DNA from: Microbacterium enclense
Lineage (GTDB): Bacteria > Actinomycetota > Actinomycetes > Actinomycetales > Microbacteriaceae
Assembly (NCBI RefSeq): GCF_004022425.1
Contig: NZ_RBZY01000010.1
Location: 1 to 64,000 of the forward strand
DNA: 64,000 bases
Reading direction: 5' to 3'
Part shown: positions 1-64,000 of the stretch, one piece after another
Numbering within the stretch: the stretch's first letter is position 1
Layout: each line of letters opens with the position of its first letter
Made by a program: the position numbers and the translations under genes
The notes under the pieces: model-generated
Seen by the model: the letters and a program-made list of their open reading frames with translations, nothing else
Databases searched by the model: none
Told to the model about the DNA's origin: nothing

Positions 1-580
1 GCGGCGGCAGCTGGTCGCCGGCTCGCGCGGCGATCACGAAGTACGCCGCCGCGCAGACCGCCGCGCACAGGGCGAAGACGGTCCCGAGCAGATCGAACCG
101 TGCACCGCTGATGTCGACGACGAGCACGAGTCCGACCATCGCCACGATCGACCCGACGATCACGAGCGTCGACGGCGCGCGCCGTGTCCGCACCCACACC
201 GCCACGACGAGGAGCACCGGCGCGATGTACTGGATGAGCAGGGCGACGGCGACGGGCATGCGCTGCATCGCGGCGAAGTAGAAGACCTGGCATCCGGCGA
301 CCGCCGTCAGACCGAACGCGACGATGAGCAGGCCGTGGCGGCGCAGGAACCCCGGCTGGCGGCGCAGTGCGCGGATGAGCGCGGGGGACAACAGGAGGGA
401 TGCCAATCCCATCCGCACGAGCAGGACCGCGCCGAGCGACCATCCGCCCTCGAGGAGCGGCTTGACGAACGGGCCGCTCGAGGAGAACGCCAGCGCCGAG
501 CCGACCGCGATCGCGAGTCCGGTGACGGCACCGGATGCGCGGTGGGTCGGACGTGGGAGGGTGGCGGAGGAAGAAGTCAT
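1..580 (-). CDS. EamA-family (DMT) transporter, 3' end cut by window
   Basis: Reading the minus strand from ATG at 578-580 gives about 193 residues that run off the window edge without a stop. The protein has a short polar N-terminus and then alternating hydrophobic segments (for example around residues 20-38, 48-60, 88-105, 118-135 and 145-160), as in the EamA/DMT superfamily of drug or metabolite exporters, which usually have ten helices. It sits in the membrane; the substrate cannot be told. It is divergent from the CGNR regulator at 652 across a 71-base region with repeated operator-like elements, so that regulator probably controls it. No good ribosome binding site is visible before the ATG. 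The family is fairly sure, the substrate unknown. Confidence 0.85.
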   Translation of the reverse strand, partial: MTSSSATLPRPTHRASGAVTGLAIAVGSALAFSSSGPFVKPLLEGGWSLGAVLLVRMGLASLLLSPALIRALRRQPGFLRRHGLLIVAFGLTAVAGCQVFYFAAMQRMPVAVALLIQYIAPVLLVVAVWVRTRRAPSTLVIVGSIVAMVGLVLVVDISGARFDLLGTVFALCAAVCAAAYFVIAARAGDQLPP

Positions 581-589
581 GCGAGCCCG

Positions 590-650
590 CTGTCATGAGT
601 CAATTACGTTTACACTCGTGACAGTAGAGCCTTCGCCTGTCAGGAGTCAA
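590..650. promoter_or_regulatory. Three-copy operator-like repeat between EamA gene and CGNR regulator
   Basis: CTGTCATGAGTCAA at 590-603 recurs as CTGTCAGGAGTCAA at 637-650 (13 of 14 identical, same direction). An inverted copy, CTCGTGACAG, lies at 615-624 and pairs with the first copy (9 of 10). A TACACT hexamer at 611-616 fits the actinobacterial -10 pattern TANNNT for the rightward gene. The last repeat includes the AGGAG ribosome binding site of the CGNR gene. Inference: the CGNR protein binds these sites and controls both divergent genes. Confidence 0.55.
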
Positions 651-651
651 C

Positions 652-1212
652 ATGGTCTTCATTCGTGACACCGAGCTCGTCCTCCGCGCCACGGTCGAGC
701 TGGTCAACACGCTCCCCCGCACCGAGACGACGGGGAGCGACGCACTGGTGTCGATGGACCAGCTCGACGACTTCGCGACCCGTCACGCCTACACCGGCTC
801 GCGCACGCGCGACGACCGCGAGCTGGCGGCGGTACGTGGCATCCGGTCTCGCATCTACGAACTGTGGACCGTCGGCCGCGACGAGGCCGTGCCGCTGGTG
901 AACGCGATGCTCCGCGACGGGAAGGCGCTCCCCCAGCTCGTGCGCCACGACGACTTCGACTGGCACATCCACGCGTCCGACCCGTCCGATGCCCTGGCCC
1001 AGCGCATGCTGGTGGAGACGGCGATGGCGTTCGTCGACGTCATCCGCGCCGACGAGTACGCGCGCGTCCGCGTCTGCGACGCCGATGACTGCAGCGGTGT
1101 CTACGTCGACTTCTCGAAGAACGGCTCGAAGCGCTACTGCGATGCGGGCAACTGCGGGAACCGCATGAACGTCAACGCGTATCGCCGACGCAAGGCGGAC
1201 CAGCCGGTCTAG
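652..1212 (+). CDS. CGNR zinc-finger / ABATE-domain transcriptional regulator
   Basis: This 186-residue protein has the two parts typical of the family. The N-terminal alpha-helical ABATE-type domain covers about residues 1-130. The C-terminal treble-clef-like zinc finger has cysteines at about 142, 147, 163 and 168, the last in the signature CGNR (168-171) followed by NVNAYRRR. Family members are presumed DNA-binding stress or efflux regulators, often next to transporters. Here it is divergent from an EamA exporter, and AGGAG lies six bases before the ATG. Its stop overlaps the convergent hydrolase stop through a shared CTAG at 1209-1212. The ligand is unknown. Confidence 0.85.
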   Translation: MVFIRDTELVLRATVELVNTLPRTETTGSDALVSMDQLDDFATRHAYTGSRTRDDRELAAVRGIRSRIYELWTVGRDEAVPLVNAMLRDGKALPQLVRHDDFDWHIHASDPSDALAQRMLVETAMAFVDVIRADEYARVRVCDADDCSGVYVDFSKNGSKRYCDAGNCGNRMNVNAYRRRKADQPV

Positions 1213-2093
1213 ACGTTCGCGTCGTCGAGGAACGTGCGGATCGCGGATGCCGCCGCGGCCGGCGTCTCGTAGTGGATCAGGTGTCCGACGTTCGGGATCT
1301 CCACCAGCTCGGCGTCCGGGAACAGCGTCGCGAGATGACGTTCGGCTTCGATCGGGGTGATGTCGTCCTTGTCGGCCGCGATCAGGAGCGTGCGCTGCGC
1401 GATGCGGGGGGCGAACTCCCGCACGTCGTGCGACACGCTCGTCACGAACGCGTCGTGGAGAACGTCGCGGTCGGCGAAGCGGGAGAAGTACGTGTCGTGC
1501 TGCTCGTGCACGAACCGGCGCAGGTCGGGGTCGCGCGTCTTGGCCATGGCGATGCTCATGACACGGACGATCACCCCATTGCGCAGCAGCGCGTCACCGA
1601 GCGGACGGGGCAGGCGCGCTCCGGCGAGGTAGTAGAACACCGCGAGACGCGTGAGCACCCCGCGGGGCCCCTCCAGCGCGGGCGCGCCGATCGGGTTGAC
1701 GAGGATCAGCCGCGGCGTCGCGAGCCCGCCCGCGACGGCCGCCGAGGCGACGATCGAGCCGAACGAATGTCCCAGCACGATCGCGCCCGGAGCCTCGGAC
1801 TCGACGAACGCGCGCAGCCACTCCGCATACGCGTCGAGGTCGTGGGTGCGCCCGGGGAGCGGGGCCGTCTCGCCGAAGCCGGGGAGGTCCGGAGAGATCA
1901 CCCGGATGCCGGGAAGGTGCGCCACCACGGGCTCGAGTCCGTGGTGCTCGCCGCGGAACCCGTGCACCGCGACGACCGTGGTGGCCGCGGCGTCGTCACC
2001 GTAGATCCAGTAGGCCGTCGTCGAGCCGAGGATCTCGGCCTCGCGCCGGGCGACCGGGATCGCCGCCAGGAGCGGGGCGTAGGGGTTCGGCAT
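1209..2093 (-). CDS. Alpha/beta-fold hydrolase
   Basis: A 294-residue single-domain alpha/beta hydrolase. It has the oxyanion-side HGFRGE near residues 44-49, the nucleophile elbow GHSFGS with Ser at about 110, a probable acid in the ADKDD segment near residue 245, and the catalytic His in NVGHLIHYE near the C-terminus. No signal peptide is seen, so it is cytoplasmic. Substrate cannot be inferred; relatives include esterases, C-C hydrolases and haloperoxidase-like enzymes. It converges on the CGNR gene and is divergent from the exonuclease gene at 2287. Confidence 0.85.
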   Translation of the reverse strand: MPNPYAPLLAAIPVARREAEILGSTTAYWIYGDDAAATTVVAVHGFRGEHHGLEPVVAHLPGIRVISPDLPGFGETAPLPGRTHDLDAYAEWLRAFVESEAPGAIVLGHSFGSIVASAAVAGGLATPRLILVNPIGAPALEGPRGVLTRLAVFYYLAGARLPRPLGDALLRNGVIVRVMSIAMAKTRDPDLRRFVHEQHDTYFSRFADRDVLHDAFVTSVSHDVREFAPRIAQRTLLIAADKDDITPIEAERHLATLFPDAELVEIPNVGHLIHYETPAAAASAIRTFLDDANV

Positions 2094-2148
2094 CCGTCGA
2101 TTCTAGGCGGGGCGGGTGGACGCGCCGCGGTGCGGCTCGGGGGCGCGA

Positions 2149-2199
2149 GAACAGGCGGCGCGACAGAAACAGGGCGATTTGGCCGGAATCCGCCTGTTC
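2149..2199. repeat. 10-bp inverted repeat in divergent intergenic region
   Basis: GAACAGGCGG (2149-2158) is repeated in inverted orientation as CCGCCTGTTC (2190-2199), with 31 bases between the arms. A further CCTGTTC lies at 2211-2217. It sits between the hydrolase and exonuclease genes, where promoters for both must lie. A regulatory role is possible but unsupported by other evidence. Confidence 0.3.
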
Positions 2200-2286
2200 C
2201 CGGCCCATCACCTGTTCCGCGCGCCTTCACCACCCGATTCGGTGCGCCTCGGGGGTCGTGTCGGTGACCCCCTCTACGGTGAGCGC

Positions 2287-3021
2287 ATGACCACGTGGCA
2301 GGCCGAGCCGCTCCCGATGTTCCAGACCCCGGAGTGGGCGCGCGTCGTCGGGGTGTTCGACCTCGAGACGACCGGCGTCGACGTGGTGAACGACCGCATC
2401 GTCACGGCGCACGTCGGGGTCCTCGACGGCAGCGGGCACGTGATCGACGCACGCGACTGGCTAGCCGACCCCGGTATCGAGATCCCGGCCGGCGCGGCGG
2501 CGATCCACGGTGTCACGACCGAGCGGGCTCGCGCGGAGGGCGCCCCGGCGACGACGGTGGTCGCCGAGGTCGTCGAAGCCGTACGGGCGCTGCTCGACGC
2601 CGGTATCCCCGTCGTCGCGTACAACGCCCCGTTCGACTTCTCCATGCTCAAGTACGAGGCGCTGCGCCATGGCATCCCTCCGATCGAGGCGCCGTCACCG
2701 GTGATCGATCCGCTCGTCGTCGACAAGACCTACGACCGCTACCGCCGCGGTAAGCGCACGCTCACCCAGGTCGCGGCGCACTACGCGGTGCCGCTCGACG
2801 CCGCGCACGAGGCGTGCGCCGATGCGGTGGCCGCCGGGCGCCTCGCGCTCGCGCTCGCCGAACGCTACGCCGCGTGGCTCCCGCCGACCGTCGACGAGCT
2901 GCATACGCGCCAGATAGCGTGGGCGCGCGCGCAGGCGGCGAGCCTCACGGAGTACTTCGTGAGGATCGGGCGTCTGGATGCCACGGCTCCCCCGCTCGAC
3001 GGGGCCTGGCCGATCCGCTGA
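2287..3021 (+). CDS. DnaQ-like 3'-5' exonuclease (DEDD family)
   Basis: Reading from ATG 2287 gives 244 residues. The three exonuclease motifs are present: ExoI FDLETTG (acidic residues about 25 and 27), ExoII in AYNAPFDFSML around residue 117, and ExoIII in HEACADA near residue 180. This is the RNase T/DNA polymerase III epsilon fold, which removes nucleotides from DNA or RNA 3' ends with two metal ions. It lacks polymerase or helicase domains, so it may be a stand-alone repair exonuclease rather than the replicative proofreading subunit. An in-frame upstream extension to 2116 is open but reads like non-coding DNA; ATG 2287 starts the conserved part. Confidence 0.88.
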   Translation: MTTWQAEPLPMFQTPEWARVVGVFDLETTGVDVVNDRIVTAHVGVLDGSGHVIDARDWLADPGIEIPAGAAAIHGVTTERARAEGAPATTVVAEVVEAVRALLDAGIPVVAYNAPFDFSMLKYEALRHGIPPIEAPSPVIDPLVVDKTYDRYRRGKRTLTQVAAHYAVPLDAAHEACADAVAAGRLALALAERYAAWLPPTVDELHTRQIAWARAQAASLTEYFVRIGRLDATAPPLDGAWPIR

Positions 3022-3100
3022 GACGCGGTTCCGCTCACCGGTTCTGCGCCCGGCCTTCGCCGCCGGCGGCGATGTCGGACCCCCTCATTAGTGTTCGATC

Positions 3101-4609
3101 ATGGAGTTTCCGGCACCCCCGAGCGAGCGGTCGCACTCCACCGACGCATGGTCCGGGATGCCGCGGCCCGGCGACGGCGTGCTCCAGTCGGACGCCGACA
3201 CCGCATGGGCGATCGCGCTCGGACTCCTCGACGATGACGATCCGGAAACCGACTCAGGGTGCGCGTCATCCCACGGCCCGGCCGCGTTGCTCGATCGCCT
3301 GGAGGAGTCATGCGCCGCTCGACACCGGGTGACCGCCGCCGAGTACGACCTGATCTTCCGCATCCTGCAGGATGCGGCAGACGACCCCGACACGTGGGTC
3401 GGCCCCGACCCCACACTCGACGGCCTCTGGCACGACCCGCGCGGTCGTACGATCGCGGCCGTCCGGCGTGACCGCCTCGACCTGGCCGAACGAGCCGCTG
3501 TCGCCGAGATCGCGGTGCGTCTGCGCCTCGCCGAGCAAACGGTACGCACGCGCGGCGCGCAGGCGGCGGTCCTTCGCGAGCGCTGTGCTCGCATCTGGGC
3601 GGCGTTCACCGAGGGGCTCGTGTCCGAACGTCACGCCGTCGAGACCGCCCGACTCGCCGCCACGCTGCCCACCGAACCGGCGTCGTGGGAGGCGTTCGAC
3701 ACCGGCGCGATCGAGCGCGCATTGCGACTCTCCCCCGCGCGCTTCGCCACCTCGGCGCGGGCTCTGCGCGAGCGGGTGCACGCCGAGTCCCTCGAGACCC
3801 GCCATTGTCGCGCTCGCACCGACCGGGGCGTGTGGATGACCGCTGAACTCGACGGCATGGCGACGCTCACCGCGTTCCTTCCCGCCGATCGCGCCGCCGC
3901 CGCGATGAACCACCTCGACCGGACCGCACGCCATCTGGCCACGGCCGAGGGCGATGACCGCACGCTCGCGCAGCTCCGCGCCGACGTGTTCGCCGATCTG
4001 CTCGTGGGAGCCGGGCAACCCTCGGATGCCGCAGCCGACGCGCCACCGGCCACGGTGGATGCCGCGGGCCAAGACTCCCCCCAACTGGCGACCCCGCGGC
4101 CGACGCTCCGCGCCGCGGGCACCCCGACTGCACCCGCACGCCCCAGCGTCGTCGTGACGATCCCGGCCCTCACCCTGCTGGACGCCGACGACGCGCCGGC
4201 GACCCTCGATGGCTACGGCCCCATCGACCTCGACACCGCCCGTCGCCTCGCAGGCGAAGCGCCGTCGTGGATCCGCGTACTCACCCACCCCGTCACCGGG
4301 GTCCCCCTTGCCCTCGACCGGACGACCTACCGCGTACCGGCGGCCCTGCGGCGCTGGCTTGGGATCAGCTCACCGACGTGCGCGTTCCCCGGGTGCGGGC
4401 GCCCGGCGAGGGATTGCGACCTCGACCACCTGCACGCGTTCAGCGACGGCGGCACGACCGCCGACGACAACCTCGACCCCGAGTGCCGTCACCACCACCG
4501 CATGCGCCATGAGACGCGCTGGGCCGCGAGCCGCGACCCTGACACGGGCGACCTCGCGTGGACGACGCCGCTCGGCGCGCGGATCGACGCCGACCCGCCG
4601 CCGTTCTAG
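3101..4609 (+). CDS. DUF222 and HNH endonuclease domain protein (13E12 type)
   Basis: A 502-residue protein with the long helical DUF222 region (about 70-330, including a C-terminal part rich in Ala and Pro) and a C-terminal HNH nuclease fold at about 420-475. The HNH part has CAFPGCGRPARDCDLDH, then HAFSDGGTTADDNL and CRHHHRMRH, giving a Cys-ligated zinc and the His-Asn-His metal site. Such proteins are multicopy in mycobacteria and Microbacteriaceae (the 13E12 repeat family); their biological role is not established, although mobile or defence-linked nicking has been proposed. It stands alone here, with no transposase or repeats nearby. Confidence 0.85.
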   Translation: MEFPAPPSERSHSTDAWSGMPRPGDGVLQSDADTAWAIALGLLDDDDPETDSGCASSHGPAALLDRLEESCAARHRVTAAEYDLIFRILQDAADDPDTWVGPDPTLDGLWHDPRGRTIAAVRRDRLDLAERAAVAEIAVRLRLAEQTVRTRGAQAAVLRERCARIWAAFTEGLVSERHAVETARLAATLPTEPASWEAFDTGAIERALRLSPARFATSARALRERVHAESLETRHCRARTDRGVWMTAELDGMATLTAFLPADRAAAAMNHLDRTARHLATAEGDDRTLAQLRADVFADLLVGAGQPSDAAADAPPATVDAAGQDSPQLATPRPTLRAAGTPTAPARPSVVVTIPALTLLDADDAPATLDGYGPIDLDTARRLAGEAPSWIRVLTHPVTGVPLALDRTTYRVPAALRRWLGISSPTCAFPGCGRPARDCDLDHLHAFSDGGTTADDNLDPECRHHHRMRHETRWAASRDPDTGDLAWTTPLGARIDADPPPF

Positions 4610-4831
4610 GTGCAGCACGTCTCGCCCGCCGGACCAGCGGGCCATGTGCGGGGTGCCAGCTCTGGTCTTCCGTGATGCCGGCTCCCCCACGCCGACCGCG
4701 CATAACCACCGCCGCCGCCGCGTTCGCTGGCGCGCCGCGCACCCCGTTGCCCGACGGCGCCCCTGCACCCTGCACGCCGGTCTGCCACGGCCACGGGAGG
4801 TTCCGTGCGAGCGCACCTCCCCCGGAAACCA

Positions 4832-4865
4832 CGGAAGCCCCCATCCCGAAGGACGAGGGCTTCCG
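4832..4865. terminator. Hairpin downstream of rpmE2
   Basis: CGGAAGCCC (4832-4840) pairs perfectly with GGGCTTCCG (4857-4865) across a 16-base loop. It lies 18 bases past the leftward rpmE2 stop. The rest of 4610-4882 holds no credible gene. Confidence 0.5.
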
Positions 4866-4882
4866 CCGAAGATCGCTGAGAC

Positions 4883-5134
4883 TCAACGACCGCCGAAGTT
4901 CTTGAAGCGCTGGTTGAACTTCTCGACGCGACCGGCCGAGTCCATGATGCGCTGCTTACCCGTGTAGAAGGGGTGCGAAGCCGACGAGATCTCCACGTCG
5001 ATGACGGGGTACTCGACGCCGTCGAGCTCGATCGTCTTGTCGCTCGTGACCGTCGAACGGGTGAGGAAGGTATCGCCCGAGCCGAGGTCGCGGAACACGA
5101 CAGCCTTGTACGTGGGGTGGATGTCAGTCTTCAT
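4883..5134 (-). CDS. rpmE2: 50S ribosomal protein L31 type B
   Basis: The 83-residue protein starts [10 protein letters not shown] and ends QRFKNFGGR, and is recognisable as the L31 type B protein of the large ribosomal subunit. It lacks the four cysteines of zinc-binding L31, so it is the zinc-independent (C-minus) form. GGACTT lies just before the ATG; a 24-codon upstream extension is not conserved and was excluded. In some bacteria the C-minus paralogue is repressed by Zur, but no Zur-like AT-rich palindrome is visible upstream. A TAGACT on the minus strand at 5213-5218 could be its -10 box. Confidence 0.93.
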
Positions 5135-5256
5135 GGGAAGTCCTTTGAGAAGTGGTGCCCTGGATTCTGCCAGGACGGTCAAAGTCTGCGGCGCCGGAGG
5201 CACCAAAGGACGAGTCTACCAGGCCGGACGCCCGATCACGACGCCGGCCGCGGGGG

Positions 5257-6042
5257 TCAGGCCGAGGCGCGCGCCGCGTAGCGGCCGGCATCCTGGCTGA
5301 GGGTGATTTCGACCCCGAAGGTGGCGGTCAGGTTCTCGGCCGTGAGCGCCTCGGACAGGGGCCCGGATGCCACGACCTCGCCGTCACGCAGGAGCAGCAC
5401 GTGCGTGAAGCCGACGGGGATCTCCTCGACGTGGTGCGTGACCATGATCATCGCCGGAGTCGTCGGGGCCTGCGCGTAGCCGGAGAGGAGGGCGAGGAGC
5501 TCCTCGCGCGCGCCGAGGTCGAGGCTCGCGGTCGGCTCGTCGAGGAGCAGCAGCTCGGGGTCGGTCATGACGGCCCGCGCGATCTGCACGCGCTTCTGCT
5601 CACCGTCGGACAGCGTCCCGAAGGTGCGGTCGGCCAGGTGGTCGAGGCGCCATTCGGCGAGGACGCGCAGCGCGCGGCGCTCGTCGATGTCGTCGTACTG
5701 CTCGCGCCAGCGACCGGTCACCGAATACGCGGCGGTCAGCACGACGTCGAGCACCGTCTCCTCCGGCGGTACGCGACGCGCCATCGCCGACGACGCGAAC
5801 CCGATGCGCGGACGCAGCTCGAACACGTCCGTGCGCCCGAGACGCTCGCCGAGGATCGTCACCGTGCCCGACGTGGGGTGGATGAGCGTGTCTGCCAGCT
5901 GGAGCACCGTGGTCTTGCCGGCACCGTTCGGGCCCAGCACCACCCAGCGTTCATCGTCGGAGACGGTCCAGTCGAGGTGGGAAACGATGTCCCGGGCGTT
6001 CCGGCGGACGACGACGTCGGAGAACTCCAGAACCTGCGGCAT
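5257..6042 (-). CDS. Lone ABC transporter ATP-binding protein
   Basis: A 261-residue ATPase with Walker A GPNGAGKTT (about 37-45), signature LSDGEQKRVQIARA (about 143-156), Walker B LLLLDEPTASLD and an H-loop histidine in MVTHH. The signature has Asp instead of the usual second Gly-side residue (LSDGE), as in ModF/YlmA-type ATPases. No permease or binding protein lies next to it, so its partner is encoded elsewhere or it works without a transporter. It is separated from rpmE2 by about 120 bases and from the glycogen synthase by about 110. Function beyond ATP-driven cassette activity cannot be assigned. Confidence 0.85.
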   Translation of the reverse strand: MPQVLEFSDVVVRRNARDIVSHLDWTVSDDERWVVLGPNGAGKTTVLQLADTLIHPTSGTVTILGERLGRTDVFELRPRIGFASSAMARRVPPEETVLDVVLTAAYSVTGRWREQYDDIDERRALRVLAEWRLDHLADRTFGTLSDGEQKRVQIARAVMTDPELLLLDEPTASLDLGAREELLALLSGYAQAPTTPAMIMVTHHVEEIPVGFTHVLLLRDGEVVASGPLSEALTAENLTATFGVEITLSQDAGRYAARASA

Positions 6043-6151
6043 GCGTCCAGCCTAACGGGCGGGACGGTCCGATCAGAGCGCGCCACCCCGCCTGGGGAGA
6101 GCCGCAGGAAACGCTGCCCCCGTACCGAAGCGCCCCGCGGCCGACGGCCGC

Positions 6152-7342
6152 CTACCGCCCCGCGACCTCCGCGTACAGCGCCGCCGTCGTCTGCGCGATC
6201 GCGGCCCAACTGAAGTCCTCGATCGCGCGCCGGCGTCCGGCCTCGCCGTACGCCCCGGCGCGCTCGGCATCCATCACGACCTCGGTGAGCACACGGGCGA
6301 GGTCGTCGACGAAGCGCTCGGGGTCGACGGGCGTTCCGGTGCCGTCCTGCACCTGCTCGATCGGAACGAGACGCCCGGTGACCCCGTCGACGACGACCTC
6401 GGGGATGCCACCGGTCGCGGTGCCCACGACGGCCGCGCCGCAGGCCATGGCCTCGAGGTTCACGATGCCGAGGGGCTCGTAGACGGACGGACACACGAAG
6501 GTCGTCGCCGCGGTGAGGATGGCGCACAGCTCGTGGCGGGGCAACAGCCGGTCGATCCACACGACGCCCTCGCGCGTCGCCTGGAGACCGCGGACGAGCT
6601 CCTCGACCTCGGCCAGGATCTGCGGGGTGTCGGGCGCGCCCGCGCACAGCACGAGCTGCACGTCGGGAGGCAGCTGCTCGGCCGCCCGCAGCAGGTAGGG
6701 AAGCCCCTTCTGGCGCGTGATGCGCCCCACGAACACCACCGAGGGCCGCGTGGGATCGATGCCGGCGGAGGCGAGGAACGCGTCGTCGGACACGGGATGC
6801 CACGCCTCGGTGTCGATGCCGTTATAGATGACGCGCACCTTGCCGGGGTCGAGCGACGGGTAGCTGCGCAGGATGTCCTGGCGCATGCCCTCGCTCACGG
6901 CGACGACCGCGGCCGCCCCCTCGTAGGCGGTCTTCTCGATGTAGCTGGACACGGCGTAGCCGCCGCCGAGCTGCTCGGCCTTCCAGGGGCGCAGCGGCTC
7001 CAGGCTGTGCGCGGTGACCACGTGGGGGATGCCGTGCAGCAGAGAGGCGAGGTGACCGGCGAAGTTCGCGTACCAGGTGTGGGAGTGCACGACATCGGCT
7101 CCGGCGACGTCCGAGACGATCTCGAGATCCGTGCCGAGCGTCTGGATCGCCCCGTTGGCGGAGGCGAGTTCCGCCGGCACCGCGTACGAGGTCGTGTCGG
7201 CCTCGTCGCGCGGGGCGCCGAACGCCCGCACCTGCACCTCGGTGCCCTCCGCGCGCAGCGCCCGGACCAGCTCGGTCGCGTGGACGCCCGCTCCCCCGTA
7301 GATCTCCGGCGGGTACTCCTTGGTGACGACATCGACGCGCAT
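6152..7342 (-). CDS. glgA: Glycogen synthase, actinobacterial GlgA/GlgM type (GT4)
   Basis: This 396-residue GT-B glycosyltransferase starts MRVDVVTKEYPPE (ATG at 7342; eight further codons upstream are open but not conserved). It carries the GGAGVH loop near residue 17, the nucleotide-binding VGRITRQKG near residue 215, and the E-x7-E motif in YEPLGIVNLEAMACG. In mycobacteria this family makes alpha-maltose-1-phosphate from ADP-glucose (GlgM); in corynebacteria it is called glycogen synthase. The divergent neighbour glgC makes ADP-glucose, so the pair forms the entry to glycogen or alpha-glucan synthesis. The 76-base gap holds both promoters. Confidence 0.9.
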   Translation of the reverse strand: MRVDVVTKEYPPEIYGGAGVHATELVRALRAEGTEVQVRAFGAPRDEADTTSYAVPAELASANGAIQTLGTDLEIVSDVAGADVVHSHTWYANFAGHLASLLHGIPHVVTAHSLEPLRPWKAEQLGGGYAVSSYIEKTAYEGAAAVVAVSEGMRQDILRSYPSLDPGKVRVIYNGIDTEAWHPVSDDAFLASAGIDPTRPSVVFVGRITRQKGLPYLLRAAEQLPPDVQLVLCAGAPDTPQILAEVEELVRGLQATREGVVWIDRLLPRHELCAILTAATTFVCPSVYEPLGIVNLEAMACGAAVVGTATGGIPEVVVDGVTGRLVPIEQVQDGTGTPVDPERFVDDLARVLTEVVMDAERAGAYGEAGRRRAIEDFSWAAIAQTTAALYAEVAGR

Positions 7343-7418
7343 GAGACGAACCGTAGCGCAGCGCAACCCCCCGTGCGCGCCGGTTCCCGGGATCGCACCG
7401 GACCCCTAGGGTGGTGCC

Positions 7419-8663
7419 ATGCCTGCAGCGCCGAAGGTCTTCGGAATCATCCTCGCCGGCGGCGAGGGAAAGCGACTCATGCCCCTCACGGCCGACCGCG
7501 CGAAACCGGCCGTGCCCTTCGGCGGCCAGTACCGCCTGATCGACTTCGCGATCTCGAACCTCATCAATTCGGGGCTCCGCCAGCTCGTCGTCCTGACGCA
7601 GTACAAGTCGCACAGCCTCGATCGCCACATCTCGCAGACGTGGCGCATGTCGCCGATGCTCGGCTCGTACGTGGCATCCGTCCCGGCCCAGCAGCGCCTC
7701 GGCAAGCGCTGGTTCTCCGGCTCGGCCGACGCGATCCTGCAGTCCATGAACCTCATCCGTGACGAGAAGCCCGACATCGTCGTCGTCATCGGCGCCGATC
7801 ACGTGTACCGCATGGACTTCGCGCAGATGCTCGACGCGCACATCGCCTCGGACGCGCGGGCCACGATCGCCGGCATCCGTCAGCCCATCTCGCTGGCGAA
7901 CCAGTTCGGTGTCATCGACACCGACCCGAGCGACCCCACGAAGATCCGAGAGTTCCTCGAGAAGCCCCAGAACCCCGAGGGCCTCGCCGATGCGCCTCAC
8001 GAGGTGCTCGCGTCGATGGGCAACTACATCTTCGACGCCGATGCCCTCGTCGAGGCCGTCACGCACGACGGTGAACTCCCCACGTCCGCGCACGACATGG
8101 GCGGCGACATCGTGCCCTACTTCGTCAACCGCGGCGAGGCGGCCGTGTACGACTTCCAGCGCAACGACGTTCCCGGATCCACGCCGCGCGACCGGTCGTA
8201 CTGGCGGGACGTGGGCACGATCGAGTCGTTCTATGACGCGCACATGGACCTGATCTCGACCCTGCCCATCTTCAACCTCTACAACGACGACTGGCCGATC
8301 TTCTCGCAGACCTTCAACGCTCCCCCGGCGAAGTTCGTGCGCGACTCGGTGGGCCGCATCGGCAACGCGATCGATTCGATCGTGTCGCTCGGATCGGTGC
8401 TGTCGGGCACGCATCTCGAGCGCAGCGTCGTGGGTCCCTGGGCGCTCGCCGGGGGTGGGTCGACGATCACCGACTCGGTGCTGTTCGACGGCGTCCAGGT
8501 CGGTGCGGGTGCCCGTATCCACCGCGCGATCCTCGACAAGAACGTCTCCCTCGCCCCGGGCGCGACGATCGGCGTCGATCGCGAGCGCGACCTCGCGCGC
8601 GGCTTCACCGTCACTGAGACGGGCATCACCGTCGTCGGCAAGGACGTCCGCGTCGACGGCTGA
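7419..8663 (+). CDS. glgC: Glucose-1-phosphate adenylyltransferase
   Basis: This 414-residue enzyme makes ADP-glucose from glucose-1-phosphate and ATP, the committed step of bacterial glycogen synthesis. The N-terminus carries [14 protein letters not shown] (nucleotide-binding loop) and [17 protein letters not shown], with GADHVYRMD near residue 128 and a C-terminal left-handed beta-helix (about 290-414). The length matches the usual 400-430. It is divergent from the glgA/glgM gene, which uses its product. A strong hairpin follows the stop. Confidence 0.96.
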
Positions 8664-8672
8664 TCAGGATGC

Positions 8673-8712
8673 CGGAAGGGGCGGTGACCGCGATGGTCCA
8701 CCGCCCCTTCCG
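8673..8712. terminator. Bidirectional terminator between glgC and luxS
   Basis: A 14-bp perfect stem, CGGAAGGGGCGGTG at 8673-8686 with CACCGCCCCTTCCG at 8699-8712, has a 12-base loop. It lies between the convergent glgC and luxS stops and can serve both strands. Confidence 0.75.
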
Positions 8713-8726
8713 TATGAGAGCGCGCG

Positions 8727-9200
8727 TCAGACGCCGACGCGAGCGAACGCGTCGCGGCTGATGCCCTGCGACAGGACGCGCTTCGACCATTCGCGCGCGG
8801 AGTGGAGACTGTGGTCGCGGTAGTTGCCGCAGCTGAACGCGTCGGTACCGGGAACGTCGTCCCACTCGACGTCCTCCGCGATCGCACGGAGCGAATCTGC
8901 CACGGCCGTGACGACGTCGCCGAGATCCGGCTCGCCCCACATGATGAGATGGAAGCCGGTGCGGCAGCCGAAGGGCGAGATGTCGATCACGCCGTCGATC
9001 CGGTCGCGCAGGAGGCTGGCGAGCAGGTGCTCGATCGTGTGGATGCCGGCGGTCGGGATCTCGCCCTCGTTCGGCTGCACGAGCCGCACGTCGAAGTTCG
9101 AGATGACGTCGCCGCGCGGACCCGACTCGGTGCCGATCAAGCGGATGTAGGGGGCGAGAACGGCGGTGTGATCGAGCGTGAAGCTTTCGACATCGGCCAT
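8727..9200 (-). CDS. luxS: S-ribosylhomocysteine lyase (AI-2 synthase)
   Basis: A 157-residue LuxS that splits S-ribosylhomocysteine to homocysteine and DPD, the precursor of autoinducer-2. The metal ligands are visible as HTIEH (His54 and His58, with catalytic Glu57) and Cys124 in FSCGNYRDH; the catalytic Cys79 lies in SPFGCRTGF. Length and motifs match the family, so it should be active. No nucleosidase (Pfs/MtnN) or lsr transport gene lies nearby. It may serve activated-methyl-cycle recycling rather than signalling; the sequence alone cannot decide. Confidence 0.96.
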
Positions 9201-9302
9201 CGGGGAATCCTTTCAGCGGCGGGCACGTGCTCATCGAGCCTACGCACGGTGCTCGCGGCCGGGGCGGCGTGGGTCGTCGCGTGACCGGATAGGGTCGAGG
9301 CC

Positions 9303-9944
9303 GTGCCCGACACCGCTCGCTTCCTCGTCGTCCTGGATGCCGATTCCACCCTCATCCGCAACGAGGTGATCGAGCTCCTCGCCGACGAAGCCGGTCGTGG
9401 AGAAGAGGTGGCCGCAGCGACCGAGGCGGCGATGCGCGGCGAGGTCGACTTCGCCGACAGTCTGCGCTCGCGCGTCGCCGCGCTCGCGGGCGTGCCCGTG
9501 GCGGCGTTCTCGCGCGCGATCGCCCGCATCGAGCCGACCCCGGGCGTCCGCGAGCTGACCGCCGCGGTCCACGCCCGCGGAGGTGTCGTCGGTGTCGTCT
9601 CGGGCGGGTTCCACGAGGTGCTCGACACCGTCGCGCCCGACCTCGGCGTCGACGTGTGGCGGGCCAATCGGCTCGCCGTCGCCGACGGGACCCTCACCGG
9701 CCACGTCGAGGGACCGATCGTGGATGCCACGGCCAAAGCCGACACGCTGCGCGAGTGGGCCTCCGCCCACGGCGTGCCGATGCACCTCACGTTCGCGATC
9801 GGTGACGGCGCCAACGACCTGCGCATGATGGAGGAGGCGGGCCTCGGCCTGGCCTTCAACGCCAAGCCCGCCGTGCGAGCCACGGCCGACCTCGTGATCG
9901 GTCCCGTCGACCTCGCCGAGGTCATCGCGCTCCTGCCGCGCTGA
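9303..9944 (+). CDS. serB: Phosphoserine phosphatase (HAD superfamily)
   Basis: A 213-residue HAD phosphatase starting at GTG 9303. Motif I is LDADSTLI (nucleophile Asp near residue 11), motif II is VVSGGFHE with Ser near residue 100, and motif IV is IGDGANDLRMM. This pattern matches SerB, which dephosphorylates phosphoserine in serine synthesis. It is the short single-domain form without an N-terminal ACT domain, so feedback by serine through ACT is not expected. It stands alone, divergent from luxS. Confidence 0.9.
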   Translation: MPDTARFLVVLDADSTLIRNEVIELLADEAGRGEEVAAATEAAMRGEVDFADSLRSRVAALAGVPVAAFSRAIARIEPTPGVRELTAAVHARGGVVGVVSGGFHEVLDTVAPDLGVDVWRANRLAVADGTLTGHVEGPIVDATAKADTLREWASAHGVPMHLTFAIGDGANDLRMMEEAGLGLAFNAKPAVRATADLVIGPVDLAEVIALLPR

Positions 9945-9993
9945 GGACGAAGGTTCCTGCCGCGATGTCGGGGGTCCCGCGTATGGTCGCGCC

Positions 9994-10665
9994 ATGGACG
10001 TCATTCTGGTACCGGGCCTGTGGCTCGATTCTTCGTCGTGGGATGCCGTGGTCCCCGCGCTCACCGAGGCGGCGCACCGTGTGCACCCGCTGACCCTCCC
10101 GACGCAGCCCGACGCCCGCATCCAGGACTGGATCGACGCGGTCGTCGAGCGGATCGACGCCGCGGCGGAACCCGTGGTCCTGGTCGGACACTCCGGCGGC
10201 GGCAACGTCGTCTGGGGTGCCGCCGATGCCCGGCCCGATCGGGTCTCGCGGGTGGTGTTCGTCGACACCCTCCCGCCACCACCGGGCGCGATGATCTCCG
10301 AGTTCCCCGTTCACGGCGGCGTCGTGCCGTTCCCGGGGTGGGAGTTCTTCGACGAGCCCGACATCGCCGATCTCGACGCGGAAACCCGCCGCCGTGTCGC
10401 CGCGGCCGCGATCGACGTACCCGGCGCGGTGCCGACAGACCCGGTCCCCCTGTCGGACGATCGGCGCTGGGGCATCCCCGTCACGGTGCTGTCGGGCCGG
10501 CTCGACGCCGATGGCATCCGGGAAACGCTGGCCGACTGGGGCGCGTTCGCCGACGAATTCGACGCGCTCCGCGATGTCGAGGTGGTCACGCTCGGTTCGG
10601 GGCACTGGCCGCAGTTCTCACAGCCTCGGTCCTTCGCCGAGAAGCTGAGCGCGGCCGAGCGCTGA
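9994..10665 (+). CDS. Small alpha/beta hydrolase
   Basis: A 223-residue hydrolase with an early LVPGLWLDSSSW oxyanion region, a nucleophile elbow VGHSGGGN (Ser near residue 66) and a catalytic His in SGHWPQFSQP near the C-terminus; an Asp in the SGRLDADG segment is the likely acid. This resembles RsbQ/esterase-like small hydrolases. No signal peptide. It follows serB by about 50 bases in the same direction and converges on fabG with a gap of only 18 bases. Substrate unknown. Confidence 0.82.
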   Translation: MDVILVPGLWLDSSSWDAVVPALTEAAHRVHPLTLPTQPDARIQDWIDAVVERIDAAAEPVVLVGHSGGGNVVWGAADARPDRVSRVVFVDTLPPPPGAMISEFPVHGGVVPFPGWEFFDEPDIADLDAETRRRVAAAAIDVPGAVPTDPVPLSDDRRWGIPVTVLSGRLDADGIRETLADWGAFADEFDALRDVEVVTLGSGHWPQFSQPRSFAEKLSAAER

Positions 10666-10683
10666 GCGGGGGTCGTCGGGCCC

Positions 10684-11394
10684 TCAGTGCCCCATCCCGA
10701 GGCCCCCGTCGACCGGGATGACGGCGCCGGAGATGTACGCGGCGTCGTCGCCGGCGAGCCACGTGACCACGCCGGCGACCTCGTCCGGCGAGGCGAAGCG
10801 CCCGGCGGGGATGTTCTTCTTGTACTCGGCCTGGGTGTCGGCGGGGAGCTCGGCGGTCATGTCGGTCTCGATGAAACCGGGGGCGACCACGTTCGCGGTG
10901 ATCCCTCGCCCGCCGAGCTCACGGGTGAGCGAGCGCGCGAATCCGACGAGCGCGCTCTTCGACGCGGCGTAGTTGATCTGTCCCGCCGAGCCGTACAGGC
11001 CGACGACGCTCGAAATCAGGATGACGCGCCCCCAGCGCGCCTTCAGCATGCCTTTGGACGCGCGCTTGACCACGCGGAAGGCTCCACCCAGGTTCGTCGA
11101 GACGACGCTGTCGAAGTCGTCCTCGCTCATCCGCAGCAGCAGCGTGTCCTTGGTGATACCCGCGTTGGCGACGACGACGGCGATGGGTCCGAGCTCGGCC
11201 TCGATCTGCGTGAACGCGGTATCCACGGCGGCGGCGTCCGTGACGTCGGCGCGCACGGTGAGCGTGCCCTCCGGCCCCTCGCCCGAACGCGCGGTGACCG
11301 CCACGCGCCACCCCTCGGCCACGAAGCGCTCGGCGATGGCTCGTCCGATGCCGCGGTTTCCTCCGGTGACGACGACGACGCGGTCCTGGGACAT
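10684..11394 (-). CDS. fabG: 3-oxoacyl-ACP reductase FabG (SDR family)
   Basis: A 236-residue classical short-chain dehydrogenase. It has the cofactor motif TGGNRGIG (about 10-17), NAGI near residue 80, catalytic Ser in LISSV, the YAASK pair (Tyr and Lys near 148 and 152) and the C-terminal VAPGFIETDM. It probably reduces 3-oxoacyl-ACP with NADPH in fatty acid synthesis and matches the mycobacterial FabG1/MabA group. AGGAGTCTCAC precedes the ATG. No other fatty acid gene is adjacent, so a different SDR substrate cannot be excluded. Confidence 0.85.
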   Translation of the reverse strand: MSQDRVVVVTGGNRGIGRAIAERFVAEGWRVAVTARSGEGPEGTLTVRADVTDAAAVDTAFTQIEAELGPIAVVVANAGITKDTLLLRMSEDDFDSVVSTNLGGAFRVVKRASKGMLKARWGRVILISSVVGLYGSAGQINYAASKSALVGFARSLTRELGGRGITANVVAPGFIETDMTAELPADTQAEYKKNIPAGRFASPDEVAGVVTWLAGDDAAYISGAVIPVDGGLGMGH

Positions 11395-11536
11395 GTGAGA
11401 CTCCTGCGGTGCGAGGGACGGAACCGGCCCAGCCTACCCAGGCTCCCCACCCGCCCGCCGCTGTCGCGGCGCGGGCCGTTTGACACGGCCTGCACCGCGC
11501 TGGAAGCCTGGGGGCAGCACGACGAAAGGGACGACC

Positions 11537-12103
11537 GTGAGCGACGACCAGAACCCCTCCCCGCGCAGCGCAGACGACACGCCCGCGTCCCCGGAGGCGG
11601 GCGGATACCCCGCTCCGCCGGCACCGCCCGTCCCGCCGTCCGCGAGCCCCGACGTGCCGCCCGCACCCATCCCCGCTCCGTCTCCGCACGAGACTCCCGC
11701 CGCGCCCTCGTACGACGCCGCGGCGTATGGACAGCCCGCTGCCCCCGCGTACGGCGCCCCGGCCCCCGGCGCCGCGCCGTACGGAGCCGCGCCGTACGGA
11801 GCCGCGCCCGGCGGCTACGGTTACGGCTCGACCGTCCGCACCAACGCCCTCGCGATCATCTCGCTCGTGGCATCCATCGCCGGGTTCCTGTGGATCGTCC
11901 CGGTCGTCGGCCCGATCGCCGGTGTCATCACCGGGCACATCTCGCTCGCGCAGATCAAGCGCACCGGCGAGAAGGGGCACGGCATGGCGCTCGCGGGCAC
12001 CATCGTGGGGTGGGTGGGTATCGGGGTGCTCGTGCTCCTCGCTGTCACCCTCATCGTGGGCCTCTCGATCGCGGCGAGCAACTCATCTCGATACGGCGCC
12101 TAA
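11537..12103 (+). CDS. DUF4190 membrane protein with Pro/Ala/Tyr-rich N-terminus
   Basis: Reading from GTG 11537, with GAAAGGG seven bases before it, gives 188 residues. The first 95 or so are low-complexity, rich in Pro, Ala, Gly and Tyr, with a tandem PYGAAPYGAAPGG. Two transmembrane segments follow (about 98-120 and 145-175) with the DUF4190 pattern in which Gly and Ile/Leu alternate around GVITGHISLAQIKR. Function unknown; in actinobacteria such proteins are small membrane proteins with extended disordered tails. A hairpin follows the stop. Confidence 0.8.
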   Translation: MSDDQNPSPRSADDTPASPEAGGYPAPPAPPVPPSASPDVPPAPIPAPSPHETPAAPSYDAAAYGQPAAPAYGAPAPGAAPYGAAPYGAAPGGYGYGSTVRTNALAIISLVASIAGFLWIVPVVGPIAGVITGHISLAQIKRTGEKGHGMALAGTIVGWVGIGVLVLLAVTLIVGLSIAASNSSRYGA

Positions 12104-12109
12104 ACGCGT

Positions 12110-12128
12110 CCCGTCCCCGTGGGACGGG
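12110..12128 (+). terminator. Short GC hairpin after DUF4190 gene
   Basis: CCCGTCCC (12110-12117) pairs with GGGACGGG (12121-12128) across a 3-base loop, directly after the stop at 12103. No T-run follows; it may be a weak terminator or attenuator before the next gene. Confidence 0.4.
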
Positions 12129-12145
12129 CGTACCCTGGGTTCACC

Positions 12146-12514
12146 GTGAAGACATCGCCCCATGCCCAGTCAGCGACGTCGCTCCCGCAGGCCCCGCGGG
12201 AGGACGCCGGATCCCGATTCACCAAATACATGGTGATGATGGGAATCCGCATCGCGTGCTTCGTCGCGATGGCGGTCGTGACCCCCTACGGCTGGTACAC
12301 GTTCGTGTTCGCCGCCGGAGCGATCTTCCTCCCCTACCTCGCGGTCATCGTGGCGAACGTGGGACAGGACGCCGAGGTGTCCGCCGCTGTCAACCCGGAG
12401 CGCATGATCGAAGCGGCGCCGTCCGCGCCCGTCGCCCCGGCGGCGGAGGCGCCGAACGTCATCCGCATCACCGAGACCCCGCGGCTCGAGCAGCCGCGCG
12501 ACGACCGGTCGTGA
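12146..12514 (+). CDS. DUF3099 family membrane protein
   Basis: The 122-residue protein from GTG 12146 has a conserved N-terminal segment (SRFTKYMVMMGIRIACF) and two hydrophobic helices at about 30-48 and 53-75, then a polar Ala/Pro-rich tail. This matches the actinobacterial DUF3099 family of small integral membrane proteins of unknown function. Its stop overlaps the next start in GTGA, so the three genes to 13592 are probably one transcript ending with SURF1, which hints at a link to respiratory chain assembly. Confidence 0.78.
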   Translation: MKTSPHAQSATSLPQAPREDAGSRFTKYMVMMGIRIACFVAMAVVTPYGWYTFVFAAGAIFLPYLAVIVANVGQDAEVSAAVNPERMIEAAPSAPVAPAAEAPNVIRITETPRLEQPRDDRS

Positions 12515-12717
12515 GCGACGCCCCCGTCGACTGCTCCCGCGCCGGCTGCCGCGCACCGGCCGAGTGGGCCATCCGGTGGCGCAACCCCCGGATCCACTCC
12601 GTCGACCGTCGCAAGACATGGGTCGCGTGCCCGGAACACGTCGGTTACCTGCGGGAGTTCCTGAGGGCGCGCGACTTCCCGGTCGAAGTCTCCGCCCTCG
12701 CCGGAGACCCGGCGTGA
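12511..12717 (+). CDS. Small zinc-ribbon-like protein (68 aa)
   Basis: A 68-residue frame starting at GTG 12511 lies between the DUF3099 and SURF1 genes with 4-base overlaps on both sides (GTGA at 12511 and 12714), which strongly supports it as a real gene. It has Cys pairs CSRAGC near the N-terminus and CPEH in the middle, so four potential zinc ligands (C, C, C, H). Between them are basic and Trp-rich residues (AIRWRNPRIH). I do not recognise a named family; a metal-binding role is inferred from the ligands only. Confidence 0.75.
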   Translation: MSDAPVDCSRAGCRAPAEWAIRWRNPRIHSVDRRKTWVACPEHVGYLREFLRARDFPVEVSALAGDPA

Positions 12718-13592
12718 GCGCCCGCACGATGCCCGCGGCCGGTCGCTGGGCGATGTACGTCGGCGTCGCGATCCTCTTCGCCATCGCGTGCGCGTTCCTC
12801 TCGAACTGGCAGTTCCTGCGCAACGCCGAGCGCAACGAGCAGCTCCGTCTGGTCGCCGACAACTACGACGCAGCCCCCGTCGCCCTGGGAGACCTGCTCC
12901 CGCCGGGCGATGAGCTGTCACCGGGCGACGAGTGGCGTCCCGTGCGTCTCACCGGCCAATACCAGACCGACGACGAGCTTCTCGTCCGCAACCGCGCCCA
13001 CGGCGGGTCCGCGGCGTACGAGGTTCTCGTCCCGCTCCGGCTCGACGAGGGGCGTGTGCTCCTCGTCGACCGCGGCTGGTTGCCGCCAGGCTCCCGTCAA
13101 CCAGAACCGGATGCCATCCCCGCACCGCCGAGCGGACAGGTCGAGGTCGTCGTGCGCCTGCGTCCCGGCGAGCCCGTCCCCGCGTCCGGTCGCACCGCCG
13201 AGGCAGGACAGGTGCCGACCATCAACCTGGGGCTGGTCGCGGAGCAGACGGGACCCCTGGAACAGGGAGCGTACGGTCTGCTGGTCTCGGAGAGCCCCGC
13301 GCCCGCCGAGGCACCGCTGCCGATCGACCCGCCCGACGACGACCCCGGTCCGCATCTGTCGTACGCGATCCAATGGATCCTCTTCGCCATCATGGGCTTC
13401 GGATTCATCGGCTACGTCATCGTGAGCGAGCGCCGGATCCGCCGGGAGGAGATCGAGGAAGCGCGCGAACGCGGCGAGGAACCGCCTGCTCCCACCCACG
13501 CGAAGCTCGATCCGCTGGCCGCGCACCGCGGACGCAAGCGCCCGCGCGACCGGGATGCCGCCGACGAGGACGCCCTGCTCGACGCGCACTGA
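12714..13592 (+). CDS. SURF1-family cytochrome oxidase assembly protein
   Basis: The 292-residue protein starts at GTG 12714. An N-terminal membrane segment (about 10-28) leads to the SURF1 signature region LSNWQFLRNAERNEQL, then an extracytoplasmic domain with LVDRGWLPPG (about 118-128). A second membrane segment lies near 220-242, in SYAIQWILFAIMGFGF. A charged cytoplasmic tail follows. SURF1/Shy1 proteins help insert heme a into the CtaD subunit of cytochrome aa3 oxidase. ctaA and ctaB, which make heme A, are about 13 kb away in this window. Confidence 0.9.
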   Translation: MSARTMPAAGRWAMYVGVAILFAIACAFLSNWQFLRNAERNEQLRLVADNYDAAPVALGDLLPPGDELSPGDEWRPVRLTGQYQTDDELLVRNRAHGGSAAYEVLVPLRLDEGRVLLVDRGWLPPGSRQPEPDAIPAPPSGQVEVVVRLRPGEPVPASGRTAEAGQVPTINLGLVAEQTGPLEQGAYGLLVSESPAPAEAPLPIDPPDDDPGPHLSYAIQWILFAIMGFGFIGYVIVSERRIRREEIEEARERGEEPPAPTHAKLDPLAAHRGRKRPRDRDAADEDALLDAH

Positions 13593-13593
13593 C

Positions 13594-13611
13594 GCCGCGC
13601 CGCGGCGCGGC
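13594..13611. terminator. 18-bp GC palindrome between SURF1 and ABC-F genes
   Basis: GCCGCGCCG (13594-13602) is followed directly by its reverse complement CGGCGCGGC (13603-13611). It lies two bases past the SURF1 stop and 36 bases past the convergent ABC-F stop. It could fold as a short hairpin on both strands. Confidence 0.4.
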
Positions 13612-13646
13612 ATCCTGGTGTCGGGCGTTCGGCCGACCCGACCGAC

Positions 13647-15245
13647 CTACGCCAGCGTCACCAGGTCGGCGTAGTCGCGGCCCCAGATGTCTTCGACGCC
13701 GTCGGGGAGGATGAGGACGCGCTCGGGGTTCAGCGCCTCGACCGCGCCCTCGTCGTGCGAGACCAGCACGACCGCACCCTCGTAGTGCGCGAGCGCGCCC
13801 AGGATCTCCTCGCGGGAGGCGGGGTCGAGGTTGTTGGTCGGCTCGTCGAGCAACAGCATGTTCGCCGACGACACGACCAGCGTCGCGAGCGACAGACGCG
13901 TCTTCTCCCCGCCGGAGAGCACGCCGGCGGGCTTGAGCACGTCGTCGCCGACGAACAGGAACGATCCGAGCACCTTGCGCGCCTCGGTCGCCGTGATGTC
14001 GGGCGCGGCGGACATCATGTTGTCCAGCACCGACCTCGTGACGTCGAGGTTCTCGTGCTCCTGCGCGTAGTAGCCGATCTTCAAGCCGTGCCCGGGCTCG
14101 AGTTGGCCGGTGTCGGGCTGGTCGACACCCGCGAGAATGCGCAGCAGCGTGGTCTTCCCCGCACCGTTGAGCCCGAGGATCACGACGCGCGACCCCCGGT
14201 CGATCGCGAGGTCGACGTCTGTGAAGATCTCCAGCGACCCGTACGACTTGGACAGACCGGATGCCATGAGCGGGGTCTTGCCGCACGGGGCCGGCTTGGG
14301 GAAGCGGAGCTTGGCGACGCGCTCGTCCTGACGTACGTCGTCGAGGCCCTTGAGCATCTTCTCGGCTCGGGCCACCATCTGGTGCGCGGCGGCCGCCTTC
14401 GACGCCTTCGCGCCGAAACGGGCGGCTTGCTGCTGCAGGGCCGTGGCCTTCTTCTCGACGTTGGCGCGTTCCTTCTTGCGGCGCTCCTCGTCGGCCACCC
14501 GCTGGCGCAGGTAGTTCTTCCAGTTCATGTTGTAGACGTCGATGACCTGGCGGTTGGCATCCAGGTAGAACACGCGGTTCACCGTCTCGCCGACGAGTTC
14601 CACGTCGTGCGAGATCACGATCAGCCCGCCCTTGTACCCCTTGAGGAACTCGCGCAGCCACACGACGCTGTCGGCGTCGAGGTGGTTCGTCGGCTCGTCG
14701 AGGATCATCGTCTGCGCGTCCGAGAACAGGATGCGCGCGAGCTCGATGCGGCGGCGCTGACCGCCCGAGAGGGTCTTCAGCGGCTGGTCGAGGATGCGGT
14801 CCGGCAGCGAGAGGTTGTGGGCGATGGATGCCGCCTCGGCCTCCGCCGCATACCCGCCCTGGGCTTCGAATCGCTCGGTGAGATTGGCGTACTTCTTCAT
14901 CGCCTTCGCGGCGACCGCGGGGTCGTCGCTGCCCATCGCGAGCGAGGCGTCGTGCATTCCGAGCGCGAGCGTGCCGAGCCCGCGGGCGTCGAGGATGCGC
15001 GTGCGCGCGAGCATCTCCGGGTCACCGGAGCGCGGGTCCTGCGGAAGGTACCCGAGCTCGCCGCTGCGGTCGACGCCTCCCGCCGCGGGGAGCAGATCAC
15101 CGGCGAGAACCTTGGTCAGCGTCGTCTTCCCGGCACCGTTGCGGCCCACGAGGCCGATCTTGTCGCCGTCCGAGACGCGGAACGACACCTCCGACATCAG
15201 CACGCGCGCGCCGACGCGGATCTCGAGATCGTGCACGGCGAGCAC
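13647..15245 (-). CDS. ABC-F family ATPase (ribosome-associated type)
   Basis: A 532-residue protein with two ABC domains in one chain and no membrane segments, as in ABC-F proteins. Domain 1 has GRNGAGKTT (about 35-43) and LSGGQRRRIELARI; domain 2 has GLNGAGKTT (about 348-356) and LSGGEKTRLSLATL. Both have DEPTN(H/N)LD Walker B motifs. The highly charged helical linker (about 245-315) that joins the domains is the segment that reaches the P-site tRNA in this family. Likely roles are translation quality control or, less likely, antibiotic target protection; the sequence does not separate these. Confidence 0.9.
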   Translation of the reverse strand: MLAVHDLEIRVGARVLMSEVSFRVSDGDKIGLVGRNGAGKTTLTKVLAGDLLPAAGGVDRSGELGYLPQDPRSGDPEMLARTRILDARGLGTLALGMHDASLAMGSDDPAVAAKAMKKYANLTERFEAQGGYAAEAEAASIAHNLSLPDRILDQPLKTLSGGQRRRIELARILFSDAQTMILDEPTNHLDADSVVWLREFLKGYKGGLIVISHDVELVGETVNRVFYLDANRQVIDVYNMNWKNYLRQRVADEERRKKERANVEKKATALQQQAARFGAKASKAAAAHQMVARAEKMLKGLDDVRQDERVAKLRFPKPAPCGKTPLMASGLSKSYGSLEIFTDVDLAIDRGSRVVILGLNGAGKTTLLRILAGVDQPDTGQLEPGHGLKIGYYAQEHENLDVTRSVLDNMMSAAPDITATEARKVLGSFLFVGDDVLKPAGVLSGGEKTRLSLATLVVSSANMLLLDEPTNNLDPASREEILGALAHYEGAVVLVSHDEGAVEALNPERVLILPDGVEDIWGRDYADLVTLA

Positions 15246-15329
15246 AGCAGACGTCCGTTCGCTAGAGGAAAGGGAGGGGCGGCCGAGGATGGCCAGCCAC
15301 CCAGTATACGGCGAGCGGGGATTACCTCA

Positions 15330-15348
15330 CCGTCGAACGGTTCGACGG
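15330..15348. repeat. 9-bp inverted repeat upstream of siderophore importer
   Basis: CCGTCGAAC (15330-15338), one G, then GTTCGACGG (15340-15348) form a perfect palindrome in the divergent region between the ABC-F gene and the siderophore-binding gene. It may be an operator or a small hairpin. It is not a standard LexA box because the half-sites are one base apart instead of four. Confidence 0.35.
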
Positions 15349-15395
15349 GGCGAATGGCATCCGGGTTTGCGGTGGACGACGAGCCGTGATCTAAA

Positions 15396-15415
15396 CTAAG
15401 CCTATCCTTACCTAA
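15396..15415. promoter_or_regulatory. Iron box (DmdR/IdeR-like operator)
   Basis: The minus strand reads TTAGGTAAGGATAGGCTTAG, close to the actinobacterial IdeR/DmdR1 consensus TTAGGTTAGGCTAACCTAA. It lies just upstream of AGGAGG (15421-15426) and the GTG start at 15433. Under iron the regulator would block transcription of the importer operon. Confidence 0.7.
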
Positions 15416-15432
15416 CCCGCAGGAGGTCCTCT

Positions 15433-16467
15433 GTGTCCCGTTTCCGCGCGCTGGCTGCTCTCGCCGCCGCCACGGCCCTCGTCCTGACCGGCTGTGCCGG
15501 CACCTCCGCCGCCCCCGGCGCATCGGAGGGTTCCACGACCGCGGACGGAACCTTCCCGCTCACGCTCACCAACGTCTTCGGCGACACCACGCTCGAGACC
15601 AAGCCCGAGCGCGTCGTCACAGTCGACTGGGGCAACCAGGACGTCGCGCTGGCTCTGGGCGTCGTCCCGGTGGCGATGCCCAAGGTTACCTACGGCGACG
15701 AGGACGGCGACGGGCTGCTGCCCTGGACGAAGGACAAGCTCGCCGAACTCGGCGCGGAGACGCCCGTTCTCATGGACGAGACCAACGGCTACGACTACGA
15801 GGCGATCGCCGACGCGCAGCCCGATGTCATCCTCGCCGCCTACTCCGGCATGACCCAAGAGCAGTTCGACACCCTCAGCAAGATTGCGCCGGTCGTGACG
15901 TACCAGGATGTCGCCTGGGGCACCACCTGGCAGGACATGACCCTGCTCGACGGCACGGCCCTCGGGTTGAAGGACGAGGCCGAGAAGCTCGTCGCCGACA
16001 AGGAGCAGCACATCGCGGACGAGGCGGCAAAGTACCCGGCCCTCGCGGGGAAGAAGTCACTGCTGACCTACTTCGACCCGACGGACCTGTCGACGCTCGG
16101 CTTCTACAGCACGCTCGACCCGCGCGTGGGCTACCTCCAGGAGCTAGGGCTCGTCCCCTCGTCCTACGTCGCCTCGCAGTCGGAAGGCTCCGATACGTTC
16201 TGGTTCACGCCCAGCACCGAGCAGATCGAGAACTTCGCCGACGTCGACATGATCGTCGCCTACGGCGACGACAGCACGCTGGCGGCCATGCAGGCCGACC
16301 CGCTGCTGTCGAAGATCCCCGCCGTCGCCAGCGGGGCGGTCGCCATCGTCACGGGCGGCTCCACACTGTCCTCCGCCATCACCCCGACTCCCCTCAACAT
16401 CGGCACGAGCTACGGCGACGAGTACATCGGGCTGGTCGGGGCCGCGGCATCCCAGGCCTCGTCCTGA
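15433..16467 (+). CDS. Ferric-siderophore ABC transporter substrate-binding lipoprotein
   Basis: A 344-residue lipoprotein: signal peptide at 1-18 with a lipobox ending in LTGC (lipidated Cys about 19), then a periplasmic-binding-like fold of the FecB/FepB class (VVTVDWGNQDVALALG, then YEAIADAQPDVILAAYSG). It should be tethered outside the membrane and deliver ferric siderophore or heme to the permeases encoded next. Start GTG 15433 is set by AGGAGG six bases before. An iron box overlaps the promoter. The four genes to 19412 form one operon. Confidence 0.92.
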   Translation: MSRFRALAALAAATALVLTGCAGTSAAPGASEGSTTADGTFPLTLTNVFGDTTLETKPERVVTVDWGNQDVALALGVVPVAMPKVTYGDEDGDGLLPWTKDKLAELGAETPVLMDETNGYDYEAIADAQPDVILAAYSGMTQEQFDTLSKIAPVVTYQDVAWGTTWQDMTLLDGTALGLKDEAEKLVADKEQHIADEAAKYPALAGKKSLLTYFDPTDLSTLGFYSTLDPRVGYLQELGLVPSSYVASQSEGSDTFWFTPSTEQIENFADVDMIVAYGDDSTLAAMQADPLLSKIPAVASGAVAIVTGGSTLSSAITPTPLNIGTSYGDEYIGLVGAAASQASS

Positions 16468-16492
16468 TGCACGCCCTCGACGTCGCGGCGCG

Positions 16493-17539
16493 ATGACCCT
16501 TCTCGCTCCGACCCCGACCGCCCCCGGTGACGCGCGACCGCGTCGCCGGGGGCGGCGCCGAGTCGTCGGCCTCATGGTCCTGGTCGCGGTGCTCGCTGCC
16601 GCCGCCGTGCTGTCGGTGACCTTCGGGGCGCGCGACGTCAGCGCCGCGGACGTGTGGGCCGGCCTGTCCGGCTCGATTGACACCGCGTCCGCCGCCGCCG
16701 TCGCCAAGCGCGTCCCGCGGACACTCCTGGCGATCCTGGTCGGAGCCGCACTCGCGATGTCGGGGGCGGTGCTGCAGGGAGCCACCCGCAATCCGCTCGC
16801 CGACCCGCAGATCCTGGGGATCAACGGTGGAGCGGGCCTGGCGATCGTCATCGGCATCGCTTTCTTCGGCCTCGGGTCGGCGACCTCCTACATCTGGGTC
16901 GGGATGATCGGAGCGGGAGCGGCCGCCGTCATGGTCTACGCCGTCGGCTCGCTCGGTCGCGGCGGTGCGACTCCCCTGCGGCTGGCGCTCGCCGGTGCGG
17001 TGACCGCCGTGGCCTTCAGCTCGGTCACGAGCGCGATCCTGCTCCCCCGGATCAACGTCATGAACGAGTTCCGTTTCTGGCAGATCGGCGGCGTCGGCGG
17101 CGCGACAGTCGACGCGATCCTCCAGGTGCTGCCATTCCTGGCCGTGGGACTCGTCGTCTGCCTCGCGAGCGCCACGGCGCTGAACACCCTCGCTCTCGGC
17201 GACGAACTGGCCGCCGGCCTCGGCGCCCGCGTGCGCACGGCCCGGCTAGTCTCGACCGCGGGCGCCGTCATCCTGTGCGGCGCCGCCACCGCGGTCGCCG
17301 GCCCCATCGGCTTCGTCGGGCTGATCGTTCCGCACATGATCCGTCTCGTCGTCGGCGTCGACCACCGGTGGCTCCTCCCCCTCTCCGCGCTCGGCGGAGC
17401 CGCGCTCCTCACCCTCGCCGACGTCATCGGCCGCGTCGTGGCCCGTCCGGAAGAGATCGAGGTCGGCATCGTGACGGCCCTCGTCGGCGCGCCCCTCTTC
17501 ATCGCCCTCGTGCGCCGACAGAGAATGCGTGCCCTGTGA
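16493..17539 (+). CDS. FecCD-family iron-siderophore permease
   Basis: A 348-residue integral membrane protein with about ten hydrophobic segments. It has the family motifs RVPRTLLAILVGAALAMSG near residue 75 and GATRNPLADPQILGINGGA near residue 96, plus a coupling-helix GPIGFVGLIVPHMIRL near residue 270. It forms half of the transmembrane pathway with the next gene's product and is driven by the ATPase at 18579. Its TGA overlaps the next GTG start in GTGA, showing translational coupling. Confidence 0.93.
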   Translation: MTLLAPTPTAPGDARPRRRGRRRVVGLMVLVAVLAAAAVLSVTFGARDVSAADVWAGLSGSIDTASAAAVAKRVPRTLLAILVGAALAMSGAVLQGATRNPLADPQILGINGGAGLAIVIGIAFFGLGSATSYIWVGMIGAGAAAVMVYAVGSLGRGGATPLRLALAGAVTAVAFSSVTSAILLPRINVMNEFRFWQIGGVGGATVDAILQVLPFLAVGLVVCLASATALNTLALGDELAAGLGARVRTARLVSTAGAVILCGAATAVAGPIGFVGLIVPHMIRLVVGVDHRWLLPLSALGGAALLTLADVIGRVVARPEEIEVGIVTALVGAPLFIALVRRQRMRAL

Positions 17540-18582
17540 GCGCGACAACCCTCCCCGCGCTCTCCGCCGTCACCGCGGGGCGGCTGCGCCGACGTCGGCG
17601 CTGGACCGTGGTCACCGGCATCCTGGCCCTTCTCATCCTGGTCGCGTTCATGCTGTCGCTCATGCTCGGCCAGACCTTCTACTCCCCCGCCGCGGTGTGG
17701 GGCGTCCTCACCGGCCAGTCCGTGCCCGGCGCGTCGTTCACCGTCGGTGAGCTGCGCCTCCCCCGCGCGACGACCGCGCTGTTCACGGGACTCTGCTTCG
17801 GCATGGGCGGCGTCGTGTTCCAGACGATGCTGCGCAACGCCCTCGCCAGCCCCGACGTCATCGGAATCAACACCGGGGCGAGCGCCGCCGCCGTCATCGG
17901 CATCGTGGTTCTCGGGCTGGGCGAGACGACCGTGTCCTTTCTCGCGATGGCCGCCGCGCTCGCCGCCGCACTGACGATCTACCTCCTGGCCTACCGCGAC
18001 GGCGGGTCGGGGGCCCGGCTCATCCTCGTCGGCATCGGCGTCGCAGCAATGTGCCAGGCCGTGGTGTCGTACGTCATCGCCCGCGCCGCCGAGTACGATC
18101 TCCCCGCCGCGATGCGGTGGATCACCGGCAACCTCAACGACGCCACGTGGGACCGCGCCCTGCCCGTCGTCGGTGCCGTCGTCATCCTCGGTCCGGTGCT
18201 GCTGGCCCTGGCCCGCCGGTTGGAGATCCTCCGGGTGGGCGACGACACCGCCGCCGCCCTGGGGCTCCCCGTCGAACGCAGCCGCCTGCTGCTCATCGTC
18301 GCCGCGGTGGGACTGCTCGCCTTCGGCACGGCGGCCGCCGGACCCATCGCGTTCGTGTCGTTCCTGGCCGGACCGATCGCCGTCCGCATCCTCGGTCCGG
18401 TCGGCTCGCCCGTGCTTCCCGCGGGACTCGTGGGCGCACTCCTCGTGCTCGTCGCGGACTTCTGCGCGCAGTACGCGTTCGGCACGCGCCTGCCGGTGGG
18501 TGTCATCACCGGCGTGCTCGGCGCGCCCTATCTCATCTACCTGCTCGTCCGCAGCAGTCGATCCGGAGGCACCACGCTATGA
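17536..18582 (+). CDS. FecCD-family iron-siderophore permease, second subunit
   Basis: 348 residues from GTG 17536, which overlaps the first permease stop. A basic N-terminus (RLRRRRRW) precedes about ten membrane segments. The family motifs are RLPRATTALFTGLCFGMGG and LRNALASPDVIGINTGASA, with GPIAFVSFLAGPIAVRI as the coupling region. It partners with the 16493 gene product as a heterodimeric permease. The stop overlaps the ATPase ATG. Confidence 0.93.
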   Translation: MSATTLPALSAVTAGRLRRRRRWTVVTGILALLILVAFMLSLMLGQTFYSPAAVWGVLTGQSVPGASFTVGELRLPRATTALFTGLCFGMGGVVFQTMLRNALASPDVIGINTGASAAAVIGIVVLGLGETTVSFLAMAAALAAALTIYLLAYRDGGSGARLILVGIGVAAMCQAVVSYVIARAAEYDLPAAMRWITGNLNDATWDRALPVVGAVVILGPVLLALARRLEILRVGDDTAAALGLPVERSRLLLIVAAVGLLAFGTAAAGPIAFVSFLAGPIAVRILGPVGSPVLPAGLVGALLVLVADFCAQYAFGTRLPVGVITGVLGAPYLIYLLVRSSRSGGTTL

Positions 18583-19412
18583 CGACCCAGCGCACCCTGC
18601 AGGCCGAAGCCGTGACCCTCGGCTACGGCGACCGCACGATCGTCGACGCCCTCGACCTGCGACTGCCCCCGGGCCGCGTCACCACCATCGTGGGGGCCAA
18701 CGCGTGCGGCAAGTCGACGCTGCTGAAGGCGATGGCCCGCCTCCTCGCCCCGGCCGGCGGTCAGGTCCTGCTGGACGGCAAAGCGATCCACCGGATGCCG
18801 ACGAAACAGGTCGCGCGGGTCCTCGGACTCCTCCCGCAGTCGCCGGTGGCCCCCGACGGCATCGCCGTGTCCGATCTCGTCAGCCGCGGACGCCATCCTC
18901 ACCAGGGCGCGCTGGCGCGGTGGACGCGCTCCGACGATGACGCGGTCGCCCGTGCCCTCGAGGCCACCGACACCGCGCATCTCGCCGATCGACACGTCGA
19001 CGAGCTCAGCGGCGGCCAGCGCCAGCGCGTGTGGATCGCGATGGCGCTCGCCCAGGAGACCGACGTCCTGCTGCTCGACGAGCCGACCACGTTCCTCGAC
19101 ATCAGTCACCAGATCGACGTGCTCGACCTCTTGACCGACCTCAATCGGCAGCGCGGCACGACCGTGGCGATGGTCCTGCACGATCTCAACCTCGCCGCGC
19201 GGTACGCCGACCACCTCGTCGCGATGGCGGGCGGCCGCGTCATCGCCGCGGGAGACCCGGGCGATGTCATCACCGAGCCGATCGTGCGCGAGGTGTTCGG
19301 CCTCGACTCCCGCGTCGTGCCCGACCCTCTGACCGGCCGCCCGATGGTGATCCCGATCGGTCGGCACCACACGATCGTCGAGCCGGAGCAGATCGACGCC
19401 GAACGGGTCTAG
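18579..19412 (+). CDS. Iron-siderophore ABC transporter ATP-binding protein
   Basis: A 277-residue ATPase with Walker A GANACGKST (about 38-46), Q-loop LLPQS, signature LSGGQRQRVWIAMA, Walker B VLLLDEPTTFLD and H-loop VLHDLN. It matches the FepC/FecE class. Cys replaces the more common Gly in the Walker A GxxxxGKS, which is frequent in this group. It completes the importer: lipoprotein, two permeases, ATPase. The operon ends here; a weak stem (GCCGCG/CGCGGC) follows before the convergent reductase gene. Confidence 0.94.
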   Translation: MTTQRTLQAEAVTLGYGDRTIVDALDLRLPPGRVTTIVGANACGKSTLLKAMARLLAPAGGQVLLDGKAIHRMPTKQVARVLGLLPQSPVAPDGIAVSDLVSRGRHPHQGALARWTRSDDDAVARALEATDTAHLADRHVDELSGGQRQRVWIAMALAQETDVLLLDEPTTFLDISHQIDVLDLLTDLNRQRGTTVAMVLHDLNLAARYADHLVAMAGGRVIAAGDPGDVITEPIVREVFGLDSRVVPDPLTGRPMVIPIGRHHTIVEPEQIDAERV

Positions 19413-19468
19413 GCCCGACGGGCCGCGCGGTGACGCGGCGCGGGCTTACGGTGCGCACACGCCCGTGA

Positions 19469-20398
19469 TCAGGCCGTGCGCTCGACCTGTCCGGCGCGCC
19501 AGTAGCCCATGAAGGCGACGCGCTTGCGGTCGACGCCGCACCCCTGCACCAGCAGGCGCCGCAGCACCTTGACGGTCTGCGACTCCCCCGCGATCCACGC
19601 GTAGAACTCGCCCTCGGTGTCGGCGGGGCTGTCCCACAGCAGGTCGACGTCGACATCGATGTCCTCGAGCTCCTGCGGGCGGGGGGCCGCCGCTCGAGCC
19701 AGGACTTCACGGGATGCCATGGTCCAGGCCTCGACGGCTTCGATCAGCGCCTCGCCGTGGGGGCGATCGTCACGCGCGAGCCAGCGCACACGGCCCGCCC
19801 CGGCGGAGACGGGCAGCGCGTCGTCGACGCTCGGCACCTCGATGAAGGCATCCACGACGAACCCCGGGCCGAGACCCTCGAGGATCGCGCAGATCGCGGG
19901 CGCGGCCGTCTCGTCGCCGGCCAGGAGCAGACGCTGCGCGGTTCCGGGATGGAAGTCGATGCCCTGCGCCGACTCGGGGCTGCGCGCATCCGGGCCGACG
20001 ACGAGGATGCTGTCGCCGGTGGTGGCGCCCTCGGCCCAGGCCCCGGCGGGGCCGGCATCGTGGTGCAGCACGAAGTCGATGTCGAGCTCGAGCGCCTCGG
20101 GGTCGACCCGTCGCACCGTGTAGGTGCGGAACGGCATCCGTTCCTCGTCCGGGAGGTCGCGCCAGCGCGTGTACCACTCGCCGTTGTTGATCGCCGCCGG
20201 GTCGGTCTGCCCGATGTCGCACAGCGTGCCGTCGGGTCCGGGGAGCACGATCTTCACGCGCTGGTCGCGGCGGTCGGTGCCGAAGACCTCGAAGTCGGGC
20301 GACGTGAAGGTGATGCGCGCGAAGTGCGGAGACAACCGGCGGGCGTGCTTCACCACGGCGACGTACGGGCGGTAGGCGGGACGCGTGGCTGTCTTCAC
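19469..20398 (-). CDS. Siderophore-interacting protein, NAD(P)H-dependent ferric reductase
   Basis: A 309-residue flavoprotein of the SIP family (ViuB/YqjH relatives). It has an N-terminal FAD-binding beta-barrel with RTYTVR (about 92-97), then a C-terminal region with LAGDETAAPAICAIL (about 160-175) and a final GYWRAGQ. It reduces ferric-siderophore in the cytosol to release iron, a job that fits the importer next door. The start is GTG at 20398. A TATCCT six bases before that GTG suggests a leaderless transcript whose promoter is covered by an iron box. Confidence 0.92.
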   Translation of the reverse strand: MKTATRPAYRPYVAVVKHARRLSPHFARITFTSPDFEVFGTDRRDQRVKIVLPGPDGTLCDIGQTDPAAINNGEWYTRWRDLPDEERMPFRTYTVRRVDPEALELDIDFVLHHDAGPAGAWAEGATTGDSILVVGPDARSPESAQGIDFHPGTAQRLLLAGDETAAPAICAILEGLGPGFVVDAFIEVPSVDDALPVSAGAGRVRWLARDDRPHGEALIEAVEAWTMASREVLARAAAPRPQELEDIDVDVDLLWDSPADTEGEFYAWIAGESQTVKVLRRLLVQGCGVDRKRVAFMGYWRAGQVERTA

Positions 20399-20401
20399 CC
20401 G

Positions 20402-20420
20402 ATAAGGATATCCTTACCTA
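20402..20420 (-). promoter_or_regulatory. Iron box and probable leaderless promoter of the siderophore reductase
   Basis: The minus strand reads TAGGTAAGGATATCCTTAT, sharing TAGGTAAGGATA with the box at 15396-15415 and containing a 14-bp palindrome TAAGGATATCCTTA. TATCCT inside it fits TANNNT and ends six bases before the GTG at 20398, leaving no room for a leader. Confidence 0.65.
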
Positions 20421-20464
20421 TCCTTCGATGCCAGGCGGCGGACCTCGGAAACCCCGGGACCGAA

Positions 20465-21622
20465 CTACTCCACGAGAGTCGCCGTGCGCGTGATCGCCTC
20501 GCGCAGCACGTCCGGGGAACAGCCGAAGTTGATGCGCACGTGCCCCGCACCCTCGGCGCCGAAGTAGGGGCCGAGGTGGAACGCGACCTTCGCCTCGCGT
20601 CGGATCTTGCCCGCGGGGTTGTCGCCCCAGCCGTACGCCGACAAGTCGACCCACGCCAGGAAGCCGGCATCCGGGATCCGATACCGTGCGAGCGGCAGGT
20701 GCTCCGCGAGCAGCTCGGCGAGCAGACGTCGGTTGCCGTCGAGCGCCGCGCGCAGACCATCGAGCCACCCGTCGCTCTCGGGCGCGAAGGCCGCCACGGC
20801 GGCGCGCGCCCCGAACAGCCCGGTGCGCCACTCGACCTCGGCGGGCAGCCCGGCGACCACGGCGGTCCTGTCGTCGGCGGCCGTGACCATCAGCGCGCAT
20901 TTCAGCCCCGCCAGATTGAACGCCTTGCTCGCGCTCACGAGCGCGAAGCCGACGCGCCGGGCGGCATCGGAGGCCGCCAGGAACGGCGTGAACTCCGCAC
21001 CCGGGTGAATCAGCGGCGCGTGGATCTCGTCGCTCACGACGACGGCCCCGTGCTCCTCGGCGATCTCGGCGAGACGCACCAGAGACTCCCGGGAGTGCGC
21101 CGTCCCGGTCGGATTGTGCGGGTTGCAGAGCAGCACCGCACGGGCACCGGATGCCAGCGCCCCCGCGATCTGGTCGAGGTCGAGCTCCCACACCTCCCCC
21201 GTATCGCGAAGCGGCACGCGCTCCACCACACCCCCGGCCTCGGGGACGCAGTCGTAGAACGGCGGATACACCGGCGGGGTCACCACGACCCGATCACCCG
21301 GCGCGATCGTGCCGCGCAGGATCTCGACGACGCCCATCATCACATCGCACGTGCTGCGCACCCGCGCCGGGTCGAGGGTCCATCCGAACCGCCGCTCCGC
21401 GAACGCGGCGTAGGCGCGGGCCAGACCCGGGTCGGGCGGGGTGTACCCGGTATCGCCCCGCTCGATGAGAGCGGCCAGTTCGCGCGTGATCGCGGGGGCG
21501 AGCGGGAAGTCGGTCTCGGCGACGAACAGGGGCAGCACGTCGACGGGGTATGTCCGCCACTTCGAGCTGCTCCGCTCCCGCAGGCGCTCCAGCGGAAGGG
21601 CTTCCAGAGGAGTAACGCTCAT
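20465..21622 (-). CDS. PatB/MalY-type PLP-dependent C-S lyase or aminotransferase
   Basis: A 385-residue fold-type I PLP enzyme. It has LLCNPHNPTG near residue 165, SDEIHAPLI near 198 and the Schiff-base lysine in SASKAFNLAGLKCALM near residue 232. The pattern matches MalY/PatB cystathionine beta-lyases, which release homocysteine, ammonia and pyruvate from cystathionine. It lies upstream of the siderophore reductase but the reductase has its own promoter. Aminotransferase activity on aromatic or other amino acids is an alternative. Confidence 0.85.
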   Translation of the reverse strand: MSVTPLEALPLERLRERSSSKWRTYPVDVLPLFVAETDFPLAPAITRELAALIERGDTGYTPPDPGLARAYAAFAERRFGWTLDPARVRSTCDVMMGVVEILRGTIAPGDRVVVTPPVYPPFYDCVPEAGGVVERVPLRDTGEVWELDLDQIAGALASGARAVLLCNPHNPTGTAHSRESLVRLAEIAEEHGAVVVSDEIHAPLIHPGAEFTPFLAASDAARRVGFALVSASKAFNLAGLKCALMVTAADDRTAVVAGLPAEVEWRTGLFGARAAVAAFAPESDGWLDGLRAALDGNRRLLAELLAEHLPLARYRIPDAGFLAWVDLSAYGWGDNPAGKIRREAKVAFHLGPYFGAEGAGHVRINFGCSPDVLREAITRTATLVE

Positions 21623-21680
21623 CCTGCGAGCCTAATCAGCGGGACCGCCCCGAGGGAGTCGCGCGTCAGACGGGGAAACA

Positions 21681-21712
21681 CGAACGCCCACCCCGGGAGG
21701 GGTGGGCGTTCG
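21681..21712. terminator. Terminator of the suf operon
   Basis: A 14-bp perfect stem, CGAACGCCCACCCC at 21681-21694 with GGGGTGGGCGTTCG at 21699-21712, has a GGGA loop. On the minus strand it is followed by TGTTTCC. It lies about 70 bases past the sufT stop and 59 bases before the patB start. Confidence 0.75.
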
Positions 21713-21783
21713 GAGAACTCGGGAATTCGAGTCGCGGAGCCGATGGCGCAGAGCCGGAGGCGGATCCGCGTCGTGCGCTGCGT

Positions 21784-22113
21784 TCAGATCGCGAAGCCGA
21801 GGGCGCGCATCATGTCGCGGCCGTCGTCGGTGATCCGCTCGGGTCCCCACGGCGGCATCCACACCCAGTTGATGCGGAAGCGATCCACGACGTTGTCGAG
21901 GGCCTGAGCGGTCTGCTCCTCGAGCACGTCGGTGAGGGGGCACCCCGCCGACGTCAGCGTCATGTGGATGACGAGGGCGTCGTTCTCGTCGTCCCACGCG
22001 AGGTCGTAGATCAGCCCCAGGTCGACGACGTTGATCCCCAGTTCGGGGTCCATGACGTCCTTCAGGGCCTCGGTGACCTCGTCGTATTTCTCGGGAGCGA
22101 GCGTTGCGGTCAT
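21784..22113 (-). CDS. sufT: SufT/MIP18-family Fe-S cluster assembly factor (DUF59)
   Basis: A 109-residue protein with the DUF59 signature MDPELGINVVDLGLIY (about 20-35) and a conserved Cys in TSAGCPLTD near residue 58. Such proteins help mature or transfer Fe-S clusters. It is the last gene of the operon, nine bases after sufC. Its closing segment (NWVWMPPWGPERIT) is typical of the actinobacterial group. Confidence 0.9.
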   Translation of the reverse strand: MTATLAPEKYDEVTEALKDVMDPELGINVVDLGLIYDLAWDDENDALVIHMTLTSAGCPLTDVLEEQTAQALDNVVDRFRINWVWMPPWGPERITDDGRDMMRALGFAI

Positions 22114-22122
22114 GTAACGATC

Positions 22123-22893
22123 TTACGCGTCGACCGGGCTGCCGGCTTCGAGGAAGCGGTCGTAACCCTCTTCCTCGAGTCGGTCGGCGAGCTCGGGGCC
22201 ACCCTCTTCGACGATCCGGCCCTTCACGACGACGTGCACGAAGTCGGGGCGGATGTAGCGGAGGATGCGGGTGTAGTGCGTGATGAGGAGGACGCCGAGG
22301 TCGGTCTGCTCCTTCGCTCGGTTCACGCCCTCCGACACGATCTTGAGCGCGTCGACGTCCAGGCCCGAGTCGGTCTCGTCGAGGACCGCGATCTTCGGCT
22401 TGAGCAGCTCCAGCTGAAGGATCTCGTGACGCTTCTTCTCGCCGCCCGAGAAGCCCTCGTTGACGTTGCGCTGCGCGAAGACGGCATCCATGCGAAGGTT
22501 CGCCATGGCGCCCTTGACGTCCTTGGTCCAGGACCGGATGGCCGGAGCCTCGCCGTCGATCGCGGTCTTCGCGGTCCGAAGGAAGTTCGTCACGGTGACG
22601 CCCGGGATCTCGACCGGGTACTGCATCGCGAGGAACAGGCCCGCGCGCGCACGCTCGTCGACGCTCATCTCGAGCACGTCCTCACCGTCCAGGGTGATGG
22701 AACCGCTCGTCACGGTGTACTTGGGGTGACCGGCGATCGTGTACGCCAGGGTCGACTTGCCGGAGCCGTTGGGGCCCATGATCGCGTGGGTCTCACCGGT
22801 GCGCAGCGTCAGCGTCACGCCGTTGAGGATCGGGGCCGTGCCGGCATCCGTCTCGACCGTCACGTGGAGGTCGCGGATCTCGAGGACAGACAT
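22123..22893 (-). CDS. sufC: Fe-S cluster assembly ATPase SufC
   Basis: A 256-residue ABC-type ATPase with Walker A GPNGSGKST (about 37-45), signature FSGGEKKRHEILQL (about 146-159) and Walker B AVLDETDSGLD. DETDSGLD in place of DEPT is diagnostic for SufC. It drives the SufBCD scaffold in the cytosol. The start ATG 22893 follows a short gap after the Rieske gene. Order in the operon: sufB, sufD, Rieske, sufC, sufT. Confidence 0.96.
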   Translation of the reverse strand: MSVLEIRDLHVTVETDAGTAPILNGVTLTLRTGETHAIMGPNGSGKSTLAYTIAGHPKYTVTSGSITLDGEDVLEMSVDERARAGLFLAMQYPVEIPGVTVTNFLRTAKTAIDGEAPAIRSWTKDVKGAMANLRMDAVFAQRNVNEGFSGGEKKRHEILQLELLKPKIAVLDETDSGLDVDALKIVSEGVNRAKEQTDLGVLLITHYTRILRYIRPDFVHVVVKGRIVEEGGPELADRLEEEGYDRFLEAGSPVDA

Positions 22894-22913
22894 GGTGTTC
22901 CTAACTCGGTAGT

Positions 22914-23240
22914 TCAGAGAGATTTCGTGACGGCGGGGTCGATGAGCACGTCGTCTCCATCGATCACGACCTCGTACACGGGGACCGGCTCGTACGCCGG
23001 CAGGTTCAGGGGGCGACCCGTGGTCAGCGAGAACGCCGAGCCGTGGGCCCAGCATTCCAGCGTCTCGCCCTCGACGAAACCGTCCGAGAGCGAGATGTCG
23101 CCGTGGGTGCAGACGTCGCCGATCGCGTGGACGTCGCCGTTGCCATCGAGAACGACGGCCATGGCGACACCGCCGACCTCGACGCGGCGGGCCTCGTCCT
23201 GAACGAGCTCGCTGAGCCCGCAGACGCGCGTGGCGCTCAC
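22914..23240 (-). CDS. Rieske [2Fe-2S] ferredoxin in the suf operon
   Basis: A 108-residue single-domain Rieske protein with ligands in CTH (Cys44, His46) and CWAH (Cys63, His66). It matches the small non-heme oxygenase-type or NirD-like ferredoxins. Its place between sufD and sufC, with a start overlapping the sufD stop, suggests a role as electron carrier in cluster assembly or as a client. This gene order is typical of Actinobacteria; the exact function is not established. Confidence 0.92.
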   Translation of the reverse strand: MSATRVCGLSELVQDEARRVEVGGVAMAVVLDGNGDVHAIGDVCTHGDISLSDGFVEGETLECWAHGSAFSLTTGRPLNLPAYEPVPVYEVVIDGDDVLIDPAVTKSL

Positions 23241-24430
23241 GCCGCGGCTCCGTCGGCGAGCTCGCGCTCGATCGCCTCGATGAGCTCGGTCTCGAGCTCG
23301 GGGATGCCGATGCGCTGAACGATCTCGCTCAGGAACCCGAGCACGACGAGGCGTCGCGCCTCGTCTTCGGCGATACCGCGCGCCTGCAGATAGAACAGCT
23401 GCTCGTCATCGAACCGACCCGTCGCACTGGCGTGCCCGGCACCCTGGATATCGCCGGTCTCGATCTCGAGGTTCGGGATGGAGTCGGCGCGCGCGCCGTC
23501 GGTGAGCACGAGGTTGCGGTTCGCCTCGTACGAGTCGGTGCCCGTGGCATCCGGTCCGATGAGCACGTCGCCGATCCAGACGCTTCGGGCACTCTCGCCC
23601 TGCAGTGCCCCCTTGTAGAGCACATCGCCGACGGTGTGCGGACCCTTGTGGTGGAGGTAGACCTGCGACTCCAGGTGCTGGCCGGCGTCGGCGAACGACA
23701 GGCCGTAGAGGCGACCCTCGGCACCCGCGCCCGCGAGTTCGACCGACGGGTTGACGCGTACCACTCCCCCGCCGAAGCTCACCACGACGTGCGTCAGCTT
23801 GGCGTCGCGGTCGACGCGCGCCTGGTGCGACGAAGCGTGCACGGCGTCGTCGTCCCACCGCTGCACCGACACGACGGTCAGTTCGGCGCCGTCGCGCACG
23901 AGGATCTCGACGTTCTGCGCGTGGTGGGCGGTGCCCTCGTGCCGCAGCACCACGGTGCCGCGCGAGTTCGGCTGCGCCTCGATGACCACGTGCGCGTGCG
24001 CGAGGCCGCCCGTGCCGGTCAGCCGCACGACGATCGGCTCGTCGAGCTCGACGTTCGCCGGGATGCGCAGCAGCGGAGCCTCGGGCTCGTGCGTCCATGC
24101 GAGCGCGGCCGTCCGGTCTTCGGGTCGGAAGTGCTCGCCGCGAGGCGCCTGACCGGCGCCGAGACGGAGCTGCTCCACGGCGTCGGGCGCGGTGACCTCG
24201 ACGCGCATGATCCCCTCGGGGCCGGCTTCGTCCGCGAACAGCGGGCGGAGCCGATCGATCGGGCTCAGCTTCCAGTTGACCTCGCGGCCGGTGGGGGTAC
24301 CGAAATCGTTCGGGTCGAACGAGGTCGGACGCTCCGACCGCGTCTGGACGGGGACGACGGATGCCACCAGCGCGGCAGGGTCGATATGACCCTCCGCCGC
24401 ACCGGCAGGGGTCTGGGTCGCAGTCGTCAT
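23237..24430 (-). CDS. sufD: Fe-S cluster assembly protein SufD
   Basis: A 397-residue member of the SufB/SufD family. The C-terminal half is a beta-helix (about 110-330) and ends in the conserved stretch ASATGRFDDEQLFYLQARGI. It forms the SufBC2D scaffold with SufB and SufC. Its ATG (24428-24430) touches the sufB stop (TAA at 24431-24433), consistent with coupling. Confidence 0.95.
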   Translation of the reverse strand: MTTATQTPAGAAEGHIDPAALVASVVPVQTRSERPTSFDPNDFGTPTGREVNWKLSPIDRLRPLFADEAGPEGIMRVEVTAPDAVEQLRLGAGQAPRGEHFRPEDRTAALAWTHEPEAPLLRIPANVELDEPIVVRLTGTGGLAHAHVVIEAQPNSRGTVVLRHEGTAHHAQNVEILVRDGAELTVVSVQRWDDDAVHASSHQARVDRDAKLTHVVVSFGGGVVRVNPSVELAGAGAEGRLYGLSFADAGQHLESQVYLHHKGPHTVGDVLYKGALQGESARSVWIGDVLIGPDATGTDSYEANRNLVLTDGARADSIPNLEIETGDIQGAGHASATGRFDDEQLFYLQARGIAEDEARRLVVLGFLSEIVQRIGIPELETELIEAIERELADGAAA

Positions 24431-25849
<1,419 letters not shown>

Positions 25850-25905
25850 GGTGGTCACTCTCCTTCTCGGGCCTCAACGGTGTCATCCGCCCCGACATTC
25901 CGCTC

Positions 25906-25925
25906 GAGACTCCGGTTGGAGTCTC
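25906..25925. promoter_or_regulatory. Palindrome upstream of sufB
   Basis: GAGACTCC (25906-25913), GGTT, GGAGTCTC (25918-25925) form a perfect 8-bp inverted repeat about 57 bases before the sufB ATG, in the region shared with divergent ctaA. It is a plausible operator for an Fe-S or redox regulator encoded elsewhere. Confidence 0.45.
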
Positions 25926-26105
25926 AGGAACATCGCTGGTGGGCCCGCTCGAAGGCGCTGGCTGCGCGCCTAGACTGTCAGTGGTGCGAGACGCCAGAGC
26001 GCCGCACCGGAAGACCCTTTGATTCTACAGGCAACGCCCGCTCCCGGCACGGCACGCGCACCCTTCGCACCGGCCCGAGCGCACCGCCGCCAGGAGGCTG
26101 CGCGC

Positions 26106-27074
26106 ATGTCCACCGCTTCGTCCCCCCGCGTCCTGGGTCGCATCGTCGACTGGCTGCCGACCCGTGTCGATCGTCGCCTGCGCGTGTTCGCCTGGTTGTC
26201 GTTCGTGGCCGAGGTGCTCATCATCGGCACCGGCGGTGCCGTGCGCCTGACCGGCTCGGGCCTTGGCTGCCCGACATGGCCCCGGTGCACCCCCGACTCG
26301 CTCGTCAACACGCCCGAGATGGGCATTCACGGGATCATCGAGTTCGGCAACCGCACGCTGACGGGGGTCGTCGGCATCCTGGCCCTGGCCGTCGTCGTGC
26401 TCATGTGGCGCATGCGGAAAGAGCGCCGCGGCATGTTCGTGCTCTCCCTCGTCGTGCTCGGCGGGATCGTCGCGCAGGCCATCGTCGGCGGGATCACGGT
26501 GCTGACCGGCCTGAACCCCTTCATCGTGGGCTTCCACTACATCGCCTCGGTGATCCTCGTCACGGTGTGCGCGGCGTTCCTGACGCTGATGTACCTGCCG
26601 GCCGGGCGGCGTGAGCGCGTGGTCCAGCCGTGGTTCGCGGGTCTCGTTCACGCCACGACGGCCGTGCTCGCCCTCACCATCGTCTTCGGCGTCCTCACCA
26701 CGGGAGCCGGACCCCACTCTGGCGATGCCGCCGCGGTGCAGCGCAACGGCTTCGACGCCGAGGTCCTCGAGCACGTGCACGCCTGGCCCGGCTACGCCCT
26801 GTTCGCGTTGACGCTCGTCATCGCGGTGATCGCCTGGCGCCGGCGGCTGACCGTGCGCCGGTGGGCGACGGCGCTGCTGGCGGTGGAACTGGTCCAGATC
26901 GCGGTGGGCCTGTACCAGGCGCGGAACGGGCTGCCCGAACTCGCCGTCGGCATCCACATGGTGCTGGCTGCCCTGACCGCCGCTGCCATGACCGTCGTAA
27001 TCCTGCGCCTCAAAGCCCCCGTCGCGGTGGCCCCCGCCGACGTCGTCGACGCGGTGGACGCGGTCCGGCGCTGA
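26106..27074 (+). CDS. ctaA: Heme A synthase (CtaA/COX15)
   Basis: A 322-residue membrane protein with about eight hydrophobic segments. It has the signature GGAVRLTGSGLGCPTWPRC (about 43-61), then GIIEFGNRTL and later histidines in LEHVHAWPGYA and VGIHMVL that ligate hemes. It oxidises the heme O methyl group to make heme A for cytochrome aa3 oxidase. AGGAGG precedes ATG 26106. CtaB, which makes heme O, is encoded 700 bases downstream on the other strand. Confidence 0.93.
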   Translation: MSTASSPRVLGRIVDWLPTRVDRRLRVFAWLSFVAEVLIIGTGGAVRLTGSGLGCPTWPRCTPDSLVNTPEMGIHGIIEFGNRTLTGVVGILALAVVVLMWRMRKERRGMFVLSLVVLGGIVAQAIVGGITVLTGLNPFIVGFHYIASVILVTVCAAFLTLMYLPAGRRERVVQPWFAGLVHATTAVLALTIVFGVLTTGAGPHSGDAAAVQRNGFDAEVLEHVHAWPGYALFALTLVIAVIAWRRRLTVRRWATALLAVELVQIAVGLYQARNGLPELAVGIHMVLAALTAAAMTVVILRLKAPVAVAPADVVDAVDAVRR

Positions 27075-27186
27075 CCGTAGCGCCTTCATAGGCGATTCAT
27101 CGAGCGCCCAGAGCCCACGCACCGGGGCGTGCGAGACTGTGGACCCTCCGGTGCCGACCGTGCCCGGAATCGAAGGAGTTCATTCC

Positions 27187-27666
27187 ATGCAGACCCGCCC
27201 CCGCCTGGTGACCAGCATCCCGTTCTGGGTGCTCCTGGTCCTCTCCCTGGCTTCCGTGATCGGCGGACTCGTCATCGTCTTCCAGCAGATCGACGCGATG
27301 CAAGCGGTGCTGAACGACCCGAACGCCACCGTCGTCACCGTCTACGTCGCCCAGTCGTGGGCCATCGTGGGCGCTGCGCTTCTCGGGGCCGGCGCCCTCG
27401 GCCTGGTCGCAACGCTCGCCGTCGCCGCCGTGGTGTCGACGCGCCCGCGTCCGGACACGTCCGTCGAGACGCTCGACGGGGCGAGCGACGACGAGGGCTT
27501 CCCGTTCTCCGCCGCCCCCACCGTGGCCGCCGCCGCGACGACGGCCCCCGCGGCTCCCCTCGTCCTCGAGGATGCCGATGTCGAGACGTCGTCCGACACC
27601 CCGGCTCCCGCGAAGGCAGCCACCGTCGCACGCGAGGATGCCGACGAAGACCCCGCGCGCGGCTGA
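27187..27666 (+). CDS. Small two-helix membrane protein, function unknown
   Basis: A 159-residue protein from ATG 27187, preceded by GAAGGAG. Hydrophobic helices at about 11-32 and 57-85 flank a short extracytoplasmic loop (QQIDAMQAVLNDPNATVV). The C-terminal 70 residues are acidic and Ala/Pro-rich. I do not recognise a named family. It lies between ctaA and ctaB and ends at a bidirectional terminator. Confidence 0.75.
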   Translation: MQTRPRLVTSIPFWVLLVLSLASVIGGLVIVFQQIDAMQAVLNDPNATVVTVYVAQSWAIVGAALLGAGALGLVATLAVAAVVSTRPRPDTSVETLDGASDDEGFPFSAAPTVAAAATTAPAAPLVLEDADVETSSDTPAPAKAATVAREDADEDPARG

Positions 27667-27689
27667 TCGCACGGTCTCCGCGCGTCACG

Positions 27690-27729
27690 AAGAACGCCCG
27701 CCTCCCCGAATCGGGGGGCGGGCGTTCTT
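27690..27729. terminator. Bidirectional terminator before convergent ctaB
   Basis: AAGAACGCCCGCC (from 27690) pairs with GGCGGGCGTTCTT (to 27729), extended by CCCCG/CGGGG with a one-base bulge and an AAT-type loop. It lies between the stops at 27666 (+) and 27746 (-). Confidence 0.75.
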
Positions 27730-27745
27730 CGTGCGGATCAGCTCG

Positions 27746-28672
27746 TCAGAACGGCAGCAGCGGATCCACCGCGATCGCGACGAACAGCAGCGTCAGGTAC
27801 GTGATAGACGCATGGAACACGCGCATCGGCCGCGGCTCGCCACCCTGTACCGCACGGGAGTAGAGCCGGTGCGACTCGTAGACGAACCAGCCGCCGAACA
27901 CGAGCGCCGACACGCTGTACACGACCCCCATGGATGCCACGGGGATCAGCAGCAGCGAGCACGCCACCGTGGCCCACGCGTAGAGGATGACCTGGAGTCC
28001 GACCTGCGAGCCGCTGCGCGTCGCGCCGAGCATCGGGACGTCGACCTCGTCGTACTGGTCGGCGTACTTCATCGACAGCGGCCAGTAGTGCGGCGGGGTC
28101 CACAGGAACACCAGCGCGAACAGGATGAAGGGTGTCCACGAGAGCGAACCCGTCACGGCCGACCAGCCGATGAGCACCGGGAAGCAGCCCGCGATGCCGC
28201 CCCACACGATGTTCTGCTCGGTGCGGCGCTTGAGGATCATCGTGTAGATCACGACGTAGAAGAAGATCGCGCCGGCCGACAGGGCCGCGGCGAGCGGATT
28301 CGTGAAGACCCACAGCCACACGGTCGAGACGGCGGCGAGGGTCCACGCGAACGTGAGCGCACCGCGCGGCGACACTTCGCCGGTGACCAGCGGCCGGTTC
28401 TCGGTGCGCTGCATGTGCGCGTCGATGTCGCGGTCGAGGTACATGTTGAACGCCGCCGCGGAACCGGCGCTGAGCGATCCGCCGATGACGGTGGCGAAGA
28501 TCAACCAGAGGTCGGGCAGTCCGCGCGCCGCCAGGATCATGACCGGGACGGTCGTGACCAGCAGCAGCTCCAGCACACGCGGCTTCGTCAGCGCGACGTA
28601 AGCCCGAACAGTGCGTCCGAGAGATCGGCGATCGGTCGTCGCAGTGACGTGCGACGTCGTCGAGATGTCCAT
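27746..28672 (-). CDS. ctaB: Protoheme IX farnesyltransferase
   Basis: A 308-residue UbiA-type prenyltransferase that attaches farnesyl to heme B to make heme O. It has [16 protein letters not shown] near the N-terminus, the Asp-rich [20 protein letters not shown] near residue 93 and about eight membrane helices. ATG 28672 fits the normal family length; 49 further upstream codons are open but read as non-coding. It supplies CtaA with substrate. Confidence 0.94.
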
Positions 28673-28897
28673 CGTCCCCCGGGGTAGAGCGTGCGTATCC
28701 CCCGATTCTATGGCATCCCATGCAGAGGACCGGCCGCCTGTCGACCCCCTCGGGAACAGTCCCGGGCCGTCGGACGTTCTCGCTATGCTGGCGAGGAACG
28801 CGCGCCCCGCGCCGACCACCCCACCCCACTCCCGCTCCTACGGCGTCGAGTGCGGAGTCGGAATGTGACCCGGGCGCAAAGTATCGAGAAAGGCACT

Positions 28898-31000
28898 GTG
28901 TTGTCGGACTTCGAATGGGATGACATCGATCGGCGCGCGGTGGACACCGCCCGCATTCTGGCGGCGGATGCCGTTGAGAAGGTGGGGAACGGACACCCCG
29001 GAACCGCGATGTCTCTCGCCCCGGCCGCTTACCTCCTGTACCAGCGCGTCCTGCGCCACGACCCGGCCGACACCCACTGGCCCGGCCGCGACCGCTTCAT
29101 CCTCTCGGCGGGACACTCGTCGCTCACGCAGTACGTCCAGCTGTACCTCGGCGGCTTCGGTCTCGAGCTGAAAGACCTCGAGGCGCTGCGCACCTGGGGC
29201 TCGCTGACCCCCGGGCACCCCGAGTTCGGACACACCGACGGTGTCGAGATCACGACCGGGCCGCTCGGCCAGGGACTGGCCTCGTCGGTCGGTTTCGCCT
29301 ACGCCGCCCGCTACGAGCGCGGCCTCTTCGACCCGGAGTCCCCCGCCGGCGAAAGCCCCTTCGACCACTACGTCTACGTCATCGCGGGTGACGGCGACCT
29401 CCAGGAGGGCGTGACCAGCGAGGCCTCCTCGCTCGCCGGCCACCAGGAACTCGGCAACCTCATCGCGATCTACGATTCCAACCAGATCTCGATCGAGGAC
29501 GACACGAACGTCGCCTTCACCGAGGACGTGCAGAAGCGCTACGAGGCCTACGGCTGGCACGTCCAGACCGTGGACTGGAAGAAGACCGGCCAGTACGTCG
29601 AGGACGTCGCCGAGCTGAACGCCGCGATCCAGGCCGCGAAGGGCGAGACGAGCAAGCCGTCGCTCATCATCCTCAAGACCATCATCGGCTGGCCCTCCCC
29701 CGGCAAGCAGAACTCCGGCAAGATCCACGGCTCGGCCCTGGGCGCAGACGAACTGCGCGCGACGAAGGAGGTGCTCGGCTTCGACCCCGAGCAGCACTTC
29801 GCCGTCTCCGACGACGTGCTCGCGCGCACCCGTGAGCTTGTGAAGCGCGGGGAAGCCGAGAAGGCCGCTTGGCAGGAGAGCTTCGACGCCTGGGCCGCCG
29901 CGCACCCCGAGCGTAAGCAGCTGTGGGACCGCCTCCAGGCGCGCGAGCTCCCCGCCGACATCGCCGATGCCCTGCCCGCGTTCGAGGCCGGTAAGGACGT
30001 CTCGACCCGCGCCGCCTCCGGCACCGTGATCAACGCCCTGGCGGCGAAGCTTCCCGAACTGTGGGGCGGATCGGCCGACCTGGCCGAGTCGAACCTCACG
30101 ACGATCAAGGATGCCAAGTCCTTCATCCCGGCGTCGTGGTCGACGCACGAGTGGTCCGGCGACCCCTACGGCCGCGTGCTGCACTTCGGCATCCGCGAGC
30201 ACGCGATGGGCGCGATCCTCAACGGCATCGTCCTTCACGGCCCGACGCGTCCGTTCGGCGGCACGTTCCTCATCTTCAGCGACTACATGCGCCCGCCGGT
30301 GCGTCTGGCCGCGCTGATGAACATCCCGACGATCTTCGTCTGGACGCACGACTCCGTCGCCCTCGGCGAGGACGGCCCGACGCACCAGCCGGTCGAGCAG
30401 CTCGCCACCCTTCGCGCCATCCCGAACTTCGCCGTCGTCCGTCCCGCGGATGCCAACGAGACCTCGGTCGTGTGGCTCGAGATGCTGCGCCGCACCGCGG
30501 GCCCCGCAGGAATCGCGCTCACGCGTCAGAACATCCCGGTGTTCGAGCGCGGCGAGGGCGAGGCCTCGGGCGACCAGTTCGCCTCCGCCGCGAACGCGGT
30601 CAAGGGCGCCTACGTCCTGGCCGAGGCCGCCAACGGCGAGCCCGACGTCATCCTTATCGCCACGGGCTCCGAGGTGCAGCTGGCGGTCCAGGCCCGCGAG
30701 ACCCTCGCCGCCGACGGCATCCACGCCCGCGTGGTGTCGGCCCCGTCGCTGGAATGGTTCGCCGAGCAGGACGAGGCGTACCGCGAGTCGGTCCTGCCCT
30801 CCTCGGTGAAGGCACGCGTGTCCGTCGAGGCCGGTTCGGCCCTGACGTGGCAGGGCATCGTGGGCGACGCCGGCCGCTCGGTCGCGATCGACCACTTCGG
30901 CGCCTCCGCCGACTACAAGACCCTCTTCCAGAAGTTCGGCATCACCGCCGAGGCCGTCGTGTCGGCCGCGCGCGAGTCGATCGCCGCCGCCGCGAAGTAA
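28898..31000 (+). CDS. tkt: Transketolase
   Basis: A 700-residue thiamine diphosphate enzyme that moves two-carbon units in the pentose phosphate pathway. It has GNGHPGTAMSLAP near residue 30, the ThDP motif GDGDLQEGVTSEA near 163 and the PYR-domain catalytic Glu segment FGIREHAMGAI near 428. The start is GTG 28898 or the adjacent TTG 28901, after GAAAGG. It leads the operon tkt-tal-pgi-zwf-opcA-pgl. A TATGCT at 28784-28789 could be its -10 box, with a leader of about 100 bases. Confidence 0.96.
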   Translation: MLSDFEWDDIDRRAVDTARILAADAVEKVGNGHPGTAMSLAPAAYLLYQRVLRHDPADTHWPGRDRFILSAGHSSLTQYVQLYLGGFGLELKDLEALRTWGSLTPGHPEFGHTDGVEITTGPLGQGLASSVGFAYAARYERGLFDPESPAGESPFDHYVYVIAGDGDLQEGVTSEASSLAGHQELGNLIAIYDSNQISIEDDTNVAFTEDVQKRYEAYGWHVQTVDWKKTGQYVEDVAELNAAIQAAKGETSKPSLIILKTIIGWPSPGKQNSGKIHGSALGADELRATKEVLGFDPEQHFAVSDDVLARTRELVKRGEAEKAAWQESFDAWAAAHPERKQLWDRLQARELPADIADALPAFEAGKDVSTRAASGTVINALAAKLPELWGGSADLAESNLTTIKDAKSFIPASWSTHEWSGDPYGRVLHFGIREHAMGAILNGIVLHGPTRPFGGTFLIFSDYMRPPVRLAALMNIPTIFVWTHDSVALGEDGPTHQPVEQLATLRAIPNFAVVRPADANETSVVWLEMLRRTAGPAGIALTRQNIPVFERGEGEASGDQFASAANAVKGAYVLAEAANGEPDVILIATGSEVQLAVQARETLAADGIHARVVSAPSLEWFAEQDEAYRESVLPSSVKARVSVEAGSALTWQGIVGDAGRSVAIDHFGASADYKTLFQKFGITAEAVVSAARESIAAAAK

Positions 31001-31018
31001 GACCAGGAGAGAACAGAC

Positions 31019-32140
31019 ATGAGCACTCCCACCGAACAGCTTTCCGCCGCGGGCGTCAGCATCTGGCTCGACGACCTCTCGCGCCAGCGCATCCAGTCCG
31101 GCAACCTGGCCGAACTGATCGAGAAGCGCACCGTCTCGGGCGTCACCACCAACCCGACCATCTTCGCCGGAGCCCTCTCGAAGGGCGAGGCGTACGAGGG
31201 TCAGGTCCGCGAGCTGGCGGGTCAGGGCGCCGGGGTCGACGAGGCGATCTTCTCGATCACGACCGACGACGTGCGCGACGCGTGCGACATCTTCCTGCCC
31301 GTGTTCGAGGCCACCGGCGGCGTCGACGGCCGCGTGTCGATCGAGGTCTCCCCCGACCTCGCCCACGACACCGACGCGACCGTCGCCCAGGCGAAGGACC
31401 TCTCGGCGCGCGTCGACCGCCCGAACGTCCTCATCAAGATCCCCGCCACGAAGGCCGGCCTGCCCGCGATCACCGAGGTCATCGGTGCGGGCATCTCCGT
31501 CAACGTCACGCTGATCTTCAGCCTCGAGCGCTACGCCGAGGTCATCGACGCCTACCTCGCAGGCGTCGAGAAGGCTCGCGAGGCCGGGCACGACATCTCC
31601 ACGCTGCAGTCGGTCGCATCGTTCTTCGTCTCGCGCGTGGACACCGAGGTCGACAAGCGCCTCGCCGCGCTCGGCACCGACGAGGCCACCGCGCTGAAGG
31701 GCAAGGCGGGGCTCGCCAACGCGCGTCTGGCGTACGAGCTCTACGAGCAGAAGTTCGCCGAGGACCGCGCGAAGGAATTGCTCGCCGCCGGTGCCACCGT
31801 CCAGCGTCCCCTGTGGGCCTCCACGGGTGTGAAGGACCCCGCTCTGCCCGACACGCTCTACGTGACCGAGCTCGTCGCTCCCGGCACGGTCAACACCATG
31901 CCCGAGAAGACGCTCGAAGCGACCTTCGACCACGGCGTGATCACCGGTGACACCATCACCGGCGCGTACGCCGAGGCCCACGAGGTCTTCGACCAGCTCG
32001 CCGCGGCCGGCGTCGACTTCGCCGACGTCACCCAGGTGCTCGAAGACGAGGGCGTGGAGAAGTTCATCGCCTCGTGGCACGAGCTGCAGGAGACCGTCGC
32101 CACGGCGCTCGAGGCCGGAAGCGCCCAGGCCGCGAAGTGA
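31019..32140 (+). CDS. tal: Transaldolase
   Basis: A 373-residue transaldolase of the long actinobacterial class. It has [14 protein letters not shown] (about 38-51) and the Schiff-base lysine in [12 protein letters not shown] near residue 140. It transfers dihydroxyacetone units between sugar phosphates, linking the pentose phosphate pathway to glycolysis. It starts 18 bases after tkt and its TGA overlaps the pgi GTG start. Confidence 0.96.
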
Positions 32141-33762
32141 CGTTCGCCGTCAAGGTCACCGGCCACGTCAAGTCGGTCGTCGACGCGGAGCTGCCCGGCC
32201 TGGTCGGCTCCCTCGTCGCGTCCCGCATCACGGCGGAAGACCCCACCCTGTGGGGTCCGGCGGCCGAGGACGAGGCATCCCGTCGGCTCGGGTGGGTGCA
32301 GGCGGTCTCCGTCTCGCGCCCGCTCGTGCCGGAGATCACGGCCCTGCGCGACGAGTTCGTCGCGCAGGGCGTGACCCGCGTCGTGCTGGCCGGGATGGGC
32401 GGCTCCTCGCTCGCCCCCGAGGTCATCGCACGGTCCGCGGGCGTGCCGCTGGTCATCCTCGACTCCACCGCTCCCGGTCAGGTGCTCGCCGCGATCGACG
32501 GCGACGCCGAATCGGGAGGGCTGCGCGAGACCGTGCTCGTGGTCTCGAGCAAGTCCGGCTCCACGATCGAGACCGATTCGGCCAAACGGGCGTTCGAAGC
32601 GGCGTTCCGCGACCTCGGGATCGATCCGACCGAGCGCATCGTCGTCGTCACCGACCCGGGCTCGCCGCTCGAGCAGTCGGCGCGCTCCGACGGGTACCGC
32701 GTGTTCACCGCCGACCCCGCCGTGGGCGGCCGCTACTCGGCACTGACGGCCTTCGGGCTCGTCCCGGCCGGTCTCGCGGGCGTCGACATCGACGACCTCC
32801 TGGACGAAGCGGATGCCACGCTGCTCGAGGTCGCGATCGACGCGCCCGAGAACCCGGCGCTGGTGCTGGCCGCGGCCATCGCGGGCGGTGGTGCGCTGCG
32901 CCGCGACAAGCTCGGCCTCGTGACCGACGGCAGCCATCTCCCGGGGCTCCCGGACTGGATCGAACAACTGGTCGCCGAGTCGACGGGCAAGGACGGAACC
33001 GGCATCCTGCCCGTCGTCCTGCTGCCCGTCTCGCCCGAGATCGACTCGAAGCCCGACGATCTGCAGGTCGTGCGGTTCGTCGATCACGCGGACGCCTTCC
33101 ACCTGTTCGATCGCCATGAGGGCGAGGTGCTCGTCAGCGGCTCGCTGGGCGCGCAGTTCGTCGTCTGGGAGTACGCCACGGCGATCGCCGGACGCCTCCT
33201 CGGTATCAACCCGTTCGATCAACCCGACGTGGAGTCGGCCAAGGCCGCCGCGCGCGGTCTGCTCGACACCCGGCCCGAAGCGACGGCTCCGGACCTCGTG
33301 TTCGACGGCGTCGAGGTCCGGGTGTCCGACCCCACGCTGGCATCCGGCAACACGCTCGCAAGCGTCCTCGATGCGCTCTGGGCGTCCGTGCCCGCCGACG
33401 GTTACGTCAGCATCCAGGCGTACGTGAACCGCCTCGACCTGCCCCAGCTGGCGGGTCTGCGCGAACTGATCGCGGCCGACTCCGGTCGCCCGACGACGTT
33501 CGGGTGGGGACCGCGATTCCTGCACTCCACCGGTCAGTACCACAAGGGCGGGCCCGCCACCGGCGTCTTCCTTCAGATCACCGAACGCACCGACGTCGAC
33601 CTCGAGATCCCCGGTCGTCCGTTCACGTTCGGTCAGCTCATCCACGCACAGGCCGCGGGCGACGCGAGCGTGCTGGCGGACGGCCATGGCCGTCCCGTCG
33701 TCACTCTCACGCTCACCGACCCGCAGGTCGAGGTGCTCTCACTCTTCGAGGCGGCGCAGTAA
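32137..33762 (+). CDS. pgi: Glucose-6-phosphate isomerase
   Basis: A 541-residue SIS-fold isomerase that interconverts glucose-6-phosphate and fructose-6-phosphate. The start GTG 32137 overlaps the tal stop. It has [11 protein letters not shown] (about 86-96), SKSGSTIET (about 139-147) and the C-terminal [14 protein letters not shown] near residue 470. The family in which pgi follows tal is common in Microbacteriaceae and related groups. It is shorter than the E. coli enzyme but complete in its motifs. Confidence 0.94.
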
Positions 33763-33766
33763 AAGC

Positions 33767-35317
33767 ATGGTCGTAGAGATCACACCCGGTCACAATCCCC
33801 TCCGCGATCCCGAGGATCGTCGACTCCATCGCATCGCCGGGCCCAGCGCGTTGGTGATCTTCGGCGTGACGGGCGATCTGTCGCGCAAGAAGCTCATGCC
33901 GGCGGTGTACGACCTCGCCAACCGCGGGCTGCTCCCGCCCGGATTCGCGCTCGTGGGCTTCGCCCGCCGCGACTGGGAGGATCAGGACTTCGCGAAGGTC
34001 GTCCACGAGTCGGTCAAGCAGTACGCCCGCACCGAGTTCCGCGAGGAGACGTGGCAGGAACTGCTGGAGGGCATCCGGTTCGTCCAGGGCGAGTTCGATG
34101 ACCCGGAGGCGTTCCAGCGCCTGCGTGAGACCGTCGACAAGCTCGATGTCGAACGCGGGACCATGGGCAACCACGCGTACTACCTCTCGATCCCGCCGAA
34201 GGCCTTCCCGCTCGTCACGACGCAGTTGAAGGCCTCGGGGCTCGTCGGTGAGACGGCGGAGGACACGACGGGCTGGCGCCGCGTCGTGATCGAGAAGCCG
34301 TTCGGACACGACCTCGCCTCCGCTCGCGAACTGAACGAGGTCGTCGAGAGCGCGTTCCCCGCCGACTCGATCTTCCGGATCGATCACTACCTCGGCAAGG
34401 AGACGGTGCAGAACATCCTCGCGCTGCGCTTCGCGAACGAGCTGTACGAGCCCATCTGGAACCGCAACTACGTCGACCACGTGCAGATCACGATGGCCGA
34501 AGACATCGGTGTCGGGGGCCGGGCCGGCTACTACGACGGCATCGGTGCGGCGCGCGACGTCATTCAGAACCATCTCCTGCAGTTGCTCGCGCTCACCGCC
34601 ATGGAAGAGCCGATCAGCTTCAACGCCGCAGACCTGCGCGCCGAGAAGGAGAAGGTGCTGGCCGCCGTTCGCCTGCCCGAGAACCTCGCCGAAGCGACGG
34701 CCCGCGGACAGTACGCCGGCGGCTGGCAGGGCGGTGAGAAGGTGCTCGGCTTCCTCGAGGAAGACGGCATGAATCCGGAGTCGGTCACCGAAACGTTCGC
34801 CGCCATCAAGCTCGAGATCAACACCCGGCGCTGGTCGGGCGTGCCGTTCTACGTGCGCAGCGGGAAGCGGCTCGGCCGCCGTGTCACCGAGGTGGCCGTG
34901 GTGTTCAAGCGTGCACCGCAGCAGCTGTTCTCGCGCAGTCAGACCCAGGAACTCGGGCAGAACGCGCTCGTCATCCGGGTTCAGCCCGACGAGGGCGTGA
35001 CGATCCGCTTCGGTTCGAAGGTCCCCGGCGACGGCACGCAGGTGCGCGACGTCACGATGGACTTCGGGTACGGACACGCCTTCACCGAGGCGAGCCCCGA
35101 GGCTTACGAGCGCCTCATCCTCGACGTGCTGCTCGGTGACCCGCCGCTGTTCCCGCGGCACGAGGAGGTCGAGCTCAGCTGGAAGATCCTCGACCCCATC
35201 GAGGAGTTCTGGACCGCCCAGGGCGGACCGCTCGAACAGTACTCTCCCGGGTCGTGGGGGCCGGCATCCGCCGATGAGCTCCTCGCCCGCGACGGCCGCA
35301 CGTGGAGGCGCCCATGA
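33767..35317 (+). CDS. zwf: Glucose-6-phosphate dehydrogenase
   Basis: A 516-residue NADP-dependent enzyme, first step of the oxidative pentose phosphate pathway. It has the cofactor motif GVTGDLSRKK (about 26-35), EKPFGHDLASA and the active-site RIDHYLGKE near residue 205. ATG 33767 starts five bases after pgi. Its stop overlaps the opcA start (ATGA), which fits since OpcA is needed for Zwf assembly in actinobacteria. Confidence 0.97.
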   Translation: MVVEITPGHNPLRDPEDRRLHRIAGPSALVIFGVTGDLSRKKLMPAVYDLANRGLLPPGFALVGFARRDWEDQDFAKVVHESVKQYARTEFREETWQELLEGIRFVQGEFDDPEAFQRLRETVDKLDVERGTMGNHAYYLSIPPKAFPLVTTQLKASGLVGETAEDTTGWRRVVIEKPFGHDLASARELNEVVESAFPADSIFRIDHYLGKETVQNILALRFANELYEPIWNRNYVDHVQITMAEDIGVGGRAGYYDGIGAARDVIQNHLLQLLALTAMEEPISFNAADLRAEKEKVLAAVRLPENLAEATARGQYAGGWQGGEKVLGFLEEDGMNPESVTETFAAIKLEINTRRWSGVPFYVRSGKRLGRRVTEVAVVFKRAPQQLFSRSQTQELGQNALVIRVQPDEGVTIRFGSKVPGDGTQVRDVTMDFGYGHAFTEASPEAYERLILDVLLGDPPLFPRHEEVELSWKILDPIEEFWTAQGGPLEQYSPGSWGPASADELLARDGRTWRRP

Positions 35318-36261
35318 TCATCGATCTGCCCGACACCACCGTCAGCGCGATCTCGAAGAAGCTCGTCAGCGTTCGCGAGGAGGGCGGCGCGGTCGCCCTC
35401 GGCCGCGTCCTGACGCTCATCATCGTGACCCGCCACGGCGCTGAAGAGGAAGTCATCGAGGCCGCGAACGACGCCTCACGCGAGCACCCGATGCGCGTGA
35501 TCGCCGTCCTGTTCGGCGACGAGGACGAGGAGCCCCGGCTCGACGCCCAGATCCGCGTCGGCGGCGACGCGGGGGCCAGCGAGGTCGTCGTGCTCCGCGC
35601 CCACGGTGCGGCCGCGTCGAACGCCGAGAGCCTCGTGACCGGTCTGCTCCTCCCCGACGCCCCCGTGGTGGCGTGGTGGCCCGCCGAAGCACCCGCCGAC
35701 CCGTCGCTGTCCGCGATCGGGCGTATCGCGCAGCGTCGCATCACCGACGCCTCGTCGCAGCCCGACCCGACGGCGTGGGTCGCCCACCTCGGCGAGCACT
35801 ACGCCCCCGGCGACACCGATTTCGCCTGGACCCGCGTCACCCGCTGGCGCGAACAGCTCGCGGCCGTTCTCGACCAGCCGCCGTACGAACCGGTCACCTC
35901 GATCGAGGTGGCGGGAGCGAGCGACTCGCCCTCGACGGCTCTGCTCGCGGCGTGGCTCGGCCTGAAGCTGGAAGCGCCCGTCGCGTACACGTATCTGCCG
36001 GAGGACGAGTGGGCCGGCGGCATCAAGTCGGTGCGACTGACCCGCGCGAGCGGCGACACGCTTCTCGAGCGGCCGACGCCGGGCGTCGCGGTGCTCACCC
36101 AACCGGGTCAGCCCACGCACGAGCTGGACTTCCCGCGCCGGACTCTCCGCGAGTGCCTCGCGGAAGAACTGCGTCGCCTCGACCCCGACGTCCTGTACGG
36201 CCGCGTGCTGACGCAGTGCACTGCACTGTTGAGCGCGCTCGACGAGACGAGTGCCCGATGA
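35314..36261 (+). CDS. opcA: Glucose-6-phosphate dehydrogenase assembly protein OpcA
   Basis: A 315-residue protein starting MIIDLPDTTVSAISKKL, with PDAPVVAWWP near residue 114, typical of OpcA. OpcA proteins promote oligomerisation and activity of Zwf in cyanobacteria and actinobacteria. The start overlaps the zwf stop and its own stop overlaps pgl, so the three are translationally coupled. Confidence 0.94.
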   Translation: MIIDLPDTTVSAISKKLVSVREEGGAVALGRVLTLIIVTRHGAEEEVIEAANDASREHPMRVIAVLFGDEDEEPRLDAQIRVGGDAGASEVVVLRAHGAAASNAESLVTGLLLPDAPVVAWWPAEAPADPSLSAIGRIAQRRITDASSQPDPTAWVAHLGEHYAPGDTDFAWTRVTRWREQLAAVLDQPPYEPVTSIEVAGASDSPSTALLAAWLGLKLEAPVAYTYLPEDEWAGGIKSVRLTRASGDTLLERPTPGVAVLTQPGQPTHELDFPRRTLRECLAEELRRLDPDVLYGRVLTQCTALLSALDETSAR

Positions 36262-37049
36262 CCGAGAACGGTGCTGCGAAGCAGGTCATCATCAAGAAGG
36301 ATGCCGACACCCTCGCCGACTACGTCGCGACGCGGTTCGTCAACCGCATCGTCAAGCGGGTCGCCGAGGGCAAGCGGATGCACATCTGCCTGACCGGCGG
36401 GACGATGGGCGGCGCGGTCCTGCGCTCCGCCGCCCGCGACCCTCGTGTGGCCGAGATCGACTGGTCGCTGGTGCACTTCTGGTTCGGCGACGAGCGGTTC
36501 GTGAGCCGCGACTCCGACGACCGCAACGACCGTCAGGCGCGTGCCGCGCTGTTGGACGGTCTCGACGTCCCCGCCGAGAACATCCACGCGGTCGCCGCGA
36601 CCGACGACGGACTCGATCTGGATGCCGCGGCGATCGCCTACGCGGACGAGCTCGCGCAGTTCGCCCCGTCCGACCGCAGCGAGACGGGACCGTGGCCGTC
36701 GTTCGACATCTGCTTCCTGGGCGTCGGACCGGATGCGCACATCGCCTCGCTCTTCCCCGACCGTCCCGAGATCTCGGTGACGGATCGGGCGACCGTGCCC
36801 GTCCGCGACTCCCCCAAGCCGCCGCCGGAGCGCGTGTCGCTCACGCGTCCGGTCATCAACTCGTCGAAGCGCGTCTGGATGGTCATCGCCGGTGCCGACA
36901 AGGCCGCAGCCCTCGGGCTCGCCCTCGCCGGTGCGAGCTACCAGAGCGTCCCGGCCGCCGGAGCCAAGGGGCGCCGACGCACCGCCTTCTTCGTCGACGA
37001 AGCGGCCGCCGATCAGGTGCCTCCGCAGCTCATCGATCGCGAATACTGA
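36258..37049 (+). CDS. pgl: 6-phosphogluconolactonase
   Basis: A 263-residue enzyme of the NagB/DevB fold that hydrolyses 6-phosphogluconolactone. It has CLTGGTMGGAVL near residue 47, FWFGDERFV near 75 and FLGVGPDAHIASLFP near 152 with the catalytic His. It ends the pentose phosphate operon. A hairpin at 37069-37098 follows. Confidence 0.95.
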   Translation: MTENGAAKQVIIKKDADTLADYVATRFVNRIVKRVAEGKRMHICLTGGTMGGAVLRSAARDPRVAEIDWSLVHFWFGDERFVSRDSDDRNDRQARAALLDGLDVPAENIHAVAATDDGLDLDAAAIAYADELAQFAPSDRSETGPWPSFDICFLGVGPDAHIASLFPDRPEISVTDRATVPVRDSPKPPPERVSLTRPVINSSKRVWMVIAGADKAAALGLALAGASYQSVPAAGAKGRRRTAFFVDEAAADQVPPQLIDREY

Positions 37050-37068
37050 CGCACGATTTCCTCTCGAC

Positions 37069-37098
37069 CGGGGTCGGATGCCACGGCATCCGGCCCCG
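37069..37098 (+). terminator. Terminator of the pentose-phosphate operon, made of a GGATGCC/GGCATCC pair
   Basis: CGGGGTCGGATGCC (37069-37082) pairs with GGCATCCGGCCCCG (37085-37098), with one G-T wobble and a tight loop, then TTCTGC. The top of the stem is the heptamer GGATGCC facing its reverse complement. Confidence 0.7.
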
Positions 37099-37230
37099 TT
37101 CTGCACGCCGGCCGGAACATCTCCTTGTTTTCGGCGGGGGGACCTGTCTACAGTGTGCGTCTGGGGGCATCCAGGACGGACCGACGACTCGCCCGCCGCT
37201 TCGTCGACCGACGCGGTTGGGAGCGTTCGG

Positions 37231-39759
37231 ATGTCATTCCATGGGCGTGAACGAGAATTACAGGTGGCCGCTGCCCTCTGCAGCATGCAGGAGGGGGCGG
37301 CCTGCCTCTTCGTGGGAGACACGGGCAGCGGGAAGTCCGCGCTCGCGCGGGAGATCGCTCGGCGCTGCGACACCGCGGTCGTCGCGGTCAGCCCGACTGA
37401 GCGGATGTGGCCGCTGTCGGGACTTTCGGCGTTCGCGGCGGGGCTCGGAGGCACGCGCGGAACGGCGGTAGACGCGGTCCTCGCTCGCGGGAAGGACTGG
37501 CCGGAGCAGGTCCTCGCCGAGGAGGTGAGTCGCACGCTGCACCTCGTGCGCGAACAGCCGTGCGTCCTGGTGATCGACGACCTGGATGCCATGGACAGCG
37601 CGAGCCTGACCGTCCTCTCCTACGTCGGTGCGCGGCTGCGCGGGACGGGCGTTCGCGTGCTGGCGACGGTGCACACGCTGGAGGCGCGGCTCGATTTCGC
37701 GGGGGTCATGCACACGCAGATCGACGCGCTCTCGTTCGAGGAGTCGGTGGCGCTCGCGCGCGACGTCATCGGCCCCGGTACCAGCCCCGCCGTCCTGCAC
37801 CTGGTCGCCGCGTTCACTGGCGGCGACGCCGGACTCATCTCGCGGGTGCGCCTGACCCCCGCGGAGGCCTCCGGCGAGGCGGCGCTGCCGTTGCCCCTTC
37901 GCGTCGTCCACGATCCGGTGCGCCGCGCGAGAGGGCTGTCGCGGCCCGTGGCCGACCCGCAGGTGTCCGCCCTCCTGGACCTGTTGTCGGTGGGACCGGT
38001 GTACGCGTACGAGGCGATGCGTTCGGCCGGTGCCGAGATCGACGTCCAGGTCGACGCGCTGATCGACGCGGGGCTCGTGACCGTCAGCGAGGGTCTCACT
38101 CGGATCAGCGATCCGGCGACCCGCCTGCGCCACCACGCCGCGTTGACACCGGAGGACCGACGCCGGCTGCACGCCCGCGCGGCCTGCGATCACGCTGCCG
38201 GGACCGCATCGCGACTCTGGCACGAGAGCTTCCTCCGCCCCACCGAGGATCGGCTCGGTCTGCTCGCCGCCGCCGTCGACCTCGCCGTGAACGGTGACAC
38301 GCTCCCCGCGATCGAGTTCGCGGAGCGGGCACTGGCCGGCGACGTGGATGCGGTCCAGCGGGATCGCGGCCTCGTCGAGCTGAGCGACGCGCTGGTCCTC
38401 GGCGGACACGACCTGCTCGGACAGCACTATCTCGGCCGGGCCGTGGACACCGCCGCCGCGGACGTCCGTGTGCGTGCGGCCATCGCCGCCGTGCGCGCCG
38501 GCGCACGGGTCGACCACGTCATCCGCGACGCCCTCCCCGCGACGGTGGAGTGGGAGGACGATGCGATCGCGACCGAACGGCTGCTCTGCGAGAGCGCCGG
38601 TCTCCACATGTCGCGCGGCGAACTCGATCTCGCCGTCGAGCGCGTCCGTGCGATCGTGGAGCGGGAAGCAGCGACCGACGAAACGCTGGTGGTGGCCCGG
38701 ATCCTGCGGGAGATGGGGATGGTGGTGCCCGAAGATCTGGCGGCGGCCGCCGATCTCACCGCGGCTCTGGCGCCGGAGACGTCGATCGAGGTGGCGACCC
38801 TGACGGCGACGGCCCTCCTCCTGCACGAACGGTATGCCGACGTCCGCGGCGTCGCGCAGGCGCTCCTGAACCGTGCCCCTCGCCCCGCCCCGATGTGGCG
38901 GGAACGACTCCTGCGCACCGTCGTCAGCGCGGAAGTGCGCGGCGGCGATCCGGTCGCCGCCCGCCAGGCGGTGGCGGCATGGCGACGGGAGTGGCTGCCC
39001 GGACGCGGACCGGATGCGGCGCGCACCCTGCTGCTCGCGCAGGCGGCGGCGATCGACCCCGCCGACCGGACCACCGCCGACCTCGTTCGGCAGGGACGCG
39101 ACCTGAGCCGGCGGGAGGGCGCGCCCGCGCTTCTGCCGTTCTTCGCCGCGGTCGAGGGCAGTCTCGCACTGACCGAGGGACGTTACGACGACGCTGTGAA
39201 CAGCCTGCGGGCCGCGCAACAGGCGGCGCCGGGCGACGATCCGGCGTTCCTCCGCATCGCCGCGGACCTGATCGAGGCGCTGTGGCTCACTGAGCGCTTC
39301 GTCGAGGCCCGAGCCGAGCTGACGCGCCTGGAGCTGTCGCTGGCGTCGCGCCCCCGTCGCTGGACGACGCTCGCGGTGGCGCGTTCGCACGCCGTGTGCC
39401 GGTCCGGTCGCGACGGGCGACGCGCCTTCGCCGAGGCAGAGGCCATCTACCGCAGCGATGATTCCCCCTACGAATACGCGCGGCTGCGCTCCGCGCAGGA
39501 ACGGTTCCTGCCCGCGCGCGAGGGCATTCGCGGCCCCGGGCCGAGCCAGCGCGACGCGCTCGCGGGCACAGACTTCACGACCGACGAGCAGGACGTCATC
39601 GTCCTGGTCGAGCAGGGGCTCCGCAACCGCGACATCGCCTCGACGCTGTTCATCTCGTTGCGCTCGGTGGAACTGCGTCTCACGCGCATCTACCGCAAGC
39701 TCGGTGTCGGTTCACGCGCTCAGCTCGTGGCCCACCTCCACGGTGCGGCCTCGGCCTGA
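37231..39759 (+). CDS. Large ATP-binding LuxR-family regulator (LAL)
   Basis: An 842-residue regulator from ATG 37231 (GGGAG nearby). The N-terminus is an AAA/STAND-like ATPase with Walker A GDTGSGKS (29-36) and Walker B CVLVIDDLD (111-119). A long helical, TPR-like middle follows. The C-terminal LuxR helix-turn-helix (about 785-840) has DEQDVIVLVEQGLRNRDIA and SVELRLTRIYRKLGV. LALs respond to metabolites and often control sugar or polysaccharide genes; MalT is the known model. Here it neighbours an exopolysaccharide locus and may control it. Its 3' end overlaps the convergent glycosyltransferase gene by 48 bases. Confidence 0.9.
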   Translation: MSFHGRERELQVAAALCSMQEGAACLFVGDTGSGKSALAREIARRCDTAVVAVSPTERMWPLSGLSAFAAGLGGTRGTAVDAVLARGKDWPEQVLAEEVSRTLHLVREQPCVLVIDDLDAMDSASLTVLSYVGARLRGTGVRVLATVHTLEARLDFAGVMHTQIDALSFEESVALARDVIGPGTSPAVLHLVAAFTGGDAGLISRVRLTPAEASGEAALPLPLRVVHDPVRRARGLSRPVADPQVSALLDLLSVGPVYAYEAMRSAGAEIDVQVDALIDAGLVTVSEGLTRISDPATRLRHHAALTPEDRRRLHARAACDHAAGTASRLWHESFLRPTEDRLGLLAAAVDLAVNGDTLPAIEFAERALAGDVDAVQRDRGLVELSDALVLGGHDLLGQHYLGRAVDTAAADVRVRAAIAAVRAGARVDHVIRDALPATVEWEDDAIATERLLCESAGLHMSRGELDLAVERVRAIVEREAATDETLVVARILREMGMVVPEDLAAAADLTAALAPETSIEVATLTATALLLHERYADVRGVAQALLNRAPRPAPMWRERLLRTVVSAEVRGGDPVAARQAVAAWRREWLPGRGPDAARTLLLAQAAAIDPADRTTADLVRQGRDLSRREGAPALLPFFAAVEGSLALTEGRYDDAVNSLRAAQQAAPGDDPAFLRIAADLIEALWLTERFVEARAELTRLELSLASRPRRWTTLAVARSHAVCRSGRDGRRAFAEAEAIYRSDDSPYEYARLRSAQERFLPAREGIRGPGPSQRDALAGTDFTTDEQDVIVLVEQGLRNRDIASTLFISLRSVELRLTRIYRKLGVGSRAQLVAHLHGAASA

Positions 39760-41079
39760 TCCCGACCGGCGCGAGAACGCGGCCGTCTCCACCCCGTCGT
39801 GGTCATCGGCGCGGGCGATCTGAGCTACCGACCGACGGTCGGGACTCTTCCACCGGCCATCCGACGGTCGTCCGAGCGCCGCCAACAGCGCCCGCAGGCA
39901 CAGCACCGCATCCCAGACGCGCAGGAGCGGAAACAACACCATGGTGGGGTGCGGACGCCGTGGGGCGACCGCGCAGAAGAACACGGTCATCATCGTGTCC
40001 ACGAAGAGGAGCCCGACCAGGAACGGCACCGCGGGGAGGGCCGCGGCCACCGCCTCGGCGACATCGGCCGCGGGTCCGCTCAGCACCCGGCTCGCAATGG
40101 CGGCGAGCGCCGCCAGCAGCAGCAGAGGGACGACGGCCGCCAGCACGAGGCTGGCCACCACGGTCTCGGTCGCGAACACGCCCACCGACGTCCAGAACAG
40201 CCCCGGACGGATGCCGTGGCGCCGCACCGTCTGCCAGAAGCCCAGGCTCCACCGGCGCATCTGCGCCGAGTAGTCGCGGAACACGGCGGGGTCCTGGGTC
40301 TCGGCGATGGCGCAATCGGGATGGAACGCGATACGGCCCAGCCGCTTCGCGTGCACCTCGAAGGTCATGTTGAAGTCCTCGATGGACAGCCCGGGCGCAT
40401 CGATGTCGATGCGATCGAGCACGTCGGTGCGATACAGGCTGGCGAAGCCCGGGACGATGGCGACGGCGTCGGCGGAGCGCGCCGCCTGTCCGAACTTGTG
40501 GAGGTACTGGGTGCAGATGTACGTGCGTTCCCTGTAGGACGTCAGCAGGCGTCCCCCGCGCGTCGCGGGGACGTCCGCGGCCGTCGTCGCGCGTCCCGCG
40601 ACGGCGACCACGCTCGGGTCGGTGAACAGGGGCAGGCCCGTGCGCAGGTAGTCCCGGCGCGGCCGGGAATCGGCATCCAGAAGGAGGAGGAGAGGGAACC
40701 GCTCGGGGATGCGGAACCGCTGCAGCCCCGCGCGGATGGCTCCGGCCTTGCCGCGGTTCGGGGACAGGTCCCACGCGGTCGCGCCCGCATCCCGGGCGCG
40801 CTCGACCGTGGCGTCGTGCGAGCCGTCCGAGACGACGAAGACGTTCTGGCCGGGCACGAGGGCGCGGGCGGCGGCCACCGCATCCGCGATGACGAGCTCC
40901 TCGTCGTGCGCGGCGATGAGGATCGCCACCTCCGCCGGGCGGAAGTACATCGACGGCGAGAGGAGCCGGGGGCTGGTCCGCCGCTCGGCGAGGAGACGAG
41001 CGACGGCCACCGTGCCCCACACCAGGGTGGACACGCCGATCGTGCAGACAGCGACGACGAAGACGAGCGCGGCGGTCAT
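39712..41079 (-). CDS. Processive family 2 glycosyltransferase (membrane polysaccharide synthase)
   Basis: A 455-residue GT2 enzyme from ATG 41079 (GGAAGGG upstream). An N-terminal membrane helix (about 4-28) precedes the catalytic domain with IAAHDEE (56-62), VVSDGSHD (82-89), the metal-binding DADS (135-138), IEDFNM (233-238) and QMRRW (273-277). The Q/RxxRW motif is shared by processive synthases such as hyaluronan, PNAG (PgaC) and NodC enzymes. Helices at about 295-330 and 345-385 form the translocation channel region. It probably makes and exports a beta-linked polymer. The polar tail overlaps the LAL gene on the other strand. Confidence 0.88.
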   Translation of the reverse strand: MTAALVFVVAVCTIGVSTLVWGTVAVARLLAERRTSPRLLSPSMYFRPAEVAILIAAHDEELVIADAVAAARALVPGQNVFVVSDGSHDATVERARDAGATAWDLSPNRGKAGAIRAGLQRFRIPERFPLLLLLDADSRPRRDYLRTGLPLFTDPSVVAVAGRATTAADVPATRGGRLLTSYRERTYICTQYLHKFGQAARSADAVAIVPGFASLYRTDVLDRIDIDAPGLSIEDFNMTFEVHAKRLGRIAFHPDCAIAETQDPAVFRDYSAQMRRWSLGFWQTVRRHGIRPGLFWTSVGVFATETVVASLVLAAVVPLLLLAALAAIASRVLSGPAADVAEAVAAALPAVPFLVGLLFVDTMMTVFFCAVAPRRPHPTMVLFPLLRVWDAVLCLRALLAALGRPSDGRWKSPDRRSVAQIARADDHDGVETAAFSRRSGSGRGRTVEVGHELSA

Positions 41080-41145
41080 GGCATCCCTTCCTCCACCGGC
41101 GGGCTGGCACGACCGTACGCGCTCCTCCGCGCGGCGGCTGCCGCA

Positions 41146-41207
41146 GAACCCGCACGGGAGCGTGCGGGTTCCCGCACATCGGCCTGCGGGACGCGGCATC
41201 CCGCAGG
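41146..41207. promoter_or_regulatory. Two hairpins between the synthase and UDP-sugar dehydrogenase genes
   Basis: In the 286-base divergent region, GAACCCGCAC (41146-41155) pairs with GTGCGGGTTC (41162-41171), and CCTGCGGGA (41183-41191) pairs with TCCCGCAGG (41199-41207). Both are perfect. They may be operators or leader structures of the polysaccharide locus. The rest of this gap shows nothing I can name. Confidence 0.45.
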
Positions 41208-41365
41208 ATCGGCCGGGAGCGCTTGACCGCCCCGGTGGCGCGGCGGAGGGTGGGCGGCGGATCAGCAGCGACGCTCGATCGGCTGCCTCGTCCGGAACAC
41301 CCGAATGTCCCGCGACCGCGGCCCAGAGCGCCGACGATCGTGGGGCCCCCGCTAGGAGGATGACG

Positions 41366-42697
41366 ATGTCCACACTCGATCTACGTGTTGCTGCTCCGCC
41401 CGTCGCAGCTGCGCCGAAGCCGGTCGCTCCGGCGCTGTTCGACTTCGATATCGCGATCGTGGGGCTCGGCTACGTCGGGCTTCCCACCGCCCTGGCGTAT
41501 CGGGCCAGCGGTTCCCGTGTCCTGGCTCTGGATGCCTCGTCCCGCCGACTCCGCACCATCGCCGCGCGGGGAGCCGACCTGATCGATTCGGACCGCGAGC
41601 GCCTCGAGGCCGCTCTGCGCAGCCCGCGCGATTTCCGCCTCACCAGTGATGCGTCGGAGCTCACCCGCGCGGCGGCGATCGTCGTGTGCGTCCCCACCCC
41701 GGTCGACCATCAGCAGGTCCCGGACCTCGCCCCGTTGCGGTCCGCGTGCGCCACCGTCGTCGCCGCGGCCCGCCCCGGCCAGCTCATCATGCTGACGTCC
41801 ACGACCTACGTCGGCTGCACCCATGACCTCGTCGAACAGCCCCTTCGCGAGCGCGGGTTCGACGTGGGGCGCGACGTGTTCGTCACGTTCAGCGCCGAAC
41901 GGATCGACCCCGGCAACGTCGGCTTCGCGCAGGAGGCCGTCCCCCGTGTCGTGGGCGGTGCCACGCCGCAGTGCCAGGAACAGGGAGTGCGGCTGCTCTC
42001 GCAGTACGCGGCCCGCGTGCATCCGGTGTCGAGCCTGGCGTCGGCGGAGATGACGAAACTGCTCGAGAACACCTTCCGCGCCGTGAACATCGCCCTGGCC
42101 AACGAGTTCGCCGACATCTGCGGAGCTCTCGACGTTCCGGTGACCGAGGTGATCGAGGCCGCCAGCACCAAGCCCTACGGGTTCATGGCGTTCTACCCGG
42201 GCCCGGGGGTGGGGGGTCACTGCATCCCCTGCGATCCGCACTACCTCCTGTGGCAGCTGAAAGCCCTGCACGTGGATGCCGGAGTGATCACCGAGGCGAT
42301 GACGCGGATCGCCGCGCGACCTCGTCGTGTGGTCGACCGCGTCCGCGACGTGCTGGGACGCGCGGGGAAGGGGACGCTCGGCGCCCGCGTGCTCGTCGTC
42401 GGCGTCACGTACAAACCCGACGTCGCCGACCTCCGGGAATCGCCCGCCCTCGAGATCATCGACGGCCTCATCGACGCCGGCGCCGAGGTCCAGTACGTCG
42501 ACACGCACGCCCCGCACATCCATCTCGATTCCGGCCGCGAACGGGATTCCCTCGCGGATCCGGCGGCATTCCACCCCGACATCGTCCTCGTCCACACGCG
42601 TCACCACGACTGCGATCTCGGCTGGCTGGACGGCGACGCCGTCGTCCTGGACGGCACGTACCGCAGCTCCGACATCGCCGGGCGGGTGCTGCTGTGA
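41366..42697 (+). CDS. UDP-sugar 6-dehydrogenase (UDP-GlcNAc/WbpA-like)
   Basis: 443 residues from ATG 41366, six bases after AGGAGG (an ATG at 41360 abuts the SD and is unlikely). The NAD fold has IVGLGYVGLP (31-40). The catalytic Cys (about 286) lies in YPGPGVGGHCIPCDPHYL, and VTYKPDVADLRESPAL marks the C-terminal UDP-binding domain. KPYGFMAFYPGPG is closest to UDP-N-acetylhexosamine dehydrogenases such as WbpA/WbpO, so the product is probably a UDP-N-acetyl-hexosaminuronate. UDP-glucose as substrate cannot be excluded. Its stop overlaps the epimerase start. Confidence 0.88.
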   Translation: MSTLDLRVAAPPVAAAPKPVAPALFDFDIAIVGLGYVGLPTALAYRASGSRVLALDASSRRLRTIAARGADLIDSDRERLEAALRSPRDFRLTSDASELTRAAAIVVCVPTPVDHQQVPDLAPLRSACATVVAAARPGQLIMLTSTTYVGCTHDLVEQPLRERGFDVGRDVFVTFSAERIDPGNVGFAQEAVPRVVGGATPQCQEQGVRLLSQYAARVHPVSSLASAEMTKLLENTFRAVNIALANEFADICGALDVPVTEVIEAASTKPYGFMAFYPGPGVGGHCIPCDPHYLLWQLKALHVDAGVITEAMTRIAARPRRVVDRVRDVLGRAGKGTLGARVLVVGVTYKPDVADLRESPALEIIDGLIDAGAEVQYVDTHAPHIHLDSGRERDSLADPAAFHPDIVLVHTRHHDCDLGWLDGDAVVLDGTYRSSDIAGRVLL

Positions 42698-43758
42698 GCG
42701 GCGTCCCGATCTACCCGCCGGCCGACACCACCACCCACCGCACGCTCGTCACCGGTGGAGCGGGGTTCGTCGGGAGCCACCTCGTCGAGCACCTCCTGGC
42801 CCTGGGGGATGAGGTCGTCGTTCTCGACGATCTGTCGACCGGGTCGGCGCGCAATCTCGCCGGTGCCGCGGAGAACCCGCGTCTGCAGATGATGGACGGA
42901 TCGATCCTGAACACCAAGACCGTGGGTCAGGCGATGGAGTCCTGCGACCGTGTGTTCCACCTCGCCGCCGCCGTCGGGGTGAAGCTCATCGTGGAGCAGC
43001 CGCTGCGGGGCCTGCGCATCAACATCCACGGTACCGAGAACGTGCTCACCGCCGCGATCGAGCGGCAGGCCTCGGTGCTGCTGGTCTCCACCAGCGAGGT
43101 CTACGGAAAGAACACCGCCGATCGTCTGCGCGAGGACTCCGACCGCATCCTCGGCGACCCTCTCCTGTCCCGCTGGACCTACGCCGGCGCGAAGGGAATC
43201 GACGAGGCCTTCGCGAAGGCCTACTGCGACCAGGAGGGTCTCGACGTCGCGATCGTCCGGCTGTTCAACACCGTGGGTCCGCGGCAGACGGGGCGCTACG
43301 GCATGGTCTTCCCGAACCTCGTCGGACAGGCGCTCCGCGGGCACCCGCTCACGGTGTTCGGCGACGGGAAGCAGACCCGGTGCTTCTCGGCGGTGGAGGA
43401 CGTCGTGCCGGCGATGGTCCGGATCGAACGCGACCCGCGTGCCCGAGGGCAGGCGTACAACCTCGGCGGCGCCCGCGAGATCTCGATCCTCGACCTCGCC
43501 CGGGAGATCATCCGCACCCTCGACAGCCGGAGCGACATCGAGCTGATCCCCTACGACCAGGCCTACGCGCCCGGTTTCGAGGACATGCGGCGCCGGGTGC
43601 CCGACAACAGCAAGGCGAATGCGCTCGTGGGATACGAACCGCAGACCTCGCTCACGACGACGATCCTGCGCGTCGCCGCGGATCTGCTCGCCCGCGAGCG
43701 ACTCTCCTCCGACGCCATGCCCCTGGTCGGGACGGGCGCCCTCCGCGGGGTGCTCTGA
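42694..43758 (+). CDS. NAD-dependent nucleotide-sugar epimerase/dehydratase
   Basis: A 354-residue extended SDR enzyme from GTG 42694. It has TGGAGFVG (20-27), Ser in STSEVYG and the catalytic Tyr163/Lys167 in YAGAK. RLFNTVGPRQTGRYGMVFP and FGDGKQTRCF are typical of UDP-sugar 4-epimerases and UDP-uronate decarboxylases. It follows the dehydrogenase with a 4-base overlap, so it may act on the UDP-uronate just made, for example as a C4-epimerase. The exact reaction is open. Confidence 0.85.
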   Translation: MSGVPIYPPADTTTHRTLVTGGAGFVGSHLVEHLLALGDEVVVLDDLSTGSARNLAGAAENPRLQMMDGSILNTKTVGQAMESCDRVFHLAAAVGVKLIVEQPLRGLRINIHGTENVLTAAIERQASVLLVSTSEVYGKNTADRLREDSDRILGDPLLSRWTYAGAKGIDEAFAKAYCDQEGLDVAIVRLFNTVGPRQTGRYGMVFPNLVGQALRGHPLTVFGDGKQTRCFSAVEDVVPAMVRIERDPRARGQAYNLGGAREISILDLAREIIRTLDSRSDIELIPYDQAYAPGFEDMRRRVPDNSKANALVGYEPQTSLTTTILRVAADLLARERLSSDAMPLVGTGALRGVL

Positions 43759-45560
43759 TGTGCGGGATCACGGCGTTCCGCGGCCCGTCGGCGGCGACCC
43801 GCGCCCATGAGGCCCTGGCCCGGTTGGAGTACCGGGGCTACGACTCCGCCGGGATCGCCGCCCGCCGGTCCGACGGAACCGCCGTCCACGTGCGCACCCT
43901 CAGCGGTGTCGCCGCGCTCGTGATGGGCCTGGAGAGGGACCCGGATGCCACGACCGCGGCGATCGGTCACACCCGGTGGGCCACGCACGGCGGAGTGAGC
44001 GAGCGCAACGCTCACCCGCTGGAGGACTGCGGCGGGCGGCTCTACGTCGTGCACAACGGCATCATCGAGAACGCCGACGTCCTCCGGGAGCGGCTGCGTT
44101 CGGCCGGCCACCGCCTGGCGACCGACGTCGACACCGAGGTGGTCGTTCACCTGCTCGAGGAAGCGGTGAGCGTCGGCTTGGACCTCGGTCGAGCGCTCGC
44201 CGACACCGCCGCCCTCATGGAGGGCTCCTGGGCCGTCGTCGTGTTGGACACCCGGACCGGTGCGCTCGCCGGCACGGCCCACGGTTCACCGCTGATCCTG
44301 GCCGACACGGGCGACGGCGTGTACCTCGCCAGCGATGTCGGGGCGGTGGCCCCGTTCGTGTCCGCCTTCCGAGTCCTCGAGGACGACGACGTGGTCGACA
44401 TCGACGCCGAGGGCACCCGGTGGCATCGTGCGGGTGGCAGCCGTCGCCCGCGCGGACTGTGGCCGGTTCCCGCGATCTCGCTCCTGGCCAGCAGCGGACG
44501 GCACACCGACCACATGGGCAATGAGATCGACGAGCAGCCGATCGTCGCTCGTCGCGTGCTCGATGCCCTCTCCCCCGGCATCCGCGACGGAGCGCTCTGG
44601 AATCGGTTGGGTCTTCCTCCCCTGGAGAACGTCGATCGCGTCGCCGTCCTCGGCTGCGGGACGTCGCTGCATGCCGGACGTGCACTCGCCGGGGTGTTCG
44701 CGAGGGCGGGGCACCTCCCCACTCGCGCACTGACCGCGAGCGAGGCCGGGCACGAGGTGTGGGAGCCGCGCACCCTCGTCGTGGCGATGAGCCAGTCCGG
44801 CGAGACCGCCGACGTTCTGCGCGCGCTCGACGGGCTGCCCTCCGGGCACGCGACGGTCCTGGCTCTCACGAACAACACCGCGTCCTCGCTCGCGCGCCGG
44901 GCCGATGCCGTGATCGACTGCCTCGCGGGCCCGGAGATCGGCGTCGCGGCCACGAAGACATTCGTCGCCCAGGTTCTCACGGGTGCGTGCGTCGCCCTGT
45001 CCGGGCTGTGGTCGTCGCCGCGCGCGGACGCGGCCACGCTCGAAGCGGATTTCACCGCCCTCGCGGGAACGCCCGACGCCCTGTCCGGTGCCCTGCACGC
45101 CTGGCGGGACCGCGCCGCGGAGCTGGCGGGCGATCTCGTCACGGCATCCGGCTTCCTCTTCCTCGGGCGCGGCGCGGGCCTGGTCTACGCGGCCGAGGGC
45201 GCCCTGAAGCTCAAGGAGCTGTCCTACCGCTGGGCCGAGCCTCACGCCGCCGGCGAGCTCAAGCACGGCCCGCTGGCCCTCGTGGATGCCGGCACCCCCG
45301 TGTTCGTCGTCGACGACGGCGACCCGCGGCTCGACGTCGACATCGCCGAGGTCCAGGCCCGCGCTGGTCGCGTGATACGTGTGGGCGAACGTTCGCTCCG
45401 TGTGGGAGGGCTGGAGCTTCAGCTGCCCCGACGCGGCCCGTCATGGGGACCGTTGGAGTCCGTGATCCCGCTGCAGCTGTTCGCCCGAGAGCTCGCGCTG
45501 CGACTCGAGCGCAACGTCGACAAGCCGCGCAACCTCGCCAAGTCGGTGACCGTCGCATGA
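43758..45560 (+). CDS. glmS: Glutamine--fructose-6-phosphate aminotransferase, cluster paralogue
   Basis: A 600-residue GlmS-type enzyme. The N-terminus MCGITAFRG supplies the catalytic Cys for glutamine hydrolysis; HTRWATHG and VHNGIIEN complete the glutaminase domain. Two SIS domains follow (CGTSLHAGR, MSQSGETADVLRAL) and the tail ends DKPRNLAKSVTV. It makes glucosamine-6-phosphate for UDP-GlcNAc. Its place inside the polysaccharide operon, overlapping the epimerase stop by one base, suggests a dedicated amino-sugar supply beside a housekeeping copy elsewhere, which this window does not show. Confidence 0.9.
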   Translation: MCGITAFRGPSAATRAHEALARLEYRGYDSAGIAARRSDGTAVHVRTLSGVAALVMGLERDPDATTAAIGHTRWATHGGVSERNAHPLEDCGGRLYVVHNGIIENADVLRERLRSAGHRLATDVDTEVVVHLLEEAVSVGLDLGRALADTAALMEGSWAVVVLDTRTGALAGTAHGSPLILADTGDGVYLASDVGAVAPFVSAFRVLEDDDVVDIDAEGTRWHRAGGSRRPRGLWPVPAISLLASSGRHTDHMGNEIDEQPIVARRVLDALSPGIRDGALWNRLGLPPLENVDRVAVLGCGTSLHAGRALAGVFARAGHLPTRALTASEAGHEVWEPRTLVVAMSQSGETADVLRALDGLPSGHATVLALTNNTASSLARRADAVIDCLAGPEIGVAATKTFVAQVLTGACVALSGLWSSPRADAATLEADFTALAGTPDALSGALHAWRDRAAELAGDLVTASGFLFLGRGAGLVYAAEGALKLKELSYRWAEPHAAGELKHGPLALVDAGTPVFVVDDGDPRLDVDIAEVQARAGRVIRVGERSLRVGGLELQLPRRGPSWGPLESVIPLQLFARELALRLERNVDKPRNLAKSVTVA

Positions 45561-45604
45561 CCGAACCGGCGGCGCGCCCGTCACGCCCGAGAAAGGTCCT
45601 GCCC

Positions 45605-47050
45605 ATGAATCCCGTGCTCCCCCGTCCCCGGAGGCGACGGCGTCGCCTCCTCGGCGTGGTCGCCGCTCTCGCCGCGGGCGCGATCACCGTCGCCGGTCTC
45701 GCCCTCCCGTCCACCCCCGCAGAAGCCGCCACGCGCACCGTCGTGAGCCTCACGTTCGACGACGCGAACGCCAACCAGCTCGCAGCGCTCCCGGCGCTGA
45801 AGGCCAACGGCATGAAGGCGACCTTCTACATCCCGTCCGGGTTCATCGGAGCGGCGGGACACATGACCCGGACCGACCTCACCGCGCTCGCGAAAGCCGG
45901 TCACGAGATCGGCGGGCACACCGTGAACCATCCGGACCTCGCCCAGGTGAGTGTCGACGAGGCGAAACGTCAGATCTGCATCGATCGCAAGAACCTCGCC
46001 TCGTGGGGTTTCACGGTACGCAGTTTCGCCTACCCGTTCGCCTCGAGCACCCCCGACGTCGAGAAGGCCGCCGCCGACTGCGGTTACAGCAGCGCCCGTC
46101 TGCTCGGCGACATCCGCAGTCGGTTCGGATGCCCGGAATGCGCCTATGCGGAGTCGACCAAGCCCGCCGACCGGTTCGCGCTCAAGGCTCTGGACCAGGT
46201 CGACGCCACGTGGACGCTCGACGACCTGAAGCAGGGGGTCACGAACGCCGAGAACAACGGCGGCGGGTGGGTGCAATACACCTTCCACGACGTGTGCGCC
46301 GACGCCTGCAGCGACCTCGCGGTCTCTCCCGCGCTCTTCGCGGATTTCCTGTCCTGGCTCAAGACGCGACAAGCCGCCGGGACCGTCGTGAAGACCATCG
46401 GCAGCGTGGTCGGCGGCACGGCCAAACCCGTCGTCGACGGACCGTCGGTGCCCGCCCCCACCGGTGCGACCAACGGCATCGTGAACGCCGGCATGGAGCA
46501 GGGCGCACCGGACTGCTGGATGCGCGGCGGATGGGGCACGAACACCCCGGCGTTCGAGACCGGCTCTCCCGCGCACACGGGCGCCATCTCCAGCGGCATC
46601 ACGATGACCGGGTACGGGGACGGGGATGCCAAGCTCCTCCCCCAATTCGATCTCGGGCAGTGTTCGCCCACCGTGACACCCGGGCGGACGTACACGCTGC
46701 GCGAGTGGTACCTCGCCAGCGGGGTGACCCAGTTCGCCGTCTACCTCCGCTCCACCTCGGGCGCATGGTCGTACTGGACATCGAGTCCCTGGTACGCCTC
46801 CGCGCCGGAATGGACGGAAGCGGACTGGACGACCCCGGCCATCCCGGACGGGTACAACGGGATCAGCTTCGCCCTGACGATCTTCGGCGACGGGACGCTG
46901 CGCACCGACGACCTGGCTCTCTACGACAGCGAGGGTGCGCCGCCCCTCGCGCCGGTCACCGGCGTCACCCGCGTCGCTCCCGACACCATTCCCCTCCCCG
47001 AGGGTCCCGTCGAGGTCTTCCGACCGACCGAGAGCGACGTCACCGGATGA
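45605..47050 (+). CDS. Secreted polysaccharide deacetylase (NodB/CE4) with C-terminal carbohydrate-binding-like domain
   Basis: A 481-residue protein from ATG 45605, after GAGAAAGG; an upstream in-frame ATG at 45557 overlaps the glmS stop and would lengthen the n-region unusually. The signal peptide has an Arg-rich n-region, a hydrophobic core (about 15-33) and a likely cut after AEA near 41. The NodB domain has TFDDA (50-54) and the metal motif HTVNH (105-109). The last 150 residues are a Trp/Thr-rich jelly-roll-like region resembling carbohydrate-binding modules. It probably removes N-acetyl groups from the exported polymer. Confidence 0.85.
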   Translation: MNPVLPRPRRRRRRLLGVVAALAAGAITVAGLALPSTPAEAATRTVVSLTFDDANANQLAALPALKANGMKATFYIPSGFIGAAGHMTRTDLTALAKAGHEIGGHTVNHPDLAQVSVDEAKRQICIDRKNLASWGFTVRSFAYPFASSTPDVEKAAADCGYSSARLLGDIRSRFGCPECAYAESTKPADRFALKALDQVDATWTLDDLKQGVTNAENNGGGWVQYTFHDVCADACSDLAVSPALFADFLSWLKTRQAAGTVVKTIGSVVGGTAKPVVDGPSVPAPTGATNGIVNAGMEQGAPDCWMRGGWGTNTPAFETGSPAHTGAISSGITMTGYGDGDAKLLPQFDLGQCSPTVTPGRTYTLREWYLASGVTQFAVYLRSTSGAWSYWTSSPWYASAPEWTEADWTTPAIPDGYNGISFALTIFGDGTLRTDDLALYDSEGAPPLAPVTGVTRVAPDTIPLPEGPVEVFRPTESDVTG

Positions 47051-47790
47051 TCCGGCGCACGGCGGTGGCGGGCGCCCTCGGGCTGGTCGTCGCCGCCGTC
47101 GCCGCCGGGTGCGCGCCCGCGCTCGCCCCGCTCCCCGAGACCGGATACCCGTGGCACACCGACATCGTCGCCACGACCTTCTGGGTCGGCGAAGTCTTCG
47201 ATCCGAACGCCGCCGACGGCAGCCAGCGCATCTCCACCTACGATTCCCACTGGTGGGAGTCCTACGGCGGCTGCGACGGCATTGTGCGGAACGGCGAGTG
47301 CCGCACCGAAGCCCGCACCGCGGCCGACGACTACTTCCCCACGGCGATGACGCCGCGAGAGAATCCGTTCTACCTCGATCTGCCGTACGACGACGTCAAC
47401 GATGCCGTGGGCTTCGCGGAACGCGGTGAGGTGATCCCCTGGGCCGCGGAGCACCCGTACGCCGCCGACGTCGACGACCGTACGGTGAGCCTCATGAAGA
47501 ACCGGTGGGTCGTCCTGCGCAAAGGAGCTCGCCTCTGCTACGGACAGATCCAAGATGCCGGTCCCGGCGAGTACCGTGACGCCGCGTACGTCTTCGGCTC
47601 CGACGATCGCCGTCCGGACAACGCCCGCTTCAACGGGGCGGGCCTGGACGTCTCCCCCGCGCTCAACGGCTGTCTGGGATTCACCGACCTCGACGGCCAA
47701 GACGACCGCGTCGACTGGGCGTTCGTCGACGACGATGACGTCCCGGACGGCCCGTGGACCAGGATCGTGACCACCAGCCCCGTACGGTGA
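47047..47790 (+). CDS. Secreted lipoprotein of the polysaccharide locus, unknown function
   Basis: A 247-residue protein whose ATG overlaps the deacetylase stop (ATGA). The signal peptide ends in VAAVAAGC, a lipobox with lipidated Cys near 22. The mature part is rich in Trp, Asp and Tyr. It has WVGEVFDPNAADGSQRIST, a Cys-containing YGGCDGIV, ENPFYLDLPYDDVND and a closing CLGFTDLDGQDDRVDW. I do not recognise a characterised family; the pattern recalls secreted proteins next to polysaccharide genes in other actinobacteria. It may bind or modify the polymer at the cell surface. A terminator follows. Confidence 0.8.
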   Translation: MIRRTAVAGALGLVVAAVAAGCAPALAPLPETGYPWHTDIVATTFWVGEVFDPNAADGSQRISTYDSHWWESYGGCDGIVRNGECRTEARTAADDYFPTAMTPRENPFYLDLPYDDVNDAVGFAERGEVIPWAAEHPYAADVDDRTVSLMKNRWVVLRKGARLCYGQIQDAGPGEYRDAAYVFGSDDRRPDNARFNGAGLDVSPALNGCLGFTDLDGQDDRVDWAFVDDDDVPDGPWTRIVTTSPVR

Positions 47791-47794
47791 ACCG

Positions 47795-47829
47795 GAAGAG
47801 ACCGGATGCCAGTGGCATCCGGTCTCTTC
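47795..47829. terminator. Bidirectional terminator between polysaccharide locus and rbpA
   Basis: A perfect 16-bp stem, GAAGAGACCGGATGCC at 47795-47810 with GGCATCCGGTCTCTTC at 47814-47829, has an AGT loop. It lies between the convergent stops at 47790 and 47841 and contains the GGATGCC/GGCATCC pair at its top. Confidence 0.85.
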
Positions 47830-47840
47830 TGTGCGGGGGT

Positions 47841-48194
47841 CTACTGGCCGCGGCGCTCGCGCAGCTGCTGCAGCGCGTCGTCGAGGAGGGACGCCGCTTC
47901 CTCGTCGGTGCGGCGCTCCTTCACGTAGGCCAGGTGAGTCTTGTAGGGCTCGGACTTCGCGAGAGCCGGCGGGTTGTTCTTGTCGCGACCGGCGGGAAGG
48001 CCCGAGTGCGGGGAGTCGATGGTCTCGGGGATCTCGGCGTCGGGGATACCAGCGGCGAAATAGCGGACGGTCTCATTGCCGAGCGCATCCCAGTACGACA
48101 CCGCGACGCGGTCGGCGTGGAATCCGTGATCCTGTTCCCCCATCGGGCCCGCGCCGACGCGCGTGCCGCGAATGGCGTTGCCGCCAGTGGCCAT
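47841..48194 (-). CDS. rbpA: RNA polymerase-binding protein RbpA
   Basis: A 117-residue actinobacterial protein starting MATGGNAIRGTRVGAGPMGE and containing YWDALGNETVRYFAAG. RbpA binds sigma factor and RNA polymerase and stabilises open complexes. The start lies one base after the secG stop, so the genes are co-transcribed. The zinc-site cysteines of the Streptomyces protein are absent, as in many relatives. Confidence 0.95.
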   Translation of the reverse strand: MATGGNAIRGTRVGAGPMGEQDHGFHADRVAVSYWDALGNETVRYFAAGIPDAEIPETIDSPHSGLPAGRDKNNPPALAKSEPYKTHLAYVKERRTDEEAASLLDDALQQLRERRGQ

Positions 48195-48195
48195 G

Positions 48196-48444
48196 TCAGA
48201 GCTCCGCGAACTTGGTGAGGAGACCGAGACCGACGATGGTGAGGAACCACACCAGCGCCAGCACGATCGTGAATCGGTTGAGGTTGCGCTCGGCCAGGCC
48301 GGACGAGCCGAGTGCCGAGCTCATGCCGCCGCCGAACATGTCGGACAGGCCGCCACCACGCCCCTTGTGGAGCAGGATGAGCAGAGTCAGCAGGAGGCTG
48401 GTCACGCCCAGGAAAACCTGCAGGACGAACTCGAGAATCTGCAC
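48196..48444 (-). CDS. secG: Preprotein translocase subunit SecG
   Basis: An 82-residue protein starting at GTG 48444, after GAAAGG. Two membrane helices (about 3-23 and 57-76) flank the SecG loop KGRGGGLSDMFGGG. It is the third subunit of the SecYEG channel. Its place after tpiA is conserved in actinobacteria, but the strong hairpin between them suggests its own promoter. Confidence 0.94.
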   Translation of the reverse strand: MQILEFVLQVFLGVTSLLLTLLILLHKGRGGGLSDMFGGGMSSALGSSGLAERNLNRFTIVLALVWFLTIVGLGLLTKFAEL

Positions 48445-48517
48445 TGTCGAAAGCCTTTCGCTGCGGTCGGAACCGACCGCACAAGCGTCAAGTATACGGG
48501 GAGGCGTAGCGGACACA

Positions 48518-48550
48518 CGGATGCCCGCGGCGCGGGGCCGCGGGCATCCG
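48518..48550. terminator. Terminator after tpiA with GGATGCC/GGCATCC pair
   Basis: CGGATGCCCGCGG (48518-48530) pairs perfectly with CCGCGGGCATCCG (48538-48550) across a 7-base loop. It lies eight bases past the leftward tpiA stop. No clear T-run follows. Confidence 0.65.
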
Positions 48551-48557
48551 AAGTCGG

Positions 48558-49346
48558 TCAGACGCCGACGTGCTTCTGGTAGCGGATGATCGCCGCGAAC
48601 TCGTCCACGACGAGGCTCGCACCACCCACGAGAGCACCGTCCACGTCGGGCTCGCGCATGAAGCCGGCGATGTTGCCGGACTTCACCGAGCCGCCGTAGA
48701 GGATGCGCGTGCGCGCAGCCGCGTCGGCACCGAGCTTGTCGGCGATGACGGACCGGAGCTTCGCGCACACGTCCTGCGCCTGGTCGGGAGTCGCCGCCTG
48801 GCCCGAGCCGATGGCCCAGACCGGCTCGTACGCCACCACGATGTCGGCATCGGCTGCCACGCCCTCGAGCGCGACCTCGAGCTGTCCCGCGGGAACGGCG
48901 CTCGCGCCGAATTTCTCGAGATCCTCCGACGTCTCGCCGACGCAGATGACGGGAACGAGTCCGTGGCGCAGCGCCGCCTGGGTCTTGGCCGCGATGACCT
49001 CGTCCGTCTCGTGGTGGAACTGCCGGCGCTCGGAGTGCCCGATGATCACGTAACGCGCGTCGAGCTTCGCCAGGAACTGCCCCGAGATCTCGCCCGTGTA
49101 CGCGCCGGAATCGTGCGTCGACAGGTCCTGCCCGCCGAGCGCGAACTCGATCTTGTCGGCGTCGAGCAGTGTCTGCACGGTGCGCAGGTCGGTGAACGGC
49201 GGGAAGACCGCCACCTCGACGCTGTCGTACTCGTGCTTCGCTTCCTTCAGCGTCCAGTGCAGCTTCTGAACGAACGCGACCGCCTGCAGGTGGTCGAGGT
49301 TCATCTTCCAGTTGCCGGCGATGAGGGGGGTACGGTTCAGGACCAT
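48558..49346 (-). CDS. tpiA: Triosephosphate isomerase
   Basis: A 262-residue TIM-barrel enzyme with the active-site Lys in GNWKMN (about 11-16), His in GHSERR near 100, catalytic Glu in AYEPVWAIGSG near 173 and the phosphate loop YGGSVKSGN. It interconverts dihydroxyacetone phosphate and glyceraldehyde-3-phosphate. The start overlaps the pgk 3' end by ten bases. Third gene of gap-pgk-tpiA. Confidence 0.97.
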   Translation of the reverse strand: MVLNRTPLIAGNWKMNLDHLQAVAFVQKLHWTLKEAKHEYDSVEVAVFPPFTDLRTVQTLLDADKIEFALGGQDLSTHDSGAYTGEISGQFLAKLDARYVIIGHSERRQFHHETDEVIAAKTQAALRHGLVPVICVGETSEDLEKFGASAVPAGQLEVALEGVAADADIVVAYEPVWAIGSGQAATPDQAQDVCAKLRSVIADKLGADAAARTRILYGGSVKSGNIAGFMREPDVDGALVGGASLVVDEFAAIIRYQKHVGV

Positions 49347-50551
49347 CCGAGGACCTCCAGTCCGGGGAGCTTCTTGCCTTCGAGGAACTCCAGGCTGGCG
49401 CCGCCACCGGTGGAGATGTGGCCGAACTGGTCGTCCGTGAAACCGAGCTGACGCACGGCCGCGGCCGAGTCGCCCCCGCCGACGACGCTCAGCCCGTGCA
49501 CCTCGGTGAGCGCCTTCGCGACGGTCTTGGTGCCGGCCGCGAACGCTGCCATCTCGAACACGCCCATCGGGCCGTTCCAGAACACCGTCCGGGAGTCGCG
49601 GATCGCTTCGGCGAACAGGTCCGCCGTCCGCGGTCCAATGTCCAGACCCAGACCCGAGGCGCCGAACGGGGTGTCCTCGAGCGCCACGGCGTCTGCCACG
49701 ACGTGCTCGGCGTCGGCCGAGAACGACGCCGCAACGACGGCGTCCACGGGGAGGACGATCTCGACCCCGCGCTCCTTCGCCGTCGCGAGGTAGCCCTTCA
49801 CGGTGTCGATCTGGTCCTGCTCCAGCAGGCTAGAGCCGACCTTGCTGCCCGCGGCTGCCAGGAACGTGAACATCATCCCGCCGCCGACGAGCAGCTTGTC
49901 CACGCGCGGCAGGAGGTGCTCGATGACACCGAGCTTGTCGCTGACCTTCGAGCCGCCGAGGACCACCGTGTACGGCCGTTCGGGATTCTCGGTCAGACGG
50001 TCGAGGACCTCGAGCTCCTTCTGGATCAACAGACCCGCCGCGGACGGCACGATCTGGGCGAGGTCGTAGACGCTCGCCTGCTTCCGGTGCACGACACCGA
50101 AGCCGTCCGAGACGAGGGAGTCGCCGAGCTCGGCGAGCTCTCGCGCGAATGCCTGGCGCTCGGTCTCGTCCTTCGAGGTCTCTCCCGCGTTGAAGCGGAG
50201 ATTCTCGATGACCGCGACGTCGCCGTCCTCGAGCGAGGCGACAGCCTCGCGCGCGGATTCGCCGACCGTGTCGCGAGCGAACGCGACCGGCTGTCCGAGG
50301 AGCTCGGTCAGGCGCTGCGCGACCGGCTCGAGCGAGTACTTCGGGTCGGGCGACCCGTCGGGACGCCCCAGGTGCGAGCACACGACGACGCGGGCGCCGG
50401 CGTTGATGAGGGCGTTGAGAGTCGGCAACGACGCGCGCACGCGGCCATCGTCCGTGATGACGCCGTCCTTCAGGGGGACGTTCAGGTCACAACGGACGAT
50501 GACGCGCGTGCCGGCGAGCGACCCCAGCGATTCGAGGGTACGCAGAGCCAT
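49337..50551 (-). CDS. pgk: Phosphoglycerate kinase
   Basis: A 404-residue glycolytic kinase with RCDLNVPLKDG near residue 20, SHLGRPDG near 59 and the nucleotide loop VGGGDSAAAV near 370. It makes ATP from 1,3-bisphosphoglycerate. Only six bases separate it from gap upstream, and it overlaps tpiA downstream. Confidence 0.97.
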   Translation of the reverse strand: MALRTLESLGSLAGTRVIVRCDLNVPLKDGVITDDGRVRASLPTLNALINAGARVVVCSHLGRPDGSPDPKYSLEPVAQRLTELLGQPVAFARDTVGESAREAVASLEDGDVAVIENLRFNAGETSKDETERQAFARELAELGDSLVSDGFGVVHRKQASVYDLAQIVPSAAGLLIQKELEVLDRLTENPERPYTVVLGGSKVSDKLGVIEHLLPRVDKLLVGGGMMFTFLAAAGSKVGSSLLEQDQIDTVKGYLATAKERGVEIVLPVDAVVAASFSADAEHVVADAVALEDTPFGASGLGLDIGPRTADLFAEAIRDSRTVFWNGPMGVFEMAAFAAGTKTVAKALTEVHGLSVVGGGDSAAAVRQLGFTDDQFGHISTGGGASLEFLEGKKLPGLEVLGWS

Positions 50552-50557
50552 GGAGTG

Positions 50558-51583
<1,026 letters not shown>

Positions 51584-51632
51584 TCAGTTGTGCGCGGGAA
51601 GCGCGTGATTGCGGTGTTCGCTGGCGGACAAC

Positions 51633-51664
51633 GGCGTCCCGACGAGGTGTCCCGTCGGGACGCC
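51633..51664 (-). terminator. Terminator of the superoxide dismutase gene
   Basis: GGCGTCCCGACG (51633-51644) pairs perfectly with CGTCGGGACGCC (51653-51664) across an 8-base loop, nine bases past the leftward sodA stop. Confidence 0.7.
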
Positions 51665-51672
51665 CACGCCGT

Positions 51673-52299
51673 TTACGACAGTACCAGCAGACCCGTGGTC
51701 TTCTCACGGGCGGCCGCGAAGCGCTCCTGCGCATCGGCCCAGTTGGCGATGTTCCAGAACGCCTTCACGTAGTCCGCGCGAACGTTCTTGTAGTCGAGGT
51801 AGTACGCGTGCTCCCACACGTCGAGGAGGAGCAGCGGCACCGTGCCGGCGACGATCTGGCCCTGCTGGTCGAAGAACTGCTGGATGAGCAGGTTCTGACC
51901 GATCGAGTCCCAGAACAGACCCGCCCAGCCCGAGCCCTGGACGCCGAGCGCCGCCGCGGTGAACTGTCCGCGGAAGGCGTCGAAGGAACCGAACTGGTCG
52001 TCGATCGCGGCCTCGAGGTCGCCGGTCGGCTTGTCGCCCCCGTTGGGCGAGAGGTTCGTCCAGAAGATGGAGTGGTTGGTGTGACCGCCCAGGTTGAACG
52101 CGAGGTCCTTCTGGAGGCGGTTGATGTTCGCGAAATCGCCCTTCTCGCGCGCCTCGGCGAGGAGGTCCAGCGTGGTGTTCGCGCCGTTGACGTACGTCTG
52201 GTGGTGCTTGCTGTGGTGCAGCTCCATGATGGTCGCGCTGATGTGGGGCTCCAGCGCGGAGTAGTCGTAGGGCAGTTCGGGCAGCGTGTACTTCGCCAT
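51673..52299 (-). CDS. sodA: Superoxide dismutase (Fe/Mn family)
   Basis: A 208-residue enzyme with metal ligands in [12 protein letters not shown] (His about 28), [10 protein letters not shown], and the C-terminal [14 protein letters not shown] (Asp and His). It converts superoxide to peroxide and oxygen in the cytosol. Metal choice (Mn more likely from the family) cannot be proved from sequence. It stands alone between whiA and gap with its own terminator. Confidence 0.96.
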
Positions 52300-52422
52300 G
52301 TTCTCTACTTCCGAATCGGCGCTGCACCGAGACCTCGGCGCAGCGAGGGTGACGTGTTCATCCTACTGAGCCGCAACAGACCGACCACGGGGTTGCTTCC
52401 CGGAATGACGGCCGTTAACGAA

Positions 52423-52451
52423 AACGGATGCCAGAGGTCCTGGCATCCGTT
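52423..52451 (-). terminator. Intrinsic terminator downstream of whiA with GGATGCC/GGCATCC pair
   Basis: AACGGATGCCA (52423-52433) pairs with TGGCATCCGTT (52441-52451) across a 7-base loop. On the minus strand the stem is followed by TTTTCG, so it is a classical intrinsic terminator 18 bases past the whiA stop. Confidence 0.85.
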
Positions 52452-52469
52452 CGTGTGCGAGTGGGAGGG

Positions 52470-53447
52470 TCAGTCTTCGGCGCCGACCGGCACCGCGGAC
52501 TCGGTCCCAGGGATGCCTTCGGCCTCGGCCTTCTTGTCGGCCATCGCGAGCAGTCGGCGGATGCGACCGGCGACGGCGTCCTTCGTCAGCGGAGGGTCGG
52601 CGTGGTGGCCGAGCTCGTCGAGGCTCGCGTCGCGGTGCGCCAGACGCAACTCGCCCGCCTCCTGCAGATGGCCGGGCACCTCGTCGCCGAGGATCTCGAG
52701 AGCGCGCTCGACGCGCGCGCACGCGGCGACCGCCGCCTGCGCGGAGCGGCGCAGGTTCGCATCGTCGAAGTTGACCAGGCGGTTCACGCCGGCGCGCACC
52801 TCGCGACGCTGACGCATCTGGTCCCACTCCCCCGCGGTGCGGCGAGCTCCCATCTCGTACAGCGCGCTGCGGATGGCTTCGCCATCACGCACGACGACGC
52901 GGGGAACGCCGCGCACCTCGCGGGCCTTGGCCGGGATGCCGATGCGGTGTCCGGCACCCACGAGAGCCATGGCTGCCTCGGACGAGGGGCACGAGATCTC
53001 CAGTGCCGCCGAACGACCCGGGTCGCTGAGCGAGCCGCTCGCCAGGAACGCCCCGCGCCAGATGGCGCTGAGGTCGGGACGCGAACCCGTCGTGAGCTTG
53101 TTGGGAAGGCCGCGGACGGGACGACGGCGCTGGTCGAGGAGGCCGGTCTGGCGCGCGAGCGTCTCCCCCGCCTCGATGACGCGGACGGCGAAGTGACCAC
53201 CGGTGCGACCTCCGGAGCCCTGGACGTGGTGCAGCTCGGGACGGACACCGTAGAGCTCCATGAGGTCGCGAGCGACGCGGCGGGCCAGGACGTCGGAGTC
53301 CAACTCGGCTTCGACGGCGACGCGGTTCGCGATCGAGTGCAGACCACCCGAGAAGCGCAGGATCGCCGTGAGCTCGGCGACGCGCGCCGTCGGACGCGGG
53401 TCGCGTACGGTGATCAGCTCGGCCTTCACGTCGGCGGTCAGCGGCAC
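52470..53447 (-). CDS. whiA: Sporulation-type regulator WhiA
   Basis: A 325-residue protein from GTG 53447 with GAGGAGA just upstream. The N-terminal part is a degenerate LAGLIDADG-like fold (about 1-210), followed by a helix-turn-helix (about 230-310) with [20 protein letters not shown]-like residues. In Streptomyces WhiA works with WhiB in sporulation; in non-sporulating actinobacteria it is linked to cell division. Here it follows rapZ directly; the yvcK gene often found between them is absent. Confidence 0.93.
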
Positions 53448-53530
53448 GGTTCTCCTCGGTTCAGGACGATGGGGCAACGCTCCCGACGGCGCGGGTGAGG
53501 CTGTCGAGGCGGCGGGGACGAGGGTACAGC

Positions 53531-54409
53531 CTACTCGCGGCCGAGGTCACGGTGAGTCACACGGACCGCGACGCCCGGCACATCGCCGAGGCGCGCGGCC
53601 AGCTCGCGGCTCATCACGACCGACCTGTGCTTCCCCCCGGTGCAGCCGATCGCGACGACCGAGTGGCGCTTGTTCTCGCGCTGGTATCCGTCGAGGACCG
53701 GCCGCAGGGCGGCCGCGTAGGCATCGAGGAACTCTCGTGCGCCCTCCTGCGCGAGCACGTACTCCCGGACCGTGGGGTCTTCTCCGGTGAGTGACCTCAG
53801 CTCCTCGTTCCAGAACGGATTCGGGAGGAAGCGCATGTCGGCCACGAGGTCGACGTCGGTGGGCAGGCCGTACTTGAAACCGAAGCTCATGAGCGTGACG
53901 GTGTGCCGTGCCGCCCCCTCCTCGCCGAACAGTTCGACCGTCCGGATCGAGAGCTGGTGGACGTTGTAGGTCGAGGTGTCGATCACGACGTCGGCGGCTT
54001 CGCGCAGCGGGGTCAGTCGTTCCCGCTCGCGTCGGATGCCGTCGAGGATCGTTCCGTCCCCCTGCAGCGGGTGCGGTCGCCGCACGGCCTCGAACCGGCG
54101 CACGAGCACCGCGTCCGAGGCATCCAGGAACACCACGCGCACCTGGCCGTCGGCCTGCAGCGCACGCATCGCCTCGGGGAGATCGCCGAAGAGCGAACGC
54201 CCGCGGACGTCGACGACGACCGCGACCCGGGGCACGGCCCCACCCGCCCGCTCCGTGAGATCGAGCAGAGGGCGCAGCATCCGCGGGGGGAGATTGTCGA
54301 CCACGTACCAGTCGAGATCCTCCAGCGCGTTCGCGACGGTGGATCGACCGGCGCCCGACATCCCCGTGACGATCAGCACCTCGGCGGGCGCATCCCGTGC
54401 CGTCTGCAT
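53531..54409 (-). CDS. rapZ: RNase adapter / nucleotide-binding protein RapZ (YvcJ)
   Basis: A 292-residue protein with an N-terminal P-loop GMSGAGRST (about 17-25) and a second nucleotide-type motif VDVRG near 67. Its C-terminal domain has FGFKYGLP and the CTGGKHRSV motif near 255-263. In E. coli RapZ presents small RNAs that control glmS; in Gram-positives the role is unclear. It is part of the conserved uvrC-rapZ-whiA neighbourhood. Confidence 0.94.
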
Positions 54410-54436
54410 GATTCGCCCTTTCGTCGGGATTCCAGC

Positions 54437-56380
54437 CTAGCGAGCCAGGCGGGCGTGGATCGCCTCGGCGAGCGTCGGACCGATTCCCGGGAGCGCCATG
54501 ATCTCGTCGGGCGATGCGTTCTTCAGCGCCGTCACCGAGCCGAAATGCCGGAGCAGGGCCTTGATCCTGGCATCCCCGAGCCCCGGCACCTCGGTGAGCA
54601 CGCTCGAGATGTCGCGCCTGCGGCGTTTGCGCTGGTGGGTGATCGCGAAACGGTGCGCCTCGTCGCGCAGACGCTGCAGCAGGTACAGCGCCTCGGACGT
54701 ACGCGGGAGGATCACCGGGTAGTCCTCCCCCGGCAGCCACACCTCTTCGAGCCTCTTGGCGATGCCGCACAGCGCGATCTCCTCGTGGCCCGCGTCGGCC
54801 AGCGCGCGAGCCGCCGCGGCGACCTGAGGCTGGCCGCCGTCGACGACCAGCAGCTGCGGGCGGTAGGCGAAGCGCGGACGCTTCCGCGTCGTCACGACCT
54901 CCCCGTCGGCGGTCGCCTCCGGGCTCTCGGCATCCGCGACGATCGCGCCGCCGAGCGTCTCGCGTTCGTCGTCTTCGGGTCGGTCGAGATAGGCCAGACG
55001 CCGCGTGAGCACCTGGTACATCGAGTCGGTGTCGTCGGTGGTCTCGGCGACGCCGAAGGTGCGGTACTGGTCCTTGCGGGGCAGCCCGTCCTCGAAGACG
55101 ACCATGGATGCCACGACGTTCGTGCCCGCGAGATGCGAGACGTCGTAGCACTCGATGCGCAGCGGCGCCTCGTCGAGGCCCAGGGCCTCCTGCAGATCGG
55201 TGAGCGCCTGCGAGCGGGCGACGTAGTCGCTCGTCCGGCGGGTCTTGTGCAGCATGAGCGCCTGCTGCGCGTTCAGCGTCGCGGTTCTGAGCAGATCGGC
55301 CTTCGGTCCGCGCTGTGCGACCTGCAGGGAGACCGGCCTGCTCCGACGATCCCGCAGCCACGCCTCGAGCTGCTCGGCGTCGTCCGGAAGCTCGGGCACG
55401 AGTACCTGTCGTGGGATGTCGGCGGCCGTCGCGTCGCCGTAGGTGCGCTGCAGGACCTGGTCCACGAGGTCGGCGCCGGAGATGTCGATCTCTTTCTCGA
55501 TGGTGGTCGCGCGGACACCGCGGACGCGGCCCCCGCGCACGACGAAGTGCTGCACCGTCGCGGCGAGCTCGTCCTCGGCGATGCCGAAGAGATCGGCATC
55601 CGTGTCGGATGGGAGGACGAGGGCGCTCTTGCCGAGGACCGCGTCGATCGCCTGCAGCTTGTCGCGGTAGCGTGCCGCGGCTTCGTAATCCATGGCGGCC
55701 GAGGCCTCCGTCATGCGAGCCGTGAGCGCTTTGGTGAACCTCTGGTCGCCGCCGGACATGAACGCCACGAAATCGTCGACGATCGCGCGGTGCTCCTCGA
55801 TCGTCACCTTCATCGAGCACGGTCCGCCGCAGCGTCCGATCTGCCCCGGGAAGCACGGCCGGCCCGACTGCATCGCCTTCTTGTACGACGCGTCGCTGCA
55901 CGTGCGGATCGGGAAGACCTTGATCATCAGGTCGATCGTGTCGTGCACGGCCCAGACCTTCGGGTACGGGCCGAAGTACTTCGCCCCGCGGATCTTCGGA
56001 TTCCGCGTGACGATGACCCGCGGTGCCTCATCGGCGAGCGTGATCGCCATGAACGGGTAGGACTTGTCATCGCGATAGCGGACGTTGAACGGCGGATCGA
56101 ACTCCTTGATCCACATGTATTCGAGCTGCAGCGAGTCGACGTCGCTGGGCACCACGGTCCACTCCACGGACGCCGCCGTCGTGACCATGCGCCTCGTGCG
56201 CTCGTGGAGCGAGTACAACGGTGCGAAGTAGTTCGACAGACGCGCCCGCAGATTCTTCGCCTTGCCGACGTACAGCACCCGCCCCTCCGCGTCGCGGAAG
56301 CGGTACACGCCCGGGTTGGTCGGAATCTCTCCCGCTTTCGGCCGGTACGGCAGCTGCGACACCCGTTCCCGGGATGCCAC
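54437..56380 (-). CDS. uvrC: Excinuclease ABC subunit C
   Basis: A 647-residue nuclease of nucleotide excision repair. The GIY-YIG domain lies at the N-terminus ([20 protein letters not shown]), a UVR-type segment near 210, the RNase H-like domain in the second half ([10 protein letters not shown] near 413) and a terminal helix-hairpin-helix pair ([20 protein letters not shown]). It cuts both sides of the lesion after UvrB loading. It starts three bases after uvrA, so uvrA and uvrC are one transcript. Confidence 0.97.
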
Positions 56381-56383
56381 GGC

Positions 56384-59323
<2,940 letters not shown>

Positions 59324-59329
59324 CGCACA

Positions 59330-59351
59330 AGTCTAGGTTCCCCCTCCGACA
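59330..59351 (-). promoter_or_regulatory. RecA-NDp/PafBC-type promoter of uvrA
   Basis: On the minus strand TGTCGGAG (59351-59344), eight bases, then TAGACT (59335-59330) match the RecA-NDp pattern TTGTCRGTG-N8-TANNNT, with one change (A for T in GTG) and a lost first T. The GTG start lies six bases after TAGACT. The same arrangement is found before uvrB. Confidence 0.75.
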
Positions 59352-59431
59352 TCGGCCCCGGGTTCGCCGCCGGCGCACGGATGTGCGAGAGTGCGCGGCC
59401 CCCGCGTGCGGACGGGCGATCGGTCTGCGGC

Positions 59432-59866
59432 TCAGTCGGCGGCATCCTCGCGCCGTGCGAAGGGCGCGAGGCCGTCGCGCAGGGCGACGAGTGCCGCCTC
59501 GTCCACGCCGACGCGGGCCATGATCTGCGCGGGCACGTCCAGGGCCCGTTCGCGCAGCGCCCTTCCATCCGCCGTGAGGTCGATGTCGAGGACCCGCTCG
59601 TCGTCCGCCCGCCGCGAGCGCTCCACCCGACCCTGCGCCTCGAGGCGCTTGACGAGCGGCGACAGGGTCGCGGGTTCCATGGCGAGCTCCGCGGCGAGAG
59701 CACCCAGCGACCGCGGTGCCTGCTCCCACAGCGCGAGCATGACGAGGTACTGCGGGTGGGTGAGGCCGAGCGGTTCGAGGACCGGACGGTAGATCGACAC
59801 GATGTTGCGCGCGGCGGTGACGAGGGCGAAGCACACCTGGTTCTCCAGCCGCAGCGGATCGTCCAC
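59432..59866 (-). CDS. MarR-family transcriptional regulator
   Basis: A 144-residue regulator from GTG 59866 with GGAGGAA just before. The winged helix spans about residues 35-100, with HPQYLVMLALWEQ, the recognition helix region EPATLSPLVKRLEAQG and the wing RSRRADDERVLDIDLT. OhrR-like proteins have a Cys near residue 15; here the Cys in ENQVCFALVTA sits at that place, so organic-peroxide sensing of the OhrR type is likely. It probably represses itself and the divergent small gene through the palindrome at 59884-59895. Confidence 0.88.
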   Translation of the reverse strand: MDDPLRLENQVCFALVTAARNIVSIYRPVLEPLGLTHPQYLVMLALWEQAPRSLGALAAELAMEPATLSPLVKRLEAQGRVERSRRADDERVLDIDLTADGRALRERALDVPAQIMARVGVDEAALVALRDGLAPFARREDAAD

Positions 59867-59883
59867 GCGCTTCCTCCAATTCG

Positions 59884-59895
59884 TTAGTACACTAA
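59884..59895. promoter_or_regulatory. MarR/OhrR operator overlapping two core promoters
   Basis: TTAGT (59884-59888), AC, ACTAA (59891-59895) form a palindrome. TACACT (59888-59893) on the plus strand and TAGTGT (59894-59889) on the minus strand both fit TANNNT, so the operator covers both -10 boxes. On the plus strand the transcript would start at or next to ATG 59901. Confidence 0.7.
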
Positions 59896-59900
59896 TGATC

Positions 59901-60137
59901 ATGGCACAAAAGGATGCCGACCGACCCCCGTTGCGCGAACGCGTCCGGGCTGCCGGCGGGTGGTACCAATACCTCAACACGCGTCTGATCCGCGTGGCGG
60001 GACCTGCGTCGGTGGGGCCGTATGAGACGACGCCCGAGCCGGTGCGCACCGGGCGTCCCTGCCCGCTCTGCGGCCATGCCATGTCGGAACACAGCGTCGA
60101 CCGCTCCGGGCCCAAGCCGCTGCTGCACTGCCCCTGA
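59901..60137 (+). CDS. Small zinc-ribbon-like protein divergent from MarR
   Basis: A 78-residue protein from ATG 59901 (an in-frame ATG at 59895 lies in the operator). The C-terminus has CPLCGHAMSEHSV and a final HCP, giving three Cys and several His that could bind one zinc. The N-terminal half is basic (PPLRERVRAAGGWYQYLNTR). No ribosome binding site is visible, and the -10 box position suggests a leaderless mRNA. I do not recognise a named family. Its divergent placement suggests control by the MarR regulator. Confidence 0.7.
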   Translation: MAQKDADRPPLRERVRAAGGWYQYLNTRLIRVAGPASVGPYETTPEPVRTGRPCPLCGHAMSEHSVDRSGPKPLLHCP

Positions 60138-60187
60138 GATCCCCGAGCGACGCGCACCGGCCCGAGACCTCGGCCGCGAGGGCGGGG

Positions 60188-60610
60188 TCAGGCGAGCTGC
60201 GGTCGCCCGTCGGCATCCAAGGGCCAGCCGGGGTTGACCGCGACCTCCCACGGATGACCGTCCGGGTCGACGAAAACGCCCGAGTACCCACCCCAGGGAG
60301 TGGTCGCACCCAACCGCCCCAGGGTCGCGCCGGCGGCTACGGCATCAGTGAGTATCGCGTCGACGTCCTCGGGCGCGCGCACATTGTGCGCGAGCGTGAC
60401 GCCGCCCCACCCTCCGACGTCCGGAACGGCCGAGTCCGCGGCGAGCTTCCCGCGATCCCACAGGGCGACGACCATCCCGCCGACGTCGAAGAACGCGACC
60501 TCGCCCTCGACCGAGTCGGCGTGCCGATGCCAACCGAGACGCTCGTAGAACCGCAGCGACCGCTCCAGGTCCGCCACCCCGAGCGTGATCAGCGAGACTC
60601 TCTGCTCCAC
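60188..60610 (-). CDS. VOC-family (glyoxalase/bleomycin resistance-like) protein
   Basis: A 140-residue protein from GTG 60610. Two beta-alpha-beta-beta-beta modules are visible, with LGVADLERSLRFYERLGW in the first and GVFVDPDGHPWEVAVNPGW in the second, as in the vicinal oxygen chelate fold. Such proteins bind metal and act as dioxygenases, glyoxalases or antibiotic-binding proteins; the substrate cannot be told. It sits just after uvrB on the same strand, 13 bases from its stop. Confidence 0.85.
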   Translation of the reverse strand: MEQRVSLITLGVADLERSLRFYERLGWHRHADSVEGEVAFFDVGGMVVALWDRGKLAADSAVPDVGGWGGVTLAHNVRAPEDVDAILTDAVAAGATLGRLGATTPWGGYSGVFVDPDGHPWEVAVNPGWPLDADGRPQLA

Positions 60611-60623
60611 CGTGTCCTCCGGC

Positions 60624-62693
<2,070 letters not shown>

Positions 62694-62699
62694 GATTCC

Positions 62700-62721
62700 A
62701 GCGTAGGCGGGGCCTCCGACA
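62700..62721 (-). promoter_or_regulatory. RecA-NDp/PafBC-type promoter of uvrB
   Basis: On the minus strand TGTCGGAG (62721-62714), eight bases, then TACGCT (62705-62700) repeat the uvrA promoter pattern. The ATG at 62693 follows after six bases (GGAATC), which leaves no leader. Confidence 0.75.
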
Positions 62722-62764
62722 TCGGGGGCGGCACCGCGTTCGCCGTCGGCGAGCGACGCGCCGA

Positions 62765-63364
62765 TCAGCTCGTCGCGAGTCGCTCCCACAGCTCGTCGAC
62801 CTGCCGTCGCGTGGCATCCAGATCGCCGGTCGTGTCGATCACGACATCGGCCAGCGCCAGCCGCTCGTCGTCGCCCGCTTGCGCGGCGATGCGCGCGCGG
62901 GCCTCGGCCTCGGTGAGACCGCGCTGCGCGATCAGCCGCTGCACCCGCTGCTGCGCGGGTGCGTGGGCGACGACGACCAGGTCCCACTCGCCCGTGCCAC
63001 GGGATTCCGCCAGCAGCGGCACGTCGTACACCACGACCGCGTCGGGATCCGCCGAGAGAGCCGCCCGGAACCTCCGCTGCGACTCCTCGCGGACGGCCGG
63101 GTGAACGAGCGCGTTGAGCGCGGCCAGCCGCTCCGGGTGGCCGAAGACGCGCGAACCGAGCGCCGGCCGGTCCAGCGTCCCGTCGGGTGCGACCACGTCC
63201 GCGCCGAACTCCCGGGCGATCGCGGCCAGAACCGGCGACCCGGGTGCCTGGACGTCGCGCACGATCGCGTCGGCGTCGACCACGACGGCGCCTTTCTCGG
63301 CGAGCATGCGGGAGATGGTGGACTTTCCGGAGGCGATTCCGCCGGTCAGCGCGAGCAGTGTCAC
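62765..63364 (-). CDS. coaE: Dephospho-CoA kinase
   Basis: A 199-residue P-loop kinase from GTG 63364 with [10 protein letters not shown] (about 6-15) and [19 protein letters not shown] near residue 145, both typical of CoaE. It phosphorylates dephospho-CoA to coenzyme A, the last step of CoA synthesis. It follows uvrB's promoter region on the same strand, an order common in actinobacteria. It lacks the C-terminal GrpB/UPF0157 extension found in mycobacterial CoaE. Confidence 0.94.
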
Positions 63365-63474
63365 CCATCGAGGATGCCACAGCCGCCACGCCCCGATCCG
63401 GCGGCATCCCCCGTGGGCTACCATTTCCTCAAGGCCGCATTCGCGCCCTCCGACCGGTTGGCGAGAGTGTCATC

Positions 63475-63855
63475 ATGCCGAATCCGAACGTCGTGGTCGT
63501 CATCGAAGACGATGTCGACATCCGCTCGCTGCTCAGCGCGACCCTCGAGCCCGTCGGTTTCATCGTGCACACCGCCGTTGACGGCCTCACGGGGATCGAG
63601 ACCGTCCGCCGCGTCGACCCCGCGGTGACCACGCTCGACGTCAGCATGCCGGGCCTCGATGGGTTCGAGACCGCGCGCCGCATCCGTGAGTTCAGCGGGA
63701 CGCGCATCCTGATGGTGAGCGCGCGCGTGGACGCCACCGAAGAACGTCTCGCGCGCGAAGCCGGTGCGGACGACTACCTCACGAAGCCGTTCCGGCCGCG
63801 CGAGCTCCGCGCCCGCGTCCAGGCCCTCGTCACCGAACCGGGCGACGCGCACTGA
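63475..63855 (+). CDS. Single-domain response regulator
   Basis: A 126-residue receiver domain from ATG 63475. It has the acidic pair EDD near 11-13, the phospho-acceptor Asp in TTLDVSMPG near 56, the Ser of MVSARVD near 82 and the Lys of LTKPFRP near 104. No output domain follows, so it works as a CheY- or Spo0F-like relay or binds a partner. No histidine kinase is next to it; the convergent gene at 63866 looks like a GGDEF protein. A TACCAT at 63419-63424 could be its -10 box. Confidence 0.9.
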   Translation: MPNPNVVVVIEDDVDIRSLLSATLEPVGFIVHTAVDGLTGIETVRRVDPAVTTLDVSMPGLDGFETARRIREFSGTRILMVSARVDATEERLAREAGADDYLTKPFRPRELRARVQALVTEPGDAH

Positions 63856-63865
63856 GACCCGGTCG

Positions 63866-64000
63866 TCACTCCGTCGGCATGCCGAAAGGCTGATCGCCGG
63901 TCATCGCGGCGCGGCTGGCGTCGGCGTCGGCGCGATCCACCAGGGTCGGACCGTCCGCGCCGTCCACCGAGGCGAGGGCCATACCGATCCCCACCACCGG
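63866..64000 (-). CDS. C-terminal end of a probable GGDEF (diguanylate cyclase) protein, cut by window
   Basis: The last 44 codons of a leftward frame are visible, read from the window edge: VVGIGMALASVDG, then LVDRADADASRAAM and a stop at 63866-63868. SIG-like GIGMA followed about 15 residues later by RADADASRAAM resembles the end of GGDEF domains (RADAAMYRAK type). The assignment rests on this short tail only. It converges on the response regulator with a 10-base gap. Confidence 0.5.
   Translation of the reverse strand, partial: PVVGIGMALASVDGADGPTLVDRADADASRAAMTGDQPFGMPTE

Follow-up and report, generated by a model that had tools for sequence, protein, structure and literature searches.

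We analyzed a 64,000-nucleotide stretch of a Microbacterium enclense contig (NZ_RBZY01000010.1), here called the window, and our best reading of a six-gene cassette within it is that it yields an amino-sugar surface polysaccharide of the synthase type, partly de-N-acetylated and served by its own polymer-binding or polymer-cutting lipoprotein. The cassette very probably makes, exports, and trims an amino-sugar polymer on the cell surface. We consider it likely that the six genes, with a neighboring LAL-type regulator, constitute a self-contained set for one surface polysaccharide made by the pathway proposed below as a whole. The features are as follows.

37231 to 39759, forward strand: LAL-type LuxR regulator with AAA_16 ATPase, TPR, and GerE helix-turn-helix regions (PF13191, PF00196)
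39712 to 41079, reverse strand: family 2 glycosyltransferase (GT2), 455 amino acids
41080 to 41359: divergent control region separating the GT2 gene from the dehydrogenase gene
41360 to 42697, forward strand: nucleotide-sugar dehydrogenase, 445 amino acids
42694 to 43758, forward strand: SDR, GTG start, 354 amino acids
43758 to 45560, forward strand: GlmS, 600 amino acids
45557 to 47050, forward strand: NodB deacetylase, 497 amino acids
47047 to 47790, forward strand: lipoprotein, 247 amino acids

The five rightward genes overlap by 4, 1, 4, and 4 bases (GTGA, A, ATGA, and ATGA), matching the 1- to 4-base coupling described in a first-pass annotation of this DNA. That annotation also reported the lack of Wzx, Wzy, chain-length, and initiating-transferase genes, and the seven locus proteins that we scanned against Pfam and NCBIfam indeed returned no match to these families. 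Its remark that it knew of no characterized system with this exact set agrees with our search of the literature, mostly outside subscription journals, which yielded no account of the gene set.

Conservation of the cassette

The cassette is a genuine unit. In a single draw of 150 Microbacteriaceae genomes, the lipoprotein and GT2 were both present in 16, GT2 occurred without the lipoprotein in 1 (G133), the lipoprotein never occurred without GT2, and 133 had neither (Fisher test, 1.2e-20, with shared ancestry ignored). The lipoprotein, initially described as an orphan, is thus a core part of the cassette. Among 16 further GT2-bearing loci from this family, the dehydrogenase and SDR were present in all 16, NodB and the lipoprotein each in 15, and GlmS in 11, while all five core genes (GT2, dehydrogenase, SDR, NodB, and lipoprotein) were found in 14.

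We also mapped 80 actinomycete loci for which the lipoprotein was the sole selection criterion. Since they rank highest among at least 538 confirmed loci, the set is biased toward close relatives; in some cases one genome contributes two loci, and several loci duplicate genomes of the family sample. With presence defined as a tblastn match of at least 80 bits, 68 of these best 80 of at least 538 loci had all five core genes, and 4 of the 12 without the full set were stretches shorter than 20 kb. The dehydrogenase, SDR, and GT2 were present in 74, 73, and 73 of the 80, respectively. GT2 and LAL matches below 60 bits were omitted from the locus maps. The comparison of gene order across actinobacteria that had been suggested as a check recovered the order of the window, with GT2 on the reverse strand followed by the dehydrogenase, SDR, and lipoprotein on the forward strand, in 43 of the 72 loci with these four genes. 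By a hand count of record titles among the matches listed, the lipoprotein occurs in at least 27 genera, 23 of them with all five core genes. After filtering by redundancy and length and some further thinning, protein alignments A2 to A5 represented 39, 32, 32, and 47 of these 80 loci.

The cassette GT2 group (E ≤ 1e-100) was found in 7 of 394 genomes of a class sample, each of these 7 also encoding the lipoprotein and a dehydrogenase that scored more than 650 bits. Other genomes of this sample lacked the cassette GT2: two (G594 and G749) matched the lipoprotein strongly, a third (G585) had a weaker, split lipoprotein match, and four (G694, G353, G331, and G664) had a dehydrogenase above 650 bits. 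Lipoprotein relatives were present in 5 of 396 genomes of a phylum sample, the M. enclense genome itself counted. The empty site was inspected in 7 of the 10 genomes of the genus listed without the lipoprotein.

Enzymes of the cassette

GT2 matched PF13641 (4.8e-15) and PF00535 and carries D85, D89, D135xD137, E234D235, and Q273xxR276W277. The last of these confirms the QxxRW motif noted earlier (QMRRW, residues 273 to 277), and the residues of the D, DxD, ED, and QxxRW motifs were the same in all 40 sequences aligned. The AF2 model (pLDDT 89.3) aligned with Chlorella virus hyaluronan synthase (HAS) at Z 29.1 and rmsd 3.3 over 373 residues, spanning model residues 1 to 425, which supports the original proposal of a synthase-dependent polysaccharide locus; scores were lower for cellulose synthase (Z 24 to 27) and chitin synthase (Z 23). 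The model also aligned with PcManGT, annotated as a mannosyltransferase, at Z 27.6, so the fold alone is no proof of a processive, exporting synthase. As a single sequence, GT2 had no match among solved structures, and its profile gave weak matches that included hyaluronan, chondroitin, heparosan, and cellulose synthases, the best being a plain glycosyltransferase. It fell short of the PNAG synthase PgaC/IcaA equivalog TIGR03937 (34.1 bits versus a cut-off of 422.3). With both its GT-A domain and its membrane helices aligned with solved HAS, the modeled protein is predicted to be a hyaluronan-synthase-like membrane glycosyltransferase.

The dehydrogenase (PF03721, PF00984, and PF03720; TIGR03026, 351 bits) has the active-site loop GVGGHCIPCDP, in which H287 and C288 were invariant in 33 of 33 sequences. 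A GGHC as opposed to a GGSC loop separates the UDP-HexNAc class from the other dehydrogenase class. The best solved relatives by profile were Cap5O (251 bits) and a UDP-ManNAc dehydrogenase (243 bits), and a HasB-type UDP-glucose 6-dehydrogenase was not indicated, as 1dli, the UDP-glucose dehydrogenase of Streptococcus pyogenes, scored 21.3 bits versus 171.5 for Cap5O. Scores were below the cut-offs of the NCBIfam UDP-HexNAc dehydrogenase equivalogs (UDP-ManNAc dehydrogenase, 201 of 750 and 192 of 459 bits; TviB, 161 of 592 bits). By sequence, the enzyme appears nearest to the UDP-HexNAc 6-dehydrogenase class, as the first pass had read it, and this type supports the amino-sugar precursor proposed there.

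The SDR (PF01370/PF16363) carries the motifs STSE135, Y163xxxK167, and RRRVPD, and T133, S134, E135, Y163, and K167 were invariant (33 of 33 for E135). According to the accessible text of one report, a Ser-to-Glu exchange separates decarboxylases from UDP-uronate 4-epimerase (PMC7984243). The best solved relative was human UXS1, a UDP-glucuronate decarboxylase (245 bits), and the second best, 8vr2, has no named function; lower scores were obtained for 6wjb (173.5 bits), which is the best of the rows after 8vr2 that are named only epimerase/dehydratase, and for WbgU (~148 bits), ArnA decarboxylase (136 to 141 bits), and WbpP (135 bits). Among the 25 of 29 NCBIfam matches listed, the SDR was below every cut-off; the best was LegB, a 4,6-dehydratase (163 of 475 bits), and the decarboxylase equivalogs NF008872 (130 versus 294 bits) and ArnA (112.7 versus 777 bits) were not reached. 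With Glu where epimerases have Ser, the SDR is most likely UDP-uronate decarboxylase-like. Of the original label, epimerase/decarboxylase, the decarboxylase side is thus favored (E135; UXS1) and the epimerase side, which calls for Ser, is not.

GlmS combines SIS and glutamine amidotransferase domains and scored above the TIGR01135 cut-off (478 versus 418 bits), and the genome encodes a second copy at another site (38% identity), as expected of the paralogue named in the first pass. It belongs to the gene set in the window and is an accessory, optional part for precursor supply, being present in 38 of the best 80 of at least 538 loci.

NodB matched PF01522 (4.9e-21) over residues 59 to 178 only, and D68, D69, H121, H125, and H244 are all present, so that the protein appears from its residues to be a CE4 de-N-acetylase with an intact active site, comprising the D-H-H metal triad and the base D. 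It had been described as a secreted NodB deacetylase with a carbohydrate-binding-like tail. Its secretion and the binding nature of its tail are judged by eye: an N-terminal hydrophobic stretch is a putative export signal, and the C-terminal tail of ~200 residues had no match in a Pfam search, though in the mapped loci it is conserved along with the catalytic portion. The NodB open reading frame set comprised 67 proteins in 52 loci, compared with 73 of the best 80 of at least 538 loci by tblastn.

The lipoprotein

By pattern, the lipoprotein has a lipobox (AAGC, residues 19 to 22). Its AF2 model (pLDDT 88.6) contains a predicted double-psi beta-barrel domain at about residues 33 to 243, and comparison with solved structures returned rows titled DPBB, expansin, barwin-like, and GH45, as well as loosenin and a chitosanase, with Z up to 7.9; Foldseek E-values above 0.001 and Z below 8 lie in a range that may mean only a common arrangement, not kinship. 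The modeled protein is predicted to be a double-psi beta-barrel with an expansin-like arrangement. Searches by sequence gave no family match for the window protein in Pfam or NCBIfam, no meaningful match, DPBB included, for 18 members against Pfam, no match among solved structures, and no PF03330 (DPBB_1) protein in the M. enclense genome. An hhalign comparison of the lipoprotein profile with 7 of the 8 DPBB_1 proteins found in the same order aligned in the expected register and was not significant (P 0.063). Four cysteines (C76, C85, C164, and C209) are invariant.

Proposed pathway and alternatives

From the observed gene set, gene order, conservation, co-occurrence, motifs, and predicted folds, we infer a pathway whose chemical steps, sugar make-up, export, regulation, and beta-barrel protein role would be as follows. 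GlmS, where present, would raise the supply of glucosamine-6-phosphate, and the dehydrogenase would oxidize UDP-GlcNAc at C6 to UDP-HexNAcA. The SDR would then act on UDP-HexNAcA, most likely by removing the carboxyl group (UDP-N-acetylxylosamine type) and less likely by inverting C4. The HAS-like GT2 would polymerize the SDR product, with or without GlcNAc, and carry the chain through the membrane. Outside the cell, NodB would strip some of the N-acetyl groups, perhaps gripping the polymer with its tail, and the membrane-anchored double-psi beta-barrel lipoprotein would bind, loosen, or cut the chain. The neighboring LAL regulator would probably control expression from the shared divergent promoter. 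Since the SDR carries the decarboxylase-type Glu, N-acetylxylosamine may replace or accompany a uronate in the polymer. A more specific version is that an exported N-acetylxylosamine chain, alone or alternating with GlcNAc, is later de-N-acetylated to a chitosan-like polycation without C6 on which a dedicated membrane-anchored expansin-like protein acts; this we put forward only tentatively, and in such detail it is rather unlikely to be correct.

It is also conceivable, if somewhat improbable, that the SDR epimerizes C4, like TviC or WbpP, or has its role elsewhere, and that the polymer, containing GlcNAcA or GalNAcA, is a polyanion resembling hyaluronan or Vi that is then partly de-N-acetylated. 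This was the first-pass reading, and the HAS-like GT2 and the UDP-HexNAc class of the dehydrogenase on which it drew still stand; TviB (160.8 bits) and TviC (86 bits) are likewise among the NCBIfam matches of the dehydrogenase and SDR, far below cut-off. Furthermore, in two loci (L162 and L163) a 56 to 57% identical dehydrogenase adjoins another GT2 and a NodB protein, and the 20 kb examined contain no match to the SDR; direct polymerization of a UDP-uronate may therefore occur there. However, E135 occupies the epimerase Ser position in 33 of 33 SDRs, the accessible text cited above (PMC7984243) providing the rule, and the decarboxylase UXS1 outscores 6wjb, WbgU, and WbpP, albeit ArnA decarboxylase does no better (136 to 141 bits). 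The uronate may therefore be only an intermediate, which leaves the hexosaminuronate content and the hyaluronan-like charge of the earlier proposal uncertain.

A quite unlikely alternative to a polymer synthase is that GT2 glycosylates a lipid carrier or assembles a short, NodC-like oligosaccharide that NodB then deacetylates. Related GT2 (42 to 47% identity) lies near a related SDR (48 to 57%) in six of seven distant loci mapped in other families; in these six the pair has no dehydrogenase match, and the seventh has neither. One distant locus contains a confirmed PIG-L deacetylase and another GT2-SDR locus a confirmed WbqC-like protein, neighbors that make a lipid-linked product possible, and the PcManGT alignment points the same way. 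The SDR of the distant pair keeps the same motifs without a dehydrogenase, which means that this SDR may act on something other than a UDP-uronate. A genome-wide link between the dehydrogenase and the distant pair was discarded: all 10 genomes with the distant pair do have a dehydrogenase, but at E ≤ 1e-80 such enzymes already occur in 201 of the 394 class genomes, which makes this finding uninformative. In the window, by contrast, GT2 matches HAS, its highest-Z relative, over the full length including the membrane helices after QxxRW, the deacetylase with its export signal (by eye) and the anchored beta-barrel protein suit a polymer outside the cell, and no flippase family was found in the seven proteins scanned. 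It is very improbable that GT2 makes plain poly-GlcNAc, as in PNAG or Mat systems, with the dehydrogenase and SDR serving another co-encoded wall polymer. The combination of NodB and GT2 follows the logic of Streptomyces MatAB as far as the accessible text describes it (PMC5972031, PMC4391728), but the PgaC score is far short of its cut-off (34 versus 422 bits), and the dehydrogenase and SDR recur as regularly as GT2 (74, 73, and 73 of the best 80 of at least 538 loci). In the same accessible text, MatB is one fused GT2-CE4 protein (PMC5972031), and no dehydrogenase is mentioned for Mat (PMC5972031, PMC4391728).

Relation to known systems

The matAB locus for a PNAG-like polymer is likewise actinobacterial and places GT2 and CE4 functions in one small locus. 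It differs, in the accessible parts of its descriptions, in that MatB fuses the two functions encoded here by separate genes on opposite strands (PMC5972031), that MatA, of undefined function, and an IcaC-like acyltransferase adjoin it, and that no dehydrogenase, SDR, GlmS, or beta-barrel lipoprotein is described (PMC4391728, PMC5972031). The ica/pga systems for PNAG, also synthase dependent, similarly pair a membrane GT2 with a separate de-N-acetylase in the text available (PMC7112194, PMC4391728); the cassette differs in a GT2 that is not PgaC by NCBIfam and in its own dehydrogenase, SDR, and beta-barrel lipoprotein. The proposed dehydrogenase and SDR route is the one known from Bacillus cereus, where UDP-GlcNAc 6-dehydrogenase and UXNAcS yield UDP-N-acetylxylosamine (PMC5078965).

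Hyaluronan synthase systems share the predicted GT2 fold over its full length. In the has operon, precursor genes adjoin the synthase and the dehydrogenase is a UDP-glucose dehydrogenase, whereas the cassette has a UDP-HexNAc-class dehydrogenase and adds an SDR, a deacetylase, and a beta-barrel protein. The lipoprotein shares its predicted fold with expansins, loosenins, RlpA-type proteins, and GH45, and its D-x-GP ... D-(L/V)-S layout resembles, by eye, that of DPBB_1 proteins; it differs from expansin, loosenin, RlpA-type, and GH45 proteins in a long insert and the four invariant cysteines, with no significant sequence match to them.

Few chemistries are known for synthase-dependent polysaccharides, and the cassette would add one for actinomycetes; the accessible text of a survey lists five such polymers, namely, cellulose, acetylated cellulose, PNAG, alginate, and Pel (PMC7112194). 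The dehydrogenase and decarboxylase-type SDR offer a ready handle on polymer composition, and a predicted double-psi beta-barrel lipoprotein family without a Pfam entry would gain a likely role. We know of no surface polymer class of the poly-aminopentose kind, and such a polymer, if real, would be a class spread across many actinomycete genera.

Regulator and divergent control region

The LAL gene, which was absent from the first-pass gene set, is convergent with GT2, and their 3′ ends overlap by 48 bases. A LAL homologue lies beside GT2 in 14 of the 16 same-family loci (one match partial), and a match was found in 39 of the best 80 of at least 538 loci. Its position suggests that the LAL protein probably regulates the cassette. 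The LAL regulator and the shared divergent control region accompany the locus in Microbacterium: TGCGGtttCCCGCA-type palindromes lie at 41146 to 41210 within this region (inverted repeats I5 to I7), and blocks of it align across 19 Microbacterium regions, the window counted.

Genomic context and control region

The first-pass annotation had described a leftward GT2 gene grouped with five rightward genes, and this arrangement was confirmed, with overlaps of 4, 1, 4, and 4 bases among the rightward genes. In the window (from an assembly of 3.4 Mb in 149 contigs), the cassette lies in a block of ~10.5 kb between pgl (end 37049) and secG/tpiA, with the following features:

37049-48196, region holding the cassette block
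37231-39759, + strand, LAL-type LuxR regulator
39712-41079, - strand, GT2
41146-41210, nested palindromes of TGCGGtttCCCGCA type
within 39712-47790, + strand, nucleotide-sugar dehydrogenase
within 39712-47790, + strand, SDR
within 39712-47790, + strand, GlmS
within 39712-47790, + strand, NodB deacetylase
within 39712-47790, + strand, lipoprotein

We compared this site with seven genomes of the same genus that do not carry the cassette (L168 to L174). In L170 and L171, ~0.4 kb separates pgl from secG, and in L173 the gap is ~0.5 kb; the block is therefore a module that a genome either has or lacks within this central-metabolism neighborhood. The opcA-secG spacing in L174 was ~2.4 kb, with no pgl match, and the 14 kb taken from each of L168, L169, and L172 yielded no match to pgl or opcA. 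Among the best 80 of at least 538 lipoprotein relatives, the closest named loci were also from Microbacterium and had secG and tpiA as neighbors, as in the window.

The palindromes occupy the divergent promoter region that separates the GT2 gene from the dehydrogenase gene and, by eye, their blocks show the strongest conservation in an alignment of 19 Microbacterium regions. Considered together with the LAL gene that adjoins the GT2 gene, they are probably the operator.

Conservation of the cassette

The cassette is a real, selected unit. Of 150 genomes from the family, 17, the window's own among them, carry a clearly separated orthologue of its GT2 (E ≤ 5e-103; next match, 1.2e-16), and a lipoprotein profile recovered 16 genomes from the same draw, every one within those 17; the exception, G133, has GT2 without the lipoprotein (Fisher 1.2e-20, shared ancestry uncorrected). 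The lipoprotein, previously called an orphan, is thus a core part. In the 16 other family loci, GT2, dehydrogenase, and SDR were each present in 16/16, NodB in 15 (all but L036), the lipoprotein in 15 (all but L043), and GlmS in 11, with rearranged cassettes in L041, L042, and L046.

When named GTDB genomes were scanned with the lipoprotein profile, at least 538 relatives were confirmed; the best 80 of these, taken as loci, span 27 genera, including Microbacterium, Arthrobacter, Pseudarthrobacter, Prescottella, Nakamurella, Pseudonocardia, Aeromicrobium, Cryobacterium, Lentzea, Amycolatopsis, and Quadrisphaera. The five core genes (all but GlmS) occur together in 68 of these 80 loci, across 23 genera; individually, dehydrogenase was found in 74, GT2, SDR, and NodB in 73 each, LAL in 39, and GlmS in 38. 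The comparison of gene order in other actinobacteria that had been proposed showed the window's order and strands in 43 of the 72 loci having GT2, dehydrogenase, SDR, and lipoprotein, and another arrangement in 29. The lipoprotein family is wider than the cassette. Relatives apart from other cassette genes were seen in L166 and L167 (20 kb each) and in L049, L053, and L054, all from one genome and with flanks of only ~1.5 kb.

Predicted synthase and precursor enzymes

The predicted GT2 model (pLDDT 89.3) aligns over residues 1 to 425 with the Chlorella virus hyaluronan synthase (Z 29.1, 3.3 Å, 373 residues), followed by PcManGT (Z 27.6), bacterial cellulose synthases (24 to 27), and yeast chitin synthase (23). 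The catalytic motifs are invariant in 40/40 aligned sequences. Identity as PgaC was rejected (NCBIfam, 34 versus 422 bits needed).

The top solved relatives in the dehydrogenase profile search were Cap5O (251 bits) and UDP-ManNAc dehydrogenase (243 bits), followed by CalS8 (187 bits), a GalNAcA-type dehydrogenase (159 bits), and UDP-glucose dehydrogenases (≤130 bits). In alignments, its GVGGHC loop agrees with the first two and differs from the GGSC of CalS8; no NCBIfam equivalog cutoff was reached. For the SDR, the best profile match was human UXS1 (245 bits), ahead of 8vr2, without a named function (210 bits), and ArnA (136 to 141 bits), and T133, S134, E135, Y163, and K167 are invariant (33/33). 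A passage of PMC7984243 describes Ser128 of UDP-GlcA 4-epimerase as binding the carboxylate, with Glu at that position in UXS, UAXS, and ArnA. In Bacillus cereus, according to an excerpt of PMC5078965, a dehydrogenase and UXNAcS convert UDP-GlcNAc to UDP-N-acetylxylosamine. Against such a decarboxylase pathway here, the top NCBIfam match of the SDR, under cutoff, is LegB, a 4,6-dehydratase, and the SDR motifs also occur in distant loci with no dehydrogenase gene nearby.

The initial reading of a synthase-dependent, hyaluronan-like, partly deacetylated exopolysaccharide is supported in part: a synthase-dependent surface polysaccharide stands, the SDR becomes decarboxylase-type, and the lipoprotein becomes a core protein with a predicted beta-barrel. 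The kind of system is already known; what is new is the gene set with these two components. Our literature searches, including those aimed at the gene set, named no description of it, in line with the earlier statement that no characterized system with this exact set was known.

NodB deacetylase and lipoprotein

The window NodB carries D68, D69, H121, H125, and H244; its tail had no Pfam match. At least one of these residues is altered in 17 of 67 NodB homologues (52 loci), all from Arthrobacter or Pseudarthrobacter. An intact copy shares the locus in 12 of the 17, and the altered form stands alone in 5 loci (ORF set). In these paralogues (e.g., L082:12328-13797 and 16 others), metal ligands are lost, with D69 changed, H125 replaced by L, and H244 mostly by Y. 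It is possible that they are non-catalytic polymer-binding partners.

A lipobox is present in the window lipoprotein and, by pattern, in 54/80 homologues, whose start codons are uncertain. Its predicted model (pLDDT 88.6) matched PA4485, kiwellin, expansins, the papain inhibitor SPI, cerato-platanins, loosenin, and GH45 in the leading rows and a viral chitosanase and designed DPBB proteins in the lower ones (Z 7.9 to 5.4 overall); Foldseek returned nothing at E ≤ 0.001. E49, S63, D66, S148, Q167, D178, D201, and S203 are kept in at least 47/48 members and in three distant relatives, two of which also keep D170. We infer that the lipoprotein may bind, loosen, or cut polymer.

Distant relatives of the modules

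More distant GT2 sequences (E 1e-90 to 1e-55) were found in 27 of 394 class genomes, with the lipoprotein in 0/27. Seven such loci were mapped (L152 to L158; genes around 6 to 14 kb in each): an SDR at 48 to 57% identity lies within ~4 kb of GT2 in six, a dehydrogenase match was found in none, a PIG-L deacetylase was confirmed by Pfam in L154, and L157 has a WbqC-like protein. In these and two further loci, modules appear to have been recombined around glycolipids or amino-sugar polymers. The two further loci each hold a compact set (L162:9937-14312 and L163:6249-11177) of a dehydrogenase (56 to 57% identity to that of the window), a NodB protein, and another GT2 that matches chitin synthase; SDR matches were absent from the 20 kb of each.
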